From Aquirufa beregesia (GTDB lineage: Bacteria; Bacteroidota; Bacteroidia; Cytophagales; Spirosomataceae), in contig NZ_SEWW01000005.1 in the NCBI RefSeq assembly GCF_011090385.1, forward strand, positions 150,275-214,274: DNA of 64,000 nucleotides. Direction: 5' to 3'. Shown one piece after another: positions 1 to 64,000 of this stretch. Below the pieces are notes generated by a model. The model searched no databases. It saw only the letters and a program-made list of their open reading frames with translations, and was not told where the DNA came from. Each line of letters starts with the position of its first letter. Position 1 is the stretch's first letter. Made by a program: the position numbers and the translations under genes.

Positions 1-462
1 AAAATATTCCTCAGTTTGGTAATAGAACAAGGAGGTGTACCCCATGGTATCACGCGTAATAAACAGTTTTTTTGTGTCGTAATGGTAAGCGACTAAACTC
101 CAATCACCTTTTAAATGGAATTGAACCTGATCACCATATTTTAAATATGCCTGTAGCATGATAAATGAATCAGACATTTCATCCTGCTTACTCAAGGATA
201 AATCGGGAATCAATTCGTCTCTATTATCTATTCTGCCTATGGATACAAACAGCATGTTGCTTTCACTCAAAAACAGGGGAAGTATATCATACACGTCTTC
301 AACTGTCCCATACGTTAGCACTTTAGCGAAAACAGCTTCTTTATTTTGGGTAATTTTTATGTTTTCATTGGGAAATTTTCTCAATGGTTCAAGCATTTTT
401 TCCATGCATGAATCATCCACATTTTTTTCATCCAAATAAATTAATCCCAATAATAGACTCAT
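1..462 (-). CDS. Lasso peptide cyclase (asparagine synthetase-like, C protein), partial
   Basis: The 154 visible codons form the N-terminal glutamine-amidotransferase-like half of an asparagine synthetase B family protein; the rest lies beyond the left edge. It begins MSLLLGLIYLDE and contains RDTMGYTSLFYY, matching the RDxxGxxxLYY segment of AsnB-type proteins. The catalytic Cys2 of true amidotransferases is absent (Ser2), as is usual for lasso cyclases, which adenylate the Asp/Glu side chain of the core and close the macrolactam with the N-terminal amine. It lies 68 bp downstream of a PqqD-like B1 gene on the same strand. A B2 peptidase, a kinase and precursor genes are nearby, and that context is what decides the call. 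The synthetase domain with its ATP-binding motif cannot be checked here, so an unrelated AsnB paralogue is still possible. Confidence 0.75.
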   Translation of the reverse strand, partial: MSLLLGLIYLDEKNVDDSCMEKMLEPLRKFPNENIKITQNKEAVFAKVLTYGTVEDVYDILPLFLSESNMLFVSIGRIDNRDELIPDLSLSKQDEMSDSFIMLQAYLKYGDQVQFHLKGDWSLVAYHYDTKKLFITRDTMGYTSLFYYQTEEYF

Positions 463-530
463 ATCAATAATAATAACGTGATAAAAATATTTTATCTAAA
501 GGTTTTACCCTATGAATAAATGGGTGGAGA

Positions 531-827
531 TTAAAGCTGGATTACCAATAAGTCATGTTGCTCTAGGGTGTTTAAGAATTCAAATACATGAGTGTGACAC
601 TCATGCGCTTCTACCTGATATTTGGCAAGTAACATTTGTATTAAATCATGGACAGAGATAGGCTTTTCTATTAAATTCCAAATACTACTCCCAATCCTAT
701 TTAAATTAAGATAATTGCCATTTTTTAAATCCATGATAACAATTTCATCATGTAATACATTGCTAACGATGTGGGAACTATTTCTAGAAATAACACTTTC
801 TAGAGTAAGATAAATAGGTGATTGCAT
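531..827 (-). CDS. PqqD-like RiPP recognition protein (lasso B1)
   Basis: This 98-residue protein has the PqqD/RRE pattern. It has a strand-rich first half (DEIVIMDLKNGNYLNLNRIGSSIW, residues about 27-50) and then helices (DLIQMLLAKYQV and a final HVFEFLNTLEQHDLLVI). In lasso systems B1 binds the leader peptide at a YxxPxL-type motif and presents it to the B2 protease and the cyclase. The precursors downstream carry WxxPxL at the matching place. It is the first gene of a minus-strand pair with the cyclase. It reads away from the kinase-B2-precursor half, so the locus is split into two divergent transcription units about 1.2 kb apart. Confidence 0.8.
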   Translation of the reverse strand: MQSPIYLTLESVISRNSSHIVSNVLHDEIVIMDLKNGNYLNLNRIGSSIWNLIEKPISVHDLIQMLLAKYQVEAHECHTHVFEFLNTLEQHDLLVIQL

Positions 828-944
828 AATAGAAATAAAATGGTATTATTTTAAGCTTATCTCCATGATATATTACCATTGAGGTAGGCTTAAAATACAG
901 ATACAAGGATATTACACTAAAATAAAGGTATAAATTTAAAAACT

Positions 945-1045
945 TTGTCTTGTCCTGAAATAGGTTGAATTGTGGTTTATTAATAAATATTGTAATTAAG
1001 CTGCATCAAAACCTCCTTGGTATTTCTTTTTTTTGATAAAAAAAG
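945..1045. repeat. Repeat shared with 35640-35745, ending in a T/A hairpin
   Basis: The segment runs from the sequence around AGGTTGAATTGTGG through GCATCAAAACCTCCTTGG to a TTTCTTTTTTTT/AAAAAAAGAAA hairpin at about 1023-1047. It recurs in reverse complement at about 35640-35745. With the transposase remnant at 1522-1713 it reproduces the whole 35397-35745 element, except that about 435 bp is inserted at the hairpin. Confidence 0.75.
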
Positions 1046-1068
1046 AAACAAAAAAAACGTAGAAGTAA

Positions 1069-1223
1069 GGTTAATCCTAAGACGAATTCTGCTTTGCAGA
1101 ACCGATTGTCTCTCCGCTTACGGCTTTAATCTTTGACGTTTACGCACATGGCCTATGCGCAAGGTCAAATATCCGCCTGCCGCTTCGCTCAAGCTTTGAT
1201 CCAATCTTTCGTTGGGATTAACC
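1069..1223 (+). repeat. 155-bp element with GGTTAATCC terminal inverted repeats, copy A
   Basis: It begins GGTTAATCC and ends GGATTAACC, a 9-bp terminal inverted repeat. The inside is conserved with copies at 23468-23622 (opposite orientation, same length) and 24042-24193. No ORF is conserved. It is flanked by T/A-rich hairpins. It is either a MITE-like non-autonomous element or a structured intergenic repeat; I see no transposase with matching ends in the window. Confidence 0.7.
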
Positions 1224-1289
1224 TTTTGAGCTATTAGGTATTATTGTTTAGAATGTAGAATACCACATCCATTTATAATTTACAATTCT

Positions 1290-1432
1290 CGTCTAGCTAC
1301 AGCGAAAGGTGATGAACGCAGCGATAGACGAGGTTTTGACCTCAGCATAGGCGATGTACTTCGGCGTCAAAAATATAGGCGATAGCAGAGTGAATCACGG
1401 TTTCGCAAGGCGAAATTCGTCTTTGCTGGACG
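1290..1432 (-). repeat. Diverged member of the same 150-bp repeat family, copy D
   Basis: Starts CGTCTAGC and ends GCTGGACG, an inverted repeat with one mismatch. Read on the plus strand it aligns with copy B: GCATAGGC-ATGT, GTCAAA, then CGGTTT-CGCA and GAAATTCGTCTT in the same order. It therefore lies head-to-head with copy A, 66 bp away. Confidence 0.5.
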
Positions 1433-1521
1433 ACAAAAAAAAGAAGTTTTTTGTTTCTTTTTTTTAAAAAAAGAAATGCCTTGATGAGTGAAATTCCTTA
1501 AAATGTATGGTTAAAAAAAGA

Positions 1522-1713
1522 TTGTCTTGTCCTAAAATAGGTTGAATTAGGGTTTATTAATAAACACTGTAAATGTGATCCATTGGCTGTATAAATCCCT
1601 AGCGAAAGTTCGTCTAAAACTTGTTGTCTGAAACTCTCACTGTAACGATAAATCCTCTTAATTTTAAGCATAAGTATTCAGTTTATAAAGTCTACTTTTT
1701 TCAGGACGGTACA
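1522..1713 (-). pseudogene. IS3-type OrfA transposase remnant with IS end
   Basis: On the minus strand an ATG at 1671 opens MLKIKRIYRYSESFRQQV and continues with a DELSLGIYTANG segment, which is the start of IS3/IS2-type OrfA helix-turn-helix proteins. Similarity is then lost into unrelated repeat sequence (LLINPNSTYFRTRQ). The left end 5'-TGTACCGTCCTGAAAA lies at 1713, 42 bp upstream of the ATG. The same remnant occurs at 35397-35590 on the plus strand. Only about 30 codons of transposase survive and there is no OrfB, so the element is dead. Confidence 0.65.
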
Positions 1714-2042
1714 CTTTTTTCAAGTCCTCAGGCAATTTCAGCAGAGATTATGATGGACAATCCAAGCAAGAATATAGATATAAGGGCCAAATCAATGGTA
1801 TTGATGAAAGTTGAATAGTGGATTGAAAATCATACATCAAGCATTTTACCATATCTGACCAATCGTATATTTTCTTTAGGGAATTAACCTGTTTTAGGAC
1901 TTTTTGAAACGATATTACGCGTAATTTTAATGGAATTATCTTTTTCTTTGTTTTTTATTGCAGGCTTGGGTACAATTGAAAATGGATAGTTTCAAGGAAA
2001 TCAAAGATGCATTGGTTACCATTAGGAATAAGTATATAATAT

Positions 2043-2960
2043 ATGTCTTACCAATATTCATCATTTGGCTTATTGATACAATCTGATTTAGAGTTTCCTG
2101 AATTTGTAGATTGTCATTTCGAATACCCTGATTTGATTATTTCAATCGGAAAAGTCCCTTCCAAACTAAAGTTTAGCCCCTTGATAGAGGAGCCTCATGA
2201 ATGCATCAATGATCGAGAATATTATTTGGAAGTAGAAAACGTGGCCAAGTACTATGCTTTTGATGGGAGAGAGCTTATTGTAGAATATAACTCAGAGGCT
2301 GATAAACGCACGATCAGGATTTATTTGTTGGCTACCGTCATGGCCGCTATTTTACATCAGAGAAACAGTATTCCGCTGCATGCCTCTTCTATTAAATGGA
2401 AGGATGGACTAGTGGTCATTTCAGGAGAATCGGGAGCGGGGAAATCAACGACTGTTTCGGGATTACTTAAATCAGGCTACTCCATATTTAGTGATGATGT
2501 GCTAGTTTTAAAGCAAGATGAAGATCAGGAAGTCGCTGCCTTAGCTTCTTATCCTCTGATCAAATTATGGGACGATGCCATTCAAAAATTACAAAGTGAA
2601 TTATTTGAAAGTCGAGATTTCGTAGTCAAACCAGGCTACGAAAAATTCGGATTCTTTTTTCATGAGCATTTTGATGTAAATCCTTACTACATCAAATTAA
2701 TTTTAGTTTTGAAAATCAAAGAAGTTAATCACATTGAATACAAGGAATTGCAGGGAGGAGAAGCGTTTAAAGAATTTATGGCTCAATCATATAGGCCTAA
2801 TTTATTACACAGCAATGCATTGAGAGCATTAAACTATGCTATGTTGGTATCTATTTTAAAAAATGCCAAATTGGTAGTTGTTCATAGACCCCCAGTGTGC
2901 AACCCTGAAGAATTATTATCCCATATTGAAACCATCATTCAGCATGAGTATCCCGTATAA
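2043..2960 (+). CDS. HprK-like lasso peptide kinase
   Basis: The 305-residue protein has an N-terminal alpha/beta region and an HPr kinase C-terminal-type P-loop domain. Visible motifs are PLHASSIKW (111-119), Walker A GESGAGKST (128-136) and FSDDVLVL (about 149-156). The C-terminal half is all helical and ends NAKLVVVHRP. In Firmicutes HprK phosphorylates HPr. In the paeninodin lasso cluster a related kinase phosphorylates the C-terminal Ser of the precursor. Here the gene overlaps the B2 gene by 17 bp, and seven of the eight cores contain the motif Phe-Ser, six of them at the very C-terminus, so the same tailoring role is the best inference. HPr kinase function is unlikely because there is no PTS context. 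The start ATG at 2043 is chosen because it gives the complete N-terminal domain. Confidence 0.75.
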   Translation: MSYQYSSFGLLIQSDLEFPEFVDCHFEYPDLIISIGKVPSKLKFSPLIEEPHECINDREYYLEVENVAKYYAFDGRELIVEYNSEADKRTIRIYLLATVMAAILHQRNSIPLHASSIKWKDGLVVISGESGAGKSTTVSGLLKSGYSIFSDDVLVLKQDEDQEVAALASYPLIKLWDDAIQKLQSELFESRDFVVKPGYEKFGFFFHEHFDVNPYYIKLILVLKIKEVNHIEYKELQGGEAFKEFMAQSYRPNLLHSNALRALNYAMLVSILKNAKLVVVHRPPVCNPEELLSHIETIIQHEYPV

Positions 2961-3363
2961 ATGGAAGGAGATTGGACTATTTATAGAAGCTTGGATATAT
3001 ATAGCTTTAGCTAGAATGAGTATTCTCGTTCTTTCATTTGAATACTTAATGAAACTGATTGGAAAACCCATTTCTTCTCAGAATTGGGAAGAGTCCAATA
3101 AACTACTTACCACATACATTCCCATTAACCAGGCGATTGAACGAGCATCCCGATACGCTTTTTGGAGGACTAAGTGTTTTGAGCAAGCCCTGACGGCCAA
3201 ATGGATGTTGGAACGGAGAGGCCAAACTACCTATTTGTATTTTGGTGTTAGAAAAGAGCAAAGTGGGAGTCTTACTGCTCATGCCTGGTTGGTATGCGAT
3301 GGAGAAATAGTTACGGGTGGGAATGTAGCTTCAGAATTTCAAGTAATTAGTTGTTTTTATTGA
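2944..3363 (+). CDS. Lasso peptide B2 protein (transglutaminase-like leader peptidase)
   Basis: With the ATG at 2944, overlapping the kinase stop by 17 bp, this is a 139-residue protein. Residues 10-35 are hydrophobic. The C-terminal part has the papain/transglutaminase-like core of McjB-type B2 proteins: Cys78 in KCFEQALTAKWMLERRG, then LYFGVRK, His113 in TAHAWLVCDG, and an acidic residue soon after (Asp119). B2 cuts the leader from the precursor just after the residue following the conserved Thr(-2). The eight precursor genes start 57 bp downstream, so B2, the kinase and the first precursors are probably co-transcribed. The length is normal for split B2 proteins. Confidence 0.85.
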   Translation: MSIPYKWKEIGLFIEAWIYIALARMSILVLSFEYLMKLIGKPISSQNWEESNKLLTTYIPINQAIERASRYAFWRTKCFEQALTAKWMLERRGQTTYLYFGVRKEQSGSLTAHAWLVCDGEIVTGGNVASEFQVISCFY

Positions 3364-3372
3364 TTGATACTC

Positions 3373-3393
3373 AAATAGTTTGAACTATTTTTT
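3373..3393 (+). terminator. Hairpin between B2 and the first precursor
   Basis: AAATAGTT-TG-AACTATTT followed by TTT makes a perfect 8-bp stem with a short T run, 10 bp after the B2 stop. It may be a weak terminator or attenuator that lowers read-through into the precursors or protects mRNA ends. Confidence 0.45.
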
Positions 3394-3420
3394 AGATTGC
3401 ATCTTTAAAACCTATCAAAT

Positions 3421-3567
3421 ATGAAAGAAAACAAAGAAATTACCTCATCTGAGAAAGGTAAAGAGACTTGGGCTAAGCCAGAGTTGGAGACAGTATCGGT
3501 TAAAGAAATCACTTTAGCTAGTTTCATCAATGTTGGTGTGGATAATTTTTTTTTAGTTAAATTCTAA
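3421..3567 (+). CDS. Lasso precursor peptide A1 (divergent core)
   Basis: 48 residues starting MKENKEITSSEKGKE. The leader has WAKPEL, matching the YxxPxL leader motif with Trp for Tyr, and KEITL with Thr at -2. The predicted core ASFINVGVDNFFLVKF has 16 residues and places Asp at 9, so the ring would have nine residues. It is the only precursor that does not contain Phe-Ser after the ring; it ends in Lys-Phe. It may therefore escape the kinase. Start ATG at 3421. Confidence 0.75.
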   Translation: MKENKEITSSEKGKETWAKPELETVSVKEITLASFINVGVDNFFLVKF

Positions 3568-3583
3568 GAAACGAATTAATGAA

Positions 3584-3739
3584 TTGACCTCATCTGAGGA
3601 AGGTAAAGAGACTTGGACTAAACCTGAATTAGAAATTGTATCGTTGAAAGAGAATACCTTGGCGGCAGCTGCAGTTGGAGCAGATTTGGGTTTGTTTAGC
3701 TTAGTATTTCAAAGATCAGATACAATTAATCTATTTTGA
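3584..3739 (+). pseudogene. Lasso precursor A2, start lost and stop shifted
   Basis: The frame encodes the normal leader (GKETWTKPELEIVSLKENTL) and a core AAAAVGADLGLFS with Asp8, but two features are abnormal. There is no in-frame ATG; where the others have ATG AAA this has AAG AAA, and the best alternative is TTG at 3584. One extra T before the usual TAG makes the frame read through into the repeated 3' region, adding LVFQRSDTINLF after the Ser. It is either a decaying copy or a longer-tailed variant that starts at TTG. Confidence 0.6.
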
Positions 3740-3824
3740 TATCATTTTATCTGTATTTTGTTCGAATGTGTAATGAAAGCATAAAATTAAATGAGCGTCA
3801 TAGCTAACGTTAAAATAACAAATC

Positions 3825-3959
3825 ATGAAAAAAATTGAATTAACTCCTCAGGTTGAAGCAAAAGAAACGTGGACTAAACCTGAATTAGAAATGGTATCAG
3901 TGAAAGAAAATACTTTAGCGGGAGCTGGGGTAGGGGTTGATATTGGCATTTTTAGCTAG
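3825..3959 (+). CDS. Lasso precursor peptide A3
   Basis: 44 residues starting MKKIELTPQVEAKE. Leader motif WTKPEL and Thr(-2) in ENTL. Predicted core AGAGVGVDIGIFS: Ala1, Asp8 and C-terminal Ser13, giving an 8-residue ring and a 5-residue tail. The core is identical to that of A5. Confidence 0.85.
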   Translation: MKKIELTPQVEAKETWTKPELEMVSVKENTLAGAGVGVDIGIFS

Positions 3960-4169
3960 TATTTCCAGTTAATAGGAATTAATTTCAATCAACTTGATCT
4001 GGGTATTACAAATTCATTTATGAATTTGTTGATTCAAGTATCAAAGGTATTTCAAAGATCAGATACAATTAATCTATTTTGATATCATTTTATCTGTATT
4101 TCTTTTGAATGTGTAATGAAATAGCATAAAATTAAATGAGCGTCATAGCTAATGTTAAAATAACAAATC

Positions 4170-4304
4170 ATGAAAAAAAATGAATTAACTCCTCAGGTTG
4201 AAGCAAAAGAAACGTGGACTAAACCTGAATTAGAAATTGTATCGTTGAAAGAGAATACCTTAGCCGGTGGGCCGGGTCTTTTCGATTTAGCTGTTTTTAG
4301 TTAG
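4170..4304 (+). CDS. Lasso precursor peptide A4
   Basis: 44 residues starting MKKNELTPQVEAKE, with WTKPEL and ENTL as in A3. Predicted core AGGPGLFDLAVFS has Pro4, Asp8 and C-terminal Ser13. The core is identical to A6 and differs from the A3 type at most ring positions, so the array makes at least two distinct products. Confidence 0.85.
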   Translation: MKKNELTPQVEAKETWTKPELEIVSLKENTLAGGPGLFDLAVFS

Positions 4305-4523
4305 TCTTACTTGATAGGAAGGATAGATTTCAATCTTTTTTATCCAGGCATTGCAAATTTATTTTAGTAGTATTTCACAGATCAGATACCATCTATTTTG
4401 ATATAATTTTATCTGTTCTTATTTTCGAATGCGAAATGAAATGCTTAATTCCAAGCTATTGGTATGTGATAAAATAGCATAACGTTAAATGAGTTTCATT
4501 GCTAAATTTTAATATATAAAATC

Positions 4524-4661
4524 ATGAAAGAAAAAAAGGAATTGGCTCTTCAGGTTGAAGCAAAAGAAACGTGGACTAAACCTGAATTAGAAATGGTATC
4601 TGTGAAAGAAAATACTTTAGCGGGAGCTGGGGTAGGGGTTGATATTGGCATTTTTAGCTAG
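4524..4661 (+). CDS. Lasso precursor peptide A5
   Basis: 45 residues starting MKEKKELALQVEAKE. The core AGAGVGVDIGIFS equals A3. The first ten codons look like A7 and A8 while the rest matches A3, so the edge of a tandem duplication lies within the leader near the CAG GTT GAA codons. Confidence 0.85.
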   Translation: MKEKKELALQVEAKETWTKPELEMVSVKENTLAGAGVGVDIGIFS

Positions 4662-4871
4662 TATTTCCAGTTAATAGGAATTAATTTCAATCAACTTGAT
4701 CTGGGTATTACAAATTCATTTATGAATTTGTTGATTCAAGTATCAAAGGTATTTCAAAGATTAGATACAATTAATCTATTTTGATATCATTTTATCTGTA
4801 TTTCTTTTGAATGTGTAATGAAATAGCATAAAATTAAATGAGCGTCATAGCTAATGTTAAAATAACAAATC

Positions 4872-5006
4872 ATGAAAAAAATTGAATTAACTCCTCAGGG
4901 GGAAGCAAAAGAAACGTGGACTAAACCTGAATTAGAAACTGTATCAGTGAAAGAAAACACCTTAGCCGGTGGGCCGGGTCTTTTCGATTTAGCTGTTTTT
5001 AGTTAG
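4872..5006 (+). CDS. Lasso precursor peptide A6
   Basis: 44 residues starting MKKIELTPQGEAKE. Core AGGPGLFDLAVFS, identical to A4, with leader changes only (Gly10, and LETVSV for LEIVSL). Confidence 0.85.
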   Translation: MKKIELTPQGEAKETWTKPELETVSVKENTLAGGPGLFDLAVFS

Positions 5007-5225
5007 TCTTACTTGATAGGAAGGATAGATTTTAATCTTTTTTATCCAGGCATTGCAAATTTATTTTAGTAGTATTTCACAGATCAGATACCATCTATTT
5101 TGATATAATTTTATCTGTTCTTATTTTCGAATGCGAAATGAAATGCTTAATTCCAAGCTATTGGTATGTGATAAAATAGCATAACGTTAAATGAGTTTCA
5201 TTGCTAAATTTTAATATATAAAATC

Positions 5226-5363
5226 ATGAAAGAAAAAAAGGAATTGGCTATTCAGGAGGAGATTAAAGAAACATGGACTAAACCTGAATTAGAAATGGTG
5301 TCGATTAAAGAGAATACCTTGGCTTTTGCGGGATTTGGAGCAGATTCGGGTTTTTTTAGTTAG
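5226..5363 (+). CDS. Lasso precursor peptide A7
   Basis: 45 residues starting MKEKKELAIQEEIKE. Core AFAGFGADSGFFS is unique in the array, with Phe2, Phe5 and Asp8; Phe11 and Phe12 could act as bulky plug residues. Ends in Ser. Confidence 0.85.
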   Translation: MKEKKELAIQEEIKETWTKPELEMVSIKENTLAFAGFGADSGFFS

Positions 5364-5516
5364 TATTTCACAGATCAGATACCATCTATTTTGGTATCAT
5401 TTTATCTGTTCTTATTTTCGAATGCGAAATGAAATGCTTAATTCCAAGCTATTGGTATGTAATAAAATAGCATAACGTTAAATGAGTTTCATTGCTAAAT
5501 TTTAATATATAAAATC

Positions 5517-5654
5517 ATGAAAGAAAAAAAGGAATTGGCTATTCAGGAGGAGATTAAAGAAACATGGACTAAACCTGAATTAGAAACGGTGTCTGTGAAA
5601 GATAATACCTTAGCTGGTGCTGTAGGAGTAACTGATGCTGGAATTTTTAGCTAG
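5517..5654 (+). CDS. Lasso precursor peptide A8
   Basis: 45 residues with a leader nearly identical to A7 (KDNTL instead of KENTL). Core AGAVGVTDAGIFS is again unique, with Thr7 before Asp8 and C-terminal Ser. It is the last gene of the array; the next gene, a xylanase, is convergent. Confidence 0.85.
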   Translation: MKEKKELAIQEEIKETWTKPELETVSVKDNTLAGAVGVTDAGIFS

Positions 5655-5734
5655 TTTTTCTTTTTAATAGTTGGAAGGGCGTTATGATTAAATTTAGTTT
5701 TTGATTTAAGAATAGTGTATAATTCTTAATTAGA

Positions 5735-6772
5735 TTATTTCCTTTTCAATCCCTCGTACAATTCCACATAAACCGGCTTTCTTTGATAGGCCTCATCAAA
5801 CAGTAAAGGATATTCCTTCGGTCTTTTGAAATAACCTCGTAACCAGGAATCCTTATCACCTACATTCCAAAAAGTAATGCCGTATTGCTGCGCTGCAGGT
5901 ATGGTGGCAAACGAAGTAAACAATAACAGGAATTTGTCAGATTGTGCTTTTTGGGCAAATGCATCATAGATAAAATCTGGATTGTTTTTCGGGTTTACAG
6001 CTACATCCACTTCGGAAAAATGGATGTTTAATCCGGTGGCAGTCGACTGCTCTATCACTTGCTTGATTTCTTCGTTTTTGGATTGGATCGAAATGTGCAT
6101 TTGCAATCCTAAACCATGAATGGGAATTTGACGTTTTTTGAAATCTTGAACCATATTCAAAATAGCCTCCATTTTTTTAGGTTTCCCATCTTGTCCATAA
6201 TCATTATAAAAAAGTAAAGCCTTGGGGTCCGCCTCATGTGCCCATATAAAACTTTTGGCTAGGTAATCCGGTATATGATCTGACCAAATGCTTGGTCGCA
6301 AGCTACCATCATCAAAAAAGGCTTCATTCACGACATCCCAGCCGGCTATTTGTCCTTGATAATGTTTGACAATAGTTTGAATGTGCTGTTTTAATAGATT
6401 TTCCCAAGCCTGTTGGTCGCCTTGGAATTCCTTCATCCAGGGTGCTGTTTGATTATGCCAAACCAAGGTATGTCCATGCACCCGACTTTTATTTTTCTTA
6501 GCAAAAGCCACAATCTCATCGCCTTTCGCAAAATCAAAGCGATTAGCCTCTGGATGAATGAGGGCCATTTTCATATGATTTTCAGCTGTTACACTAGTAA
6601 ATTCCATGCCAGCCAGCGCACGATAATTAGCGTTTTCTTCCAGTAGTCGAGGATTCACCGAAGCCCCCAAGGGATATTTGACTAGCTGTTTCAAAAATTC
6701 ACCTGAATCGATTTGTTGAGCTTGGAGGAAGGTGGAAAAACTAAGTAAAAATAGGATAAAGAAAGATTTCAT
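5735..6772 (-). CDS. GH10 endo-1,4-beta-xylanase
   Basis: 345 residues from the ATG at 6772. This start is chosen because MKSFFILFLLSFSTFLQAQ is a clean signal peptide; a longer frame to 6850 adds 26 unlikely residues. The rest is one GH10 barrel: LGASVN, ENHMKMA, VHGHTLVWHNQTAPWM, the acid/base Glu150 in WDVVNEA, HGLGLQMH, the nucleophile Glu254 in FSEVDV, and FWNVGDKDSW. It hydrolyses internal xylan bonds outside the cytoplasm. It has no carbohydrate-binding module and no SusC/D partner nearby, so it appears to be a stand-alone gene. It is convergent with the lasso precursor array. Confidence 0.9.
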   Translation of the reverse strand: MKSFFILFLLSFSTFLQAQQIDSGEFLKQLVKYPLGASVNPRLLEENANYRALAGMEFTSVTAENHMKMALIHPEANRFDFAKGDEIVAFAKKNKSRVHGHTLVWHNQTAPWMKEFQGDQQAWENLLKQHIQTIVKHYQGQIAGWDVVNEAFFDDGSLRPSIWSDHIPDYLAKSFIWAHEADPKALLFYNDYGQDGKPKKMEAILNMVQDFKKRQIPIHGLGLQMHISIQSKNEEIKQVIEQSTATGLNIHFSEVDVAVNPKNNPDFIYDAFAQKAQSDKFLLLFTSFATIPAAQQYGITFWNVGDKDSWLRGYFKRPKEYPLLFDEAYQRKPVYVELYEGLKRK

Positions 6773-6951
6773 AGCCAAAGATTTTTCACAAGGTAACAAT
6801 TTAGGTGAAGAAGCCTCCATTCTCCATTTGACATTTTCTATGTTCATCATGTCGGGAAATTAAATAAACTAAACCAAATTTTGTCAGGTCAACAGGTTGA
6901 TTGCTATATTGGTAAGCGAAATGAATAACAGGAGATAAATTCTGTCAAAAT

Positions 6952-7698
6952 ATGTGGAATAGAGTAGAACATTATGTGGATGAGATAAGAGCAAACCGAT
7001 GGTATGCATATTTTGCTGTTTTTTGTCGGATTAGCTTGGCTATTGCATTCGGGATTTCGGGTTGGGTAAAAATCAGTGGGGAGCGTTTTGCCGCAGGTTT
7101 ACCCTCCAACCATCCCTTAGGACATTATTTCGATGCCTTACTCGATACAGGCTTTTACTATACTTTCATAGGGATGGGTCAGGTGATGGTGGCTATCTTA
7201 TTGCTCATTCCTAGGTCGGCCTTATTGGGAGCTATTGCGGGTTTTCCCATTATGCTCAATATCTTCGTACTGACTTATTCTGTTCGTTTTGAAGGGACGA
7301 GGACTGTGACATTCATGTTATTGGCCAATTTGTTTCTGCTTGTTTGGGATTTTCAACGGATTAAACACATTCTTCCTTTTCAACAAACCCAAAGGGAGCT
7401 ACAAGCTAATTCGGATAAACCCCGTGCCCATCCATTTCCTTACGTCTTTTTTACTTTAGTGGTATTGACCTTGGCAACGGTCATTGGGGTCAATCAAATC
7501 ATGTATGACATTAGGCCAGGTAATTCCGCAGAGGAGTGTATGAATGGCTGTCGAGATGGTCCTACTCCCCAAGCATCCAAGCAATTTTGTGATTGCATCT
7601 ACACCAAAGGCAAGGTATTGGGGAAATGTTTGGAGGAATTTGAGAAGGCAAAAGCAATCGAATTGGGAGCCAATGGGAGAAATCAGCTTAGGCCTTAA
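6952..7698 (+). CDS. DoxX/MauE-like membrane protein with Cys-rich tail
   Basis: 248 residues with about five membrane segments (roughly residues 20-40, 66-88, 92-112, 117-133 and 163-183). The pattern RISLAIAFGISGWVKISGERF and YFDALLDTGFYYTFIGMGQVMVAILLL is that of DoxX-type proteins. Function in the family is varied (redox or respiratory accessory roles), so none is assigned. Odd feature: after the last helix comes a soluble tail with six cysteines (ECMNGC, FCDCIYTKGKVLGKC) that may form disulfides outside the membrane. Confidence 0.55.
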   Translation: MWNRVEHYVDEIRANRWYAYFAVFCRISLAIAFGISGWVKISGERFAAGLPSNHPLGHYFDALLDTGFYYTFIGMGQVMVAILLLIPRSALLGAIAGFPIMLNIFVLTYSVRFEGTRTVTFMLLANLFLLVWDFQRIKHILPFQQTQRELQANSDKPRAHPFPYVFFTLVVLTLATVIGVNQIMYDIRPGNSAEECMNGCRDGPTPQASKQFCDCIYTKGKVLGKCLEEFEKAKAIELGANGRNQLRP

Positions 7699-7862
7699 AT
7701 TTTTATTTGCTGCTCGTTTTTACAAACTCATTCCCTTTAAATTCAGCCTTGTTTAATTTTAAATAAGTGATATTATAATTGGTATGACTGCAAACAGGAA
7801 TCAATTTATATAGATTGAACAAATAATTATTATGTTTGGTATGTATTGTTAAAATTGGTATT

Positions 7863-8129
7863 ATGAAGAACAGTAAGGTATTTAGAAAGGATGTCGGCCA
7901 AACTAATCTTTTGATTAAGGTGGGAAAAATTAGTGGAAGAAATGCTGTTCGTCGCTCCAAAGCAATGGATTTGGTTGTTACCTATATTGAAAAGGGTATT
8001 GTCTATGAAGAAAAACCTGATGGTTCCAAAACTCAAATTGATATCGTAGATTCGAAACCTACTGAAATTACTCTTAAAAAGGGAATGATTTTACATGGCA
8101 AGCAAAAAGAGAGTAAGGATATTTGCTAG
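7863..8129 (+). CDS. Small protein upstream of zeta-toxin remnant, possible antitoxin
   Basis: 88 residues from the ATG at 7863 (MKNSKVFRKDVGQTNLLIK). It has a basic first half, then a short strand-rich part ending KPTEITLKKGMILHGKQKES. Not recognised by family. It overlaps the 5' end of the decayed zeta-toxin gene by 35 bp, which is the usual arrangement of an antitoxin with its toxin. The antitoxin role is inference from position only. Confidence 0.45.
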   Translation: MKNSKVFRKDVGQTNLLIKVGKISGRNAVRRSKAMDLVVTYIEKGIVYEEKPDGSKTQIDIVDSKPTEITLKKGMILHGKQKESKDIC

Positions 8130-8378
8130 TCTCAATGGATCGGGGAAAAGTAGATTATTCCTTAAATTAAGATGTGCTGAAGTAAAAGGTTATCGAGCGT
8201 TACACAAGAAGTTTAGAGCTTCTGCACCATGTATTACCCCTTGTTATAGAGCCTATTTGTTTGATAATTCAGGTAAGGAATACGAATTGATTGCCGTTTA
8301 TATCAGAATGATTTGGAGATTAAGACGGATCATTTGCCTCAATGGTTTATTCAATATGTGTTGCCTTATTATGAATAA
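8095..8378 (+). pseudogene. Zeta-toxin-like P-loop gene, internally deleted and frameshifted
   Basis: The 5' end encodes KKRVRIFASLNGSGKSRLF, a zeta-type Walker A (GSGKS). This is soon followed by AYLFDNSGKEYELIA, which in intact zeta-like proteins of this group lies near the C-terminus, so most of the middle is missing. After that a frame change is needed to recover DLEIKTDHLPQWFIQYVLPYY and its stop at 8376-8378. Intact relatives are about 200 residues; about 95 codons remain. It is non-functional debris of a toxin-antitoxin locus. Confidence 0.6.
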
Positions 8379-8408
8379 GTTTTTGATCCCATCTAGAATG
8401 TTCTTTTT

Positions 8409-10514
8409 TTAGGGTCTTACCGATTCAAATCGCCATACTCCACCACCCCCTTTTCCTAATCTGATTTTCAAAATTTCATTTCCATTTCCAATACCTTTTG
8501 TCATGACATAATCAGCAGCATATCGGTTGCTGTTGATACCATCGATAATACCCGTCAATGTGAATTTTTTTAATTTAAATTTTGATAGGTCAATGGATAA
8601 TTCTCTCTCTTTCCAGTTGTTCAATGCCCCAATATACCATATTCCATCTTTTAATCGTGCTGTCACAATATACTCCGACGGTTTGCCATCCAGCACGATT
8701 GTTTCATCCCAAGTGGTAGGGATATTGCCAACAAATTTCATTAATTCAGGCTCTTTAAATCCTTGTGAAGGATTACCTACGAAGTATTGAAGAGGGTTGT
8801 CATAAATCAGGTACATGGCTATTTGGTGTGCACGTGTGCCCTGAGACATGGGTCTGTCGGGGATGTTTTGGAAACCATTTTCGGTTGAATTTTCTAGTAA
8901 TCCAGGTTCATAATCCAAGGGGCCAGAAAACATCCTAGTAAATGGTATGGTAAGGTCATGATTTGGGGTAACCAATGGGCTCCATCCATTCCATTCAGAG
9001 CCCAAGACGCCTTCTCGAGAGATGGCATTGGGATAGGTGATTTCAAATCCTGCTGGTGCTGGGGCGGAATGAATATTCAACATCAGCTTATACTTGGCGC
9101 ATGCCTCTGCTATTTTAACATAATAGTTCATGGCCTTTTGATCGTTTCTATTGATAAAGTCAATGAGTATCATGTTGACTCCTTTGGAGGAATATGTTTT
9201 AAGTGTTTCTTCCAAATTTTCATTGAGTACCATGGCATTAAACCATAAGCCAAGTCCTACGTTGTTTTCTTTGGCATAAGTCGCAATGGAATCAATATTG
9301 ATATTTTTATTTAAATTTTTAAGTGTGCCATTGAGGTACCAGCCTTCATCTATCATGATGTATTCGAGTCCAAATGTCTTTGCAAAATCAATGTAATATT
9401 TGTAGGAGGCAGTATTTTTGCCTGATTGGAAGTCCACATTAAAAAGATTAATATTCGTAAGCCATTCATCCGTTATTTGTCCGGGTTTGATCCATGATAA
9501 ATCTCCTTGTAATGCAGAAGGGCTGGCAAGTTTTTGAATGAGGTCTGAGGCCGGTATGGAAGCGGGATGATCTGTAATCATGAGCACGCGCCAAGGAAAA
9601 GTTCTTTTGCCTTTTGTTAGCGCTATGTAATCTGCAAATTCGCTAACACGAACTTGTTTCATATAATTGAGTGTATCCTTGGGAAATTCTTCTTTAAGTG
9701 GATAGGCTGAAAAGCTTGTTGTGAGCCTATTTTGAGAAAAATTTTGCAAGATCATACCGGGATAATCTTGTACATCCGATTCGCCGATTACGATGTATTT
9801 TCCATCCTGTGTTTGGATAAGTGCAGGGACAAATAGAAAAGTATTTTTATCGATTTCTGAGATCTTTTTGTGTTGATATGGAGTTTCAAAAGCACTTTCA
9901 GAGGGTGTTTTTTTGCCTTTTAAATAGTTTTTTACCTGTAGAATTTTTCTTTTGATAAAATTGATAAATCCTGGTCCTGCCGTTGCATCTTGTTCGTATG
10001 GGGCATAAAATAGGTTTGTATCACGAACGGGGTTCACTTCAAATGTCTCATTCAGCACCTTTAAGTCATGATTCGATTTACCTATCCAGCGAAAGGCCAA
10101 TCCTTCATCATACATCCGAATTTCCAATGCAAGAGCTTGTTCAAAATTGATTAGAATGCCATTGTATTGGTCTCTAAAGACTTTACGTTTGGCTGCAATG
10201 ATGGGTGAAAAGAGCGTATCTACATGAAATGCTTGAATATCCTTGATGATCAATTGGTCATAAGCTTCCCCTTCAAGATCCAATGAGATGGATGATTTCT
10301 CCACTAGCATAGTATCATGAAAACTGATGGCGTATTGAAGGGAATGGTCCTTTTTTTCTGAAAAGAGTTGAAATTTTATTTTTTTATCGGGGGATAAAAA
10401 TTCTGTTATTTTATTGTCAATGGGCTGTTGACATGCGTAAATTAAAATGAGGACAATAAAAAATGGAAATAGAAAGAAAAGGGGATTATTTGCTTTTAGT
10501 TGATTGGGGATCAT
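8409..10514 (-). CDS. GH97 family glycosidase lipoprotein
   Basis: 701 residues. It starts with a lipoprotein signal ending LILIYAC (Cys28). A GH97 N-terminal beta-sandwich (about 35-330) follows, then a catalytic barrel with EYIMIDEGWY (384-393), GLGLWFNAM, MILIDFINRNDQ (Asp452), MLNIHSAPAPAGFEITYPNAISREGVLGSEW (Glu501) and a C-terminal beta domain. GH97 includes inverting alpha-glucosidases of the SusB type and retaining alpha-galactosidases. The Asp at 452 in the place of a nucleophile, about 50 residues before Glu501, favours the retaining, galactosidase-like group, but I cannot settle substrate. It is a single gene with no SusC/D neighbours. Confidence 0.85.
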   Translation of the reverse strand: MIPNQLKANNPLFFLFPFFIVLILIYACQQPIDNKITEFLSPDKKIKFQLFSEKKDHSLQYAISFHDTMLVEKSSISLDLEGEAYDQLIIKDIQAFHVDTLFSPIIAAKRKVFRDQYNGILINFEQALALEIRMYDEGLAFRWIGKSNHDLKVLNETFEVNPVRDTNLFYAPYEQDATAGPGFINFIKRKILQVKNYLKGKKTPSESAFETPYQHKKISEIDKNTFLFVPALIQTQDGKYIVIGESDVQDYPGMILQNFSQNRLTTSFSAYPLKEEFPKDTLNYMKQVRVSEFADYIALTKGKRTFPWRVLMITDHPASIPASDLIQKLASPSALQGDLSWIKPGQITDEWLTNINLFNVDFQSGKNTASYKYYIDFAKTFGLEYIMIDEGWYLNGTLKNLNKNINIDSIATYAKENNVGLGLWFNAMVLNENLEETLKTYSSKGVNMILIDFINRNDQKAMNYYVKIAEACAKYKLMLNIHSAPAPAGFEITYPNAISREGVLGSEWNGWSPLVTPNHDLTIPFTRMFSGPLDYEPGLLENSTENGFQNIPDRPMSQGTRAHQIAMYLIYDNPLQYFVGNPSQGFKEPELMKFVGNIPTTWDETIVLDGKPSEYIVTARLKDGIWYIGALNNWKERELSIDLSKFKLKKFTLTGIIDGINSNRYAADYVMTKGIGNGNEILKIRLGKGGGGVWRFESVRP

Positions 10515-10883
10515 TATGGGTACAAGGATGAATGCTCTTTGAAATGAATAGTTTATATGGTCAAGTGTTAGGAGCTTAGGAGGTATAAATGTAAGATTTT
10601 TATCTGTTTATGGAGCAAACCCCTAATTCAATTCGTTCTAGACTCTTTTTAAAATTTGGTTCAGTTTATTAGGGGGTTAGTACAGAAAGTCCAATTAGTT
10701 TGACGACGTACAGTTTTGTTTCGACCAAAATTCGAATATCTAATGAGTAAAGACGATTCTCCATATTCGAAAGTACGAGAGGGGGTGTTTCGAGGAAATA
10801 AAAAACTTTCAAATCAGTTTAAAAGACTTATTTTCGGTAATATTGAATCTACTCCGACATTAATAAATTAGTATTAAAACCTC
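10515..10883. other. Intergenic stretch, no gene recognised
   Basis: 369 bp upstream of the cupin lipoprotein. It contains an interrupted inverted repeat (TTCGAATAT near 10732 and ATATTCGAA near 10763) and a 22-bp sequence around AGTACGAGAGGGGGTGTTTCGA (10773-10794) that recurs, inverted and imperfect, at about 11513-11535 on the other side of the cupin gene. No convincing ORF on either strand. Confidence 0.4.
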
Positions 10884-11369
10884 ATGAAAAATAATTCATT
10901 ACTCTTAACGGCTACATTGGTGACATTTTTTCTAACAAGTTGTATAAAATTTACTTCAAATAAGGAAAGAAAACTGGACGCCATTTTCCCCAAAGGATCT
11001 TTAGCTCCTGCAGAAAACTTTACAGGAAATGCTTGGACAAAATCTTTATTACCAATGGATAGTACATATAGTACCATAGTCGGTAATGTATATTTTGAAC
11101 CTGGAGCAAGAAGTAATTGGCATACACATCCCGCTGGTCAAATTTTAATAATTACAGATGGAATAGGGTATCATCAAATAAAAGGCCAACTACGCGCAAC
11201 TATTAAAAAAGGTGATATAATCACATGTCCACCCAATGTACTACATTGGCATGGAGCAAGCCAAAATGTTGGTATGATGCAAATGTATATATTACCAAAA
11301 ACAGAAAAAGGACTAGTAAAATGGTTGCAAAAAGTAACCGATCAGGAATATAGCGGCGAAATCAAATAA
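10884..11369 (+). CDS. Cupin-domain lipoprotein
   Basis: 161 residues. Residues 1-20 form a lipoprotein signal ending FFLTSC. The rest is a single cupin: motif 1 PGARSNWHTHPAGQILIITDGIG (His in HTH, Gln in place of the usual metal Glu) and motif 2 GDIITCPPNVLHWHGA. This pattern is that of small quercetin-dioxygenase-like or hydroxynitrile-lyase-like cupins that bind one metal. Substrate unknown. It sits alone just outside the tRNA-Val island, between imperfect inverted repeats. Confidence 0.7.
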   Translation: MKNNSLLLTATLVTFFLTSCIKFTSNKERKLDAIFPKGSLAPAENFTGNAWTKSLLPMDSTYSTIVGNVYFEPGARSNWHTHPAGQILIITDGIGYHQIKGQLRATIKKGDIITCPPNVLHWHGASQNVGMMQMYILPKTEKGLVKWLQKVTDQEYSGEIK

Positions 11370-11548
11370 TATTAATATACCCAATGACTAAATCTAGCGA
11401 ATAACTAAAAATAAGAAAACAATTAATTGGTTAAATGTAAATCGTCAGCCAAATTGGACAGGTAAAGCCTAATTTTTAGGAAGTGTTTAATTTTAAACAA
11501 ACCAGCATTTCGATCGAAAACCCCTCTCGTGCTACTCACTTTGCTATC

Positions 11549-11608
11549 CTGCCCTAAAACACAAAAACCCCATCTTTCGACGAGGTTTTTGAAGGGTGTG
11601 GTCCCACT
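11549..11608 (-). repeat. 60-bp tRNA-Val 3'-end/terminator repeat, copy 1 (island outer edge)
   Basis: Nearly identical (one base differs, CGACGAGG for CGATGAGG) to 20472-20531 and to the bona fide 3' end of tRNA-Val at 22240-22299. It carries the last 10 bases of the tRNA plus the downstream hairpin AAAAACCCCATC/GATGAGGTTTTT. This is the direct-repeat pattern left by site-specific integration at a tRNA 3' end. Confidence 0.8.
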
Positions 11609-11932
11609 TGTCGTCTCGATTCGTTTACTAACGAATCTTAATCGAATCAAAATTTAACCGGTTTAATCTATTTGATATTTTTGGATTTTCTGAACGGATT
11701 AGTGTTCGTTGAAATCACTCACTTGTGCTATCTTATTTGCAGCTCGAATTCAGTATTGATCTGTTTTATTTAAAATGAATAAATGCTAAATTAAGGATAA
11801 TTAGTAATTCTTAAAGAAATCTTTGAGTTTTACAATGGATAAGTCTTTAAGTATTAATTCTGTAAATAGTTAGTTTAAGAGTTGGTATGATTTTTTTGCC
11901 AAATTACTGACGTTGATAGTAAAATAAATTTT
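11609..11932. other. Leader region of the HATPase operon
   Basis: 324 bp of AT-rich sequence without an ORF. A perfect inverted repeat GATTCGTT-TACT-AACGAATC lies at 11618-11637, ten bases inside the 60-bp repeat; it could be a recombinase or regulator site. No promoter could be fixed with confidence. Confidence 0.4.
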
Positions 11933-14900
11933 ATGAATTGGGAAGAATTGTTGTCAAAAGTCTCTATTGAGTCTATTTTAGAATTGCGAGTTAAATCGAA
12001 AGATAATCAAACCAAAAATGTATTCTTTGATTTTTATGGATTTGAAGCTATTCTTCCATTAGATGAAATTGCCAATGAATATGGCTTGAAACATTCCTTA
12101 TTTCATACTATTAAGGTTGGAGAATTAATAAATTTAGTTTTGATAAACATTGATCGTGCTAATCAACGATTCATTTTTAGTACAAGGGTATTCAGAACTG
12201 CACTTAACGATATTTTATCTTTTACTAAATGTAAATTGATTGTTGAGAAAAATAAAGAGGATCATCTGGGGATTCCCCCAAAATTCATAATTCAACATAG
12301 GAATCAATTAGATCGCTTACGAGGTGATTTATCTTCGAATGAACTTACATTTCTATATGAATTAATACAGAATGCCGTTGATCATTCTAATCGAAATTTC
12401 GACTATAGTGTTAGTATAACTTTTGAAGTATTTAACAATTATTTGTTGGTTAAGCACAATGGGGCTTTGTTTACTGAAAATAACTTCGAATCAATTACTG
12501 GAATTTTATACGGAGAACAACAACAAGAAAGTGATAAAGGAAGGATTGGTTACAAGGGTATTGGTTTTAAATCTGTTTTCAGATTTACCGAGAATGCTTA
12601 TATACGATCTGGAAATTTCAGTTTTAGATTTTCTAAATCTGAATCTGGTAAAGAAAAGCCTTGGGAAGTATTGCCTATTTTTCAAATTGAAAAGGAAATG
12701 GTTGATAAAATTCCACAATTTGATTTTTTCAACTCACCAGTTGCATTTGCTTTTGAATTCAACAATGAAAAGAATAAAAACGATGTTATTAAATATTTAA
12801 ATCTCTTAAGTCAAAATCCATATTTATTAATTTTTCTAGAGAATTTAAGTCAAATAAAAATTAAGGCTCCTAGTGTTAGTTACACAGAAAATGGATTAAA
12901 TGTATTTTTATCTCCTTTAGACATCGTTTTTAGAAAAGATTTGAATGGTATTGGGAAATTTAAATCTATTGAATTATTGGTAAATAATACATTACATAGT
13001 GAATGGTTAACCTACACAAAAAACGATATTGTTATTCAAGATGAAGATGTAATTAATGAATTATTGGATGAAACGGAAACCGCTGTTCCTACAAAAATGA
13101 GAACTTTTCGATCTCCTCAAATTACAATTGCTCTTCCCAAAAGTACCATAAGTGAAGATGTAATTAATTTGTTCGCTTACCTACCGTTATCTAATACTAA
13201 ATTCAAATTACCATTTTTAGTCAATGCTGATTTCATTCCAGATTTAAATAGAACTGACATAATTCATAATTTAAAATATAATAGAGAAGTTCTAAGGTTG
13301 TTAGCTGTTACAATACAAGAATTTGCTCAAGAATTGGCATTTGATAATGATTTAGAAAACCTAAATAGACTTTTGCCAGATTTTAAATTAGAATACACAA
13401 ATGCAGCTAAAATTATTGTCGAAAGTCTATTCAAATTGCTGCCAAATACCTCTTTAGTTATAGGTCAAGATAGTATTAAGTTATCCAATATTATTATTGA
13501 CAGGACAGGAATCCTTTCAAATTTTGGAAAGTCTGATTTTGAATATTTGATTGCTAATGATAATTATCCTGTTAATCATTTGGGTGAATATGTTAGTATA
13601 GAGAAATTAATAGAGGGTTTAAATTCTGATGCAATTTTTAATTTTTCAAAATTAAAAAAACTAGTAGGTCTTAATCATTTTGAAAATTGGTTGAAAAATG
13701 ATGTAAACAACCTAAACTTCATAGAATACCTTAATAGATTCGATCAACTTGATTCCTTTAAGGAGGAAGCAATTTTTTTATCAGAAGATTTTAATCTGTA
13801 CCAAGGGAATGAATTGTATTTTGATTTAGATGTAGATTCAAATTCTTTAAAGTGGTTAGATTTTGATAAAGTATTGAATAGTACTATATCAAATGAGCTG
13901 ACAGATATATTGCTTCCTTTGAAAAAATATGTTCCCATTGATTTTATAAATGAAGTAATTTGTGGTGAAAAAAAGAAATATATCATTCAAGGTTTATTAA
14001 GTGGCATAATTCAGTTTGAAGAATTTTATTCATTTTTATCAAAGTATTCAAATCACCCTTCATTTCCGTCTCAGAATGTCAAGGATTTTCCGCTAAAAAC
14101 AAATCAAGGAGTTTTAAATAATTGGATTAACCCAATTTATTTTAATTCTAATTCATTAAAGATATTACTATCTAGTAAGTCACTTCCTCCAGGTTCGTTC
14201 TTTCTATTAGAAGAAAATTGGAATAATTCTAACTCATATATATTGGGGAAATTATTAGGAACTCAAGAGTTTTCTGAAATTGAGCCTTTCAATTTCACTC
14301 AATCAGTTATTGTTTCTAATTACGAGAGGATAATTGAATTTTATTTAACAGAACCCTTGCCGACCGTTACTACTAGTGCTGCTTTCTGGTATTTTATACT
14401 AGCTTCTTTTGAAAATTTGTCATCAATTCAAATTGATTCTATTAAGTCAGAAATAAAACAAATACCCATATTTTCGAAGGCAAAAAAATATGACTCAATT
14501 AGAAACCTCTATTTATCATCGGAATATACAGATAATGAGTCTTTAGAGAGATTGATATTACAATTTCCAAATTCAAATATTTCATTTGTTAGTGGAGATT
14601 ATCTTAAATTCCCAGCTATTGATAAAATTAAAATTAAGAAGTTGTTCAAACAGCTAGATGTTAAGGATGATTCAGCTGACTTTTTGAAACACACTCTAAT
14701 TCCTAATTTGAACTTGTTAGACGATGATATGTGGTTGCCACTAACTAGATTAATTTATGAGAATAGAGATAATGATGAAATTATTACAGATTTACTTGAT
14801 AATTCTGACTTCAAACTAAAGACAAAGGAGGGAAATTATAAGCAAATTAAAGATTGTTTTATCGGTACCCCTTATATTGTTGATTTGTCAATTCAAAATT

Positions 14901-16993
14901 ATTTAGACATAATAAAGATTGAAAATCAAGTTTCTGAGGATTATACTATTAATTATTTCGACTCTTGGAGGAGGTTGTTTAATGAAAAGCTTAAAATACC
15001 TCAATTGAACATTGAATCAGAAATTATTACATTAAAATTAAAGAGTGTTGTAGAGAATTTAGATTTTTGGAAGGATTCGTCAAATTCAGTTCTTTTGTTT
15101 AAAGAGCTATTTAGGGTTTACAAGACTGGTAACTTGTCTCTACAAGGAAGTAACCTGAACTACATTAGAAATATACCTCTTCTAACCAAGGGTGGGATGT
15201 CCGATTGTGCACTTCCAAATTCACTCCATTTTTCATCTATTTATAAACCTGTCTTCGACTTTGAGTCATTGTTTGGTTTAGAAAGTGGAATTTCATTTTT
15301 ATCAGATGAATATCAAATTGAAGGAGAGGAAGCTCAATTATTGTTTTTTGAGCAAATAGGCGTTTCTCAATCGTTTGAAAATCAAAGGCTTGATTTTTTT
15401 TTAAAGCAAATACCAACTTTAGATGGTCAGTTTAAGCCAGCAAATCAATTATTTAAATTTGAATTTGTTAAAATTGTTGGGCCATCAAATGTTTCAAAAG
15501 TTGATTTTTCGAAAATCATATATGAAGGAAAGACATTAGAAGAATTTCTTGGTTTCAAGACTCAGCTCAACGTATTGTCAATTTTAAATTATATTTCAGA
15601 GAAAAGACCTCCAAGAAAAGAATTCAAAGAGTTGATTAATCAATTTAATCAGGTTTACAATCCAAATAATTATAATGACAAATCACACTTAAATAATTTT
15701 ATTCGATCAGGTAGTTTACTTTCTACTGCTAAAACTTACAATTTAGTGATGGACCTTTATACAATTGATGAATCAATTGATAGCGGAATTAAGGAAAGTG
15801 AATATATTTTAGATACACTTTTTAATACCCAAGACCGTGAGAGTAATGCAAATAAACTGAAGTATATAAATCGTTTCAATATTGAAAGATTGAAACTAGA
15901 GGACTTTAATCCACAATTTGAAGATCAAAAAGATGATTTCGATTTTACTCGCAGAGTAAATGAAAGATTGGTTTTTTTAGCCTTTGAAATCGACAATGAA
16001 AAATATTTAGAAATAGAGGAGGAGTTTAAAGAAAAGTTTCAAGAATGGAAAATAAGGAAATGCAGAAAAATTTCTTTAAAATACCCTGCAACGGATAGTA
16101 AAATTATAAAAGATGACAATCGGAATTTTATTATCCAAGACACTAAAACAATTTTTTATATCGGAGAATGGTCTGAACTTAGAAATTATATTCTTGTTGA
16201 ATGGTTGCAAAAACAGATTTTGGATGTTAAGAAGCAATTACAATTCTTGCAAGATATGTTACTAAACTCTCCAATTGATATAATTGCTGATTTTGAAAGT
16301 AAAGGTAAAATTGTTCCAGTGGAGCTTAAAAAAAGGTTTATTTTTAATAGGCAAATTCTGCAGCCGATTCAGACTAATGAAGAAATCCCAGTTGAGGAAT
16401 TAAACAATCAAGTAGCTGGTGAAATTTCTCAAATCGCTGAAGATTCTTCTAAAAAGGAAATCAAAGAAATTGTTGATATTATTCCAGATATAACTGCTGA
16501 AGATGAAGAGTTTATACTCTCTATAATTAATTTTAATTATAAGAAAGACGGCCAGATTGATGCTAATACCACAGCCAAAATTAAAACTCTAATGGAAATT
16601 AGGGCCAATTATTTATTGGAAGATATATCAGATGAAGGCAGATTTTTAAAAGCAGGCGATGATGAAGTATTGGTAAGATCTGCACAAAATGGGCTATTAT
16701 ATTTTGATTTATATAGTTGGGATCGATTAAGTGAGCCTAATGTACAATTAGCATTATATACAAATGGGGTTGTAAAGTTCTATAATAGTCAAGATGATTT
16801 AATTCTATATACTAAACCTCTCAATAAATTTGGTGTATTAAGGATGCCAGAAGATTACGTTTTAGAGGATTATAATTTGGATAAGAAAACATATGACAAA
16901 GGGAAATGGCATTTTGTATTAATAGTAAATGAAAATACTACTGCTGCAAAGATATATAATGATGTTATGAACCTTGAAGACTATAATTTCTAA
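11933..16993 (+). CDS. Giant S1-like/sacsin-type HATPase protein, candidate defence component
   Basis: 1686 residues. Residues about 10-86 fit an S1-like OB fold (VFFDFYGFEAILPLDEI, VGELINLVLINIDRANQRFIFSTR), which would bind RNA. Residues about 120-320 are a GHKL/HATPase domain of the sacsin type. It has an N box ELIQNAVDHS (143-152), HNGALF (175-180) in place of the usual DxGxG, and RIGYKGIGFKSVF (204-216). The remaining 1300 residues are mainly helical and unrecognised, with no obvious DUF3883 nuclease motif. Similar large HATPases occur in prokaryotic defence loci. The stop is followed after 2 bp by a helicase-PIN gene, so the two products almost certainly act together. Codon use is much more AT-rich than in nearby core genes. 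The S1 call is a pattern match only. Confidence 0.65.
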   Translation: MNWEELLSKVSIESILELRVKSKDNQTKNVFFDFYGFEAILPLDEIANEYGLKHSLFHTIKVGELINLVLINIDRANQRFIFSTRVFRTALNDILSFTKCKLIVEKNKEDHLGIPPKFIIQHRNQLDRLRGDLSSNELTFLYELIQNAVDHSNRNFDYSVSITFEVFNNYLLVKHNGALFTENNFESITGILYGEQQQESDKGRIGYKGIGFKSVFRFTENAYIRSGNFSFRFSKSESGKEKPWEVLPIFQIEKEMVDKIPQFDFFNSPVAFAFEFNNEKNKNDVIKYLNLLSQNPYLLIFLENLSQIKIKAPSVSYTENGLNVFLSPLDIVFRKDLNGIGKFKSIELLVNNTLHSEWLTYTKNDIVIQDEDVINELLDETETAVPTKMRTFRSPQITIALPKSTISEDVINLFAYLPLSNTKFKLPFLVNADFIPDLNRTDIIHNLKYNREVLRLLAVTIQEFAQELAFDNDLENLNRLLPDFKLEYTNAAKIIVESLFKLLPNTSLVIGQDSIKLSNIIIDRTGILSNFGKSDFEYLIANDNYPVNHLGEYVSIEKLIEGLNSDAIFNFSKLKKLVGLNHFENWLKNDVNNLNFIEYLNRFDQLDSFKEEAIFLSEDFNLYQGNELYFDLDVDSNSLKWLDFDKVLNSTISNELTDILLPLKKYVPIDFINEVICGEKKKYIIQGLLSGIIQFEEFYSFLSKYSNHPSFPSQNVKDFPLKTNQGVLNNWINPIYFNSNSLKILLSSKSLPPGSFFLLEENWNNSNSYILGKLLGTQEFSEIEPFNFTQSVIVSNYERIIEFYLTEPLPTVTTSAAFWYFILASFENLSSIQIDSIKSEIKQIPIFSKAKKYDSIRNLYLSSEYTDNESLERLILQFPNSNISFVSGDYLKFPAIDKIKIKKLFKQLDVKDDSADFLKHTLIPNLNLLDDDMWLPLTRLIYENRDNDEIITDLLDNSDFKLKTKEGNYKQIKDCFIGTPYIVDLSIQNYLDIIKIENQVSEDYTINYFDSWRRLFNEKLKIPQLNIESEIITLKLKSVVENLDFWKDSSNSVLLFKELFRVYKTGNLSLQGSNLNYIRNIPLLTKGGMSDCALPNSLHFSSIYKPVFDFESLFGLESGISFLSDEYQIEGEEAQLLFFEQIGVSQSFENQRLDFFLKQIPTLDGQFKPANQLFKFEFVKIVGPSNVSKVDFSKIIYEGKTLEEFLGFKTQLNVLSILNYISEKRPPRKEFKELINQFNQVYNPNNYNDKSHLNNFIRSGSLLSTAKTYNLVMDLYTIDESIDSGIKESEYILDTLFNTQDRESNANKLKYINRFNIERLKLEDFNPQFEDQKDDFDFTRRVNERLVFLAFEIDNEKYLEIEEEFKEKFQEWKIRKCRKISLKYPATDSKIIKDDNRNFIIQDTKTIFYIGEWSELRNYILVEWLQKQILDVKKQLQFLQDMLLNSPIDIIADFESKGKIVPVELKKRFIFNRQILQPIQTNEEIPVEELNNQVAGEISQIAEDSSKKEIKEIVDIIPDITAEDEEFILSIINFNYKKDGQIDANTTAKIKTLMEIRANYLLEDISDEGRFLKAGDDEVLVRSAQNGLLYFDLYSWDRLSEPNVQLALYTNGVVKFYNSQDDLILYTKPLNKFGVLRMPEDYVLEDYNLDKKTYDKGKWHFVLIVNENTTAAKIYNDVMNLEDYNF

Positions 16994-16995
16994 CT

Positions 16996-19251
16996 ATGAA
17001 AAACCTTACCAAGGAAGAGCAAATTAAGTTTTATCAGGAAGAAATAATAAAAATTATTTCTGAATTTAGAGGGTATCTTGATTCCAAATGTATTCAGCTT
17101 TTCAATAAGAATGAATTGTATGTAGGTACATTTGAGTACATAGATAAAATTAGAAATCAAGTTGTTATATCATTTCCAAAAGAAAAATTACCCAAGACTA
17201 AAATTCTTTTAACTGCTAGTAAACCCAAGTCATTAAGTATCATTCAAGCTGGTTTTGAAGATTATACTTACAGTTATTACAGAAAAAATTGTGTTGCAAG
17301 TTTCTCGGAGTGTATAGGAGTTTATTATCAAGAAGTTGGAAATATTGTTAATGTTGGCTTTAGCAACTTTGATATTGAATTTGCCAATACACTGGTAAAA
17401 GGAAGTAAAATTGTCTTCGGATTAACTGATCCACCCACTAAATATTACTATAACTTAATTCAGGTTACTAAGAATGAGGCAAAATCATCTTCCGTTGATA
17501 ACGTAGTCTTGGGTAATTATCATTTAGATGATTTTAATCCACTTAAAATTGATGATTCGAATTTACTCATAGATAAATTCAAAAATGAACTAAAAAATCA
17601 AGAAACAGTAATTATACAAGGACCTCCTGGTACAGGAAAAACTTATTTTATTTCTAAATTATTGAAGGAGTTTTCACGAGAAAAGAAATCTGTTCTTGTT
17701 GCTACTTTAGCTAATAGGTCATTAATAGAATTGTCTAAGCAGTATTTTGAAGAAGATTTTAATGAAAGTGTAAATGTTTATAAGTCAAACTTGACTCTTG
17801 AAGAAAGTGGAATTGTGAGAGAATTGAGGCCAATGTCTAAGAATTATCTTCCGTCTACAGGTGATGTTCTATTGACTACTTTTTATCAAATGTCTGGGTT
17901 AGCAACAGAAAACATTTCTAATCCAATCTACGATTATGTAATACTTGAAGAGGCTAGTCAATGTTTATTAGGGACTATTGCAGCAGCTAAATTAATTGGA
18001 GGGAAAGTAATTTTAGTTGGGGATCCTCAACAATTACCTCCCATTATAAATCAAGAAAATTCTGTTGGTATTTCCCACAATATTGACTTGATGGAAAAGG
18101 CATTTTCTTATTATGCCTCAACAGTTAAATGTTCCAAATTTATGTTGACCACCACATATAGATTTTCTAAAAGTGCTTGTGATCAAACTAATGTTTTTTA
18201 TAAAAATAGTTTAAACTCTAAGTCCAAAATACAGGTTGGTAATTCGGTATTTTCTGACCTTCCTTCGATATATAATAAAGAAGGAGGAAGTTCTCTATAC
18301 TATTACGACTCTCAATCCCCCAAAGTGTTATATGATTTTCTTTTTACTCAGATAAATTTATTAATAAGAATAAATCCAGAATTTGAATTTGCAATTTTAT
18401 CCTCGACTAAAGCAGGAGTAAAACTTTTACGTGATAATCTGTTGTTTCAATTCAATCAGGATCAGGATCAGGTTTTGATAAATACTGTTGATAGTGTTCA
18501 GGGGTTAACAGTAGACTTTTGCTTCTATTTCGCATATTCAGATAAAAAGCCTACTTTTTCCTTTAACGAAAATCGATTTAATGTAGCAACTAGCAGGGCA
18601 AGGTATTGTTCTGTGATACTAATGGATGAGTTGTTCAAAGTTACTAAACCATTTAAAGGGGTGGTTGCTGAGTTTATTTCAAAATGTCTATTTGAAATGA
18701 ATAATTTAGAAAATGAAAATCATAAAATTGATGTAATTGAGTCAGGTAGTGATAGTGCCTCAAAGTTGCCTGGTTTAAAAATTATAGATAAAATAGACCT
18801 TTCTCAATTCGAAAAGCCTCAAAAGGAAATTGTATTAGGTAAAGAAAATATATATGTTATTGATACGAATGTATTTGTTGATTGCCCTGATGTAATATCT
18901 AAAATTGATAAAAAACATTCTATTGTGCTTTCTGCCAAGGTTATTGATGAGCTAGATTTTCTTAAAATTTCGTTAGGTGAAGAACAAAAACGAAATGTTC
19001 AAAAAGCATTGAGATTAATTAATGAAAGCTTGGATACTCGTGGAGTTAAAATGCACACCGAAAATTTGTCCCTTTTACCCAATGATTTCAATAAAAAGTC
19101 TCCTGATAATTCAATTCTATCTGTTGCTTTGAAATTTAAGAGCGAGAATCCAATTATGTTAACCTCAGATAATGGATTACAGATAAAAGCAAAAGGACTA
19201 GGAGTGACTACAATCTCGTTGAGAGATTTTTTGAAGCAAAAGAAATATTAA
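16996..19251 (+). CDS. UPF1-like SF1 helicase fused to PIN nuclease
   Basis: 751 residues. An N-terminal region (1-200) of unknown, possibly OB-like fold is followed by a complete SF1B motor. It has Walker A GPPGTGKT (209-216), Walker B YVILEEASQ (314-322), motif III GDPQQLPPI (342-350), TTYRF (386-390), VDSVQG (498-503) and VATSRAR (530-536). A linker leads to a PIN domain (619-751) of the PhoH/YlaK-associated type with all acidic residues: Asp623 in VIDTNVF, Asp651 in VIDELD, Asp703 in SPDNSIL and Asp725 in TSDNG. PIN domains are metal-dependent ribonucleases, and UPF1-like motors move on RNA or DNA. One polypeptide joins functions that eukaryotic decay splits between UPF1 and SMG6. It is coupled to the HATPase gene by a 2-bp gap. 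Confidence 0.85.
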   Translation: MKNLTKEEQIKFYQEEIIKIISEFRGYLDSKCIQLFNKNELYVGTFEYIDKIRNQVVISFPKEKLPKTKILLTASKPKSLSIIQAGFEDYTYSYYRKNCVASFSECIGVYYQEVGNIVNVGFSNFDIEFANTLVKGSKIVFGLTDPPTKYYYNLIQVTKNEAKSSSVDNVVLGNYHLDDFNPLKIDDSNLLIDKFKNELKNQETVIIQGPPGTGKTYFISKLLKEFSREKKSVLVATLANRSLIELSKQYFEEDFNESVNVYKSNLTLEESGIVRELRPMSKNYLPSTGDVLLTTFYQMSGLATENISNPIYDYVILEEASQCLLGTIAAAKLIGGKVILVGDPQQLPPIINQENSVGISHNIDLMEKAFSYYASTVKCSKFMLTTTYRFSKSACDQTNVFYKNSLNSKSKIQVGNSVFSDLPSIYNKEGGSSLYYYDSQSPKVLYDFLFTQINLLIRINPEFEFAILSSTKAGVKLLRDNLLFQFNQDQDQVLINTVDSVQGLTVDFCFYFAYSDKKPTFSFNENRFNVATSRARYCSVILMDELFKVTKPFKGVVAEFISKCLFEMNNLENENHKIDVIESGSDSASKLPGLKIIDKIDLSQFEKPQKEIVLGKENIYVIDTNVFVDCPDVISKIDKKHSIVLSAKVIDELDFLKISLGEEQKRNVQKALRLINESLDTRGVKMHTENLSLLPNDFNKKSPDNSILSVALKFKSENPIMLTSDNGLQIKAKGLGVTTISLRDFLKQKKY

Positions 19252-19326
19252 ACTAAGTGTCTTATTTAATTGTAATTGTGGATTGTCAATGTATACTTTT
19301 TAAATTATTCCAAAAATAATGTTTAT

Positions 19327-20454
19327 ATGGATAAAAATATACTTGTTGGAACAATTGTCGGGCTAGTGTTTGCCTCTAGTTTACATATTTGGAAATCAGA
19401 CAAAATTAGCCAGACTCAAAAATGGATTTTAATACCCATGTTTCTGTTTCCTCCTCTACAATGGGTCGCCTTAATGATGGTTACTTTATATAATAATTAC
19501 TCATCTAGAAATGAAGAACTTCAGGAAAATATTGAAATAAATGTAAACTCAGGAAATGATTTAGATCAAGCCATTGATAACCTTGTAGAGTTACGAGTTA
19601 AAGGAATTATATCCTTTGAAGAATTGATGAAAAATATTAGAGTCATTGAAAAAAAGAAATTAGAAAAGAACCTTTTAAAAAGTAAAGAATTTGAACAGCT
19701 GAAGTATCTGTTAGATATAGATGTTATTTCGAATGAAGAATTTGATATTAAAGTAGAACAACTGAAAGAAAAATTGAAACATGATATGGAGCAATTAATT
19801 AAATTTGACTCTGAAAATACTCCATCCATTCAGGATAGTTTATTTAATCCTGATTTTTCCACAAAAGAATCAACCTTTAAGTTCGTATATGCACTGTTTT
19901 CTATTGGAATAATTTTTGTAATTGTTTTTGGAATGAATTATTATAATTTTAATCCCATAAAAGATATTTTCTTTACTGAAGAAAAGGTAGAAACTTATCC
20001 AATATCTACCAATAATAGTACTCCTACTCCAACTATCCAATATGTACCAGAAATAGTAAAGAGTTATGTTATAATTAATTTTAAAATTAAAATCCCAAAA
20101 CTAATTGAGTTTAAATCAGGAGAATATACACTAGATCGTGATTATATGGGTTATGAAAGTACGTTTGACGTAAATTGGGAAGAATCTACAATTACGTCAA
20201 AAATTTTAGAAGTTGATAATTTTGATTTTGATAAGGAAAATAAGCTATTGGACGATTATGAATCTGAAATATATGGAGAAATAAGAACTGCAGATGATAT
20301 TTTTTTCACTGATGTAATAAGGAAATGTAATAATTCAGACGTTAGAGAAAAATTACTACAAAACAAAACTCAAATAATTTCGAGAAGTATTGACAAATAC
20401 AATACATATTCTGAAGCCAGTTTAGCCAAAAGAAGTATTAATAATCTAAATTAA
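19327..20454 (+). CDS. Membrane protein with SHOCT-like repeats, third gene of the module
   Basis: 375 residues from the ATG at 19327; the frame is open from a TTG at 19276 but the ATG gives a normal membrane N-terminus. Two membrane segments come first (about residues 5-22 and 33-54). A charged helical stretch follows with two SHOCT-like units (LDQAIDNLVELRVKGIISFEELMKNI and a second around LKYLLDIDVISNEEFDIKVEQL). Then come a third membrane segment (about 183-205) and a C-terminal domain of about 160 residues that I do not recognise. It follows the helicase by 75 bp on the same strand. It could anchor the system at the membrane or be its effector; this is inference. Confidence 0.6.
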   Translation: MDKNILVGTIVGLVFASSLHIWKSDKISQTQKWILIPMFLFPPLQWVALMMVTLYNNYSSRNEELQENIEINVNSGNDLDQAIDNLVELRVKGIISFEELMKNIRVIEKKKLEKNLLKSKEFEQLKYLLDIDVISNEEFDIKVEQLKEKLKHDMEQLIKFDSENTPSIQDSLFNPDFSTKESTFKFVYALFSIGIIFVIVFGMNYYNFNPIKDIFFTEEKVETYPISTNNSTPTPTIQYVPEIVKSYVIINFKIKIPKLIEFKSGEYTLDRDYMGYESTFDVNWEESTITSKILEVDNFDFDKENKLLDDYESEIYGEIRTADDIFFTDVIRKCNNSDVREKLLQNKTQIISRSIDKYNTYSEASLAKRSINNLN

Positions 20455-20471
20455 AAGTGTTTTTACCACCA

Positions 20472-20531
20472 CTGCCCTAAAACACAAAAACCCCATCTTT
20501 CGATGAGGTTTTTGAAGGGTGTGGTCCCACT
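20472..20531 (-). repeat. 60-bp tRNA-Val 3'-end/terminator repeat, copy 2 (between modules)
   Basis: Identical over 60 bp to the sequence at the real tRNA-Val 3' end, with two further matching bases (AG) beyond it. It separates the HATPase/helicase module from the nucleotidyltransferase module. The contained hairpin would also terminate transcripts entering from the left. Confidence 0.85.
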
Positions 20532-20693
20532 AGGGCTATTCATTTTATTTTATTGAATTTTATGGATATGTCATCGTTAAAAAAACTATTCCATTGTCGT
20601 ACTTTCAAACTCACTTGTCCTTAAATTGAATAAAATCAGATGGGTGATTTTTGAGATTGCTATGTCCTCGAGTAAATAGGGTGAGCTTCAAAT

Positions 20694-21374
20694 TTATGCT
20701 ATAAGTTTTTTTAATTCCTCCATAATAAAATAGGTAGCAGGGGGTGATATTCTTTCAACATGGCAATCTATCCATTCAAAAAGATTTGGGTTTTCTAATA
20801 GATTACGAAATTCTGTAATCAGATAATTTTTTAGTACCTCATTTGAATGATTTATTTCTTCCCAAATTGTTCCCCTGTTTTCCAATACATAAATGATATC
20901 TTCAAAATCTTGACTAGTTCTCCCATCATTCTGTCCGCGATCTTTATGAGCTTCTAATTTTGTAGCAATAAAATAAGGAGCACTCAATATGTAAACTTGA
21001 CACTGATCATCAATCTGATAATCTACCGCATTCTTAAATCCCTCTGGATACCAAATGTTAGAAAACCCAATGGAAGGGTCTTTAGTTGGCATAATATCAA
21101 CGATAATTCCTTCAATTCGGTATCGACAAATTACTCCGGATTCTATGTCGTGAGCAAATCCAATTGATCTCAATTTTTCTTCTAGTTCAACCCGATTACC
21201 ATAATTTAATATTTCTATGATAACATCCACATCGTCTGTTGGTCTGATTTCTAAAGTTGGTTGATCTGGATAAAGAGATATGGTAGCCCCTCCAACAAAA
21301 ACAACTTTTTCTTTTAAACTTTCCAATGCGTTTGCAACAGCTTTAATTCTTACCGTATTCAACTGATGACTCAT
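20694..21374 (-). CDS. AbiEii-like nucleotidyltransferase (putative toxin)
   Basis: 226 residues with a minimal nucleotidyltransferase fold: VVFVGGATISLY (24-35), then PTDDVDVII (Asp-x-Asp metal pair, about residues 46-54), RYRIEGIIVDIMPT with the third acidic residue, and a helical C-terminus with KLEAHKDRG and TSQDFEDIIYVLENRG. This pattern is that of the AbiEii/AbiGii toxin family, which transfers nucleotides onto RNA or protein targets. Its start overlaps the upstream HTH gene by 32 bp. The gene order (HTH first, transferase second) is that of AbiE-type toxin-antitoxin systems. It could be a housekeeping-like transferase, but the island context favours toxin. Confidence 0.7.
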   Translation of the reverse strand: MSHQLNTVRIKAVANALESLKEKVVFVGGATISLYPDQPTLEIRPTDDVDVIIEILNYGNRVELEEKLRSIGFAHDIESGVICRYRIEGIIVDIMPTKDPSIGFSNIWYPEGFKNAVDYQIDDQCQVYILSAPYFIATKLEAHKDRGQNDGRTSQDFEDIIYVLENRGTIWEEINHSNEVLKNYLITEFRNLLENPNLFEWIDCHVERISPPATYFIMEELKKLIA

Positions 21375-21885
21375 GTAAAATATCGTTTTTTAGTTCTTTT
21401 ATGGCATATTTTATTTCCCTTACTTTTCCAACTCGGATAATGTCGACTAAGGCCAATAATTTATAATATTCTTTATCCACTTTTACAGCTTCCACTTGTT
21501 TTTTATAAAATGGTTCAATCATTTGTCCCATGGCATCTCCTTTACTATCGGGCCAAACATAATTCATTTCACTAACAAAGATTTTTTTTATTTCTGGATG
21601 TGAATGAGCAGTTGGAATTCCTCGAACAATTGGTCCAGGATGTTGAGGAAAAACATATCGAACTCCATATTCTAAGAATTCTAACAAATTCTGACGATTA
21701 ATTTTTTTTTTGTTATAATCAATAAGACCAGCTAGCCGACTCCTATTCAAGGACTCGGAAATTTCTGAAATACTTATGCTTAATAAATTCGCAAGATTTA
21801 CCAATTGCCAATTTTCACTATTCATTGATATGATTTTCAATAGAATAGCCACATCTTGGGGGCGCATACCATTATGTTTTCTCAT
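21343..21885 (-). CDS. HTH protein, putative antitoxin of the nucleotidyltransferase
   Basis: 180 residues. Residues about 8-62 form a winged-helix DNA-binding domain (PQDVAILLKIISM, then WQLVNLANLLSISISEISESLNRSRLAGLI). The rest contains VRYVFPQHPGPIVRGIPTAHSHPEIKKIF and a helical end. The gene starts 18 bp downstream of a perfect 15-bp inverted repeat, which fits autoregulation, and its 3' end overlaps the transferase by 32 bp. It does not look like classical AbiEi beyond the HTH, so the antitoxin role is inferred from arrangement. Confidence 0.6.
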   Translation of the reverse strand: MRKHNGMRPQDVAILLKIISMNSENWQLVNLANLLSISISEISESLNRSRLAGLIDYNKKKINRQNLLEFLEYGVRYVFPQHPGPIVRGIPTAHSHPEIKKIFVSEMNYVWPDSKGDAMGQMIEPFYKKQVEAVKVDKEYYKLLALVDIIRVGKVREIKYAIKELKNDILHESSVEYGKN

Positions 21886-21902
21886 GATACAAATGTATGA
21901 TT

Positions 21903-21937
21903 AATTTCTCATTTCGCAAATCGCGAAATGAGAAATT
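21903..21937. promoter_or_regulatory. Perfect 15-bp inverted repeat, probable operator
   Basis: AATTTCTCATTTCGC at 21903-21917 and its exact reverse complement at 21923-21937, with a 5-bp spacer. It lies directly upstream of the HTH gene start (21885). Its place before rather than after the operon argues for an operator bound by the HTH protein. Confidence 0.65.
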
Positions 21938-22239
21938 GTAAATAATGCAATTATTGCAGCAATAGTGGACTATAATTGGGCACCTAGTAAAAAATAGATT
22001 TTGGTTTCAAGCACAGTCTACGATCGAGTGATTTTTTACAATTTCGCGAATACTTCAATGAATCAATTTAGGAAACTCGTAGTTTGTTTAGACAATGGCA
22101 ATTATGTTGGTAACTGAATGAGATATTGGTACGAGTAAAATTTATTCTATTGCCAGTCTCAAATCAATAAAGCAAAGTATTCTTATATTATTTGAATTTA
22201 AAACTAAACAATTTTCTTTTCTTATTCGATCAATTTCTT
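21938..22239. other. Intergenic stretch, no gene recognised
   Basis: About 300 bp of AT-rich sequence between the operator and the tRNA terminator repeat. I see no ORF, RNA gene or repeat in it. Confidence 0.4.
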
Positions 22240-22299
22240 CTGCCCTAAAACACAAAAACCCCATCTTTCGATGAGGTTTTTGAAGGGTGTGGTCCCACT
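22240..22299 (-). repeat. 60-bp tRNA-Val 3' end and terminator, copy 3 (original site)
   Basis: Covers the last 10 bases of tRNA-Val and the 50 bp downstream, with the hairpin AAAAACCCCATC/GATGAGGTTTTT that probably terminates the tRNA transcript. Copies at 20472 and 11549 repeat exactly this interval, and homology stops inside the tRNA acceptor stem. Confidence 0.85.
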
Positions 22300-22364
22300 A
22301 GGATTCGAACCTAGGACCCCCTGCTTGTAAGGCAGGTGCTCTGAACCAGCTGAGCTATAAGACC
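22290..22364 (-). tRNA. tRNA-Val (anticodon TAC)
   Basis: 75 bases with a complete cloverleaf. The acceptor stem is GGTCTTA/TGGGACC with two G-T pairs. The D arm is AGCTCAGCTGGTTCAGAGC. The anticodon stem is CCTGC/GCAGG with loop CTTACAA (anticodon TAC). The T arm is CTAGG-TTCGAAT-CCTAG and the discriminator is A. CCA is not encoded. The G-T pairs at positions 5 and 6 where GGTCCCA would be expected are consistent with the 3' half having been rewritten by integration. Confidence 0.95.
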
Positions 22365-22514
22365 CTTTCCGTTGAATTGGTTTGCAAATATCCGTGTTTT
22401 TTCTGCTTTTTGCAAGTGCTGTTCTGAAAAAAATGTAGAAATTTTTCCAACCTTTTATTAATTGTTGGCTATCTCGCAGAAAGCCAGCATCTTTGCATTC
22501 ATAAAAAATAGCAC

Positions 22515-23330
22515 ATGGATCACCTTTTTTCAATCAACGGACTACTTAGCCTATTAACTCTGACATTTTTAGAAGTCGTATTAGGTATTGACAATATCAT
22601 CTTCATCTCCCTAACCGCCCATAAACTACCCGAAGACCAACAAGCCAAAGCTCGAAACCTAGGACTTATCCTTGCCATGGCTTTCCGTGTCATGCTCTTG
22701 CTAGGCCTATCTTATTTAATCTCCCTGCAAAAACCATTTTGGCACTTTAGTTCCGACTGGCTTTCTGTAGCCCCAACCGGACAAGCCATCATTCTGTTTG
22801 TAGGTGGTCTCTTCCTTCTATATAAAGCTACCAATGAAATATTCCAAAAACTGGAAGGGGAAGAGCATCATGCGGATGGAAAGCCTAAAAGTATCAAAGC
22901 CAAATTTGCTCAGGTCGTAACTCAAATCGCACTGATTGATTTAGTCTTTTCCATCGACTCGGTATTAACGGCCATCGGACTGACCAATGAAATCGTGATC
23001 ATGATTACCGCAGTGATTATTTCCATCTTCATCATGATGGGCTTCTCAGGCCCTGTCGGTCGATTCGTGAACCAACACCCTTCCTTGCAGGTTTTAGGCC
23101 TTTCCTTCTTAATTATGATCGGTTTTATGCTCATCGCAGAAGCAAGCCACGACTCAGAATTCATCATCCTGGGAAATAGCATTGGCCAAATCCCGAAAGG
23201 CTATTTATACTTCGCTATTGCTTTCTCGCTATTTGTTGAATTTATCAACATTAAAATGCGTAAGAAATCTACTAAAGCGGTTGAGATTCGTGATGTGAAG
23301 AATGAGGCGGAGGAGAAAGGAATTTTATAA
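22515..23330 (+). CDS. TerC family integral membrane protein
   Basis: 271 residues, about seven membrane helices. The family signature is at the start: LTFLEVVLGIDNIIFISLTA, with a second half-motif QIALIDLVFSIDSVLTAIGL. The acidic residues in these two helices (EVVLGIDN, DLVFSIDS) are the conserved metal-site candidates. Members are linked to manganese or other metal export and to tellurite resistance; the second role is not implied here. The gene starts 151 bp from tRNA-Val on the opposite strand and has no operon partner. Confidence 0.88.
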   Translation: MDHLFSINGLLSLLTLTFLEVVLGIDNIIFISLTAHKLPEDQQAKARNLGLILAMAFRVMLLLGLSYLISLQKPFWHFSSDWLSVAPTGQAIILFVGGLFLLYKATNEIFQKLEGEEHHADGKPKSIKAKFAQVVTQIALIDLVFSIDSVLTAIGLTNEIVIMITAVIISIFIMMGFSGPVGRFVNQHPSLQVLGLSFLIMIGFMLIAEASHDSEFIILGNSIGQIPKGYLYFAIAFSLFVEFINIKMRKKSTKAVEIRDVKNEAEEKGIL

Positions 23331-23467
23331 TGTAGAATGAAGAATGTAGAATTTTTTGAATGATAATGTAGGAATTTTTGTTTGTTCCTGATTAAATTCT
23401 ATCAAAGAAGTTATAAATAGGATTTACATCCAATTCTATATTTTTCATTCTACATTCTTCATTAAAA

Positions 23468-23622
23468 GGTTAATCCCAACGAAAGATTGGAACGTAGCTT
23501 GAGCGAAGCGGCAGGCGGATATTTGACCCTGCGCATAGGCCATGTGCGATGGAGTCAAAGATTAAAGCCGTAAGCGGAGAGACAATCGGTTCTGCGCAGC
23601 AGAATTCGTCTTAGGATTAACC
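23468..23622 (-). repeat. 155-bp GGTTAATCC-ended element, copy B
   Basis: Same ends and length as copy A at 1069-1223 but inverted, with very high similarity across the inside. Bordered on the right by a TTTCTTTTTTT-ATG-AAAAAAAAGAAA hairpin at about 23644-23670. Confidence 0.75.
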
Positions 23623-23639
23623 GTATTTCTTCCGTTTTT

Positions 23640-24035
23640 TTTGTTTCTTTTTTTATGAAAAAAAAGAAAGACCGAAGAAAGTTAAGTTCCAGAAAAAGTG
23701 TTGAATTCGAAAGAGTTTAAAATACTTTTTCATTTAAAATCAACCACTTATCGTTTCATTATTTCACATGGATTTTCTTTTTTTTTAAAAAGAAATACCA
23801 AAGAAAGTTAAAGTAAGAAAATGTGATTGGTTATAAAATTGAAGAGATCATCCATTATAAGTAAAATTAATTACTAAGGCATTTCATTTTTCGAGATAAA
23901 AATAGCCTTGATATAAGTTGAAATGTAGTGTCATTTGAAACAGCAGGAAAGAGTCTTACAAAATAGCTGTAATGAATATCGTATTCTTATGGTCTTTCTT
24001 TTTTTTCATAAAAAAAGAAACAAAAAAAATGTAGA
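23640..24035. repeat. Gap with three T/A hairpins (TTTCTTTTT-loop-AAAAAGAAA)
   Basis: Hairpins of T-rich and A-rich arms are at about 23644-23670, 23770-23800 and 23995-24023. The same arms occur at 1023-1047, 1458-1482 and 35636-35661. Nothing coding is visible between them. Confidence 0.5.
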
Positions 24036-24041
24036 AAGGTC

Positions 24042-24193
24042 GGTTAATCCAACACGAATTCCGCTATGCGGAACCGATGCTCACTTTGCATACGGCTTTA
24101 ATCTTTGACGCTTGCACGCAGGCTTACGCACGGGGTCAAATATCCGCCTGCCGCTTCGCTCATGCTCCGTTCCCATCTTTCGTAGGATTAACC
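24042..24193 (+). repeat. 152-bp GGTTAATCC-ended element, copy C
   Basis: Oriented like copy A and opposite to copy B, 419 bp from it. The terminal inverted repeat is intact. The inside is more diverged, with CGCTATGCGG replacing the CTGCTTTGCAG hairpin of copy A: the bases change but pairing is kept, a hint of RNA or DNA structure under selection. Confidence 0.7.
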
Positions 24194-24238
24194 GTTGGTG
24201 AAGCGAATTCTATTCCAACAATGTTAATGAAATAAATA

Positions 24239-24275
24239 AAAGGCCAGAATTCAATGAAGAACGCTGGCCTTTTTG
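24239..24275 (-). terminator. Bidirectional-looking terminator after the thioredoxin gene
   Basis: AGGCCAG and CTGGCCT arms pair around a 16-base loop. A-rich sequence lies on the left and T-rich sequence on the right, so it could work on both strands. It is about 35 bp beyond the stop of the minus-strand thioredoxin gene. Confidence 0.6.
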
Positions 24276-24310
24276 TTTGAATAACAATGAATGATTACCT
24301 GATGAAGGTA

Positions 24311-24730
24311 TTATTTAACCGTCTTAGCCACAGTCAATAATTCCTTGGCACCACCTCTAGGTAATCCCAATACCTTCTTTTTTACTTTACCAGCAGCATC
24401 CATGAACATCAAAGTAGGATATCCTTCTACTGGATACATGTTGGCCAACTGTGGGCCTTCTCCTGCTTCCATATCCACACCAATGGAAATGAATTTAGCA
24501 TTCATGTATTCTCCCAATTCTTTGTCAGGAAATACTTTGGTTTTCAGTACCTTACAAGGTCCACACCAAGATGTATAGGCATCAAAAAAGATTAATTTAT
24601 TTTCTTTCTTCGCCTTGGCTAATGCCTGCTTGAAGGTCCCATGAAAAAACTCAATTCCTTCTCCTTCTCCTGTTTTAGCAAAAGAAGTAAGTGAAATAAA
24701 AAATAGACTTGTTAATAATATAGCTTTCAT
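24311..24730 (-). CDS. Secreted thioredoxin-fold protein
   Basis: 139 residues with signal peptide MKAILLTSLFFISLTSFA, then one thioredoxin domain: FHGTFKQALAKAKKENKLIFFDAYTSWCGPCKVLKTKVF with active site WCGPC, the partner motif VDMEAGEGPQLANMYPVEGYPTLMFMD (cis-Pro), and the end GGAKELL. The layout, in which a short protein starts with FxxALAKAKKENK, is that of DUF255-like/thiol-disulfide periplasmic thioredoxins of Bacteroidota. It probably reduces or exchanges disulfides outside the cytoplasm. Substrate unknown. Confidence 0.85.
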   Translation of the reverse strand: MKAILLTSLFFISLTSFAKTGEGEGIEFFHGTFKQALAKAKKENKLIFFDAYTSWCGPCKVLKTKVFPDKELGEYMNAKFISIGVDMEAGEGPQLANMYPVEGYPTLMFMDAAGKVKKKVLGLPRGGAKELLTVAKTVK

Positions 24731-24811
24731 TGTTTATGATTAAAATGGTGACTTCTAAACGAAATTTTGATGTTTAAATTATCTAATCACTAATAACTAA
24801 ACCCTAATAAC

Positions 24812-25936
24812 TTAATTATACGAGTTCAACATCACCGGCATTACCAATAACAGCACATCTTCGTTTTCATCTTGATCCGATGGAATGATTAAACCAGCCT
24901 TATTCGGTTCACTCAACTTAATGTCCACATACTTAGCACTTAAATTGCCCAATAATTCCGAAATCAATTTAGCATTAAAACCAATCTCCATATCTTTTCC
25001 TGCATATTCACAAGCCAATACTTCATTAGCTTCGTTGGAATAATCTAAATCTTCTGCCGAAAGCGTTAATTTATTGGCACTTAATTTCAAGCGAATTTGA
25101 TGCGTCGTCTTATTGGAATAAATGGAGATACGTTTCACTGAACTCAAAAATTCCATTCTGTTGATGGTCAAAATCTCATTGTTCTCCTTTGGAATCGCAT
25201 TTTCATACTCTGGGAAACGCTCGTCGATAATCCGACAAATCAAGGAGAAACTTTGGAAGGTAAAGAAAGCGTTCGATTGACTAAACTCTACTTTTACCGT
25301 GGTATCATCCATTGGAAGGGTCGATTTTAACAATGACAAGGCTTTTTTCGGTAAAATCAAGCTGCTTTGTGCCTCTGGACGAATATCCGTTCTGCGGTAA
25401 CGCACTAAACGGTGACCATCCGTTGCCACAAAATTGGTATGGTCTCCCATCATTTGAATCAAAACTCCCGTCATAGCAGGGCGCATATCATCATTGGAAA
25501 CGGCTAATAAGGTGTTGGCAATGGCCTCACCTAATACCGAAGAAGAAAGACTAATGGATTGGTTTTTAGCTACTTCAGGAATACGAGGGAAATCAATTGG
25601 ATTTTCTCCGCTCAATTTAAAACGACCATTCTGAGTTGAAATTTCTGCCCCAAAAGTCCCTTGATCTGCTGAAATAGTCACAGGTTGCTCGGGTAAGCTA
25701 CGTAAGGTTTCCAACAACAATCGAGCAGGTAAGGCTATGGATCCATTTTCTGCGCCTTCTACATCCAACGTGGTAGTCATCACCGTTTGCAAATCTGATG
25801 CCGTCAAGGTCAATTGATTGCCCTCCAATTCAACTAAAATATTCTCTAAAATAGGAATGATTGGATTGCTCGCAACAACCCCATTGATGGCTGAGATTTG
25901 TTTGAGAAGAACACTAGAAGCTACAAGAAATTTCAT
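24812..25936 (-). CDS. dnaN: DNA polymerase III sliding clamp subunit beta
   Basis: 374 residues from the ATG at 25936 (MKFLVASSVLLKQISAINGVV). An upstream ATG in the same frame would add 18 residues that do not fit the family. The three clamp domains are present: residues 1-120 ending at LSGENPIDFPRIP, a middle domain with TGVLIQM and FVATDGHRLVRY, and a third with ENNEILTINRMEFLSSVKRISIYSN. The C-terminus VLLLVMPVML is the usual peptide-binding edge. The ring holds the replicative polymerase on DNA. It follows gldG on the same strand, an order common in Bacteroidota. Confidence 0.95.
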   Translation of the reverse strand: MKFLVASSVLLKQISAINGVVASNPIIPILENILVELEGNQLTLTASDLQTVMTTTLDVEGAENGSIALPARLLLETLRSLPEQPVTISADQGTFGAEISTQNGRFKLSGENPIDFPRIPEVAKNQSISLSSSVLGEAIANTLLAVSNDDMRPAMTGVLIQMMGDHTNFVATDGHRLVRYRRTDIRPEAQSSLILPKKALSLLKSTLPMDDTTVKVEFSQSNAFFTFQSFSLICRIIDERFPEYENAIPKENNEILTINRMEFLSSVKRISIYSNKTTHQIRLKLSANKLTLSAEDLDYSNEANEVLACEYAGKDMEIGFNAKLISELLGNLSAKYVDIKLSEPNKAGLIIPSDQDENEDVLLLVMPVMLNSYN

Positions 25937-26030
25937 GTATACGATGGTTTTAAGAGTATTTGTGATAAAGGCACCTGCAGGTGCATTCAAACCTTGAAGT
26001 TAAAATAATTTAGGTATTCTACCAAAGGTT

Positions 26031-27707
26031 TCAAGCATTGTATTTTTTCTTTCGGTATAGTATGACCAAAAGACTGATAATTCCTGCAAAAGCAATCGGA
26101 ATAGCCAAATTTATGCCTTGCCAAAAGCTTTTTTCTTCCTTGACCTTCACTTTATCCAAAGGTCGCAAACGAACATTTTTATTTCTAGCCAATAAAGCCT
26201 GTTGATCATCCAATAAGTAATGAAAGGCATTTAAAACGAAGTCTTTGTTGGCAAAGGTATGTTTCGCAAAAGTATCAAATCCCAAAGGCAAAGGTGCCTT
26301 GGTGCTAGGGTCAATTCCATTCAAAGGAATGTCGCCATCTGCCACGATGATTAAGGCACCAGCTTGGTCAGTTTTGGCCTGAAAAGGTTTCGCTAATTTT
26401 TCAGTAGGTAAAATCCGATTGGTGAAGGCTGATTGGAATTTACCTTCCAACAGGTACGAAATCACTTGTGAACCTCCTTGGTATTTAGCGGGATCAAATT
26501 CTTTGCCAGATGCCGAGAAGGGTAGGGTAGCAGGTGTTTTTTGAACTTGCGTATAAGGACTGGTTTTTAATAAAGCGGTTCTCTTTAGGCTTTGACCACT
26601 TTGTATGGTATCCAAACTAGAAACAAAACGCCCATAAATGGCATCTAGGTTTTTCGTAATGACTGAATTCGGATTTCCATTCAATAATGGAAAAGCTGGC
26701 CAAGGCATTAATTCCAAATTGGCTTGATTCCCAAAATTACCCACAGCCAATGGAATCGCTCCACACAATTGGGCATCTTTCACCAAATTGGCATTTAATC
26801 TGACCCCATATTGGAATAACAGATTCTGTAAGCCTAAGTCCTGCGGAGTGACAATCAATCCTTGCTTCTCCAAGGTATCTATCCTAACGCCATCTAAGAA
26901 GAAAATGCCTTTACCCCCCTGAACCAAAAACTGGTCTATTTTATATTGATCTTCCGTAGAAAACTTAATAGAAGGCTGTATGACGCAAATGGCATCTAAG
27001 CCATCTAAGGTTAGCGATTGCGATAAATCAACCGGATATAGGTCGTAAGATTTTTTCAACTGCGCAATCAAATCCAATTGTTTGATGGCGGGCACTTGAC
27101 TGTGATCTAAAAAGAAACCAATTTTCTTTCGTTCTCGATTATCCTGAACTTGTCGAATCCCCTGCATCAATTCGTATTCAAGGCCTTCAATGGACTGGTT
27201 CAGAACTTCTTGGGGGCTGGTCAGCTTATTGCCTTTTAATAATAAAATGGCTGCTTGTCGGTCTGATTTCTCAATGACAATCCCCGGGAAAATCAATTGT
27301 TGTACTTGTTGTCCATCTTCCTGATTCACGACATTGGTAGGAGGTATGCCTAAGGAATCCAAATAAAAGATGAGCGCTTGTCTATCTTTTTCTTTAGGGT
27401 AGGTCTTATATACGTCTATTTGCTCGATATCGATGCGCTGAGGACTTTGGGCGCGCACATCATCCAACAACTCCAATAGAGCTTTTTCGAGTCTTCTAAA
27501 GCCGCCTGGAAGGTTTCGCCCACCTAAATACACTTTGATGGAAATGGGGCCATCCAAGGATTGCAAAACAGCTACCGAAGATTCACTGAGGGTAAACTTC
27601 TTTTCTTCGCTTAAATCCCAACGTAAACGTAGCTGCGGGCTAAGCACGATGAGTAAAATACCCACACCAATCAAGATTGCCCACAAGCCATTTTTTGTCA
27701 GTTTCAT
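26031..27707 (-). CDS. gldG: Gliding motility ABC transporter auxiliary protein GldG
   Basis: 558 residues from the ATG at 27707. The alternative start 33 bp upstream falls inside a hairpin that ends the ppiD transcript, so the shorter form is preferred. It begins with a membrane helix (GLWAILIGVGILLIVLSPQLRLRWDLSEEKKFTLS). A large periplasmic domain of the ABC-transporter auxiliary type follows (ISIKVYLGG, GIPPTNVVNQEDGQQVQQLIFPGIVI, DAICVIQP, KGIFFLDGVR), and a C-terminal helix (FAGIISLLVILYR) precedes a basic tail. In gliding Bacteroidota GldG acts with permease GldF and ATPase GldA. Here dnaN follows, but gldF is not adjacent; the gene upstream is a peptidyl-prolyl isomerase. Confidence 0.85.
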   Translation of the reverse strand: MKLTKNGLWAILIGVGILLIVLSPQLRLRWDLSEEKKFTLSESSVAVLQSLDGPISIKVYLGGRNLPGGFRRLEKALLELLDDVRAQSPQRIDIEQIDVYKTYPKEKDRQALIFYLDSLGIPPTNVVNQEDGQQVQQLIFPGIVIEKSDRQAAILLLKGNKLTSPQEVLNQSIEGLEYELMQGIRQVQDNRERKKIGFFLDHSQVPAIKQLDLIAQLKKSYDLYPVDLSQSLTLDGLDAICVIQPSIKFSTEDQYKIDQFLVQGGKGIFFLDGVRIDTLEKQGLIVTPQDLGLQNLLFQYGVRLNANLVKDAQLCGAIPLAVGNFGNQANLELMPWPAFPLLNGNPNSVITKNLDAIYGRFVSSLDTIQSGQSLKRTALLKTSPYTQVQKTPATLPFSASGKEFDPAKYQGGSQVISYLLEGKFQSAFTNRILPTEKLAKPFQAKTDQAGALIIVADGDIPLNGIDPSTKAPLPLGFDTFAKHTFANKDFVLNAFHYLLDDQQALLARNKNVRLRPLDKVKVKEEKSFWQGINLAIPIAFAGIISLLVILYRKKKYNA

Positions 27708-27731
27708 TTGGATCTTATTCGTTTCAAACAA

Positions 27732-27759
27732 GAAAAGCATTCCTTACAGAATGCTTTTC
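27732..27759 (-). terminator. Hairpin between ppiD and gldG
   Basis: GAAAAGCATTC and GAATGCTTTTC form a perfect 11-bp stem with a 6-base loop and a TTTTC end on the minus strand, 20 bp after the ppiD stop. It separates ppiD from gldG and decides the gldG start. Confidence 0.6.
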
Positions 27760-27779
27760 AAAGATAAAGGATATTTTGA

Positions 27780-29897
27780 TTAATAGAATTTGTAGCGTTT
27801 ATCTACAATTTTCGCATTGTCTTTAATGGCTTCATTGATGTAGTAAGAAGCACGTTGAATACCCATGGATTGGATTTGAGTTTTGTAAGTCGTATAATCC
27901 GCCAAAGCTGGAGCTGCTACTGCAGCCGTTTTTTCAGCAATAAATACGCCATTATCTCCAATGAATACTTGACTTCTCTTACCCGTTTTCAAACCAGCAA
28001 TCTTACCTAAAGCTACCGCATCAGGACCAGCTGTATTCAACATACCAGTAGATAATGTTACATCAGCTACATTTTCAACCAAGGCTCCAGCACCATATTT
28101 CTGAGCGATTTGCTCTAAGCTTCCTTTGATAGTGCTCAATTTAGCGAAGATTTTCTCTCCTTTCAATTCCGCGCGAACCAAGTTGGTAATTCCCTCACGG
28201 TAATCATCCACTTTCACATTGTCCTTATCTGTTTTACCCGTTAAGTAAGCCACAATGTATTGATTATCTTGCTCAAATACTTTTTTAGAACCATCACCTA
28301 CGGACGTGCCTTCATCAAATGCCCAACGAACAATTTCACGAGCATTGGTTAAGTTGTTGATGCTTGTTGCATTTTCTAACAAACGCTCAGCACGCATCAT
28401 GATGATGTTTTTATCTTTTTTCAAAGCAGCTTCGAAAGCTCCCAAAGTACCATTGGCATTAGCAAAAGCATCAGCTTGAGTGTAAACACGGTCTAAAGTC
28501 GCTTGAGAAGGAGCAATGGTTTTGTTGATGGCTGCTAAACGGTAAGCTGTATTTGTTTTTGCATCAGTAATTTTTACGATATGATATCCAAATTCAGTTT
28601 CAACCACAGCTGGCATTAAACCAGCTCCGTTGAATCCGAAGATCGCTTTTTCAAAAGCCTTAGTCATGGAACCATTGTTCTTGAAATAGCCTAGGTCGCC
28701 ACCATTTTGAGCGGTACCATCCATGCCATTCAATTGAGCCAAGGTTTCAAAGCTTGCACCACCCTTGATTTGAGTTAAGATGCTTTCAGCTCTTTGTTTC
28801 GCTTGTGCTTTGGCAGAATCCGATTTATTAGCAGGAGCAATTAAAATATGGCTGGCACGAACAGTGAACAAGCTATCTTTTTTAATTCCACCGTATTTGT
28901 AAATAGAATAAGTCAAACCATTTTTGAATGGTCCATAAATACCACCTACTTGGAAAGTTCCTAATTGAGATTTAACCACTTCAGGGATTTCAGAATAAGC
29001 CAATAAATAAGGAGTACGAACATCCGAGTTCAACATAGCAAATGCTGAATCGTTAGGTGCTACTGCCAAATCCTTCGCTAACTTTTTGATTTGGTTGTAA
29101 AACTCAACCGTATCTTGGGAGGTAGGAACTACTGGGAAAGTAGCGTATTGGATAGAACGAGAATTAATTCCTTTGAAACGATCTTTATGTTTCGCTAAAT
29201 ACTCTTCCAATTGCGCATCACTCACCTTCACGGTTGAATCTGGAATTGAGAAGAAAGGCACATATAAGAAACGAGCAGAAAACTTTGAATTTTGCGCTTG
29301 GTATTCTTTTTGTGCTTCGGCGGTATTCACGTAAGTCGACAAACGGATTAAGCTTTCATACTTAGCACGAATACGATCTTGAGCAATTGATTTCTCAAAA
29401 TTAGCCCAGCCTTGTTGCTGCTGTGCCGGCATCGTTTTTAAATTTTTCAAAAACTGAATCACAAAAGTCTTATCAAATTGACCTGTTTGAGGATTGGTGA
29501 ATTGCTGACGAACTGATGGGTGGATATTATTTCCTTGCACCATATCAATCAATTCTTCCGAAGAAACTTTCAATCCTAAAGCATCAAATTCATTTTTGTA
29601 GGCAATATCCAAGATGTATTGGTTCCAAACTTGATCACGGATCATGGTAGCTTCTTGCTCCCCTGGACCTTTACCTGTTTGTGCGGTATAATTAGCTGTA
29701 GCCTCTTCAACCTTCTTTTGGAATTCAGGTAATAAAATACTTTCACCTGCTATAACGCCAACTTCTTGGTTATTAGAGCCAAATAAAGACGATCTTCCTT
29801 GGAAAATATCACTACCGATGAGAAATAAAATTAAACTGATGGCGATTGCTGCTGCCGCGATTCCCGATTTCTCTCTAATTTTTGTAATTAATGCCAT
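27780..29897 (-). CDS. ppiD: Membrane-anchored peptidyl-prolyl isomerase, PpiD-like
   Basis: 705 residues. One membrane helix lies near the N-terminus (GIAAAAIAISLILFLIG). Next comes a SurA/PpiD N-terminal chaperone region (QEVGVIAGESILLPEFQKKVEEA to about residue 250). A parvulin domain follows at about 345-445: VRASHILIAP, GGASFETLAQLNG, GGDLGYFKNNGSMTKAFEKAIFGF, VVETEFGYHIVKI. A second, degenerate parvulin-like region and a C-terminal domain complete it. It helps secreted proteins fold at the outer face of the inner membrane. The length matches Bacteroidota PpiD proteins. It is followed by its own hairpin terminator. Confidence 0.88.
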   Translation of the reverse strand: MALITKIREKSGIAAAAIAISLILFLIGSDIFQGRSSLFGSNNQEVGVIAGESILLPEFQKKVEEATANYTAQTGKGPGEQEATMIRDQVWNQYILDIAYKNEFDALGLKVSSEELIDMVQGNNIHPSVRQQFTNPQTGQFDKTFVIQFLKNLKTMPAQQQQGWANFEKSIAQDRIRAKYESLIRLSTYVNTAEAQKEYQAQNSKFSARFLYVPFFSIPDSTVKVSDAQLEEYLAKHKDRFKGINSRSIQYATFPVVPTSQDTVEFYNQIKKLAKDLAVAPNDSAFAMLNSDVRTPYLLAYSEIPEVVKSQLGTFQVGGIYGPFKNGLTYSIYKYGGIKKDSLFTVRASHILIAPANKSDSAKAQAKQRAESILTQIKGGASFETLAQLNGMDGTAQNGGDLGYFKNNGSMTKAFEKAIFGFNGAGLMPAVVETEFGYHIVKITDAKTNTAYRLAAINKTIAPSQATLDRVYTQADAFANANGTLGAFEAALKKDKNIIMMRAERLLENATSINNLTNAREIVRWAFDEGTSVGDGSKKVFEQDNQYIVAYLTGKTDKDNVKVDDYREGITNLVRAELKGEKIFAKLSTIKGSLEQIAQKYGAGALVENVADVTLSTGMLNTAGPDAVALGKIAGLKTGKRSQVFIGDNGVFIAEKTAAVAAPALADYTTYKTQIQSMGIQRASYYINEAIKDNAKIVDKRYKFY

Positions 29898-30020
29898 TGA
29901 TAATGTATAATAAGTTGTTTAATGTCTTTTTTTAAGAGCCTTAGCCGTTCACAAAAGAAACGCAAAATAATCACATTTCTAATGAAAAAGCAAACCTTTA
30001 TCAGAATGAGCCTCCGAAAT

Positions 30021-31145
30021 TTAAGCTTTCAGGACTTGGGTCAAACTTTCTAAAAACTGATCGGCTACCTTTTGGTCAATGGCTAAACTCGGTAATAAAC
30101 GTAAAGTGTGCTTTCCTGCGTAGCCACAGAAGATATGGTGTTCAAATAATAATGCATCACGAATAGGGCCAACGGCTTGTTCTAATTCAATACCTATCAT
30201 CAAACCTTTTCCTCTAACTTCTTTAACAGCTGAGAATTGACTTAATTGATCCATCAAATACTGACCAATTTTTGCTGCATTTTCGATTAAGTTTTCGTCT
30301 TGGATGACATCTAAAACGGCATTTCCTGCGGCACAAGCCATGTGATTACCTCCAAAAGTGGTACCTAAAAGTCCATAGCTTGCCTTAATATGAGGAGCAA
30401 TTAATACGCCACCCATAGGAAAACCATTTCCCATGCCTTTAGCGGTAGTCATCATATCAGGCTGAATGCCAGCATATTGATGGGAAAAGAATTTGCCAGA
30501 ACGTCCATAGCCACATTGTACAGAATCCAAAATTAATTGAGCGCCAGTTTCATCACAACGTTTTCTTAAAGCCTTTAAAAATGCCGTCTCAGCTACTTGA
30601 ATTCCTCCTACACCTTGGATACCCTCTACAATGACTGCCGCAGTTTCTTCTGAAATACCTGCTTCTAATCCTTCAATTTGATTGAGGGGCAAAAAGCTAA
30701 CATGGGAAGTGTCATTGATAGGGGCAACAATGCTTGGATTGTCTGTCACCGCAACAGCACCCGCAGTACGGCCATGGAAGGCATTTTTAAAAGCAACCAC
30801 TTTTTTCCGTCCCGTATGAAAGGAGGCCAATTTCAAGGCATTTTCATTGGATTCTGCTCCTGAATTGGTTAGGAATAATTGATAATCGGGATAGCCGGAT
30901 AATTTACCCAACTTTTCGGCTAATTCTTCTTGACCAGGAATGATGACAGAATTGGAATAAAAACCAATATGCTGCAACTGTTCTGTTAATTTCGCTACGT
31001 AATAGGGATGCGAATGTCCAATGGAAATCACCGCGTGACCTCCATATAAATCCGTGTATGTTTGACCCTTTTTATCCCATAAAGTAACACCTTGTGCTTT
31101 CACAAGTTCAATAGGATAAAGTGGGTATACGTCGAATAATTTCAT
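30021..31145 (-). CDS. argD: Acetylornithine/succinylornithine aminotransferase
   Basis: 374 residues, a class-III PLP aminotransferase: FYSNSVIIPGQEELAEKL, NSGAESNENALKLASFHTGRKKVVAFKNAFHGRT, LILDSVQCGYGRSGKFFSHQ (the Asp-x-x-Gln pair near the cofactor) and TTAKGMGNGFPMGGVL with the PLP lysine. It makes N-acyl-ornithine from the semialdehyde. Many Bacteroidota use N-succinyl rather than N-acetyl intermediates; this cannot be told from this protein alone. It is the last of four collinear genes (GNAT, argG, argC, argD), 41 bp after argC. Confidence 0.92.
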   Translation of the reverse strand: MKLFDVYPLYPIELVKAQGVTLWDKKGQTYTDLYGGHAVISIGHSHPYYVAKLTEQLQHIGFYSNSVIIPGQEELAEKLGKLSGYPDYQLFLTNSGAESNENALKLASFHTGRKKVVAFKNAFHGRTAGAVAVTDNPSIVAPINDTSHVSFLPLNQIEGLEAGISEETAAVIVEGIQGVGGIQVAETAFLKALRKRCDETGAQLILDSVQCGYGRSGKFFSHQYAGIQPDMMTTAKGMGNGFPMGGVLIAPHIKASYGLLGTTFGGNHMACAAGNAVLDVIQDENLIENAAKIGQYLMDQLSQFSAVKEVRGKGLMIGIELEQAVGPIRDALLFEHHIFCGYAGKHTLRLLPSLAIDQKVADQFLESLTQVLKA

Positions 31146-31186
31146 GATAATGCGTGTTTTTTGAATGAAAATCTAGGTAACATGGA

Positions 31187-32137
31187 TTAAAAACCAATGG
31201 CTTTTAATCGTAGACCTTCATCTTCTTTCCAGCCCAACATGATATTCATGTTTTGCACAGCTTGTCCTGAGGCCCCTTTAATGAGATTGTCAATGATGGA
31301 AGTTATCAACAATTGGCCTTGGTGGATTTCTAGGTGCAATAAGCATTTATTGGTATTCACCACTTGCTTTAAATCAATGCTGGCTTTAGAGACGAAGACA
31401 AAGGGGGAGGACTCATAGTAGTCATGGTACAATTCCAAGGCCTCTTCTAGAGTACCCGTATAAGGAGTATATACATTGGCCATGATTCCCCGAGAGAAAT
31501 TACCTCGATAAGGGACGAAATGGATCAAAGGAGCCTTTTTCCCAAAGGCTAATGTTTGACCAATTTCTGCCAGGTGTTGATGAGTGAAAGCTTTATAAAT
31601 ACTAATATTATTATTTCTCCAAGAAAAATGGCTTGTGTTTGACAAAGACTGTCCAGCTCCAGTACTACCTGTAATAGCTGAAACGTGTATATCTCCCGTT
31701 ATTTTTCCAGCGGCAGCCAAAGGCAACAGCGCTAATTCAATGGAAGTAGCGAAGCATCCAGGATTAGCAATTTTTTGAGCTGCTTGGATTTTGGCTTTTT
31801 GGAATTCAGGAAGTCCATAGACGAAACCATCGGATTCATCCCGGTAGTCAGTACTTAAATCAATGATTTTGGTATGCCAAGGAATGTTATTTGCCTCTAA
31901 GAATTTCTTAGATTCTCCATGGCCTGAGCACAGAAATAACACATCCACAGGCTGTAAGGTATCCGTGAATTTGGCAAAAGTGCTACCTAACAAATCAGTA
32001 TGCACATCAGAAACCAACTTACCCGCTTGTGAATTGGAAAGAATACAAGTCAATTCCACATCGGGATGATTGACCAAAATCCGCAATAATTCACCTCCAG
32101 TGTATCCAGCTGCACCAACAATTCCTATCTTAGCCAT
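31187..32137 (-). CDS. argC: N-acetyl-gamma-glutamyl-phosphate reductase
   Basis: 316 residues. The NAD(P)-binding start is KIGIVGAAGYTGGELLRIL; the catalytic cysteine is in NPGCFATSIELALLPL; HFVPYRGNFSRGIMANVYT and the ending GASGQAVQNMNIMLGW are typical. It reduces N-acyl-glutamyl phosphate to the semialdehyde. It is a single base away from argG, so the two are surely co-transcribed. The length is slightly short compared with the about 340 residues of the long type, which fits the short-type ArgC of this phylum. Confidence 0.93.
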   Translation of the reverse strand: MAKIGIVGAAGYTGGELLRILVNHPDVELTCILSNSQAGKLVSDVHTDLLGSTFAKFTDTLQPVDVLFLCSGHGESKKFLEANNIPWHTKIIDLSTDYRDESDGFVYGLPEFQKAKIQAAQKIANPGCFATSIELALLPLAAAGKITGDIHVSAITGSTGAGQSLSNTSHFSWRNNNISIYKAFTHQHLAEIGQTLAFGKKAPLIHFVPYRGNFSRGIMANVYTPYTGTLEEALELYHDYYESSPFVFVSKASIDLKQVVNTNKCLLHLEIHQGQLLITSIIDNLIKGASGQAVQNMNIMLGWKEDEGLRLKAIGF

Positions 32138-32138
32138 A

Positions 32139-33332
32139 CTATTTTTCGTTTACCTTCCGGTGTATCATGGTTTGGTTCGAGACAATTTTAGAGAACCCTC
32201 TAACGTCATCACCTGACCAAGCTTTGTTCATTTCGCCATAAGCTCCAAATACGGATGACATTAAATCGTATTTAGATTCGATGCCAAGGATGTGGAATTG
32301 ATATGGATTTAATTGTACGTGAACCGTACCTGTTACATTGCTTTGAGTATCCGCCAAGAATGTTTCAAAGTTGCGCATCACAGGCTCTAAAAACTGACCT
32401 TCGTGCAGCAAGGTTCCATACATATCACCGATGTTTTGTTTCCAATACAACTGGTGTTTGGTCAAAATATGTTTTTCTAAACTGTGGTGTGCTTTAATGA
32501 TAATCAATGGAGCAGGGGCTTCAAATCCCACACGACCTTTAATGCCAATAATGGTGTCACCCACATGTATATCCCTTCCAATGGCAAACGCACTAGCTAT
32601 TTCCGTCAATTCACGGATGGCGGCTACTTTTGAACTGGATTTTTTGCCGTTAATGCCTACCAATTCTCCTTGTTCAAACTCCAAGCTGATACGTTCAGGA
32701 GTGCTTTTAGTCAATTGGGTAGGCCATGCATCTTCTGGCAAATAACCATCAGATGTTAAGGTTTCTTTTCCTCCAACCGAAGTACCCCAAAGGCCTTTGT
32801 TGATGGAATAGGCGGCTTTATGCCATTCTTGAACTACACCTTTCGACTTCAAAAAGTCAATTTCTGCTTCGCGAGAAAGCTGTAAGTCACGGATAGGCGT
32901 AATAACCTCACATTCAGGAGCTAAAATGCGGAATACCACATCGAAACGCACTTGGTCATTTCCTGCGCCAGTACTTCCGTGAGCAATGGCTTTGGCACCT
33001 AATTTTTCCGCATATTTGGCTACTGCCGTAGCTTGGAATACCCGTTCTGCAGAAACAGAAAGCGGATAAGTATTGTTTTTTAATACATTACCATAGACCA
33101 AAAAGCGTATACAATCTTGGTAATAAGCGTCTACAACATCCAAAGTAACGTGTGAACTTACCCCTAAGGCGTAGGCTTTGGCTTCTATGGCTTTTAATTC
33201 TTCAGGAGAAAAACCACCCGTATCTACTAAAGCTGAGTGCACTTCCATGCCACGCTCTTCGCTTAAATATTTGACACAAAATGAGGTATCTAATCCTCCA
33301 CTAAAGGCTAAAATTACTTTCGGCTTGCTCAT
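32139..33332 (-). CDS. argG: Argininosuccinate synthase
   Basis: 397 residues. The ATP-binding PP-loop is VILAFSGGLDTSFCVKYL. HGSTGAGNDQVRFD binds ATP/aspartate. PIRDLQLSREAEIDFLKSKG, YSINKGLWGTSVGGKE and the C-terminal SVFGAYGEMNKAWSGDDVRGF complete the family pattern. It joins citrulline and aspartate. The upstream GNAT gene ends 2 bp before, giving a tight operon. Confidence 0.95.
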   Translation of the reverse strand: MSKPKVILAFSGGLDTSFCVKYLSEERGMEVHSALVDTGGFSPEELKAIEAKAYALGVSSHVTLDVVDAYYQDCIRFLVYGNVLKNNTYPLSVSAERVFQATAVAKYAEKLGAKAIAHGSTGAGNDQVRFDVVFRILAPECEVITPIRDLQLSREAEIDFLKSKGVVQEWHKAAYSINKGLWGTSVGGKETLTSDGYLPEDAWPTQLTKSTPERISLEFEQGELVGINGKKSSSKVAAIRELTEIASAFAIGRDIHVGDTIIGIKGRVGFEAPAPLIIIKAHHSLEKHILTKHQLYWKQNIGDMYGTLLHEGQFLEPVMRNFETFLADTQSNVTGTVHVQLNPYQFHILGIESKYDLMSSVFGAYGEMNKAWSGDDVRGFSKIVSNQTMIHRKVNEK

Positions 33333-33334
33333 GT

Positions 33335-34000
33335 TTATTTGGATTTCCCCTTTTTCTTAAAGGGCATTAATAATTTCTCTTTGATCTTTTTCAGCTTACT
33401 GAAATCAGCAATGTTTTTCAGGAATAACCATTTTTCTTCGGAATCTCCTACGGACTTCTTGGATGCATTTGGGTCGTAAATCATCCCAGTACACAAGCAA
33501 ATTTTGCGTTCTGTACGGGTTAAAATATCGTAATTGACACAGGATTCACAGCCCTTCCAGAAATTATCATCCACAGGTAATTCTGAAAAAGTAGTAGGTT
33601 CATAGCCTAAATCCGAGTTGATTTTCATCACGGCCAAGGAAGTGGTGATACCGATGATTTTAGCATCCGGATACCGAGTTCTGGATAATTCAAATGCCTT
33701 AGCTTTCACGGCTTTAGCCACACCATATTGACGGTAAGAAGGATTGACAATCAATCCCGAGTTAGCAACAAACTTACCATGTTGCCACGTTTCTATATAA
33801 CAAAAGCCAACAAATGCTCCTGTGATGTCATCGGTAGCAATAATCGCTTTCCCTTCCGACATTTTTTCTTGGAGGTATTCAGGTGTTCTTTTGGCAATAC
33901 CCGTACCACGAGCTTTTGCCGATTCTGCCATTTCGTAGCAAATAGACTCTGCTAGGCCAAAATGGGCTTGACTAGCAACTTGAACAGTATAAGGATTCAT
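33335..34000 (-). CDS. GNAT acetyltransferase of the arginine operon
   Basis: 221 residues. The first 150 form a GNAT domain: AIIATDDITGAFVGFCYIETW, NSGLIVNPSYRQYGVAKAVKAKAFELSRTRYPDAKIIGIT (acetyl-CoA loop with RQYGVAK) and INSDLGYEP. A tail follows with a four-cysteine cluster (GCESCVNYDILTRTERKICLCTGM) that could hold a metal. As the first gene before argG-argC-argD it is the best candidate for the N-acylglutamate-forming step, since no classical ArgA or ArgJ is seen. That role is inferred from context. Confidence 0.75.
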   Translation of the reverse strand: MNPYTVQVASQAHFGLAESICYEMAESAKARGTGIAKRTPEYLQEKMSEGKAIIATDDITGAFVGFCYIETWQHGKFVANSGLIVNPSYRQYGVAKAVKAKAFELSRTRYPDAKIIGITTSLAVMKINSDLGYEPTTFSELPVDDNFWKGCESCVNYDILTRTERKICLCTGMIYDPNASKKSVGDSEEKWLFLKNIADFSKLKKIKEKLLMPFKKKGKSK

Positions 34001-34225
34001 TCAGTAAAGACGATAAAAATTAAACAATAGCATTCCTCAGGTCCCCAGGGGATCATACCCTAAAGATGTATCGTCGCCTTCGTCGGATAGGAGATGTAAG
34101 ATGTACGAATAATAATTTTATCTGCATTCTTTTTGTAAACTAGGATGCTCGTCCTAAGTTTGTCCTAATTAGCTCGCAATTTCAGAAATTCAGCGGGGAA
34201 ATGCGAATAATCTCCTAATTATTTC

Positions 34226-34837
34226 ATGAAAGAGGATAAACTATTATCAGTAGAACAATTAATTTACGCTTATGCTAAAGGTGTTTTTCCCATGGCGGAT
34301 GAGGGTGAAATTCATTGGTATAGCCCAGATCCAAGGGCCATTATTCCCATCGACTCTTACAAGCCTACCCAATCTTTGAGGTCTGTTATCAATAAACATC
34401 TTTTTGAAATACGCATTGATTCGCAGTTTGAGGCAGTGATGCGCTGCTGTGCTGCTCCTAGGTCAACGGATTCAGAAACATGGATTTCGGAAGAAATTAT
34501 CCAATCCTATACCGACTTATTTCGCATAGGTTTTGCCCATTCAGTGGAAGCATATCAAGAGGGAAAACTTGTAGGGGGGCTGTATGGGGTAGCTTTGGGG
34601 GGCGCTTATTTTGGGGAATCTATGTTTAGTTTGGTATCAAATTCCTCGAAAGTGGCCTTTCATTATTTGATGATTTTACTTCGTGAGCAGGGGTATTCTT
34701 TATTGGATACCCAATTTATGAATGATAATGTACTCCGCTATGGAGCCATAGAAATAAGTAGAAAAGAATATAAGAACCGATTGGCCAAGGCCCTTAAACA
34801 GACTTGTCACTTTGAATTACCAGGGAAAGATTATTAA
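34226..34837 (+). CDS. aat: Leucyl/phenylalanyl-tRNA-protein transferase
   Basis: 203 residues. Family motifs: AYAKGVFPMADEGEIHWYSPDPRAIIP, then SVEAYQEGKLVGGLYGVALGGAYFGESMFS, ASK-like SNSSKVAFHYL and LLDTQFMNDNVLRYGAIEISRKEY. It adds Leu or Phe to proteins with basic N-termini, marking them for ClpAP/ClpS. It is divergent from the arginine operon across a 225-bp gap and convergent with the next gene. Confidence 0.95.
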   Translation: MKEDKLLSVEQLIYAYAKGVFPMADEGEIHWYSPDPRAIIPIDSYKPTQSLRSVINKHLFEIRIDSQFEAVMRCCAAPRSTDSETWISEEIIQSYTDLFRIGFAHSVEAYQEGKLVGGLYGVALGGAYFGESMFSLVSNSSKVAFHYLMILLREQGYSLLDTQFMNDNVLRYGAIEISRKEYKNRLAKALKQTCHFELPGKDY

Positions 34838-34851
34838 ATGTTCTTTTCAAA

Positions 34852-35298
34852 TTAGCCTTCATTCTTGGTTTGGTTTACCAATCCTTTCATGACTAAAATA
34901 CATACAAGGAGCATGGCTATGGTCACAGAAATCAACCCTAAAGCAATCAAAGATTCAATAAAAGGGCCTTGTTCCGTTCCTCCTGCGATAGGTAATAATT
35001 TTCCAGCACCAGTAGCTGCTGCTAACCCTATGGTTAAAAAATTGACAAATGTCCCAAATACGGCCAGCTGAAATGATGTTTTTAACCAGAAATAGGAAAG
35101 GGATAATCGGTTCCAAATGAGACCTAAAATGACCAAAAACATTCCATTCATAACCCCTTCTAAATGAGAGGATAAACCGATTCGAGGTTTAGCGAGAATA
35201 GGAATTAATAGCCCTATGACCAATCCTAAAAAGAACAAGAAAATTCCTAAGAAAATTAACTTGTTGGCCTGTTGTTTCTTGCTTATTTCTGTTTCCAT
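34852..35298 (-). CDS. Four-helix membrane protein, HabB/styrene-oxide-isomerase-like
   Basis: 148 residues with four membrane helices. The sequence KPRIGLSSHLEGVMNGMFLVILGLIWNRLSLS resembles the LSSHLEG-x-NG signature of hydroxylaminobenzene mutase and styrene-oxide isomerase, small heme-binding membrane isomerases. The His of LSSHLEG would be a heme ligand candidate. The C-terminal half (FLTIGLAAATGAGKLLPIAGG) also fits. No aromatic-degradation genes are nearby, so the substrate is unknown. Identification is by memory of the motif and should be tested. Confidence 0.55.
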   Translation of the reverse strand: METEISKKQQANKLIFLGIFLFFLGLVIGLLIPILAKPRIGLSSHLEGVMNGMFLVILGLIWNRLSLSYFWLKTSFQLAVFGTFVNFLTIGLAAATGAGKLLPIAGGTEQGPFIESLIALGLISVTIAMLLVCILVMKGLVNQTKNEG

Positions 35299-35396
35299 TT
35301 GTTTGATAATGAGTAGGTTGAGGATATACGCTTAAATTAATGGGCTTCTAGGAAATTTCAAAATTTTGGAATGATAATCTTCACTCCTAGATATTC

Positions 35397-35745
35397 TGTA
35401 CCGTCCTGAAAAAAGTAGACTTTATAAACTGAATACTTATGCTTAAAATTAAGAGGATTTATCGTTACAGTGAGAGTTTCAAACAACAAGTTTTAGAGGA
35501 ACTTTTGCTGGGAATTTATACAGCCAATGGATCACATTTACAGTGTTTATTAATAAACCCTAATTCAACCTATTTTAGGACAAGACAACCTTTTTTTAAC
35601 CATACATTTTAAGGAATTTCACTCATCAAGGTATTTCTTTTTTTATCAAAAAAAAGAAATACCAAGGAGGTTTTGATGCAGCTTAATTACAATTTACAAT
35701 GTTTATTAATAAACCACAATTCAACCTATTTCAGGACAAGACATT
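35397..35745 (+). pseudogene. IS3-type OrfA remnant and attached repeat, second copy
   Basis: Starts with the IS end TGTACCGTCCTGAAAA at 35397. An ATG at 35439 opens MLKIKRIYRYSESFKQQV and EELLLGIYTANG, after which the frame runs into repeat sequence (LLINPNSTYFRTRQ). The element continues through a T/A hairpin near 35650 to AACCACAATTCAACC at 35745. Compared with 945-1713 it is the uninterrupted version, lacking the 435-bp block. It ends shortly before proB. Confidence 0.65.
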
Positions 35746-35828
35746 CCACATCCCACATTCTTCATTCTACATCCTACATTCCTAAGAATGGATTCTATTG
35801 CTTAAATTGCAGGAATATATCGCTCATT

Positions 35829-36857
35829 ATGTCAAAACCTATTCTTGTAATTAAATTCGGATCATCTTCCATCACCCATACCAATGGGAATGTCAATGAG
35901 CAAACTTTGGAAAAAATTGCTTCACAAGTGGCTCAATTACAACCTAATTTCCACATCGTATTAGTTTCTAGTGGGGCAGTGGCGGCAGGTAAATCAGTCT
36001 TTAAAAATTACAAGGGAAGCTTGTCGGAACGTAAAGCCGCGGCAGCAGTGGGTAACCCTATCTTGATTGCCAAGTACAATGATTATTTCCAAAAATATGG
36101 TATTTCCATTGCTCAAAGCTTGTGTGAACGCCATCATTTTTCTCAAAGGGGGCAGTTTTTACAACTGAAAGAGACCTATCAAGAGCTTTGGAAAAATGGG
36201 GTTATTCCCATTGCCAATGAAAATGATGTGGTGAGTAATGTGGAATTAAAATTTTCTGACAATGATGAATTGGCTACTTTGATAGCTACGGGTTTTGGCG
36301 CCTCTAAATTATTGATTTCAACCTCGGTAGGGGGGCTTTTAGATGGTCAAGGAAAGATCATTCGACATGTCAAGGAAATTGATTCAGAGGTATTAAGTGT
36401 GGTAAGTACAGATAAATCCAGTTCTGGCTTAGGAGGAATGATTTCCAAATTAACCTTTACTCGCATGGCCACTAGGTTAGGTATCAAGGTGGTGATATTT
36501 GGTTTAGATCAAGGAGAGGGGATTGTAGATGCTTTGAATGAAAAGATTGGGACGGTATTTGAAGCACAAGAGGCATCACTTAATGCTCGACAAAAATGGT
36601 TGGCTACGGGCTCACTGATTCGGGGTAAAGCGGTCTTAGATAAGGGGGCTGCGAAGGCCATATCTCAAAGAAAAAGCTTGCTTTCTGTAGGGGTGCTCGA
36701 GTTTCTAGGAGATTTTGAAAAAGGAGAAGTCATTGAATTGCTGGATGTCAATAAAACTCCCGTGGCCATTGCACGTGCTCGTTGTTCTAAATCAGAATTG
36801 ATAGCTGCAACTACTAGCCTGGAAGTGGCTCATGCTGATGATATTGTTCTTTGGTAA
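35829..36857 (+). CDS. proB: Glutamate 5-kinase
   Basis: 342 residues from the ATG at 35829 (MSKPILVIKFGSSSITH). The frame is open further upstream but through repeat sequence. The amino-acid kinase domain has VLVSSGAVAAGK, GVIPIANENDVVS, FSDNDELATLIATGFGASKLLI and SSGLGGMISKLTFTRMATRLGIKVVIF. A PUA-like C-terminal part (TGSLIRGKAVLDKGAAKAI, FLGDFEKGEVIELLD) completes it. It makes glutamyl phosphate in proline synthesis. proA is not adjacent. The promoter must lie in or after the repeat element upstream. Confidence 0.9.
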   Translation: MSKPILVIKFGSSSITHTNGNVNEQTLEKIASQVAQLQPNFHIVLVSSGAVAAGKSVFKNYKGSLSERKAAAAVGNPILIAKYNDYFQKYGISIAQSLCERHHFSQRGQFLQLKETYQELWKNGVIPIANENDVVSNVELKFSDNDELATLIATGFGASKLLISTSVGGLLDGQGKIIRHVKEIDSEVLSVVSTDKSSSGLGGMISKLTFTRMATRLGIKVVIFGLDQGEGIVDALNEKIGTVFEAQEASLNARQKWLATGSLIRGKAVLDKGAAKAISQRKSLLSVGVLEFLGDFEKGEVIELLDVNKTPVAIARARCSKSELIAATTSLEVAHADDIVLW

Positions 36858-36866
36858 AAGAGATAA

Positions 36867-37484
36867 TTATTTTTTTATTTTATACCTAAAATCACATAGC
36901 TCAGCTCCTTGGGCTATAGTTCCTTGTCGAATCATTTCTAATCCTGCCAAGCTAGTGGTCATATAATCTACTTCACATAGTATGGAGCTAAATCGAGCAT
37001 AATTTCTTTTCTGAAATTGTTTACAAATGCCGCATTCCAGGATATCTATGCCATAACCCAAACCATGGGTGAAATTTTTGTCGGTAATGATACGCGCCAC
37101 AAAACCATCTAGGTGGCCTGGTTTTTCCGCTACTTTTTTTAAGTTTTGAATCAATAGTTTGCCTAGCCAAGTTTGAATGAACCGCGATGGCCATGTTTTG
37201 ATGAGGCGTTGAAAACTGTTTTTGGGCTGAACAAAATCATAGGCAACTTGTAAACAAACCTGACGAATCTGCTCATAGCTTTCTCCTTTTTTATCCAAGA
37301 TTTGAATCATAGCCAAAAAATAGGCACTAAAAGACAGTCTTTTGTCGATGGGATTTTTTGATGTCGCTAAACTAGGATCATAGATTTCAGGATACAGTAG
37401 ATCCATCTTAGCGATGATTTCATCTGCTTCTAGCTGGTAATGATTGAAAAGTGTGGGCAAAAAATAGGGATGAAAAGATTTCAT
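36867..37484 (-). CDS. ATC hydrolase-like (PF14196-type) protein
   Basis: 205 residues. The C-terminal half has HGLGYGIDILECGICKQFQKRNYARFSSILCEVDYM and GTIAQGAELCDFRY. That order (GY-DI-ECG, CE-D, then G-x-CDFR) is the mark of the L-2-amino-thiazoline-4-carboxylic acid hydrolase-like family. True ATC hydrolases act in cysteine synthesis from thiazolines; many members have no known role. It is 20 bp downstream of the PAAR gene on the same strand and convergent with proB. It may be co-transcribed with the spike genes, but a functional link is not shown. Confidence 0.6.
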   Translation of the reverse strand: MKSFHPYFLPTLFNHYQLEADEIIAKMDLLYPEIYDPSLATSKNPIDKRLSFSAYFLAMIQILDKKGESYEQIRQVCLQVAYDFVQPKNSFQRLIKTWPSRFIQTWLGKLLIQNLKKVAEKPGHLDGFVARIITDKNFTHGLGYGIDILECGICKQFQKRNYARFSSILCEVDYMTTSLAGLEMIRQGTIAQGAELCDFRYKIKK

Positions 37485-37504
37485 AACAAAATGATTCTAA
37501 AAAT

Positions 37505-37801
37505 TTATCCAATCATCACAGTTGGAAGTCCTAAAACAATACTACCTCCATGACTAGTATGATCCCCCACTCTAGCAGCTGGACGGCCGCCAATAAAGAC
37601 AGTCTTGCTTCCATTAATTATGGTATCAGGTTCTCCAACACAGGTGGCCGTGTCTCCTAGACAAGCAGCGGGAAGGCCTCCAATCAAAACTGTTGGAGAG
37701 CCTGGTCCAATGATGGGCCCACCCACGTGAGGAATTGGAGGGATTCCTGGCGTTACCTTTGGACATACGTGAAAGTCGGTAATTCTAGCAGCTAAAGACA
37801 T
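37505..37801 (-). CDS. PAAR-domain spike-tip protein
   Basis: 98 residues, the whole length being PAAR repeats: VCPKVTPGIPPIPHVGGPI, PTVLIGGLPAACLGDTATCVG, PDTIINGSKTVFIGGRPAARVGDHTSHGG and LPTVMIG. Two His and paired Cys are placed to bind the zinc at the cone tip. PAAR proteins cap the VgrG spike of type VI and other contractile injection machines. It lies 5 bp after the VgrG-like gene. No sheath, tube or baseplate genes are in the window, so it is an orphan tip here. Confidence 0.9.
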   Translation of the reverse strand: MSLAARITDFHVCPKVTPGIPPIPHVGGPIIGPGSPTVLIGGLPAACLGDTATCVGEPDTIINGSKTVFIGGRPAARVGDHTSHGGSIVLGLPTVMIG

Positions 37802-37806
37802 ATCAA

Positions 37807-38202
37807 TTAATTTATCATAACCATGGCACCTTTCACCAAGGTTTGTCCTGATGAAGACAGTTCAGCACTAGCTCCGCCTTTGGCTGTAAAACTAGCATCA
37901 GCGCTTTGCTTGATATTATTAGCTTGACAGTTTATGTCCATATTTGCGTTTAAATCCATGTTAGAAGAAGCTTTTAATTGGATATTCTGGCCAGAAATAT
38001 TTATATCTCTATAACTTGAAATATGGATACCACTTTCGTCCATTTTGATGCAATTACTAAATGGATCGCTTAATTTCAATGTATTTAAATTGTCATTTAA
38101 TTCGATCTGATTACCCTTAGGGGTTGAAATGATGATGCAGCCTGTTTCATCGTCAAATGAAATCATGAGTCGGTGGTCGGTAATTATATCGTGTGAATTC
38201 AT
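37807..38202 (-). CDS. VgrG C-terminal needle domain protein
   Basis: 131 residues. Its start (MISFDDETGCIIISTPKGNQIELND) and end (DASFTAKGGASAELSSSGQTLVKGAMVMIN) match the C-terminal triple beta-helix of Bacteroidota VgrG proteins. The gp44/gp27-like first 450 residues of a full VgrG are missing. The gene has its own ATG, and another, truncated ORF ends only 18 bp upstream, so this is either a stand-alone spike piece or the remnant of a split VgrG. It is followed directly by the PAAR protein that would sit on it. Confidence 0.75.
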   Translation of the reverse strand: MNSHDIITDHRLMISFDDETGCIIISTPKGNQIELNDNLNTLKLSDPFSNCIKMDESGIHISSYRDINISGQNIQLKASSNMDLNANMDINCQANNIKQSADASFTAKGGASAELSSSGQTLVKGAMVMIN

Positions 38203-38220
38203 GTTTCTAATTTACTATTT

Positions 38221-38463
38221 TTATTGAATTGGGAGGTTATTATGCTTCGCACAATGATTCTGGCTTAATGTCAGGTTATCTTCACTGATAAATGGCACAA
38301 AGCGCATATCATCTGAATATTTCTTGGTAAGTAAACACATGTAAGTACCAAAAATATTCAACAAATAAAAAGCCCTTTTGATGATTTGTAAGTCATCTAT
38401 ATTGTCAAAAAAAGTTACCTTAGTGGCGCAAAGCCATAAGGTTTTGGGTAGATTGGAGTGAAT
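38221..38463 (-). pseudogene. Truncated ORF upstream of the VgrG tip gene (3' part only)
   Basis: An 81-codon open frame without start codon, ending at 38221. It reads LPKTLWLCATKVTFFDNID, then KRAFYLLNIFGTYMCLLTK and DDMRFVPFISEDNL, which looks like real protein. It stops abruptly at 38463, where plus-strand accessory genes begin. It is the 3' end of a gene of the VgrG-PAAR operon cut off by a rearrangement. Family not recognised. Confidence 0.5.
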
Positions 38464-38563
38464 TTATGGCTGGTATAAACTTATGGGCAATTGGGTTGGC
38501 TCCGTGGACAGAGTAGATCAAGCCGACAAATACAAAATGACTTTGACTATGGAAACGAGATTA

Positions 38564-38932
38564 ATGTACATCGAATTAAAATCTGGTTACGCGGACAATG
38601 GGCCAGCATGGGTTGGACTCGTTACATTCTCGCGGACAAAGGCGACAGTTTATTTCAACAATAAAGCGTTTAAAAAGAGCCATGGGACATCTTCAAATTT
38701 CTACGACATTGAGACCAGAGAGGAATATTGGATTTCTGGAGTTAAGAAAAACGGAGAAGACCGACACTGGGCAGGAAATGGAAAAATACTCATTGACCAG
38801 AAAGTAATTAACGAGTATTTAAAAATAACGGGGGACGAAAAAATTGACAAATCAAGATTTGAGATCACGGAAATTAACGAGACGCGTGACAAGAGAGACT
38901 TTGTTGAGATTGAAAATAAAATTAAAGAATAA
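38564..38932 (+). CDS. Hypothetical small protein
   Basis: 122 residues from the ATG at 38564 (MYIELKSGYADNGPAWVG); the frame is open from 38483. Visible features are FSRTKATVYFNNKAFKK, YDIETREEYWISGVKKNGEDRHWAGNGKILID and a charged C-terminus. It resembles a family of stand-alone small proteins in Bacteroidota sometimes mislabelled after deoxyxylulose synthase; function unknown. It is the first of three accessory ORFs placed between a truncated operon and a truncated HPP gene. Confidence 0.55.
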   Translation: MYIELKSGYADNGPAWVGLVTFSRTKATVYFNNKAFKKSHGTSSNFYDIETREEYWISGVKKNGEDRHWAGNGKILIDQKVINEYLKITGDEKIDKSRFEITEINETRDKRDFVEIENKIKE

Positions 38933-38962
38933 GGAGCTGGGCGGATTGAAAAGGAAGGAATC

Positions 38963-39552
38963 ATGGACACACAGAAAAGAGACGCAATATTAGCACAGTA
39001 TATTAACCAATTACTCCGACAATTGATAAAACATTAGAAGTCCTAAGACCGAATAGGGGTCTGATTCAGATACCCTACGCCCAATTCTTGTTTTCAATGG
39101 TCGACTATTTTGGCCTTTTGTTTACAGTAGCATCTACCGACCATTACGACAAATTTGCAAAAGAGAATTTTCTTGGATTTTTGAAATCAGATTACTTTTT
39201 AGCAAAAGACCGTTGTAAAGCTTCATTACTTTGGTTTGTTCGGAATGGACTTATTCATCAAATCTTTCCAAAGGCTACCGGAATTGGTACTACGGCAGAG
39301 AATTCGCTTTTCTTTAGAGACACACAAAACGGAGGGAATCCGACATTGAACTTAAATTACTTCGATCGAGAATTGGACTCGGCTATTAAAAAGTTCATCT
39401 AGGACTTATCCTCCAATACAGAGTACATCGATCGACTACACAAGAGACTCATAGTAGAACACTACGGGTTTGACGACTCCAAAGAATTTCAAAAAGAGAT
39501 GGACAAATCGTTCTCAGGTGACAAAGAAAAGATATTTTTAGACTGCCCGTAA
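38963..39552 (+). pseudogene. Broken hypothetical gene (frameshift and nonsense)
   Basis: An ATG at 38963 opens MDTQKRDAILAQYINQ. A frameshift near 39010 is needed to join TPTIDKTLEVLRPNRGLIQI and the long segment FSMVDYFGLLFTVASTDHYDKF. A TAG at 39400-39402 interrupts the frame, which continues in phase with DLSSNTEYIDRLHKRLIVEH and ends at a TAA at 39550. The intact protein would be about 195 residues. Family not recognised. Two independent lesions show it is no longer made. Confidence 0.6.
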
Positions 39553-39606
39553 CCCAACAGCCTGACGTTAGACGAAATGTATAAAAATCCTTGAACTTTT
39601 AAATAT

Positions 39607-40011
39607 ATGGATAGTGCTATATTGGGTGCCTTAATAACTGCCACTGGGAGTATATTAGTGGCTTCTCTAGCTTTTTATCTTACAAAAAGAAACCAGTTAG
39701 AAATGGACAGGCAACAAAACAAGGTTAATCATTACAAGGTTTTATTGTCATCTCTTTCAGATTTAGCGACCGATGGAATGGACAAAGATGAGGCTAACAG
39801 AAGATTTGCCCTAGCATCAAATACTGTTGCATTAGTAGCTCCGCAAAGTGTAATTACTGCTTTAATGGAATTTCACGATGAGGTCAAATTTTCTAACCCA
39901 AACAAGTCTGTCGACAAACACGATGAATTGCTAGTTAAGTTATTATACAAATTAGAAAAATCAAGACGCTGGAAGCAGCAAAAGAACCAATTAACAAGAT
40001 ATTTTCATTGA
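39607..40011 (+). CDS. Small membrane-anchored hypothetical protein
   Basis: 134 residues with one N-terminal membrane helix (AILGALITATGSILVASLAFYLT), then a basic and coiled-coil region (KRNQLEMDRQQNKVNHYKVLLSSLSDLA) and a helical cytoplasmic part. Not recognised. The last 20-25 residues run into the remnant of the HPP gene on the other strand, so the natural C-terminus may have been replaced when the segments were joined. Confidence 0.5.
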   Translation: MDSAILGALITATGSILVASLAFYLTKRNQLEMDRQQNKVNHYKVLLSSLSDLATDGMDKDEANRRFALASNTVALVAPQSVITALMEFHDEVKFSNPNKSVDKHDELLVKLLYKLEKSRRWKQQKNQLTRYFH

Positions 40012-40174
40012 GAATTTGCTTTTGGCAAAAAGCAATGATTCCGACACCTAGAAAGGCGCCTAAAAAGGACAGAAAATTTTCTTTTTGATCAATGACCGTT
40101 TCCTTGTAAATCACATATTGGGAAATCCGGTTTCCCCTTTTGATTTTTCGCTTAACTACCTTAGCCTTAGGCAT
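39935..40174 (-). pseudogene. Truncated HPP-family membrane gene
   Basis: The frame starts at the ATG at 40174 (MPKAKVVKRKIKRGNRISQY) and reaches SFLGAFLGVGIIAFCQKQIL and LLIGSFAASSVLIF. This is the first part of HPP-family proteins (GSFGASAVL-type signature), which should continue for another 80-100 residues with more membrane helices. It stops at about 39940, where it meets the plus-strand accessory gene, so its 3' part has been lost. Confidence 0.6.
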
Positions 40175-40265
40175 AATGTATTCAATGGTTTTGTTTCTAT
40201 GTACTGGGTCATATTTCAAAGTAAAAACAACGAATATTGCTTATGTTTTTTGCATGAAATACTAG

Positions 40266-41792
40266 CTAATATGCTGTCTGCATGGCTTCCATTACTTCGT
40301 CTTGTACCCGTTTATTTATATTGATTTTGGCATTTTTCAACACATAAATGGAGACTTTATGCTCCCTAGCTAAGGGATTTAAATGCACTCCAGCCAAATA
40401 AAGCGTATCAAATAAGGGTCTTTCTTCTGTTCGGTTAGGATCTTCATCGTCATATTCTTTCACGAGAATAACATGTTTCATGGGCTTATTGAGAGGTATC
40501 CATCGGGCATAATCAGCGTTCATGGAGTACGCCTCTATGGCCCTATTTTGAGAATAATAATTAATAGCACCTGCCTGCCCATAATTATCACACAAAATGA
40601 TGGTGCTATCTAAACTCGTTTTTGGGAGAGTAGCCAGTACGGAATCCAGTTTTAGGGCCAATTGTTTCCAGCCTAGCATGTCAGCAAAATCTTGTGGTAT
40701 ATGATGATCCTTGCCATCTTCCCAATGAAGAAGCCCCAATTTTTCATATGGGCTAGGGTTTTGAATGATGGATTTCGGGTTGTGATTGGGGAAAACATAC
40801 AAGTACATAGGGATAAAGGCTAGGCAAGGTAATGCCAAGGCGATTAGTTGAAGATATTTTTTCCAACCATGCTGAAGCACCAAGGCCACATAGACAGATC
40901 CAAAAGATAAATAAATCGGGTAAAGACCGATGGCATAATAATCTTTGGCTTTGAAATAAGTGAAGATGGCCAAAGTGAACACGAGATTCCAGAAGAAAAA
41001 CCGGAATTTACTAAAAGGAGGGTAGAATAGAAGTGCCCAACAAGATGCGATGAGAACAAAAAATGAACCAACAAAAAACAACATTTGAGAACGAAGAAAA
41101 TCTAGGCGATTGACATGAACTAATTGAATGGTGGATAATAGTTTCATGTGATGAATCACTGGAAATTGATGATTGTACTGCCAAATAAGATTGGGCAAAA
41201 TGATCACGAATCCAAGGCAAAGAGCTAGGTAAAAACGTTTTTGAAAAAATAGTTTTCGATGCTCTGAGAGTAATATTGCAGGTAATAGACCTAAAATAAG
41301 AAAGAGGATATTGTATTTATTCAAAAAACCTATGGCCCACATCACAGATAGGTAGTATAGCCATTTGGATTGATCCGTTTGAATGAATCGGATTAATAGA
41401 TAATAGCAAGTAGTCCACGCTAGAACATCAAAAGAATTAGGTTGGAAGAGCGTATTCAGGCGCAGAACAGCAGAAAGAAGGACCGAGATAGCACCTAAAT
41501 ACAAGGCAAAATACTTACCTCCAAGAGATTCTATGGTTTTCCATACTACGACTATGGTCAATGCACCAAAAAGGGCAGGGAAAAAATGGACCAAAAATGC
41601 ATGATTGCCCAATTGTAAAATAATCCATGAAATCCAGGAAGTAAAAGGAGGCACCGACATGTATCCCCAAGCCAAATGGTGTGCTTGGTCTAGATGTAAA
41701 TACTCATCTCGTTGTAAATCATAACTAGGGTCTATGAGCGAATATTGGAGAACAAATTTGATTAATATAAACAGGTAGAGGCTATATTTCAT
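40266..41792 (-). CDS. GT39-like membrane glycosyltransferase
   Basis: 508 residues with about 10-11 membrane helices. The N-terminal loop YDLQRDEYLHLDQAHHLAWGYMSVPPFTSWI carries the RDE and GY-PP pattern of ArnT/PMT-type glycosyltransferases, the Asp being the expected catalytic residue. The C-terminal 150 residues form a soluble outer domain (STIILCDNYGQAGAINYYSQ). These enzymes move a sugar from a polyprenyl phosphate to lipid or protein outside the cytoplasm. Single gene; acceptor unknown. Confidence 0.8.
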   Translation of the reverse strand: MKYSLYLFILIKFVLQYSLIDPSYDLQRDEYLHLDQAHHLAWGYMSVPPFTSWISWIILQLGNHAFLVHFFPALFGALTIVVVWKTIESLGGKYFALYLGAISVLLSAVLRLNTLFQPNSFDVLAWTTCYYLLIRFIQTDQSKWLYYLSVMWAIGFLNKYNILFLILGLLPAILLSEHRKLFFQKRFYLALCLGFVIILPNLIWQYNHQFPVIHHMKLLSTIQLVHVNRLDFLRSQMLFFVGSFFVLIASCWALLFYPPFSKFRFFFWNLVFTLAIFTYFKAKDYYAIGLYPIYLSFGSVYVALVLQHGWKKYLQLIALALPCLAFIPMYLYVFPNHNPKSIIQNPSPYEKLGLLHWEDGKDHHIPQDFADMLGWKQLALKLDSVLATLPKTSLDSTIILCDNYGQAGAINYYSQNRAIEAYSMNADYARWIPLNKPMKHVILVKEYDDEDPNRTEERPLFDTLYLAGVHLNPLAREHKVSIYVLKNAKININKRVQDEVMEAMQTAY

Positions 41793-41983
41793 GTTATCTG
41801 ATTATTCAAATGCCTGCAATATACTATTCTTACAGTATTGTTTATGCATGGATTGATTCCCTCATATTCCATGACTTAAAGTATCGTAAATGATGGATAT
41901 TCAAAGCTACATTACGGCGCTTTTGGGGCAATTTTAATTACCAATTTGTTGGACAATATATGTGAAATAATAATCGTTAACGC

Positions 41984-42016
41984 AACGCTGTCAAGGTTCC
42001 AAACCTTGACAGCGTT
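41984..42016. repeat. Intergenic palindrome, 15-bp arms
   Basis: AACGCTGTCAAGGTT, three bases, then its exact reverse complement. It shares the GACAGCGTT core with the palindrome at 62633-62663. It lies 18 bp after the stop of the minus-strand cupin gene and probably acts as its terminator. Confidence 0.65.
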
Positions 42017-42033
42017 AGGAAAGCGTTAATTTT

Positions 42034-42591
42034 TTATTTATTTACCCCACAATATTCCGCATACAAAGCCTTGATCCCAAATAGCTTGGCAATAGGCCCA
42101 ACCACATTCATCAATAAATTTTGAACAGGGATGGGAATCCCCGCTACATAACTTTTACTATCTATGTATTTGGATGTCACCAATTGTTGAATCAAGCCAA
42201 ACTTACCTCCCTTAACCTGATGATCAATCGTGTAATTAATTAGATTTTCAATGAAATAATCGAAATCTAATGCTGGACTAACTGTCTGTATAAATTCAAC
42301 GGGCTCATCATGATTATTGAAATGGTTATGAACCATTTTTTTTGGTAAGACAATACTGTCCCCAGCTTGTAATACTTGTGATTTACCTTTATGTAAAACA
42401 GTAAGCTGACCACTCAAAACCGTAAAATGCTCATCTTGGAGCATGTGCAAATGCATGGGAACCAATTGCCCCTTGGTTTTAACGGTCATCTTGATACTCA
42501 CTCGTTTCCCTTGGCTGTCTTGGGCCGTTTCTAAAAACTCATATACATCTCCTTTAATGGGGTCTGTTAAAACTTGATTTTTGAATGGCAT
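42034..42591 (-). CDS. Cupin-domain protein
   Basis: 185 residues, cytoplasmic. Residues 25-100 form one cupin: VPMHLHMLQDEHFTVLSGQLTVLHKGKSQVLQAGDSIVLPKKMVHNHFN, with three His and a Glu placed to bind a metal. A helical C-terminal part (DFDYFIENLINYTIDHQVKGGKFGLIQ) is found in a Bacteroidota-wide subgroup. Function unknown; a small-molecule enzyme or sensor is possible. Confidence 0.75.
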   Translation of the reverse strand: MPFKNQVLTDPIKGDVYEFLETAQDSQGKRVSIKMTVKTKGQLVPMHLHMLQDEHFTVLSGQLTVLHKGKSQVLQAGDSIVLPKKMVHNHFNNHDEPVEFIQTVSPALDFDYFIENLINYTIDHQVKGGKFGLIQQLVTSKYIDSKSYVAGIPIPVQNLLMNVVGPIAKLFGIKALYAEYCGVNK

Positions 42592-42785
42592 AAGTTGATT
42601 ATCTGGAATAGGTTTGCAATAGATTTAATTTATTTTAATTAGAAATTTGTTGAATTATTTAAATTAATTCAACAAATGAAGCATGGGATAGTTGAATTTC
42701 TAATTTTCATACAAGAAAAAAGTGGTTAGTCATTCAGCTCCCAATTGTGCTAAAAACTAACCACCTCTTCAACATAATTCGCTAT

Positions 42786-45700
42786 CTACGCGATTACTAC
42801 AGCCTCTCCACTTTCCACATCCTGCTCCACCGTTTTGTATTTGACATTTTCCTTGGTAGAGCCATCTCGGTATTGTACCGTAACACGTTGATTACGATCC
42901 GCAATTTTAATGGCATGACGAGGAGCAATGCGCTCTTCACTACGCGAACTTGGGTCATGGTATTCCTGCTGCTCTTCCCCTTGTCCACCAGCTAAACCTC
43001 CTAATAGGGAAGAAATAGCCTCATCCTTACTCAATTGCAATTTTGGTGCTTTTTCTTTTGGCGCTTGTTGTGCCTGGTTTGTTTGTTGTATCTCTGGAAT
43101 TTCAGCTTTTAATACAAAACTAATGGTATCTACATTCACACGAGAAACAAAGCGCTGGAATAAATTAACAGCTTCAAACTTATAGATCAACAAGGGATCT
43201 TTTTGTTCAAATACGGCATTCTGAACGGATTGTTTTAAATCATCCATTTCACGTAAATGCTCTTTCCATTCTTGGTCAATTAAGGTCAAGGTGATGAATT
43301 TCTCCATCTCTTTGACTACTTCTTTACCTTGAGAATCTATGGTTTTTTGAGCATCCACAACCACGCCCGTTACCCAGTTTCCATTTGTAATTGGAACCTG
43401 AATACCTGAATATCCTTGGCGTAAAGCTTCTTGTGCAACTTGAATAACTTGCTTGGCTATACCCTCATTTTTGCTCTTATAATGATCTTCGGAAGCTAGG
43501 AACAAGCGCTCTATTTTAACCTCTGGCGACAAGCGATTAAAATCTTCTTCTGCAAACGGAGGCTCAATGCCTAATAATTCAATAACCTTTAACTCTAATT
43601 CTCCATAAGAAGGATATTGTCCTACCAAATCTTGGCATACATCAAACATAGTATTAATGATGTCCAAAGATAAACGCTCACCCAATAGGGCATTTTGACG
43701 ACGTTTATAAATCGCATTTCTTTGGTAGTTCATCACATCATCGTATTCCAATAATCGCTTACGAATACCAAAGTTGTTTTCCTCTACTTTCTTTTGTGCT
43801 CTTTCAATAGACGAAGTAATCATGGAATGTTGGATTACTTCTCCTTCTTCCATGCCCAAACGATCCATCACTTTAGCAATACGGTCTGAACCAAATAGAC
43901 GCATTAAGTTGTCCTCCAAAGAGACAAAGAACTGAGAAGAACCCACATCACCCTGACGACCAGCACGACCACGTAATTGTCGGTCTACACGTCTAGATTC
44001 ATGTCTTTCTGTACCAATGATGGCCAAACCTCCAGCGGCTTTCGACTCAGGACTTAACTTAATGTCCGTTCCACGTCCAGCCATGTTGGTAGCAATAGTA
44101 ACCTTACCTGATTGTCCTGCTTCTGCTACAATTTCGGCTTCACGAGCGTGTTGCTTGGCATTTAATACATTGTGCGGAATTTTACGAATAGTCAATAGTC
44201 GACTGATCAATTCCGAGTTTTCAACCGAGGTTGTACCCACTAATACAGGTCGGCCTAGGTTCACCAATTCTTGAATTTCTTCGGCAACGGCATTGTATTT
44301 TTCACGAACTGTACGGTAGATTTTATCTTCCGCATCTTTTCTTTGAATCACACGGTTTGTTGGTATGGAAACGACATCCAATTTATAAATGGTCCAAAAC
44401 TCACCAGCCTCCGTTTCAGCTGTACCCGTCATACCACCTAATTTGTGGTACATACGGAAGTAATTTTGTAAGGTGATAGTTGCATAGGTTTGTGAAGCAT
44501 CCTCCACATTCACCCCTTCTTTCGCTTCAATTGCCTGATGTAAACCATCTGAATAACGACGACCTTCCATCACACGCCCCGTTTGTTCATCCACGATTTT
44601 CACTTTACCATCCACAATGATGTATTCAGTATCTTTTTCGAATAAGGCATAAGCTTTTAATAATTGGCTGACCGTGTGAATTCGGCTAGCCTTTTCATTG
44701 TATTCTCGGATTAAATGTTCTTTTTGAGATAAACGATCCGCATCAGCAAGCTCTTTATTTTTCTCAATTTTATTTAAGTCAATGGATAAGTCGGGAAGAA
44801 CGAAAAAGTTAGGATCTTCTGTGTTGCCACTCATGAATTCCAATCCTTTTTCCGTTAATTCAACTTGATTGTTTTTTTCTTCAATAGTGAACAATAGGGG
44901 TGAATCTGCCTGTGGCATCAATTTTTGATTTTCTGCCAAATAGATAGATTCTGTTTCATGAAGAATTTGCTTATTTCCCGATTCAGATAAAAACTTGATT
45001 AATGGTTTTGACTTTGGTAAACCACGAAATGCTCTGAATAAAGCCAAACCACCTTCTTTTTTGTCTCCCGTAGCAATTTGTTTTTTCGCCTCTACCAAGA
45101 AATTCTGAACCAATTGCTTTTGAGCTTCCACCAATTTCTGTACACGTGGATTAAAGGCATCAAACTCTTGCTCATCTCCCCGAGGAATGGGCCCTGAAAT
45201 GATTAAGGGAGTTCGTGCATCATCAATTAATACGGAGTCAACCTCATCCACCATAGCAAAATGATGGGGTCTTTGAACTTGATCCTCCAGGCTACGAGCC
45301 ATATTATCACGCAAATAATCAAAACCAAATTCATTGTTGGTACCATAAGTGATATCCGCAGCATAGGCATGTCTACGCTCTTCGGTATTAGGCTCGTGCT
45401 TGTCGATGCAATCCACGCGTAAGCCATGGAATTCAAATAAAGGGGCATTCCATTCCGAGTCACGTTTGGCCAAATAATCGTTGACCGTTACAATATGAAC
45501 GCCACGTCCTGCTAAGGCATTTAAATAGGTAGGAAGCGTAGAAACCAATGTTTTACCCTCTCCCGTGCCCATTTCAGAGATTTTACCTTGATGTAACACG
45601 ATACCCCCAATCAACTGTACATCGTAGTGAATCATATCCCAAGTAATGGTATTGCCAGCGGCATCCCATTGATTGGCCCAAATGGCTTGGTCTCCTTCTA

Positions 45701-46148
45701 TTTTGACATTCGCTTTTTTGGAAGCAATAAATTTATCTTCCACGGTGGCTTGTACAACCAATTGTTTATTCTCGGTAAATCGACGAGCCGTTTCTTTCAC
45801 TACCGCGAAAGCTTCTGGAAGAATATCGTTTAATACAACTTCTAGTTGTTTATTACGCTCGAGGTTTAATTTGTCTATTTCCTGAAAAAACTTTTCCTTG
45901 GCATCAATGTCTTCAGTTGTCTGACCCTGAGCATGTAATGTGCTAATTTGAGCATCAATATCAGCCAAGAATGCCTGAATGCGGGCTTTAAAATCAACCG
46001 ACTTTTGACGTAACTCATCGTCTGAGATCTGACTCAAGCGCGCGTACTCTTCTTTTATTTTATCGACAATCGGCATCAAGGCTTTGATGTCTCTGTCCGA
46101 CTTGGTTCCAAATATTTTGGTTACTGTTTTGCTGAAGATGGATAACAT
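42786..46148 (-). CDS. secA: Preprotein translocase ATPase SecA
   Basis: 1120 residues, the large form typical of Bacteroidota. The first motor domain has GTGEGKT (194-200 region), VHIVTVNDYLAKRD and DEVDSVLIDDARTPLIISG. The PPXD region carries an insertion (IPRGDEQEFDAFN to about 400). The second motor has GTTSVENSE, NMAGRGTDIKL and QLRGRAGRQGD. The helical scaffold includes EQKDPLLIYKFEAVNLFQRFV. It ends without the zinc-binding CxC motif, in a charged tail. It drives proteins through SecYEG. Confidence 0.97.
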   Translation of the reverse strand: MLSIFSKTVTKIFGTKSDRDIKALMPIVDKIKEEYARLSQISDDELRQKSVDFKARIQAFLADIDAQISTLHAQGQTTEDIDAKEKFFQEIDKLNLERNKQLEVVLNDILPEAFAVVKETARRFTENKQLVVQATVEDKFIASKKANVKIEGDQAIWANQWDAAGNTITWDMIHYDVQLIGGIVLHQGKISEMGTGEGKTLVSTLPTYLNALAGRGVHIVTVNDYLAKRDSEWNAPLFEFHGLRVDCIDKHEPNTEERRHAYAADITYGTNNEFGFDYLRDNMARSLEDQVQRPHHFAMVDEVDSVLIDDARTPLIISGPIPRGDEQEFDAFNPRVQKLVEAQKQLVQNFLVEAKKQIATGDKKEGGLALFRAFRGLPKSKPLIKFLSESGNKQILHETESIYLAENQKLMPQADSPLLFTIEEKNNQVELTEKGLEFMSGNTEDPNFFVLPDLSIDLNKIEKNKELADADRLSQKEHLIREYNEKASRIHTVSQLLKAYALFEKDTEYIIVDGKVKIVDEQTGRVMEGRRYSDGLHQAIEAKEGVNVEDASQTYATITLQNYFRMYHKLGGMTGTAETEAGEFWTIYKLDVVSIPTNRVIQRKDAEDKIYRTVREKYNAVAEEIQELVNLGRPVLVGTTSVENSELISRLLTIRKIPHNVLNAKQHAREAEIVAEAGQSGKVTIATNMAGRGTDIKLSPESKAAGGLAIIGTERHESRRVDRQLRGRAGRQGDVGSSQFFVSLEDNLMRLFGSDRIAKVMDRLGMEEGEVIQHSMITSSIERAQKKVEENNFGIRKRLLEYDDVMNYQRNAIYKRRQNALLGERLSLDIINTMFDVCQDLVGQYPSYGELELKVIELLGIEPPFAEEDFNRLSPEVKIERLFLASEDHYKSKNEGIAKQVIQVAQEALRQGYSGIQVPITNGNWVTGVVVDAQKTIDSQGKEVVKEMEKFITLTLIDQEWKEHLREMDDLKQSVQNAVFEQKDPLLIYKFEAVNLFQRFVSRVNVDTISFVLKAEIPEIQQTNQAQQAPKEKAPKLQLSKDEAISSLLGGLAGGQGEEQQEYHDPSSRSEERIAPRHAIKIADRNQRVTVQYRDGSTKENVKYKTVEQDVESGEAVVIA

Positions 46149-46280
46149 TGTATAGAATGTGTGCCTACCTAGGCCATTTTAAAATTGAATATGCAATTTA
46201 CCAATTAATCTCTAAAAAACGCTAAAATAAACGCAAGCGGTGATACTAAGCCTCAAATTGCGAAATGATCAACAGAGAAG

Positions 46281-46760
46281 TCATGGCTTAAATGTAATCG
46301 TAAGGGTGGTGTCAGGCTTTGAAAATCGAGTGACCAAAACATCCAAGGAACCAGCTGTTTTTTTGAGCCTTTGTGGAACAGCTACTTGATCAAAAAATAC
46401 GGGATCCGCGATATGTAAATCCAATTTACGACGTGTCCCATCTTTTTGCTTCACAATCAACATGTAATGAATGTCATTGGGGTTGGTAGCATCCGTATAT
46501 TTTTTACGAATGGAGCCATCTAAATCTAAATCTAAGATTTCACCTTGCGTATCATACATTTTTTCAGCCCAAAGATTAGGTAAAAACATCTGGGCTAGCA
46601 AGCCCAAGGTCCCAACGATAAACACGAGTTTGGTGAAGTTTTTGCCTCCCCAGTCTATCTTTTCTCCTTGACCGGAATTGCCGCTTCCCATATTGCCAAA
46701 TAAGGGCATTTTTAACTTTTTACGGGGAGCTCTTCGGGGTGGGGTATAAGCTTGTGACAT
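46281..46760 (-). CDS. Hypothetical single-span membrane protein
   Basis: 159 residues. A basic Gly/Ser-rich cytoplasmic start (PPRRAPRKKLKMPLFGN) leads to a membrane helix (FTKLVFIVGTLGLLAQMFL). An outer domain of about 100 residues with beta character follows (IHYMLIVKQKDGTRRKLDLHIADPVFFD). Not recognised as a family. It lies 132 bp upstream of secA on the same strand. Confidence 0.6.
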   Translation of the reverse strand: MSQAYTPPRRAPRKKLKMPLFGNMGSGNSGQGEKIDWGGKNFTKLVFIVGTLGLLAQMFLPNLWAEKMYDTQGEILDLDLDGSIRKKYTDATNPNDIHYMLIVKQKDGTRRKLDLHIADPVFFDQVAVPQRLKKTAGSLDVLVTRFSKPDTTLTITFKP

Positions 46761-47029
46761 AGATAAAATGATTATTCTCGCAAATCAAGTCATTTTTTTT
46801 CGTTTCTAGGTGATAAATTTCCTGACATGCATTTAAAATTTTCATGAATGAACTTAGCCACAACGGCATGTGCTCATGTTTAGTTCCCCAAGTAGTCTTG
46901 GAATAGAAAAATGACAAGTTAATTTATCAATTAATTGATAATTAGAACAGTTTGCCTTATTATTACGTGCTACTTTAAGCGTATTTACTCTCCTGTATTT
47001 CATGGTCTACATGAATTACATGTAAACAC

Positions 47030-48409
47030 ATGGATACCATGTTAACTTGGAATACCACCCACGTTTCACATTTACTTTCACGCGTATTATTCGGTTATTC
47101 CCAATCGGATCTGGAGCGAGCCATGGGTTATGGAAATTTTCATGACTTATTAGACCTCGCTATTTTAAAAGATGTCTTCATCCCTCCTCCGCCAGATACC
47201 TGGGTAGATTTAACACCCGAACAAGCCCAATTGGACAGGAATTTAGCAGGGCCTTGGTTTGTACAATTAACCAAATGGTGGTATAGTCGAATGTTCGGCG
47301 AATCACTCAGTATGCAAGAAAAAATGGTTTTGTTTTTACACAACCACTTTTCCAATGAAAGACAAAAGGTGAATTACCCTCAATATGTGTACAAACAGAA
47401 TCAACTGTTCCGGACCTATGCATTTGACGATTTTAAGCAATTAGTCAAAGACATCAGCATTGATCCCTCTATGTTAATTTATTTGGATGGTAATAATAGT
47501 CGGGGAACTTCCCCCAATGAAAATTATGCCCGAGAAGTGATGGAATTGTTCACATTGGGCATTGGCAATTACACCGAAAATGATATAAAACAGGCGGCTA
47601 GAGTATTTTCTGGATGGCAAGTGAAAGGCTTAGTTGCTGTATTTGATTCTACCCGTTGGTATAAGGAAGCAACAGTCACCGTATTAGGTAAAACGGCCAA
47701 ATTTGACAATAATAGTCTGATCGATCATGTTTTTAATCAAACTGCTGCCGCCGAATTCATTTGTCGGAAGATCTACAAAGAATTTGTCTATTACAAAGCG
47801 GATGAGGTATTTGTCAAAAAAATGGCAACTGTTCTACGACAGAATAACTTTGTTTTAAAGCCTCTATTAAAATTCTTATTCACTTCAGAAGAATTTTATA
47901 AACCCGAAATCATAGCGTCCAAAATTAAAAGTCCAACTGAGTTAATTGTTGGATCCGCCAAACAATTAGAATTGAAAAATCCAGATTTGCAAAATTGGTA
48001 TGATATGGCCATCATACTTCAAATGCAATTGTTTCAGCCTCCAGATGTGGCTGGCTGGGAAGGTCAGCGTGATTGGATAAGTTCCACCACCTATTCATTT
48101 CGAGCAGGATTTACGGATTCGTTGTTGAGCGGTAGGAGATATAATGGAGTAACGGTTAGTGGGAAATTAGATCCCATCGCATTTGCACGATTATCATCCA
48201 ATGCAGAAAAGCCCAAGGAGTTTGTGGACGAGATGGTCAAACTCTTCATTCGTTTCCCCTTAACAGAGGCACGTAAGGCATTTTTGTTGGAAGTGCTATT
48301 GGACGGCACGATTGCCGCCAATTGGTCTACTTACACTCCCAATGCAGACGCCAGAGTTAATAAGTTTTTGAAAGCAATGATGCGCTTACCAGAATATCAA
48401 TTGGCATAA
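47030..48409 (+). CDS. DUF1800 domain protein
   Basis: 459 residues. It starts TWNTTHVSHLLSRVLFGYSQSDLERAM and contains WWYSRMFGESLSMQEKMVLFLHNHFSNERQKVNY, YLDGNNSRGTSPNENYAREVMELFTLGIGNYTENDIKQAARVFSGW and LFQPPDVAGWEGQRDWI, all hallmarks of DUF1800. Function unknown; these proteins are almost always paired with DUF1501 proteins, as here (1-bp gap). No signal peptide is seen. Confidence 0.9.
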   Translation: MDTMLTWNTTHVSHLLSRVLFGYSQSDLERAMGYGNFHDLLDLAILKDVFIPPPPDTWVDLTPEQAQLDRNLAGPWFVQLTKWWYSRMFGESLSMQEKMVLFLHNHFSNERQKVNYPQYVYKQNQLFRTYAFDDFKQLVKDISIDPSMLIYLDGNNSRGTSPNENYAREVMELFTLGIGNYTENDIKQAARVFSGWQVKGLVAVFDSTRWYKEATVTVLGKTAKFDNNSLIDHVFNQTAAAEFICRKIYKEFVYYKADEVFVKKMATVLRQNNFVLKPLLKFLFTSEEFYKPEIIASKIKSPTELIVGSAKQLELKNPDLQNWYDMAIILQMQLFQPPDVAGWEGQRDWISSTTYSFRAGFTDSLLSGRRYNGVTVSGKLDPIAFARLSSNAEKPKEFVDEMVKLFIRFPLTEARKAFLLEVLLDGTIAANWSTYTPNADARVNKFLKAMMRLPEYQLA

Positions 48410-48410
48410 A

Positions 48411-49940
48411 ATGAAAAAAGAATTAAGTCGTCAACAGTTTTTACGTCAAATGGCTCTACTTAGTGGTGGGCTTAGCTGGGGATTAGGCTCTTTCACTGGA
48501 AAAGCTTACGGTGCTATCCCATTTGCCAGTGCTGCCAGAGGTAAGGTATTAGTCATTATTCAATTGAATGGAGGAAATGATGGCTTGAATACCATTATAC
48601 CCGCTGAAGACGATAATTATTTTTCGAAAAGACCCGATATTTCCATCAAGAAAGCGGATGCGCTTCCGCTGTCCAATGGCATGTACATGAATCCTGCCAT
48701 GGCTAGTATGAAGTCTTTGTACGACAAAGGTCTGGTTGCCATTACACAAAGTGTGGGTTATGCTAACCCCAATCGTTCTCATTTTAGAGCTACCGACATT
48801 TGGAATACAGGTTCGGATGCTGCTACCGTATGGGATGAAGGCTGGGCTGGTCGCTTTTTGGAAATGCAATACCCCGATTATCCCATTCAACTACCGAAAG
48901 ATCCCATGGCGATTCAACTCGGCTCTGTTGAATCACTATTATTTCAAACAGATGTGGGCAGGGTAGGGACTGTTTTTGAAGATCCTAATTTGTTTTATCA
49001 ATTGGTTTCTGGGACTTTAGTTGATTCCGAATTGCCTCCCGCCACCTTGGCAGGCGATGAGTTAGCATTTTTAAAGCAGGTTGCTAGTTCTTCCATACAA
49101 TATTCCACGGTTATCCGTGATGCGGCCAATAAAGCAAAAAATGCCTATACTTACCCCAATACAAACTTGGCAAAGCAATTAAGCATTGTGGCTCGATTAG
49201 TCGCTGGTGGCTTAGAGACACCTGTTTACTTGGCTAATATCGGGGGATTTGATACACATGCCAATCAAAAAACACAGCATGCTAATTTGTGGAAGACCAT
49301 TTCGGAAGCTGTTTCTGCTTTTCAAAATGATATCACCAATCAAGGTTTAGCAGATGCCATTACGGTGATGACTTTTTCTGAATTTGGTCGGAGAGTGAAT
49401 CAAAATGGAACCCAAGGAACAGACCATGGAACGGCGGCTCCCATGTTATTTATAGGAAATGCCGTGAGAGGAGGGTTGATAGGGGCGAATCCTAGTTTGA
49501 CGAATTTAGATAGTAATGGAGACTTAAGGTATAATTTCGACTACCGACAAATTTATAGCACGGTTCTTAGGGATCATTTAGGTTTAGACGCGCTTAAAAC
49601 ACAGGAATTATTTAAACAGACATTTGAACGAGTACCAATTTTTAAGAATTCGCCCAATGCTTTGCCTGATACCTTGGGAATGGAGGTCAGTTCACCCATG
49701 CCCAATCCTGTTTTTGATTTTACGGTCATTCAATATGCCGTATATAAACCGGTACTTGATATAAAAATTACCTTGTTTGATTTGCAAGGACAAGAGATTC
49801 GAACTTTATTCAAAGGCACCCGAACTCAAGGCACCTATCAGTTGACTATGAATGCTTTAGGCTTATCTCCAGGGATATATTTGGTACATATGGCTAGCAC
49901 TTCTGGGCTTTCCACACACAAAAGGATGATCGTCCAATAA
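48411..49940 (+). CDS. DUF1501 protein with type IX sorting domain
   Basis: 509 residues. It starts with a twin-arginine-like or Sec signal region (SRQQFLRQMALLSGGLSWGLGSF). The DUF1501 body has KVLVIIQLNGGNDGLNTIIPAED, HFRATDIWNTGS, NIGGFDTHANQ and MTFSEFGRRVNQNGTQGTDHGTAAPMLFIG, a sulfatase-like fold with metal-binding Asp and His. The last 75 residues are a type A sorting domain (ITLFDLQGQEIRTLFKG, GLSPGIYLVHM), which sends the protein through the type IX system to the cell surface. Partner of the DUF1800 gene directly upstream. Confidence 0.9.
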   Translation: MKKELSRQQFLRQMALLSGGLSWGLGSFTGKAYGAIPFASAARGKVLVIIQLNGGNDGLNTIIPAEDDNYFSKRPDISIKKADALPLSNGMYMNPAMASMKSLYDKGLVAITQSVGYANPNRSHFRATDIWNTGSDAATVWDEGWAGRFLEMQYPDYPIQLPKDPMAIQLGSVESLLFQTDVGRVGTVFEDPNLFYQLVSGTLVDSELPPATLAGDELAFLKQVASSSIQYSTVIRDAANKAKNAYTYPNTNLAKQLSIVARLVAGGLETPVYLANIGGFDTHANQKTQHANLWKTISEAVSAFQNDITNQGLADAITVMTFSEFGRRVNQNGTQGTDHGTAAPMLFIGNAVRGGLIGANPSLTNLDSNGDLRYNFDYRQIYSTVLRDHLGLDALKTQELFKQTFERVPIFKNSPNALPDTLGMEVSSPMPNPVFDFTVIQYAVYKPVLDIKITLFDLQGQEIRTLFKGTRTQGTYQLTMNALGLSPGIYLVHMASTSGLSTHKRMIVQ

Positions 49941-50046
49941 AGGGCCAAATTTTAATACAAGCCATAAATTTGTATATTCGTATCACCTTATATTACAACA
50001 TTTGAGGAAGTATCAACGTTTTATGATCTAACCAGTAGAAACATCC

Positions 50047-51006
50047 ATGATCAGACTCTTCAGCTTATGTATTTTGATTACACTTTTGGCCACAGCACCT
50101 ACTCAGGCCCAATTTTGGTTTTTGGGTCAAAATGCTAAAAATGCATCCCCTAAAAATCCTTTTAAGGCGCATTCATCCTTTAGTTTTGGGGCTGGCTCAT
50201 CCACGTATTTAGGCGACATTTCTCCTGCCATGACGTTGATGGATGTGGGAGGAAAGGCATTACGTTGGAATGCTGGAGTACAATATACGCGTCATTTTAA
50301 AAAACATGTTAGCATTCAAGGGAGCTTTACTTACATACGCATTGCGGGAGATGATAATTATTTTGATCCAGCAGGCCGATTTGAGCCAAGTTATGGCAGA
50401 AATTTGCATTTTAGAACCGATATGCAGGAGTTATCCTTGATAGGGATTTATGAAATACTGGGCAATGAAGAGAATTTACCCAAACGTAGAACCTTGTCGC
50501 CTTATGTATATGTAGGGCTTTCAGGACTTTATTTTAATCCGACTGCGAGAGCGAAGGCCATTTATGATATTGATCCATTGAGTACGGTTCCTCCAGTTCA
50601 GCAAGGTTGGATTGATTTGAAAGACAAACAAACAGAGGGAGTAGATTATTCTAAAATTACGGGTGCAGTACCTTTTGGATTTGGTGTTCGTTACAAACTC
50701 AATCAATCCTTTGATATCGGCTTGGATTTTGGTTACCGAATTGCTTTTTCTGATTATTTGGATGATGTATCTGATAACCGAGTGAATGTTCCTGCAGTTA
50801 CTTCATTGATTACAGATCGTTCTTCCGAGTGGTATGCAGCCAATACTTTAGCTGATAGAAGACCTTATTTATTGCAGGTTGCACAAGGTAATACCTCTGG
50901 TAATCCACCACTGATAGCCAAAGGTTCTGATCAGTATTTTACCACCCAGATTCGTTTGATTTACCACTTAAAAAATAAGATTGATTGTCCTCCACTACCA
51001 CGATAA
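50047..51006 (+). CDS. DUF6089-like outer-membrane beta-barrel protein
   Basis: 319 residues with signal peptide (LFSLCILITLLATAPTQAQ). A beta-rich body follows: FSFGAGSSTYLGDISPAMTLM, ALRWNAGVQYTRHFKKHVSIQGSFTYIRIAGDD, LSPYVYVGLSGLYFNP and FDIGLDFGYRIAFSDYLDDVS, ending in a barrel-like strand (YFTTQIRLIYHL). Member of the small Bacteroidota barrel group annotated DUF6089; function unknown. It is the first of a run uppS-bamA-ompH, suggesting envelope biogenesis. Confidence 0.75.
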   Translation: MIRLFSLCILITLLATAPTQAQFWFLGQNAKNASPKNPFKAHSSFSFGAGSSTYLGDISPAMTLMDVGGKALRWNAGVQYTRHFKKHVSIQGSFTYIRIAGDDNYFDPAGRFEPSYGRNLHFRTDMQELSLIGIYEILGNEENLPKRRTLSPYVYVGLSGLYFNPTARAKAIYDIDPLSTVPPVQQGWIDLKDKQTEGVDYSKITGAVPFGFGVRYKLNQSFDIGLDFGYRIAFSDYLDDVSDNRVNVPAVTSLITDRSSEWYAANTLADRRPYLLQVAQGNTSGNPPLIAKGSDQYFTTQIRLIYHLKNKIDCPPLPR

Positions 51007-51737
51007 TATCCCAAAAACGATATAAGGCCAGTTTTCTGTGTCTTCTTGTCTTCTTTTTAGCTACACCTTCGGACTTACAGGCACAAAGGTGGACTTGGGG
51101 AGCGGGTTTTGGTGCGACAGTCTACAAGGGGGAATTGGCGGATTGGGGTTATCGGCCTAGTGTGGCCGAATTAAAAGAGACTTTACCAGCAATCCACTTG
51201 TTTGTTTCGTATCAAGAACGACATGCCTTTACGTATCGCTTTCAAATGATGGTGAGTCGAATTCAAGGCAATATCGCCAATCGCCCCAATACGTTATTTC
51301 CTGTTGGAACACCTGTTACAGTAATCACACCTAATGGGAAAGTAGCAGATGCCTCTATTTTCGCTACATCCATCACCGAATTTTCAGGGATAGTAGATTA
51401 TAACTTTTTGGACTATGAGGTTGATCCTCGGCATTTCAACTGGACCCCGTATTTCTATGGGGGACTGGCGGCGGTATTTGCTAGTCCAGACAAAATAGAT
51501 GCCTTTTTAACACCCGCTATACCTTATGGGATTGGGGTGAAATTTCAAATCAATAAGAATTGGGGAATTCGAGGCGAATTGGGAAGTAGAAAAGTGTTTT
51601 CCGATAAAATAGACCAGATCGCAACCTATGATGGCAACATGAATAGCTTTACCTTGAATGGGGGAGATCAGTATCTTCATCTGGGTTTTTCGGTCACTTA
51701 TACCATTCAATCCATCTTTTGTCCCAAAGTTTACTGA
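50985..51737 (+). CDS. Second DUF6089-like barrel protein
   Basis: About 250 residues. The likely start is TTG at 50985, overlapping the upstream gene by 22 bp, because no ATG precedes the signal peptide (KRYKASFLCLLVFFLATPSDLQAQ). The body repeats the theme of its neighbour: WGAGFGATVYKGELADWG, FVSYQERHAFTYRFQMMVSRIQGNIANRP, WTPYFYGGLAAVF, NWGIRGELGSRKVFSDKID and a final strand YLHLGFSVTYTI. Probably a diverged duplicate. Confidence 0.7.
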   Translation: MSSTTTIISQKRYKASFLCLLVFFLATPSDLQAQRWTWGAGFGATVYKGELADWGYRPSVAELKETLPAIHLFVSYQERHAFTYRFQMMVSRIQGNIANRPNTLFPVGTPVTVITPNGKVADASIFATSITEFSGIVDYNFLDYEVDPRHFNWTPYFYGGLAAVFASPDKIDAFLTPAIPYGIGVKFQINKNWGIRGELGSRKVFSDKIDQIATYDGNMNSFTLNGGDQYLHLGFSVTYTIQSIFCPKVY

Positions 51738-51817
51738 TTGGTCGTAGTATTTTGAATAGGTGTTCAAATTAGCTATCTTTACCACTTTGTTTTATCCGAT
51801 TAATTATTACCCTATTT

Positions 51818-52567
51818 GTGAAAGAATCTATTGACCTTAACAATCTTCCTGCCCATATTTCCGTTATCATGGACGGTAATGGTCGTTGGGCGAAACAGAA
51901 GGGTTTCACAGATCGAATTTTTGGTCACCGAAATGCAATTCAAGCAGTTAGGGAAACCATTGAAGGATGTGGTGAATTGGGGGTAAAATACTTGACTTTG
52001 TATGCTTTTTCCACAGAAAACTGGAATAGACCCAAAGCGGAGGTTATGGCATTAATGAGCTTGTTGGTAAGTACGATCAATGAGGAATTGCCTACCATGA
52101 TGAAGAATCAGGTTCGTTTAAAGGCCATAGGAAATATAGAATCATTACCTGGAAAATCTCAAAAAGAATTAGAGGCGGCGATGGATAAAACAGCGAATAA
52201 CACGGGTTTAACCTTGGTTTTAGCGCTATCTTATTCTGGAAAGTGGGACTTAGTTCAAGCAGCCAAAAAGTTGGCTGAGAAAGTAGAAAAAGGAGAATTG
52301 AAGTCCAGTGATATTGACGATTCTGTGATGGATAATCATTTGTCCACCGCTGGAATGCCTGATCCAGATTTAATGATCAGAACAGGCGGTGATCACCGAA
52401 TTAGTAATTTTATGTTGTGGCAATTGGCATATGCCGAATTGTATATTTTTGAAGATTTATTTTGGCCTGATTTTAGAAAAGAACATTTGTATCGGGCTAT
52501 TGTTGATTTCCAAATGCGAGAAAGACGTTTTGGAAAAACGAGTGAACAAGTTAAAAGTGAAGGCTAA
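51818..52567 (+). CDS. uppS: Undecaprenyl diphosphate synthase
   Basis: 249 residues from a GTG start at 51818. Motifs: HISVIMDGNGRWAKQKGF (catalytic Asp), RIFGHRNAI, YLTLYAFSTENWNRPKAEV, LALSYSGKWD and DLMIRTGGDHRISNFMLWQLAYAELYIFEDLFWPDF. The enzyme makes the lipid carrier for peptidoglycan and O-antigen. Slightly unusual: RTGGDHRIS rather than RTSGExRIS at the diphosphate-binding loop. bamA starts 8 bp after it. Confidence 0.95.
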   Translation: MKESIDLNNLPAHISVIMDGNGRWAKQKGFTDRIFGHRNAIQAVRETIEGCGELGVKYLTLYAFSTENWNRPKAEVMALMSLLVSTINEELPTMMKNQVRLKAIGNIESLPGKSQKELEAAMDKTANNTGLTLVLALSYSGKWDLVQAAKKLAEKVEKGELKSSDIDDSVMDNHLSTAGMPDPDLMIRTGGDHRISNFMLWQLAYAELYIFEDLFWPDFRKEHLYRAIVDFQMRERRFGKTSEQVKSEG

Positions 52568-52575
52568 GGCTTCGT

Positions 52576-55245
52576 ATGAAAAAAAGATATTTAATGAATC
52601 GAGTTAACGCGTGCCAATTACAATGGAAATCATTGGGCTTGTTTTGCAGTTTGATGGTTTTTGTGAGTCAGGGCTTATTCGCTCAAGGCTTAGGTGGACG
52701 CTTGTTTTCCACGACGCCCAGTAGCTCTGAACCTACTTTTTCTTATTCAGTTCCTCAAGAGTACACCATCGGAGGTATTTCCATTTCGGGATCTCAATTT
52801 TACGATGGTAATTCCATGGTGAATATTTCGGGTTTGCAGGTGGGGGATAAAATTAAAGTACCAGGAGATGCCATTGCTTCAGCCATCAAAAAAATTATGG
52901 ACCAAGGTATTTTGGAAGATGTAGAGATTTTTGCTGAGAAAGTAGAAGGAGAAAAAATTTGGTTACGCATTCAGTTGAAAGAAAGACCTCGCTTATTTGC
53001 CATTACGTATGACGGTATTAGAAAGGGAGAAAGAGAGACCTTGAATGAAAAAGTAAAGGCCTATAAAGGAAAAATTATTACGGAAACGCTTCGCAAAAAC
53101 CTTGAATTAGTTATTCGTAAATACTATCAAGAAAAAGGGCGTTTGAATATTACCACTAAATCTGTTGTCAAAACAGATACCACCAAAGGCAATAATGCTA
53201 CTTTGATCGTGACTGTCAATAAAGGCGACAAAGTGAAGGTGAATAAAATCATTCTGGATGGAATTGAACCTGCTCAGCGTTCACTTATTTTGAGAAAAAT
53301 CAAGAATACCAAACAAGTTCGTTTTGGCCGTATTTTCAAGCCTTCCAAATTTGTTCCCAAGAAATGGGATGAGGATAAAGAGAAGCTTTTGGCAGCCATG
53401 AATAAATTAGGTTTTCGTGATTTTCAATTGATTTCTGATTCGATATATCGCCATAATAATTCTTCTGTAAACCTTAAAGTTAAATTAGTTCAAGGACGTA
53501 AATATTATTACCGAAATATCTTTTTTGATGGTAACTATATCTACCCGGATTCGGTGTTGAAGGATGTGTTGGGAGTTAAGAAAGGAGATGTGTATAATAC
53601 GGAAGAACTCGATAAAAAAATGGGAGGAAATCCTGGCGAAGACTTGAGTTCTGTTTATATGGACAATGGTTATTTGTATTACAATGCGGAGCCAGTAGAA
53701 ACGTCTATTGTAGGTGATTCCATCGACTTAACGATTCGAATTTCAGAAGGTAAGCAAGCCACCATCAATAAGGTTATATTGAATGGTAATACCAAAACCT
53801 CTGACCACGTGGTTATGCGGGAGATTCGTACTTTACCAGGACAAAAATTCAATAAGTCTGCGATTATTCGTACAGTTCGTGAGTTATCTCAAATTGGTTA
53901 TTTCAACCCAGAAAAAATTACGCCTAATCCTCAACCTCGTGCGGATGGAACGGTAGATATTGAATATAACGTAGAAGAAAAACCTTCAGATCAAATTGAA
54001 TTATCAGGAGGCTGGGGAGGATACGTGGGCTTTGTAGGTACCCTAGGTGTGGTTTTCAATAATTTCTCCGCTAAAAATTTGACCAATTGGGCGGCTTGGC
54101 GTCCTCTACCTGCGGGAGATGGTCAGAAATTAGCGGTTCGTTTTCAAGCGAATGGAGCGGCATTTCAAAATTACAGTTTGACATTTACTGAGCCTTGGTT
54201 AGGAGGTAAGAAGCCTAATTCATTCTCTATCGCATTAAATCGTAGTATTTCATATCCTTACCAATTTAGAACAACGGGCTATGGAGGCGGAGGCTATGGG
54301 AGTGGCGGAGGCTACGGGGGTAGTTATGGAGGTGGCTACGGAGGTTATGGTGGCTATGGTGGTTACGGAGGAGCATATGGGGGCTATCAAAGTTATTCTG
54401 TGCCAGATTCATTGTTAACAGCTCACTTTAATGTGAACAGTATTACTTTCAGTTTAGGAAAGCGTTTAAAATGGCCAGATGATTATTTCTCTTTGAGCCA
54501 CTCATTATCATTTTCTCAATATGATGTAGATCGTTATTATACTTGGGCTTACCCACAAGGTATTTCCACTTCAGTAACTTTCATGACAAATTTCTCTCGA
54601 AATAGTATTGATAACCCTACATTTGCTCGTTCAGGATCTAGTTTTTCCATGACAGCATCATTAACACCTCCTTACTCTTTGTTGGGCGGGAATAAAACGG
54701 GCCAACTCATTGAGTACCATAAATGGATGTTGGATGCAAGCTGGTTTAGTCCATTGGCAGGTAAATTTATCTTACATACGCGAGCTCACTTAGGTTTCTT
54801 AGGGTCTTATGGGGGGAAGGAGACTACTCGATTTGAGCGTTTCGATCTAGGTGGTTCAGGAATGGTGCAAGGTTTCTCATTCAACCGAGATATTGTTGGA
54901 TTGAGAGGTTATAAAGATCGTGTTATTGGACCATCTGGATCTTATGGAAACGGAGGGGTTGCATATAATAAATTTGTCATGGAGGTCCGTTATCCTGTAT
55001 CCTTGAATCCATCGGCTACTATTTTCGTATTGGGTTTTGCTGAAGGAGGAAACAACTTCTCTACACTATCAGATTACAATCCATTTAATTTGTATAAGTC
55101 AGCAGGTTTTGGAGCACGTATATTCATGCCAGCCTTTGGTATGATTGGTATTGATTATGGTTTTGGATTTGATAAACCTAGACCGGGTGACTCTGATTTT
55201 GGACGTCAGGCCTTTACCTTCTCTATTGGTCAGCAGATTAGATAG
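52576..55245 (+). CDS. bamA: Outer-membrane assembly protein BamA with Gly/Tyr-rich loop
   Basis: 889 residues with signal peptide (LGLFCSLMVFVSQGLFAQG). POTRA domains follow to about residue 465: YTIGGISISGSQFYDG, KVKVNKIILDGIEPAQRS, KYYYRNIFFDGNYIYPDSVL and ATINKVILNGNTKTSDHVVMREI. The C-terminal barrel ends in FTFSIGQQIR. VRGF-like motif: MVQGFSFNRDIVGLRGYKD. It folds barrel proteins into the outer membrane. Odd feature: residues about 569-606 are a run of GGY repeats between two barrel strands (DNA 54280-54393). ompH genes follow at 17 and 47 bp. Confidence 0.92.
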   Translation: MKKRYLMNRVNACQLQWKSLGLFCSLMVFVSQGLFAQGLGGRLFSTTPSSSEPTFSYSVPQEYTIGGISISGSQFYDGNSMVNISGLQVGDKIKVPGDAIASAIKKIMDQGILEDVEIFAEKVEGEKIWLRIQLKERPRLFAITYDGIRKGERETLNEKVKAYKGKIITETLRKNLELVIRKYYQEKGRLNITTKSVVKTDTTKGNNATLIVTVNKGDKVKVNKIILDGIEPAQRSLILRKIKNTKQVRFGRIFKPSKFVPKKWDEDKEKLLAAMNKLGFRDFQLISDSIYRHNNSSVNLKVKLVQGRKYYYRNIFFDGNYIYPDSVLKDVLGVKKGDVYNTEELDKKMGGNPGEDLSSVYMDNGYLYYNAEPVETSIVGDSIDLTIRISEGKQATINKVILNGNTKTSDHVVMREIRTLPGQKFNKSAIIRTVRELSQIGYFNPEKITPNPQPRADGTVDIEYNVEEKPSDQIELSGGWGGYVGFVGTLGVVFNNFSAKNLTNWAAWRPLPAGDGQKLAVRFQANGAAFQNYSLTFTEPWLGGKKPNSFSIALNRSISYPYQFRTTGYGGGGYGSGGGYGGSYGGGYGGYGGYGGYGGAYGGYQSYSVPDSLLTAHFNVNSITFSLGKRLKWPDDYFSLSHSLSFSQYDVDRYYTWAYPQGISTSVTFMTNFSRNSIDNPTFARSGSSFSMTASLTPPYSLLGGNKTGQLIEYHKWMLDASWFSPLAGKFILHTRAHLGFLGSYGGKETTRFERFDLGGSGMVQGFSFNRDIVGLRGYKDRVIGPSGSYGNGGVAYNKFVMEVRYPVSLNPSATIFVLGFAEGGNNFSTLSDYNPFNLYKSAGFGARIFMPAFGMIGIDYGFGFDKPRPGDSDFGRQAFTFSIGQQIR

Positions 55246-55262
55246 TGATTTAGCAGCATACA

Positions 55263-55826
55263 ATGAAAAAGTCGATTTTTTTCTTAATTTTGATGCTTAC
55301 GGTGCTAGGACAAAGGTCTTTTGCCCAGAAATTTGGATACATTGATACGGAATTTATTACTTCTAAAATGCCAGAATACAAACAAGTTCAAGGCAAGATA
55401 GATCAAATGACCAAACAATGGATCCAGGAGATTTCAAACAAAAACGAGGAAGTCGCCAAATTAGAACGAGACTATAAATTAGAAGAATTATTGTTGACCG
55501 AAGATTTACGTCAACAAAGATTAAGTATCATTCGTCAAAAGGACAATGAAGCGAAGTCCTTTCAAAATAAGATATTCGGCACAGAAGGGGAATTGTTTAA
55601 GTTCAAACAGGCAGCTTTGAAACCTATCTTGGATGAAGTATCCAAGGCGGTAGAAAAAGTTGTCCGACAAAAGAGATTAGATTTCCTATTTGATAAAGCA
55701 AATGACGGTTTGGCTATGATTTATACCAATCCGGTACACGACTATTCTGATTATGTATTGGAAGAATTGGGATTGGAATTAGATCCTAATTTGGTCGATA
55801 AAGCAACAGATAAATTAAACAAGTAA
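55263..55826 (+). CDS. OmpH/Skp-like periplasmic chaperone 1
   Basis: 187 residues with signal peptide (FFLILMLTVLGQRSFAQ). It starts the OmpH pattern KFGYIDTEFITSKMPEYKQVQGKID, followed by long charged helices (EVAKLERDYKLEELLLTEDLRQQRLSIIRQKDNEAK) that form the tentacles, and ends DFLFDKANDGLAMIYTNPVHDYSDYVLEELG. Skp-like proteins hold unfolded barrel proteins for BamA, in line with its position after bamA. Confidence 0.88.
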   Translation: MKKSIFFLILMLTVLGQRSFAQKFGYIDTEFITSKMPEYKQVQGKIDQMTKQWIQEISNKNEEVAKLERDYKLEELLLTEDLRQQRLSIIRQKDNEAKSFQNKIFGTEGELFKFKQAALKPILDEVSKAVEKVVRQKRLDFLFDKANDGLAMIYTNPVHDYSDYVLEELGLELDPNLVDKATDKLNK

Positions 55827-55856
55827 AAGAAAATTAATAATCAATTAAACTCACGT

Positions 55857-56459
55857 ATGAAAACCAAATTTTTGTTGGCCATGGGCCTAGTGTTCGGAAT
55901 GGCTGTAATGCCTCTTAAGGCGCAGATTAAGATCGGATTTATCAATGCAGATTACATATTAAGTCAAATGCCTGAAGCTAAACAAGTGGAGGAAGATTTG
56001 AAAAATACGCAAAAGCAATATGAAACTTTGTACCAAGGAAAGGTGAAAGACTTTCAAGATAAATTGGCAGTATTTGAGAAATTACCAGCTAGCACAGCTG
56101 ATATTATCAAGCAAGACAGAGAAAAAGAATTGCAGAATTTACAAACTTCTATTCAGGAGTTTCAACAAAATTCTCAATCTTCTTTGCAAAAGAAACAAGC
56201 ACAATTGTTACAACCTTTGTTGAAGAAAATTGAAGAAAATATGCATGCGGTGGCTAATGAAAATGCATATACTTATGTTTTCAATTATGATGCAGGTATG
56301 GGAACAGCCCCTATCTTGTTACACTACCCAGCTGATGCTAGCATCTCTGACTTGGTGTTGAAGAAAATGGGAATTACTCCTAAGCCAGTAACGGCAACTC
56401 CAGCTGCTGCGACGACGACTCCAGCAACGAAAACGGCTACTCCGGCTACGAAGAAATAA
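55857..56459 (+). CDS. OmpH/Skp-like periplasmic chaperone 2
   Basis: 200 residues with signal peptide (LLAMGLVFGMAVMPLKAQ), then IKIGFINADYILSQMPEAKQVEEDLKNTQ and coiled helices (ELQNLQTSIQEFQQNSQSSLQKKQAQLLQPLL), ending DASISDLVLKKMGI. A low-complexity Ala/Thr/Pro tail (residues about 176-200) is not seen in the first copy. The pair is a diverged tandem duplication; a strong terminator follows. Confidence 0.88.
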   Translation: MKTKFLLAMGLVFGMAVMPLKAQIKIGFINADYILSQMPEAKQVEEDLKNTQKQYETLYQGKVKDFQDKLAVFEKLPASTADIIKQDREKELQNLQTSIQEFQQNSQSSLQKKQAQLLQPLLKKIEENMHAVANENAYTYVFNYDAGMGTAPILLHYPADASISDLVLKKMGITPKPVTATPAAATTTPATKTATPATKK

Positions 56460-56476
56460 GCTAATTTATACCATAT

Positions 56477-56510
56477 AAAAGGGTGCAAGTCAAACTTGCA
56501 CCCTTTTTTT
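56477..56510 (+). terminator. Rho-independent terminator of the uppS-bamA-ompH operon
   Basis: GGGTGCAAGT-CAA-ACTTGCACCC followed by seven T, 18 bp after the ompH stop. The 10-bp perfect stem, with A-rich flank on the left, is a textbook terminator. Confidence 0.9.
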
Positions 56511-56585
56511 ATGTCTAATGAAGAAGCTGATAAATTTTGGCTAGAGCCTATTTATCAATATGTTTAAGTGGGAATTTTTTAACTT

Positions 56586-56618
56586 AGATTTGTCAACTTT
56601 TCAAAAGTTGACAAATCT
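56586..56618. repeat. Intergenic palindrome, 16-bp arms
   Basis: AGATTTGTCAACTTTT-C-AAAAGTTGACAAATCT, perfect over 16 bp, between the ompH terminator and the minus-strand rhlE gene. A candidate mRNA-end hairpin for rhlE or a mobile palindrome of the type at 41984 and 62633. Confidence 0.6.
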
Positions 56619-56689
56619 CTAAGCAATATTGAATATTGAATATTCAAAAATCAATACTCATGAATACCATAATAACCCCCAAGAGGTAT

Positions 56690-58024
56690 TTATGATTTAC
56701 CACCTTGGTATTTATTCTTTTTCCAACCTGTATAAGGTGTCGAATTTTTTGTCGCTGTAGCAGCCGAGGAATTAACCCCTGCCGGAGCTCCCGTTCGTGG
56801 CGTACCACTGTTTCTATGGGATGATGTAGCTCCTGCCGCTCTAGGTGGGCGCTGAGGCTTCACAGCTTTCTTAGCAATGGTATGATTCATTAATGGATAA
56901 GGATGATCCTCTATAACAGGGATTTGCTTTCCAATTAATTTTTGAATATCCCTTAAGTATTCTTTCTCCTCTGCTTCACAAAAACCTATAGCAATGCCAC
57001 TAGCTCCCGCTCTTCCAGTACGACCTATTCGGTGTACATACGATTCGGGAATGTTGGGCAGCTCATAGTTGATCACGTGTGTTAATTCATCAATATCAAT
57101 TCCTCGAGCCGCAATATCGGTTGCAACTAGTACACGAGTAAGTTTGGATTTGAAATTATTCAAGGCTGTTTGTCTCGCATTCTGCGACTTGTTTCCATGA
57201 ATAGCTTGAGAATTTACTCCCGCCTTGCTCAAATCTTTAGCCACTCGATCAGCACCATGTTTTGTTCTAGTGAAAACTAGAGCTCTTTCAATGGATTTAT
57301 CCTTTAGAATATCAATCAATAATTTTCGCTTGTTATCCTTATCTACAAAATAAACCACTTGATTGATGGTATTAGCTGTAGATGATACGGGGGTAACTTC
57401 CACTTTAGAAGGATTATGCAGTATGCTATTGGCCAATTCTACGATGGCAGGTGGCATAGTAGCCGAAAAGAACAAAGATTGTCTTCTCTGCGGCAAACGA
57501 GCAATGACTTTCTTGACATCATGAACAAAGCCCATATCCAACATACGGTCAGCTTCATCCAATACAAAAAATTGAATATTTTGAAGGCTGATAATTTTTT
57601 GATTCATTAAGTCTAATAAACGCCCAGGTGTTGCTACTAATATGTCCACACCAGCACGTAGAGACTCTACTTGACTATGCTGACTTACTCCTCCAAATAT
57701 CACTTTATAACGCAAATTGGTATTTCTACCATAACTCTCAAAACTTTCACCAATTTGAATGGCTAATTCCCGAGTAGGCGTTAAAATAAGACTTCTAATC
57801 AGTCTTTTACCAGCAGGTAAGTGCTTATCTTGAGTAAGCAGTTGAATGATGGGTATCGCAAATGCAGCTGTCTTACCCGTGCCTGTTTGTGCACAACCCA
57901 ATAAATCTTTTCTGTCCAATACCAATGGAATGGCTTTGGCCTGAATAGGAGTTGGGGTGGTATAACCTTCTGATTCTAAAGCCTTCAGAATAGGCTCAAT
58001 TAACTTTAAATTTTCAAATGACAT
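56690..58024 (-). CDS. rhlE: DEAD-box RNA helicase RhlE
   Basis: 444 residues. Motifs in order: Q motif YTTPTPIQAKAIP, AQTGTGKT, PTRELAIQ, TPGRLLD, DEADRMLDMGF, SATMP, VLVATDIAARGIDID and YVHRIGRTGRAG. The last 70 residues are a basic low-complexity tail (KKAVKPQRPPRAAG, ending KKNKYQGGK) that binds RNA non-specifically. It likely unwinds rRNA or mRNA structures, as RhlE does in the cold. Single gene. Confidence 0.93.
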   Translation of the reverse strand: MSFENLKLIEPILKALESEGYTTPTPIQAKAIPLVLDRKDLLGCAQTGTGKTAAFAIPIIQLLTQDKHLPAGKRLIRSLILTPTRELAIQIGESFESYGRNTNLRYKVIFGGVSQHSQVESLRAGVDILVATPGRLLDLMNQKIISLQNIQFFVLDEADRMLDMGFVHDVKKVIARLPQRRQSLFFSATMPPAIVELANSILHNPSKVEVTPVSSTANTINQVVYFVDKDNKRKLLIDILKDKSIERALVFTRTKHGADRVAKDLSKAGVNSQAIHGNKSQNARQTALNNFKSKLTRVLVATDIAARGIDIDELTHVINYELPNIPESYVHRIGRTGRAGASGIAIGFCEAEEKEYLRDIQKLIGKQIPVIEDHPYPLMNHTIAKKAVKPQRPPRAAGATSSHRNSGTPRTGAPAGVNSSAATATKNSTPYTGWKKNKYQGGKS

Positions 58025-58112
58025 AGTGCCTTTTTGTTTATCGACCGGATTGTTTTGATTTCTTGATCACCGGTCGGACGAAAAGGAACTCGTTGTCTAA
58101 AATGTAGACGGA

Positions 58113-58589
58113 TTATTTTTTAAGAAATGCAGCAAACATCCATATTAATTTCTCTTGCTCGCGAATGTAATCGCTCATCAGGGCATTTGTACCTTCATCT
58201 TGGGCATCGGAAGCTAAATTCAATAATTCTCTTTCTAATACAATAAGTGCTTGAAAACCTTCTAATATATGAGATAAAGCTTCTTTTCCATTGGATATAT
58301 GCTTCACTTCCTTGATGGTCGCATGAGCTACATAATCTGTGAAAGAATGCAATGGAGTATGACCCAAAGTCAGAATTCGCTCAGCTATTTCATCAATTTT
58401 TAATAAAGCATCATTGTAAATTTCTTCAAATTTCAAATGCAGTTCAAAGAATTTTTCACCTGAAATATTCCAGTGAAAACCCCTTGCATTGATATAAAGT
58501 ATTTGATAATCAGCTAAAAGAATATTCAATTTAGCTGCTAGTTCTTCTGATTTTTGACTGTCTAGTCCGATGAGGTTCGTGTTAGCCAT
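58113..58589 (-). CDS. dps: Dps family ferritin-like protein
   Basis: 158 residues. The ferroxidase signature is YINARGFHWNISGEKFFELHLKFEEIYNDALLKIDEIAERILTLG with the His/Asp/Glu set, and the C-terminal helix ELLNLASDAQDEGTNALMSDYIREQEKLIWMFAAFL. It stores iron and shields DNA under peroxide stress. It reads in the same direction as rhlE, with an 88-bp gap. Confidence 0.93.
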   Translation of the reverse strand: MANTNLIGLDSQKSEELAAKLNILLADYQILYINARGFHWNISGEKFFELHLKFEEIYNDALLKIDEIAERILTLGHTPLHSFTDYVAHATIKEVKHISNGKEALSHILEGFQALIVLERELLNLASDAQDEGTNALMSDYIREQEKLIWMFAAFLKK

Positions 58590-58753
58590 GTTGATGAAAA
58601 TGAATGTTATGCTGATAGTTCAAACGGCAAGTCTTGTTAATTGGTTCAATTGACAGGATTGAGCTTGCCTAATTTTCTGCAATTTCGTCATAATTCAGCT
58701 GGAAATACATTTTTTAACAAAAAAATGTCGATTGAATTGGAATGACAAAAATG

Positions 58754-59482
58754 TTAATCCTGGAAATAATGGATGGTTTGTATCACTGTGGTGATGATAA
58801 TGACTGACAAAACAAGGTAATGAAAAGCTTTTTCTGAAATTTTAGTCAAAATAATCTTACCCAAATAAGTGCCTACTATGCTGATAATGATTAAAAAGGG
58901 GATCAAAATTATATGTTCCTGATGAAAATACCCTTGAGAAATATACACCGCCGCCCTACTTAAATCAACTCCAAAATCAATAACCGCTGAAGTAGCTATG
59001 AATACATCCTTTTCCAATTGAAAGGCGGCTAAGGTAATTCCTCGGATAGCTCCTCCTGTACCTATTAAGCCGGCTAAAAAGCCAGAAATAGCCCCACCCG
59101 TATACAAATTTCGATTATTCTTTTGGATTCTGTTATGGGCGCCTGACATCAAGTAAATGGACAAAGCCAATATGATGATGTTCATGCTAAGTTCAATCTT
59201 TTTTTGAGGGATATAGTTCGTGAGTAATGCTCCTAGTATAACAAATAAAACAGCAGGGATACCCAATTTTAATACGATGTTTTTGTCTATTCCATTTCTG
59301 AACAATAGAATTTTAGAAGTATTGCTAAATACATGAAAGACGGCCGTAACACCCAGCACAATTTTGAAATCTAAAACCAAGGATGCTAGAGGTACAAACA
59401 AAATGGATGACCCAAAGCCACTGACCGTTCCGATAATTTCGGCTAATAGGGCTAAAAAAAAGAAGAGGCTATAGGTTTCCAT
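58754..59482 (-). CDS. TSUP (TauE/SafE) family transporter
   Basis: 242 residues with about seven or eight membrane helices in two repeats. The first repeat starts LAEIIGTVSGFGSSILFVPLASLVLDFK and the second GGAISGFLAGLIGTGGAIRGITLAAFQLEK; these GxxxGxGG turns are the family mark. Family members export sulfite, sulfoacetate or other organosulfur anions. Substrate unknown; no sulfur genes nearby. Confidence 0.85.
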   Translation of the reverse strand: METYSLFFFLALLAEIIGTVSGFGSSILFVPLASLVLDFKIVLGVTAVFHVFSNTSKILLFRNGIDKNIVLKLGIPAVLFVILGALLTNYIPQKKIELSMNIIILALSIYLMSGAHNRIQKNNRNLYTGGAISGFLAGLIGTGGAIRGITLAAFQLEKDVFIATSAVIDFGVDLSRAAVYISQGYFHQEHIILIPFLIIISIVGTYLGKIILTKISEKAFHYLVLSVIIITTVIQTIHYFQD

Positions 59483-59511
59483 TCTTCAATATAACAAATA
59501 CCTGTTAAAAT

Positions 59512-60162
59512 CTAATGAGTAGCATTTTCCCCTTCGGAGGATTCCATGGATTCAGGATCTGTTGTAGAAACCTTTTCTACTTCATGTTTTTCCAAAAACT
59601 TATTTTGAAAGAGTAGAAAAAGTACCACCCCACAGAAAATGGAAGCATCCGCAAAGTTGAAGATGGGTGTAGAATAATAACTTCCTCCCCAAATGGGTAC
59701 CCAATTAGGTAAAATACCTTCCCATACATCAAAGAAAAACATGTCGATAACTTGTCCATGAAACCAGGTCATGGGAGCATTGGCAGGAGCATTATTAAAC
59801 CAAACACCATAGAAAATGGAATCGATTAAATTGCCGATGGCCCCTCCTAATATTAAACCCATGCAAACTAATAAACCCGCATGCATTTTTTTCTTGGTGA
59901 AACTGTAGAGATAATACCCTATGCCGAACATCGCAATAATGCGGAAACTTGTCAGCATGAATTTGCCATAAATAGTTCCTAGCTGTATCCCAAAAGCCAT
60001 ACCTGGGTTCAAGGTATAATGTAATTTGAAATAACTACCCAAGAGTTCTATTTGACCAAAATAACCGGGCTCCATGAAAAAATGTACCGATAATTTAATG
60101 GCTTGATCTATCAATATAATGGCAATGCTGACTAAAAAGTAGCGGTAATTTTTTAACGTCAT
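59512..60162 (-). CDS. lspA: Lipoprotein signal peptidase
   Basis: 216 residues with four membrane helices. The catalytic aspartates are in GGAIGNLIDSIFYG and FNFADASIFCGVVL. The acidic C-terminal extension (KHEVEKVSTTDPESMESSEGE) is common in Bacteroidota LspA. It cuts prolipoproteins before the lipid-modified Cys. It overlaps proline dehydrogenase by 4 bp, so the two are co-translated. Confidence 0.95.
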   Translation of the reverse strand: MTLKNYRYFLVSIAIILIDQAIKLSVHFFMEPGYFGQIELLGSYFKLHYTLNPGMAFGIQLGTIYGKFMLTSFRIIAMFGIGYYLYSFTKKKMHAGLLVCMGLILGGAIGNLIDSIFYGVWFNNAPANAPMTWFHGQVIDMFFFDVWEGILPNWVPIWGGSYYSTPIFNFADASIFCGVVLFLLFQNKFLEKHEVEKVSTTDPESMESSEGENATH

Positions 60163-61358
60163 AGGTTTTTTCTTCGGCTCACTTCTTTTTGTAAAAGGGC
60201 AAACTCTCTTGAAGTTTGACCCGCAATGGAGCTATTTTCTTCAGCTCGACGGAATAAATAGGGCATAACAGCAGAAACAGGCCCGTAAGGTACATATTTG
60301 GCTACGTTATATCCTGAGGATGCAAGGTTATAAGAAATATTATCTGACATGCCCAATAATTGTGCAAAATAGATATGCGGATGATTTTGTGTAATTCCTT
60401 TTTCTTCCATCCACTGACAAAGTAATTGGCAACTATGCTCATTGTGTGTACCAACACAGAAATGAACTTGTTCTAAATGATCCAAGCAGGCTTGAATTCC
60501 TACATTGAAATCACGATCAGTGGCTTCCTTTTCCTTGTGTAAAGGTTCTGAGTATTCATCTTCATGAGCTCTCAAGCGCTCTTTTTCCAAATAGGCACCA
60601 CGCACTAATTTAACTCCCAAGAAATAGGATTGATCCATAGCCACCTGAATGGCATGATGTAGATTCTCCAACATATCAATGCGATACATTTGAAAGGTGT
60701 TGAAAATAATGGCCGTCTTTAGATTGTAGCGCTGCATCATTTCATAGCATAATTCATCGATGGTATTTTGAATCCAACTTTCCTCCGCATCAATGAATAA
60801 TCGTACTTGTTGTTGGTATGCTTCTTGGCAAATATCAATTAAATATTCCTTGCTTTTTAAGAAGTCAATTTCCTCTTCTTCCGTTAATCCTTTTTCCGTT
60901 TGGTATTTTTCTAATAACTCGCTATTGAAAATCCCCGTCATTTTGAAAACTGCATAGGGTATAGCGCTACTTTCGTGTGACTGGATGATTGTTTTAAGGA
61001 TTTCATTTTTAGTTAATTGGAAAGATTTGTCGTTTTCTTCCCCCTCAACCGAATAATCAAGGATTGTGCCAATGTGAGCTTTATCCAGTTCTTGGATGGT
61101 AGTTTGACACTCCTGTATAGATTCTCCTCCGCAAAATTGACCAAAAAGAGTAGTTTTTATTATTTTTTTAACAGGTAAATGCAAGAAAAGGAATAATTTG
61201 ATGAAAAAAGTCCCTAACTTTACAAGCCAATTTTGATTCATTATCGCAAATATCCAATAGGACTTGCGAAGTTGAAAATCACTTTTAGAAGCAAAGGCGA
61301 TTTGGGTGTCCTCAAAAGATAGCTTTTTCAAGTTTTTCGAAGATGTTTGGTGGGTCAT
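60159..61358 (-). CDS. Proline dehydrogenase
   Basis: 399 residues, monofunctional (no P5C dehydrogenase domain). FAD-binding barrel motifs: RLFIDAEESWIQNTIDE, FNTFQMYRIDMLENLHHAIQVAMDQSYFLGVKLVRGAYLEKERLR, HNEHSCQLL and VAKYVPYGPVSAVMPYLFRRAEENSSI. It oxidises proline to pyrroline-5-carboxylate. It is the first gene of the pair with lspA, overlapping by 4 bp. Confidence 0.95.
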   Translation of the reverse strand: MTHQTSSKNLKKLSFEDTQIAFASKSDFQLRKSYWIFAIMNQNWLVKLGTFFIKLFLFLHLPVKKIIKTTLFGQFCGGESIQECQTTIQELDKAHIGTILDYSVEGEENDKSFQLTKNEILKTIIQSHESSAIPYAVFKMTGIFNSELLEKYQTEKGLTEEEEIDFLKSKEYLIDICQEAYQQQVRLFIDAEESWIQNTIDELCYEMMQRYNLKTAIIFNTFQMYRIDMLENLHHAIQVAMDQSYFLGVKLVRGAYLEKERLRAHEDEYSEPLHKEKEATDRDFNVGIQACLDHLEQVHFCVGTHNEHSCQLLCQWMEEKGITQNHPHIYFAQLLGMSDNISYNLASSGYNVAKYVPYGPVSAVMPYLFRRAEENSSIAGQTSREFALLQKEVSRRKNL

Positions 61359-61471
61359 TTTTTTTAAATTGCCTGCAAATATAAGTGAATAAAATTTAAC
61401 CGAATCTGTAACACAAGAATATTAATATTAAAACAGTTTTGAGCTTAGGCTCTTTTAATCTATCCAAATTT

Positions 61472-62566
61472 ATGAATGCCAATTTAGAAGTAGTGCCGAT
61501 GCAAGAATGGATTCAGACAGATGGCAAGCCGCTTATCATTGCGGGACCTTGTTCTGCTGAAACTGAGGATCAAGTATTAGAGACAGCCCGTCGTATTAAA
61601 GCGGAAGGCTATGCGCATATTATGCGTGCTGGTGTTTGGAAACCTCGTACTCGTCCAGGAAGCTTTGAAGGCATGGGAGAGCCAGCTTTAAAGTGGTTGG
61701 TTGAAGCAAAGAAAGAAACAGGTTTGCCATTAGCTATTGAAGTAGCAACTCCAGAGCATATTGAGTTAGCTTTGAAGTATGGTGTAGATGTTTTGTGGAT
61801 TGGTGCTCGTACTACCGTTAACCCGTTTAACGTACAAGACCTAGCTGATGCTTTGAAAGGAGTAGATATCCCTGTATTGGTGAAAAATCCAGTTAACCCA
61901 GATTTAGCTCTTTGGGTTGGTGCATTCGAACGTTTACAAGGATCGGGAATTAAAAAATTAGGGGCTATTCACCGTGGTTTTTCTAATGCGCAAGAAACGA
62001 AATACCGTAACTCACCAATGTGGGCTATGGCCGTTGAATTGAAGCGTTTATTCCCTCAAATGCCAATGATCGGCGATCCATCTCACATGGCTGGAAAGCG
62101 TGCTTTGTTGATGGAATTGTCACAACGTATCTTGGATTTGAATTACGATGGTATGATCATCGAAACTCACCGTGATCCTGATGCTGCTTGGTCAGATGCT
62201 TCACAACAAGTTACTCCAGAGAAATTAGGGGAGATGTTACGTGAATTAGAAGTTAGAAATGCTAGTTATGGTGCTGATTTCTCGGATGAATTGGCGGCAT
62301 TGCGTGAGAAAATTGATAATATTGACCGTGAATTATTAGAAGTGTTAACGGCACGTATGGCTGTGGTGGAAAAACTAGGTGAATACAAGCGTGATAATAA
62401 TGTAGCTGTTTTGCAATTAGATCGTTGGAAGCAATTACATGGCGATCGTGCCAATCAAGCAAAAGGTTTAGGTTTATATCCGGAGTTTGTAGAAGAATTA
62501 TTCAAATTGGTTCACTTAGAATCTATCCGTAAACAAACGGAAGTAATGAATTCGGCTACAGCTTAA
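61472..62566 (+). CDS. Bifunctional DAHP synthase / chorismate mutase
   Basis: 364 residues from the ATG at 61472; the TTG 33 bp upstream is less likely. The first 265 residues are a type I-beta DAHP synthase (KPLIIAGPCSAETEDQV, IMRAGVWKPRTRPGSFEGMGE, EVATPEHIELALKYGVDVLWIGARTT, MIGDPSHMAGKR). A chorismate mutase (about 280-355) follows: LREKIDNIDRELLEVLTARMAVVEKLGEYKRDNN. The fusion makes the first shikimate step sensitive to the mutase side of the pathway. A terminator follows at 62591. Confidence 0.95.
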   Translation: MNANLEVVPMQEWIQTDGKPLIIAGPCSAETEDQVLETARRIKAEGYAHIMRAGVWKPRTRPGSFEGMGEPALKWLVEAKKETGLPLAIEVATPEHIELALKYGVDVLWIGARTTVNPFNVQDLADALKGVDIPVLVKNPVNPDLALWVGAFERLQGSGIKKLGAIHRGFSNAQETKYRNSPMWAMAVELKRLFPQMPMIGDPSHMAGKRALLMELSQRILDLNYDGMIIETHRDPDAAWSDASQQVTPEKLGEMLRELEVRNASYGADFSDELAALREKIDNIDRELLEVLTARMAVVEKLGEYKRDNNVAVLQLDRWKQLHGDRANQAKGLGLYPEFVEELFKLVHLESIRKQTEVMNSATA

Positions 62567-62590
62567 TCAATATCTTGATAATAAAGCTTT

Positions 62591-62627
62591 AAAGGCCAGT
62601 AAATGATATCATTTGCTGGCCTTTTTT
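62591..62627 (+). terminator. Terminator of the DAHP synthase gene
   Basis: AAAGGCCAG and CTGGCCTTT arms with an inner AAATGAT/ATCATTT stem, followed by a T run (CCTTTTTTC). It begins 24 bp after the stop codon. Confidence 0.9.
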
Positions 62628-62632
62628 CGTTT

Positions 62633-62663
62633 ACCTCGACAGCGTTTCAAACGCTGTCGAGGT
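62633..62663. repeat. Intergenic palindrome, 15-bp arms
   Basis: ACCTCGACAGCGTTT-C-AAACGCTGTCGAGGT, perfect. It shares the GACAGCGTT core with 41984-42016. It sits between the terminator of the DAHP synthase and the end of the minus-strand transporter gene. Confidence 0.65.
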
Positions 62664-62675
62664 TTAGGATTTTAT

Positions 62676-63572
62676 TTATTTTTTTGAAATCTGATAACTT
62701 CCCACAATTACTAAAGCCATTCCGATTAACACCATCACATCAGGAAGTCCATGTCCTAAGATGATCTCTATCAAAATAGAAAATAAGACTGCACTATTTC
62801 CCACAGCGCCCACAATACTCGTTTTTTCAAATCGCAAAGCTTGAGTCGTGAAACTTTGAACGCCTAAAGCCAAAAGTCCCATGATGATAATCTCGATGTA
62901 TTGAGTTCCTTGAGGACTAACCCATTGGCCTGACCAAAAACTATTGGGTAAATTTCCCCAAGTTCCTAAGATTAAAGAGACACATGAAGCCGTAAAGCCA
63001 GCAGCCATGAAGGAAAAGATCACCCAACGTGAATCATAGTATTTCTGGGCTTCTTTAATAGCCATATATCCGAGAGCGGTCCCCATCGCATATAATAAAC
63101 CCACCGAATGGTTTTGCCAATGTTTATCCGCGGAAGGTTGGAAAATCAATAATATACCCATGAATCCCATTAATAGAAATAAGACCTGTTTGCTTTTTAA
63201 GCTTTCCGTAGGTATCCAAATAAAGGTAAATATGGCAATGAAGAGCGGGAAGGCTTGTCCGTAGGTATTGGTCAAAGACAAACCCAAGTGTTCTAAAGCA
63301 TAAAATAAGCAATACAGAGTAAAGGCGCCTAGTAGACCTCGAAATACCAAAAATCCTAATTTACCCCCTGTTTGAATAGCTGGTTTTTGCCAAAGACTAC
63401 CTATTAAAAAGGGCAATCCTACCGCATTTCGGAATAATACTAATTCTACTGATGGAAAATGCTTACTCATCCTCTGGGCCATGGCGGACATCAAAGCAAA
63501 GCATAAGGATGATAAAAGCATGAAGCCAATTCCTTTATTTTTGCTAATGAATGGATGAATTTTGGAAAGCAT
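62676..63572 (-). CDS. EamA/DMT family transporter
   Basis: 298 residues with ten membrane helices in two EamA repeats (GIGFMLLSSLCFALMSAMAQRMSKHFPSVELVLFRN and AMGTALGYMAIKEAQKYYDSRWVIFSF). The Arg-Asn-x-x-Gly at FRNAVGLPF is the usual EamA motif. It exports or imports small metabolites; substrate unknown. It ends close to the palindrome at 62633 and diverges from the RidA gene. Confidence 0.85.
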   Translation of the reverse strand: MLSKIHPFISKNKGIGFMLLSSLCFALMSAMAQRMSKHFPSVELVLFRNAVGLPFLIGSLWQKPAIQTGGKLGFLVFRGLLGAFTLYCLFYALEHLGLSLTNTYGQAFPLFIAIFTFIWIPTESLKSKQVLFLLMGFMGILLIFQPSADKHWQNHSVGLLYAMGTALGYMAIKEAQKYYDSRWVIFSFMAAGFTASCVSLILGTWGNLPNSFWSGQWVSPQGTQYIEIIIMGLLALGVQSFTTQALRFEKTSIVGAVGNSAVLFSILIEIILGHGLPDVMVLIGMALVIVGSYQISKK

Positions 63573-63648
63573 ATTTTAGGGAGAAAGCTCGTTATGGATT
63601 CAGGTAATCCTTATTTTTTTGGTAACTTGCATTTCTTTTTTCAAAGGT

Positions 63649-64000
63649 ATGACAAAAAAAATAATTTTATCGGAATCGGCTCCTGCTGCGATTGGCCCCT
63701 ATTCACAAGCGGTTGCCATTCAGGGAGCCTTATATGTTTCAGGTCAAATTGCCATTTCGGTATTGGAAGCTGGCGGAGATATTGAAGAAGAAACGCATCA
63801 AGTATTGAAAAACCTTGGCTACATTTTGAAAGAGGCGGGTTATGACTACGAAGATGTCGTTAAGTGTTCCATTTTTGTTAAAGACATGAATCATTTTGCT
63901 CAGATTAATCAGGTGTATGCCCAATATTTTTCTGTCAATCCACCCGCACGAGAAACAGTAGAGGTAGCTCGTTTACCCAAAGATGTTCGTGTTGAAATTT
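63649..64000 (+). CDS. RidA family imine deaminase, partial
   Basis: The first 117 codons are in the window; the C-terminus lies beyond the right edge. MTKKIILSESAPAAIGPYSQ is the family start, then YVSGQIAI, EETHQVLKNLGYILKEAGYDYEDVVKCSIFVKDMNHFAQINQVYAQYF, and PPARETVEVARLPKDVRVEI with the conserved substrate Arg. RidA removes reactive enamines and imines made by PLP enzymes. The loop after GQIAI (SVLEAGGDIEEE) is a little shorter than usual. Confidence 0.92.
   Translation, partial: MTKKIILSESAPAAIGPYSQAVAIQGALYVSGQIAISVLEAGGDIEEETHQVLKNLGYILKEAGYDYEDVVKCSIFVKDMNHFAQINQVYAQYFSVNPPARETVEVARLPKDVRVEI

Follow-up and report, generated by a model that had tools for sequence, protein, structure and literature searches.

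A probable paeninodin-like lasso peptide gene cluster with a tandem precursor array in Aquirufa

Does a run of small open reading frames next to an incompletely seen set of biosynthetic genes represent a lasso peptide locus, and if so, how many peptides would it encode? We address this question for a window of 64,000 nucleotides (the whole stretch of DNA analysed) from an Aquirufa species, for which a first-pass annotation had claimed a lasso peptide locus. Positions 1-5654 of the window hold the right-hand part of a gene cluster that is complete in the genome, on a 268-kb contig. Genes N, C and B1 are located on the minus strand and K, B2 and A1 to A8 on the plus strand; N lies to the left of the window and C extends across its left edge; both were read from the genome. 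We consider it highly probable that this is a complete lasso peptide gene cluster, with one enzyme set, processing by B1, B2 and C, phosphorylation by K, a possible hexose transfer via N, and an array formed by duplication and leader recombination. The type of system is already known; unusual are the Bacteroidota host and the number of precursors. The enzyme genes are as follows, in window coordinates except for N, which is placed on the cluster locus L010.

L010:7269-8480, minus strand: N, nucleotidyltransferase (NTP_transf_5 / PF14907, 140 bits)
1..462, minus strand: C, lasso macrolactam cyclase, first 154 codons (domain and model matches; full gene 631 aa)
531..827, minus strand: B1, PqqD-like leader-binding protein (RRE), 98 aa (NF033536, 86.3 bits, cut-off 80)
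2043..2960, plus strand: K, HPr-kinase-like lasso peptide kinase, 305 aa (sub-cut-off family matches; motif residues)
2944..3363, plus strand: B2, transglutaminase-like leader peptidase (NF033537, 90.6 bits, cut-off 33; PF13471, 83.2 bits)

The cyclase gene, annotated as partial, is indeed cut at the window edge, but only there: the genome carries it intact, as an ORF of 631 aa (L010:8567-10462; genome position C30:148841-150736). A domain search of this full ORF found GATase_7 and Asn_synthase. The lasso reading had been made dependent on such a synthetase domain left of the window and on model support for B1 and B2, both of which exceed their curated cut-offs. Against the lasso cyclase model C reaches 282 bits, and against the asparagine synthase model 148 bits, whereas the genome's ordinary AsnB, serving as control, scores 195 and 407 bits, respectively. 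AsnB starts with MCGI, its Cys2 being the glutaminase Cys, and C starts with MSLL. We predict C to be an intact macrolactam cyclase, though its 282 bits fall far short of 525, the curated cut-off for lasso cyclases. This low score would also suit a locus for linear peptides that are phosphorylated and glycosylated. Such products have been proposed for the LPP family, whose tailoring enzymes and RRE are common to paeninodin-type clusters according to the accessible text of PMC13381572. In that same text, however, LPP clusters are without a macrolactam cyclase, while the window cluster has an intact one, together with a B2 peptidase and with Ala1, Asp8 or Asp9, and Thr(-2) in every precursor. 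Linear products are thus very improbable, and a threaded, isopeptide-bonded product is predicted.

The lasso reading assigns leader binding to B1 and leader removal to B2. Among PDB sequences, B1 matches 9x90 (E 5.9e-15), which is the PbaB1-leader complex (PMC13381572, in its available part), and TbiB1 5v1u (E 1.7e-9); both are lasso RREs solved with leaders. The alignment to 9x90 sets an Asn of B1, in place of the paeninodin Gly, at the presumed position of PbaB1 Gly42, a placing that relies on an offset of 18, which also sets Gln79 on a Gln. B2 matched no solved structure in the PDB sequence search; its start is most likely the ATG at 2944, within the end of K.

Downstream of B2, eight small ORFs are found at 3421-5654 on the plus strand, as the first-pass annotation had claimed:

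3421..3567, plus strand: A1 precursor, core ASFINVGVDNFFLVKF, with Asp9 and lacking a terminal Ser (motifs, NCBIfam, profile)
3584..3739, plus strand: A2, a precursor-like ORF that has probably decayed, with a TTG as its sole start and without the usual stop codon (sequence, profile)
3825..3959, plus strand: A3 precursor, core AGAGVGVDIGIFS (motifs, NCBIfam, profile)
4170..4304, plus strand: A4 precursor, core AGGPGLFDLAVFS (motifs, NCBIfam, profile)
4524..4661, plus strand: A5 precursor, core same as A3 (motifs, profile)
4872..5006, plus strand: A6 precursor, core same as A4 (motifs, profile)
5226..5363, plus strand: A7 precursor, core AFAGFGADSGFFS (motifs, NCBIfam, profile)
5517..5654, plus strand: A8 precursor, core AGAVGVTDAGIFS (motifs, NCBIfam, profile)

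All eight carry the WxxPxL leader, Thr(-2), Ala1 and Asp8 (Asp9 in A1), and would thus qualify as lasso precursors, which combine a [Y/W]xxPx[L..] leader, Thr(-2), a small residue 1 and Asp/Glu at 7-9. Both Thr(-2) and a ring of eight residues are found in lasso peptides generally. The C-terminal Ser typical of paeninodins is present in A3-A8 (6/8) and absent from A1 and A2. All six precursors tested against the NCBIfam paeninodin model NF033524 (A1, A2, A3, A4, A7, A8) match with E-values of 1.2e-5 to 0.024, but under the 27-bit cut-off (best 25.0 bits of the six), and we therefore file the locus as paeninodin-like and not as a family member. Small ORF size and sub-cut-off matches to the curated precursor model would also be expected of chance or artefact repeats that are not genes. 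We rejected this explanation, to which we assign practically no probability: a 21-nt leader block, TGGACTAAACCTGAATTAGAA, occurs seven times in the window with at most 3 mismatches, once in each of A2-A8, and not at all in 100 dinucleotide shuffles; the protein pattern is conserved while silent changes occur; and ORFs of this kind are found at the corresponding position next to the lasso enzymes of another species. A profile built from six of the eight window precursors and five from two relatives matches the whole genome eight times, always inside the window array.

The count of eight precursors with six cores needs revision, as the eight ORFs are in place but A2 differs. Its sole in-frame start is a TTG, 16 bases past the A1 stop codon, with no in-frame ATG, and its frame continues beyond the usual stop after LFS for 12 further residues. 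A2 is therefore probably a decayed copy. The other seven precursors look intact and, since A3=A5 and A4=A6, have five different cores.

What the peptides would look like depends on K and N. The family matches of K are all sub-cut-off (Hpr_kinase_C 24.6 versus 33.3 bits; TIGR04352 28.7 versus 200); His113, Lys134, Asp151 and Asp152 are kept in 4/4 kinases aligned, and this His-Lys-Asp-Asp (HKDD) motif of such kinases is named in the available part of PMC9266682. Together with the WxxP leader, this points to a paeninodin-type HPr-like kinase. N corresponds to the additional gene of pseudomycoidin-type (phosphoglycosylated) clusters and may transfer a hexose. Since K, N and a C-terminal Ser in 6/8 precursors come together, we predict lassos resembling paeninodin and pseudomycoidin, phosphorylated and possibly also hexosylated. 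The first-pass annotation had not drawn this consequence from the kinase and the terminal Ser, and N was outside its view. In the proposed course of events, B1 would hold the WxxPxL leader and K would act on the still linear precursor, phosphorylating the C-terminal Ser in A3-A8. B2 would then cleave after Thr-Leu, and C would activate Asp8 (Asp9 in A1) and join it to the Ala1 amino group around the tail; the phosphate may receive a hexose through N. The seven intact-looking precursors would share a single enzyme set and thus yield about five related peptides. Gene content, conserved motifs, the leader/core contrast and the mosaic copies are directly observed; the chemistry of every step, the sequence in which the steps occur, expression and a possible biological role are predictions drawn from them.

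The array itself presumably grew by tandem duplication, with conserved leaders and variable cores as the observed outcome. In A3-A8, leaders show a pN of 0.04-0.06 and cores of 0.30-0.34; leader pN/pS is 0.13-0.17, a range given for A3-A8 and also for A2-A8, A1 not included. Because silent sites in the cores have diverged as well (pS 0.62-0.69), these values do not establish selection for core diversity. The copies are mosaic. A3 and A5 are 100% identical in the core and 60 nt downstream and 40% identical in the 60 nt upstream, while A5 and A7 are 100% identical upstream and 56% in the core. With one core behind differing upstream DNA, recombination in the conserved leader probably moves cores between upstream contexts. 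The upstream regions share a further element:

3732..5414, plus strand: 28-nt AT-rich element, one copy upstream of each of A3-A8, starting at 3732, 4075, 4394, 4777, 5096 and 5387 (sequence match)
892..919, minus strand: copy of the 28-nt element upstream of B1-C (23 of 28 matching)

The copies before A3-A8 match at 24-28 of 28 positions, compared with 18-21 for the best match in 10 mononucleotide shuffles of 6 kb. By its position, the element is a candidate promoter, although it is not conserved in Aquirufa nivalisilvae, where the best match in the locus (20 of 28) is inside the shuffle range.

The scan of named genomes gave at least three loci among the matches listed, one of them close, in A. 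nivalisilvae. This locus has the same gene order, the same GH10 neighbour as judged by sequence likeness, and three precursors, all (3/3) with a terminal Ser. A second lasso locus (L011) resides in the genome under study and contains 12 precursor-like ORFs; its counterparts in A. nivalisilvae and a further genome, G004, contain about 14-15. The first-pass annotation was therefore only partly right in taking eight precursors as exceptional. The second locus shares WxxP leaders, C, B1, B2, a kinase (27-28% identical to K) and tandem precursors with the window locus. It differs by its 12 to about 15 precursor-like ORFs, leaders that fit Ile/Leu rather than Thr at -2, many tails containing Tyr, and an APS kinase, a sulfotransferase, a SET protein and an ABC-type exporter; among the genes examined at the window locus, no ABC exporter (D) was seen. 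The leader/core contrast is absent at the second locus (pN/pS 0.51-0.70 for leaders and 0.53-0.69 for cores). The WxxP small-ORF scan covered 82 B2-like loci of the family (L010, L011 and 80 others, about 46 further listed B2 places being left out) and WxxP leaders, with Y- or F-type leaders not counted. As a precursor count in large genera it was discarded, owing to many spurious single matches (recurrent strings, e.g., '..FIPW.LPGM..'); elsewhere, 2/14 rows of L011 and 1/4 rows of L073 are spurious. Of three locus layouts inspected, only L055 has an obvious cyclase and precursors.

These comparisons bear on the question whether the array mainly reflects gene dosage or neutral tandem duplication, in which case only one or two peptides would be important and the others decaying by-products. 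The identical cores (A3=A5, A4=A6) and the decayed look of A2 are as compatible with neutral duplication as with diversification. The mere three copies in A. nivalisilvae and second-locus leaders no more conserved than cores agree with dosage or neutrality, but the low leader pN/pS in A2-A8, the persistence of Ala1, Asp8 and the terminal Ser across A3-A8, and the recurrence of larger variable-core arrays at the second locus in three species argue against it, and we hold it to be rather unlikely. The closest precedents for the window locus are the paeninodin and pseudomycoidin clusters of Bacillota, which comprise A, C, B1, B2 and K, with or without N. It resembles them in its WxxPxL leader, terminal Ser, HPr-like kinase with HKDD and nucleotidyltransferase, as far as the available parts of PMC8498205, PMC9266682 and PMC13381572 describe these. 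Trp in place of Tyr in the leader, initially taken as a departure, is no such thing, since WxxP is nearly invariant in paeninodin-like leaders according to the accessible text of PMC13381572. Differences are the Bacteroidota host, the eight precursors, the divergent two-strand layout, the lack of an exporter among the genes seen at the locus, the sub-cut-off precursor model and the RRE Asn where paeninodin RREs have Gly (position presumed). The bsf cluster of Bradymonas sediminis likewise has K, N and discrete B1/B2; unlike the window locus it has a single named precursor gene, bsfA, with Gly1, Ser3 phosphorylation, a YxxPxL leader and an exporter gene, and its Ile at -2 is reminiscent of the second Aquirufa locus, while the window locus keeps Thr(-2) (PMC10368454, available part).

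Our literature search found no paper on Aquirufa and lasso peptides. In the titles and abstract openings searched, with most subscription papers outside coverage, neither a sulfated lasso peptide nor a lasso cluster with at least eight precursors was described, and the accessible parts of PMC7533575, PMC10352776 and PMC13352647 hold nothing on precursor number per cluster. To our knowledge no sulfated lasso peptide is known, and products of the second locus would be the first, if true. A putative sulfotransferase gene occurs in some Firmicutes lasso clusters, as stated in the available part of the review PMC8498205. Only tentatively, we propose that Aquirufa holds a two-locus lasso library with 8 to about 15 precursors each. 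At the window locus, leader recombination would swap cores and Ser tails would be phosphorylated and hexosylated; at the second, APS kinase and sulfotransferase would make sulfated, mostly Tyr-tailed lassos from Ile/Leu(-2) leaders. The sulfation-equipped array is the more novel lead.

The accessible text of PMC13381572, a paper of 2026, restricts paeninodins to Bacillota; the present locus places a paeninodin-like system, with WxxP leader, kinase, nucleotidyltransferase and terminal Ser, in Bacteroidota. Its cores, all of which should be accepted by a single cyclase, form a natural collection useful for asking how tolerant lasso cyclases are, and its mosaic copies make core swapping via a conserved leader testable. 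The second locus would be a direct test case for sulfated lasso peptides.

The lasso peptide cluster proposed in the first-pass annotation is well supported by the scores of the cyclase C, by matches of B1 and B2 above the curated NCBIfam cut-offs and by the precursor motifs, which occur in all eight ORFs. The window (G000:C30:150275-214274) belongs to a draft genome of 3.23 Mb, and its locus has the following layout.

Genes of the window locus (L010, the genome stretch including the left flank)
L010:7269-8480, minus: N, nucleotidyltransferase, next after C (PF14907, 140 bits)
1-462, minus: C, start of the cyclase gene
531-827, minus: B1 (NF033536, 86.3 bits, cut-off 80)
2043-2960, plus: K, HPr-kinase-like (family models match below cut-off only)
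about 2944-3363, plus: B2 (NF033537, 90.6 bits, cut-off 33)
3421-5654, plus: A1-A8, eight precursor ORFs
beyond A8, minus (opposite to the array): GH10 gene

The cyclase, described earlier as partial, is so in the window only; read on in the genome, it is an intact ORF of 631 aa. Against the lasso cyclase model, with its cut-off of 525, it reaches 282 bits, and against the asparagine synthase model 148 bits; the ordinary AsnB of the same genome (contig C11), which served as control, has 195 and 407 bits. C starts with MSLL and thus is without the N-terminal Cys found in AsnB (MCGI). This Cys is the glutaminase residue of AsnB. A lasso cyclase is the best reading of C, though it stays under the curated cut-off.

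Reviews describe HPr-like kinases as sharing a His-Lys-Asp-Asp motif and as phosphorylating the linear precursor at its C-terminal Ser, and in pseudomycoidin PsmN is required for the addition of one or two hexoses to the phosphorylated Ser (PMC9266682, PMC8498205). In the alignment, K keeps His113, Lys134, Asp151 and Asp152, invariant in all four kinases. By analogy, K may act in this way on the window precursors that end in Ser, and N could have the role of PsmN in hexose addition. The best match of B1 is the PbaB1 structure 9x90 (from PMC13381572), and B1 carries Asn at the Gly42 and His at the Gln79 position of PbaB1 (numbering inferred). While the window locus resembles paeninodin in leader, tail and tailoring genes, its B1 thus has Asn where paeninodin RREs have Gly; Asn is reported for LPP, a proposed linear peptide family sharing enzymes with paeninodin clusters, and for many other RREs (PMC13381572). 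The window locus showed no exporter gene. A second lasso locus of the genome has an ABC-type transporter (by sequence), and we can only guess that the window locus borrows it.

Between B1 and K, a non-coding repeat with inverted ends occupies 900-1640; related copies occur genome-wide (at least 124 match rows from 40 scored candidates out of 98). The distance from B1 to K, 1215 bp here and 294 bp in A. nivalisilvae, suggests that the repeat was inserted.

All eight precursors carry WxxPxL, Thr at -2 and Ala1, and all but A1 (Asp9) carry Asp8; WxxP is reported as nearly invariant in paeninodin-like leaders (PMC13381572). The tail ends in Ser in six of eight, that of A1 being VKF. The six precursors given to the NCBIfam paeninodin precursor model (A1, A2, A3, A4, A7, A8) all match it (E 1.2e-5 to 0.024), but each stays under its cut-off of 27 bits. 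A leader block of 21 nt is present in seven copies (A2-A8) and in none of 100 shuffles. The eight tandem ORFs are indeed present, but A2 looks decayed, because its sole in-frame start is a TTG 16 bases past the A1 stop codon and its frame runs 12 residues beyond the usual end. With A2 set aside, there appear to be seven intact precursors and five distinct cores rather than six.

Within A3-A8, the leader block is conserved (pN 0.044, pN/pS 0.13) and the core variable (pN 0.30, pN/pS 0.48). Silent sites of the core are divergent as well (pS 0.62 vs 0.33 in the leader), and the pN contrast is therefore no proof of selection for diversity. A3 and A5 are identical over the core and 60 nt downstream, with 40% identity in the 60 nt upstream; A5 and A7 are identical upstream and 56% identical in the core. 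The copies are thus mosaics, most simply read as products of exchange with a break inside the leader. An AT-rich element of 28 nt lies ahead of every precursor gene from A3 to A8, with an extra copy upstream of B1; at the A. nivalisilvae locus, no match to it exceeded the shuffle range.

The window-type precursor profile matches two of 38 genomes of the genus (eight places in the window's genome, three in A. nivalisilvae). Of 390 genomes sampled across the order, it matches three, the additional one (G102) through a single weak match. In A. nivalisilvae, likewise a member of Bacteroidota, the gene order is N, C, B1 / K, B2, followed by three precursors and a GH10-like gene. In G105, from a more distant genus, a related cyclase (47% identity) is accompanied by two precursors. 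Among 395 genomes sampled from the phylum, the paeninodin precursor model matches that of the window alone, always sub-cut-off; as it finds only five of the eight window precursors, its reach is limited.

Features of the second lasso locus, L011 (G000:C10:812000-831000, same genome)
C: lasso 250, asparagine synthase 154 bits
B1: 44 bits, under cut-off 80
B2: 43.4 bits, cut-off 33
Kinase: 27% identity to K (alignment), family match 14.9 bits only
Sulfotransferase: PF00685, 93.7 bits
APS kinase: 188.5 bits, above cut-off 138.7
SET protein
ABC-type transporter

Eight precursors had been considered exceptional, a number surpassed at L011 by 12 WxxP precursor-like ORFs (two without in-frame ATG). 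At the same chromosomal place, judged by neighbours, about 15 such ORFs are found in G004, another Aquirufa genome (one truncated), and 14 in A. nivalisilvae, together with APS-kinase-like and sulfotransferase-like ORFs assigned by sequence only. A profile built from 11 second-locus precursors has hits in three of the 38 genomes of the genus: 13 in that of the window, 19 in G004 and 14 in A. nivalisilvae, counting fragments and orphans. Of the 390 genomes sampled across the order, it matches four, the additional one weakly. Two of these precursors were run against NCBIfam, and neither matched a family.

The second-locus pattern caught 11 of 12 (window genome), 14 of 15 (G004) and 12 of 14 (A. 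nivalisilvae) ORFs. With cores set so that Asp lies mostly at 8-10 (at 11 in two rows), position -2 is Ile or Leu in 36 rows out of 37 and Met in the remaining row; since the pattern admits no residue but I, L, M or F at this position, this is a fit and no independent test. According to PMC10368454, the bsf cluster gave the first validated case of Ile(-2). The tail contains Tyr in all seven upstream L011 ORFs and in all 13 rows of G004 whose leader block has 15 residues; the five downstream L011 ORFs end in Ser. In A. nivalisilvae, only four of 12 tails have Tyr, the other eight Ser or Thr, which argues against a strict Tyr-sulfation rule. Leaders (pN/pS 0.51-0.70) are no better conserved than cores (0.53-0.69), so the contrast seen in the window is absent, and we claim core swapping for the window locus alone.

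The L011 ORFs at 11206 and 11452 share a similar LNPLxFL core, unlike the variable cores elsewhere in the array. This core has several copies in two genomes, including orphan precursor-like ORFs in L156 (G000:C52:56337-56793) and L157 (G004:C26:106070-106169), with no cyclase beside them in the stretch displayed. Its ring would begin at Leu or Pro, depending on the cleavage site. The G004 orphan lies near a short ORF that, by eye, resembles the C-terminus of B2 from the second locus.

A candidate anti-phage defence protein of 1686 aa is encoded elsewhere in the window, at 11933-16993 (plus). PADLOC matches it to TmtA (324 bits at best), and it has a weak hit to the Sacsin domain (30.8 bits, cut-off 32.8). 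At L042, a B2-positive locus from large genera, B2-like, kinase-like and nucleotidyltransferase-like ORFs are adjacent, with no obvious WxxP precursor (by eye, one layout); this and other such loci may represent a different peptide system.

Taken together, a paeninodin/pseudomycoidin-like cluster with a tandem precursor array in Bacteroidota is well supported, its expression, product and activity being predicted. The sulfation-equipped second locus is the part worth following up.
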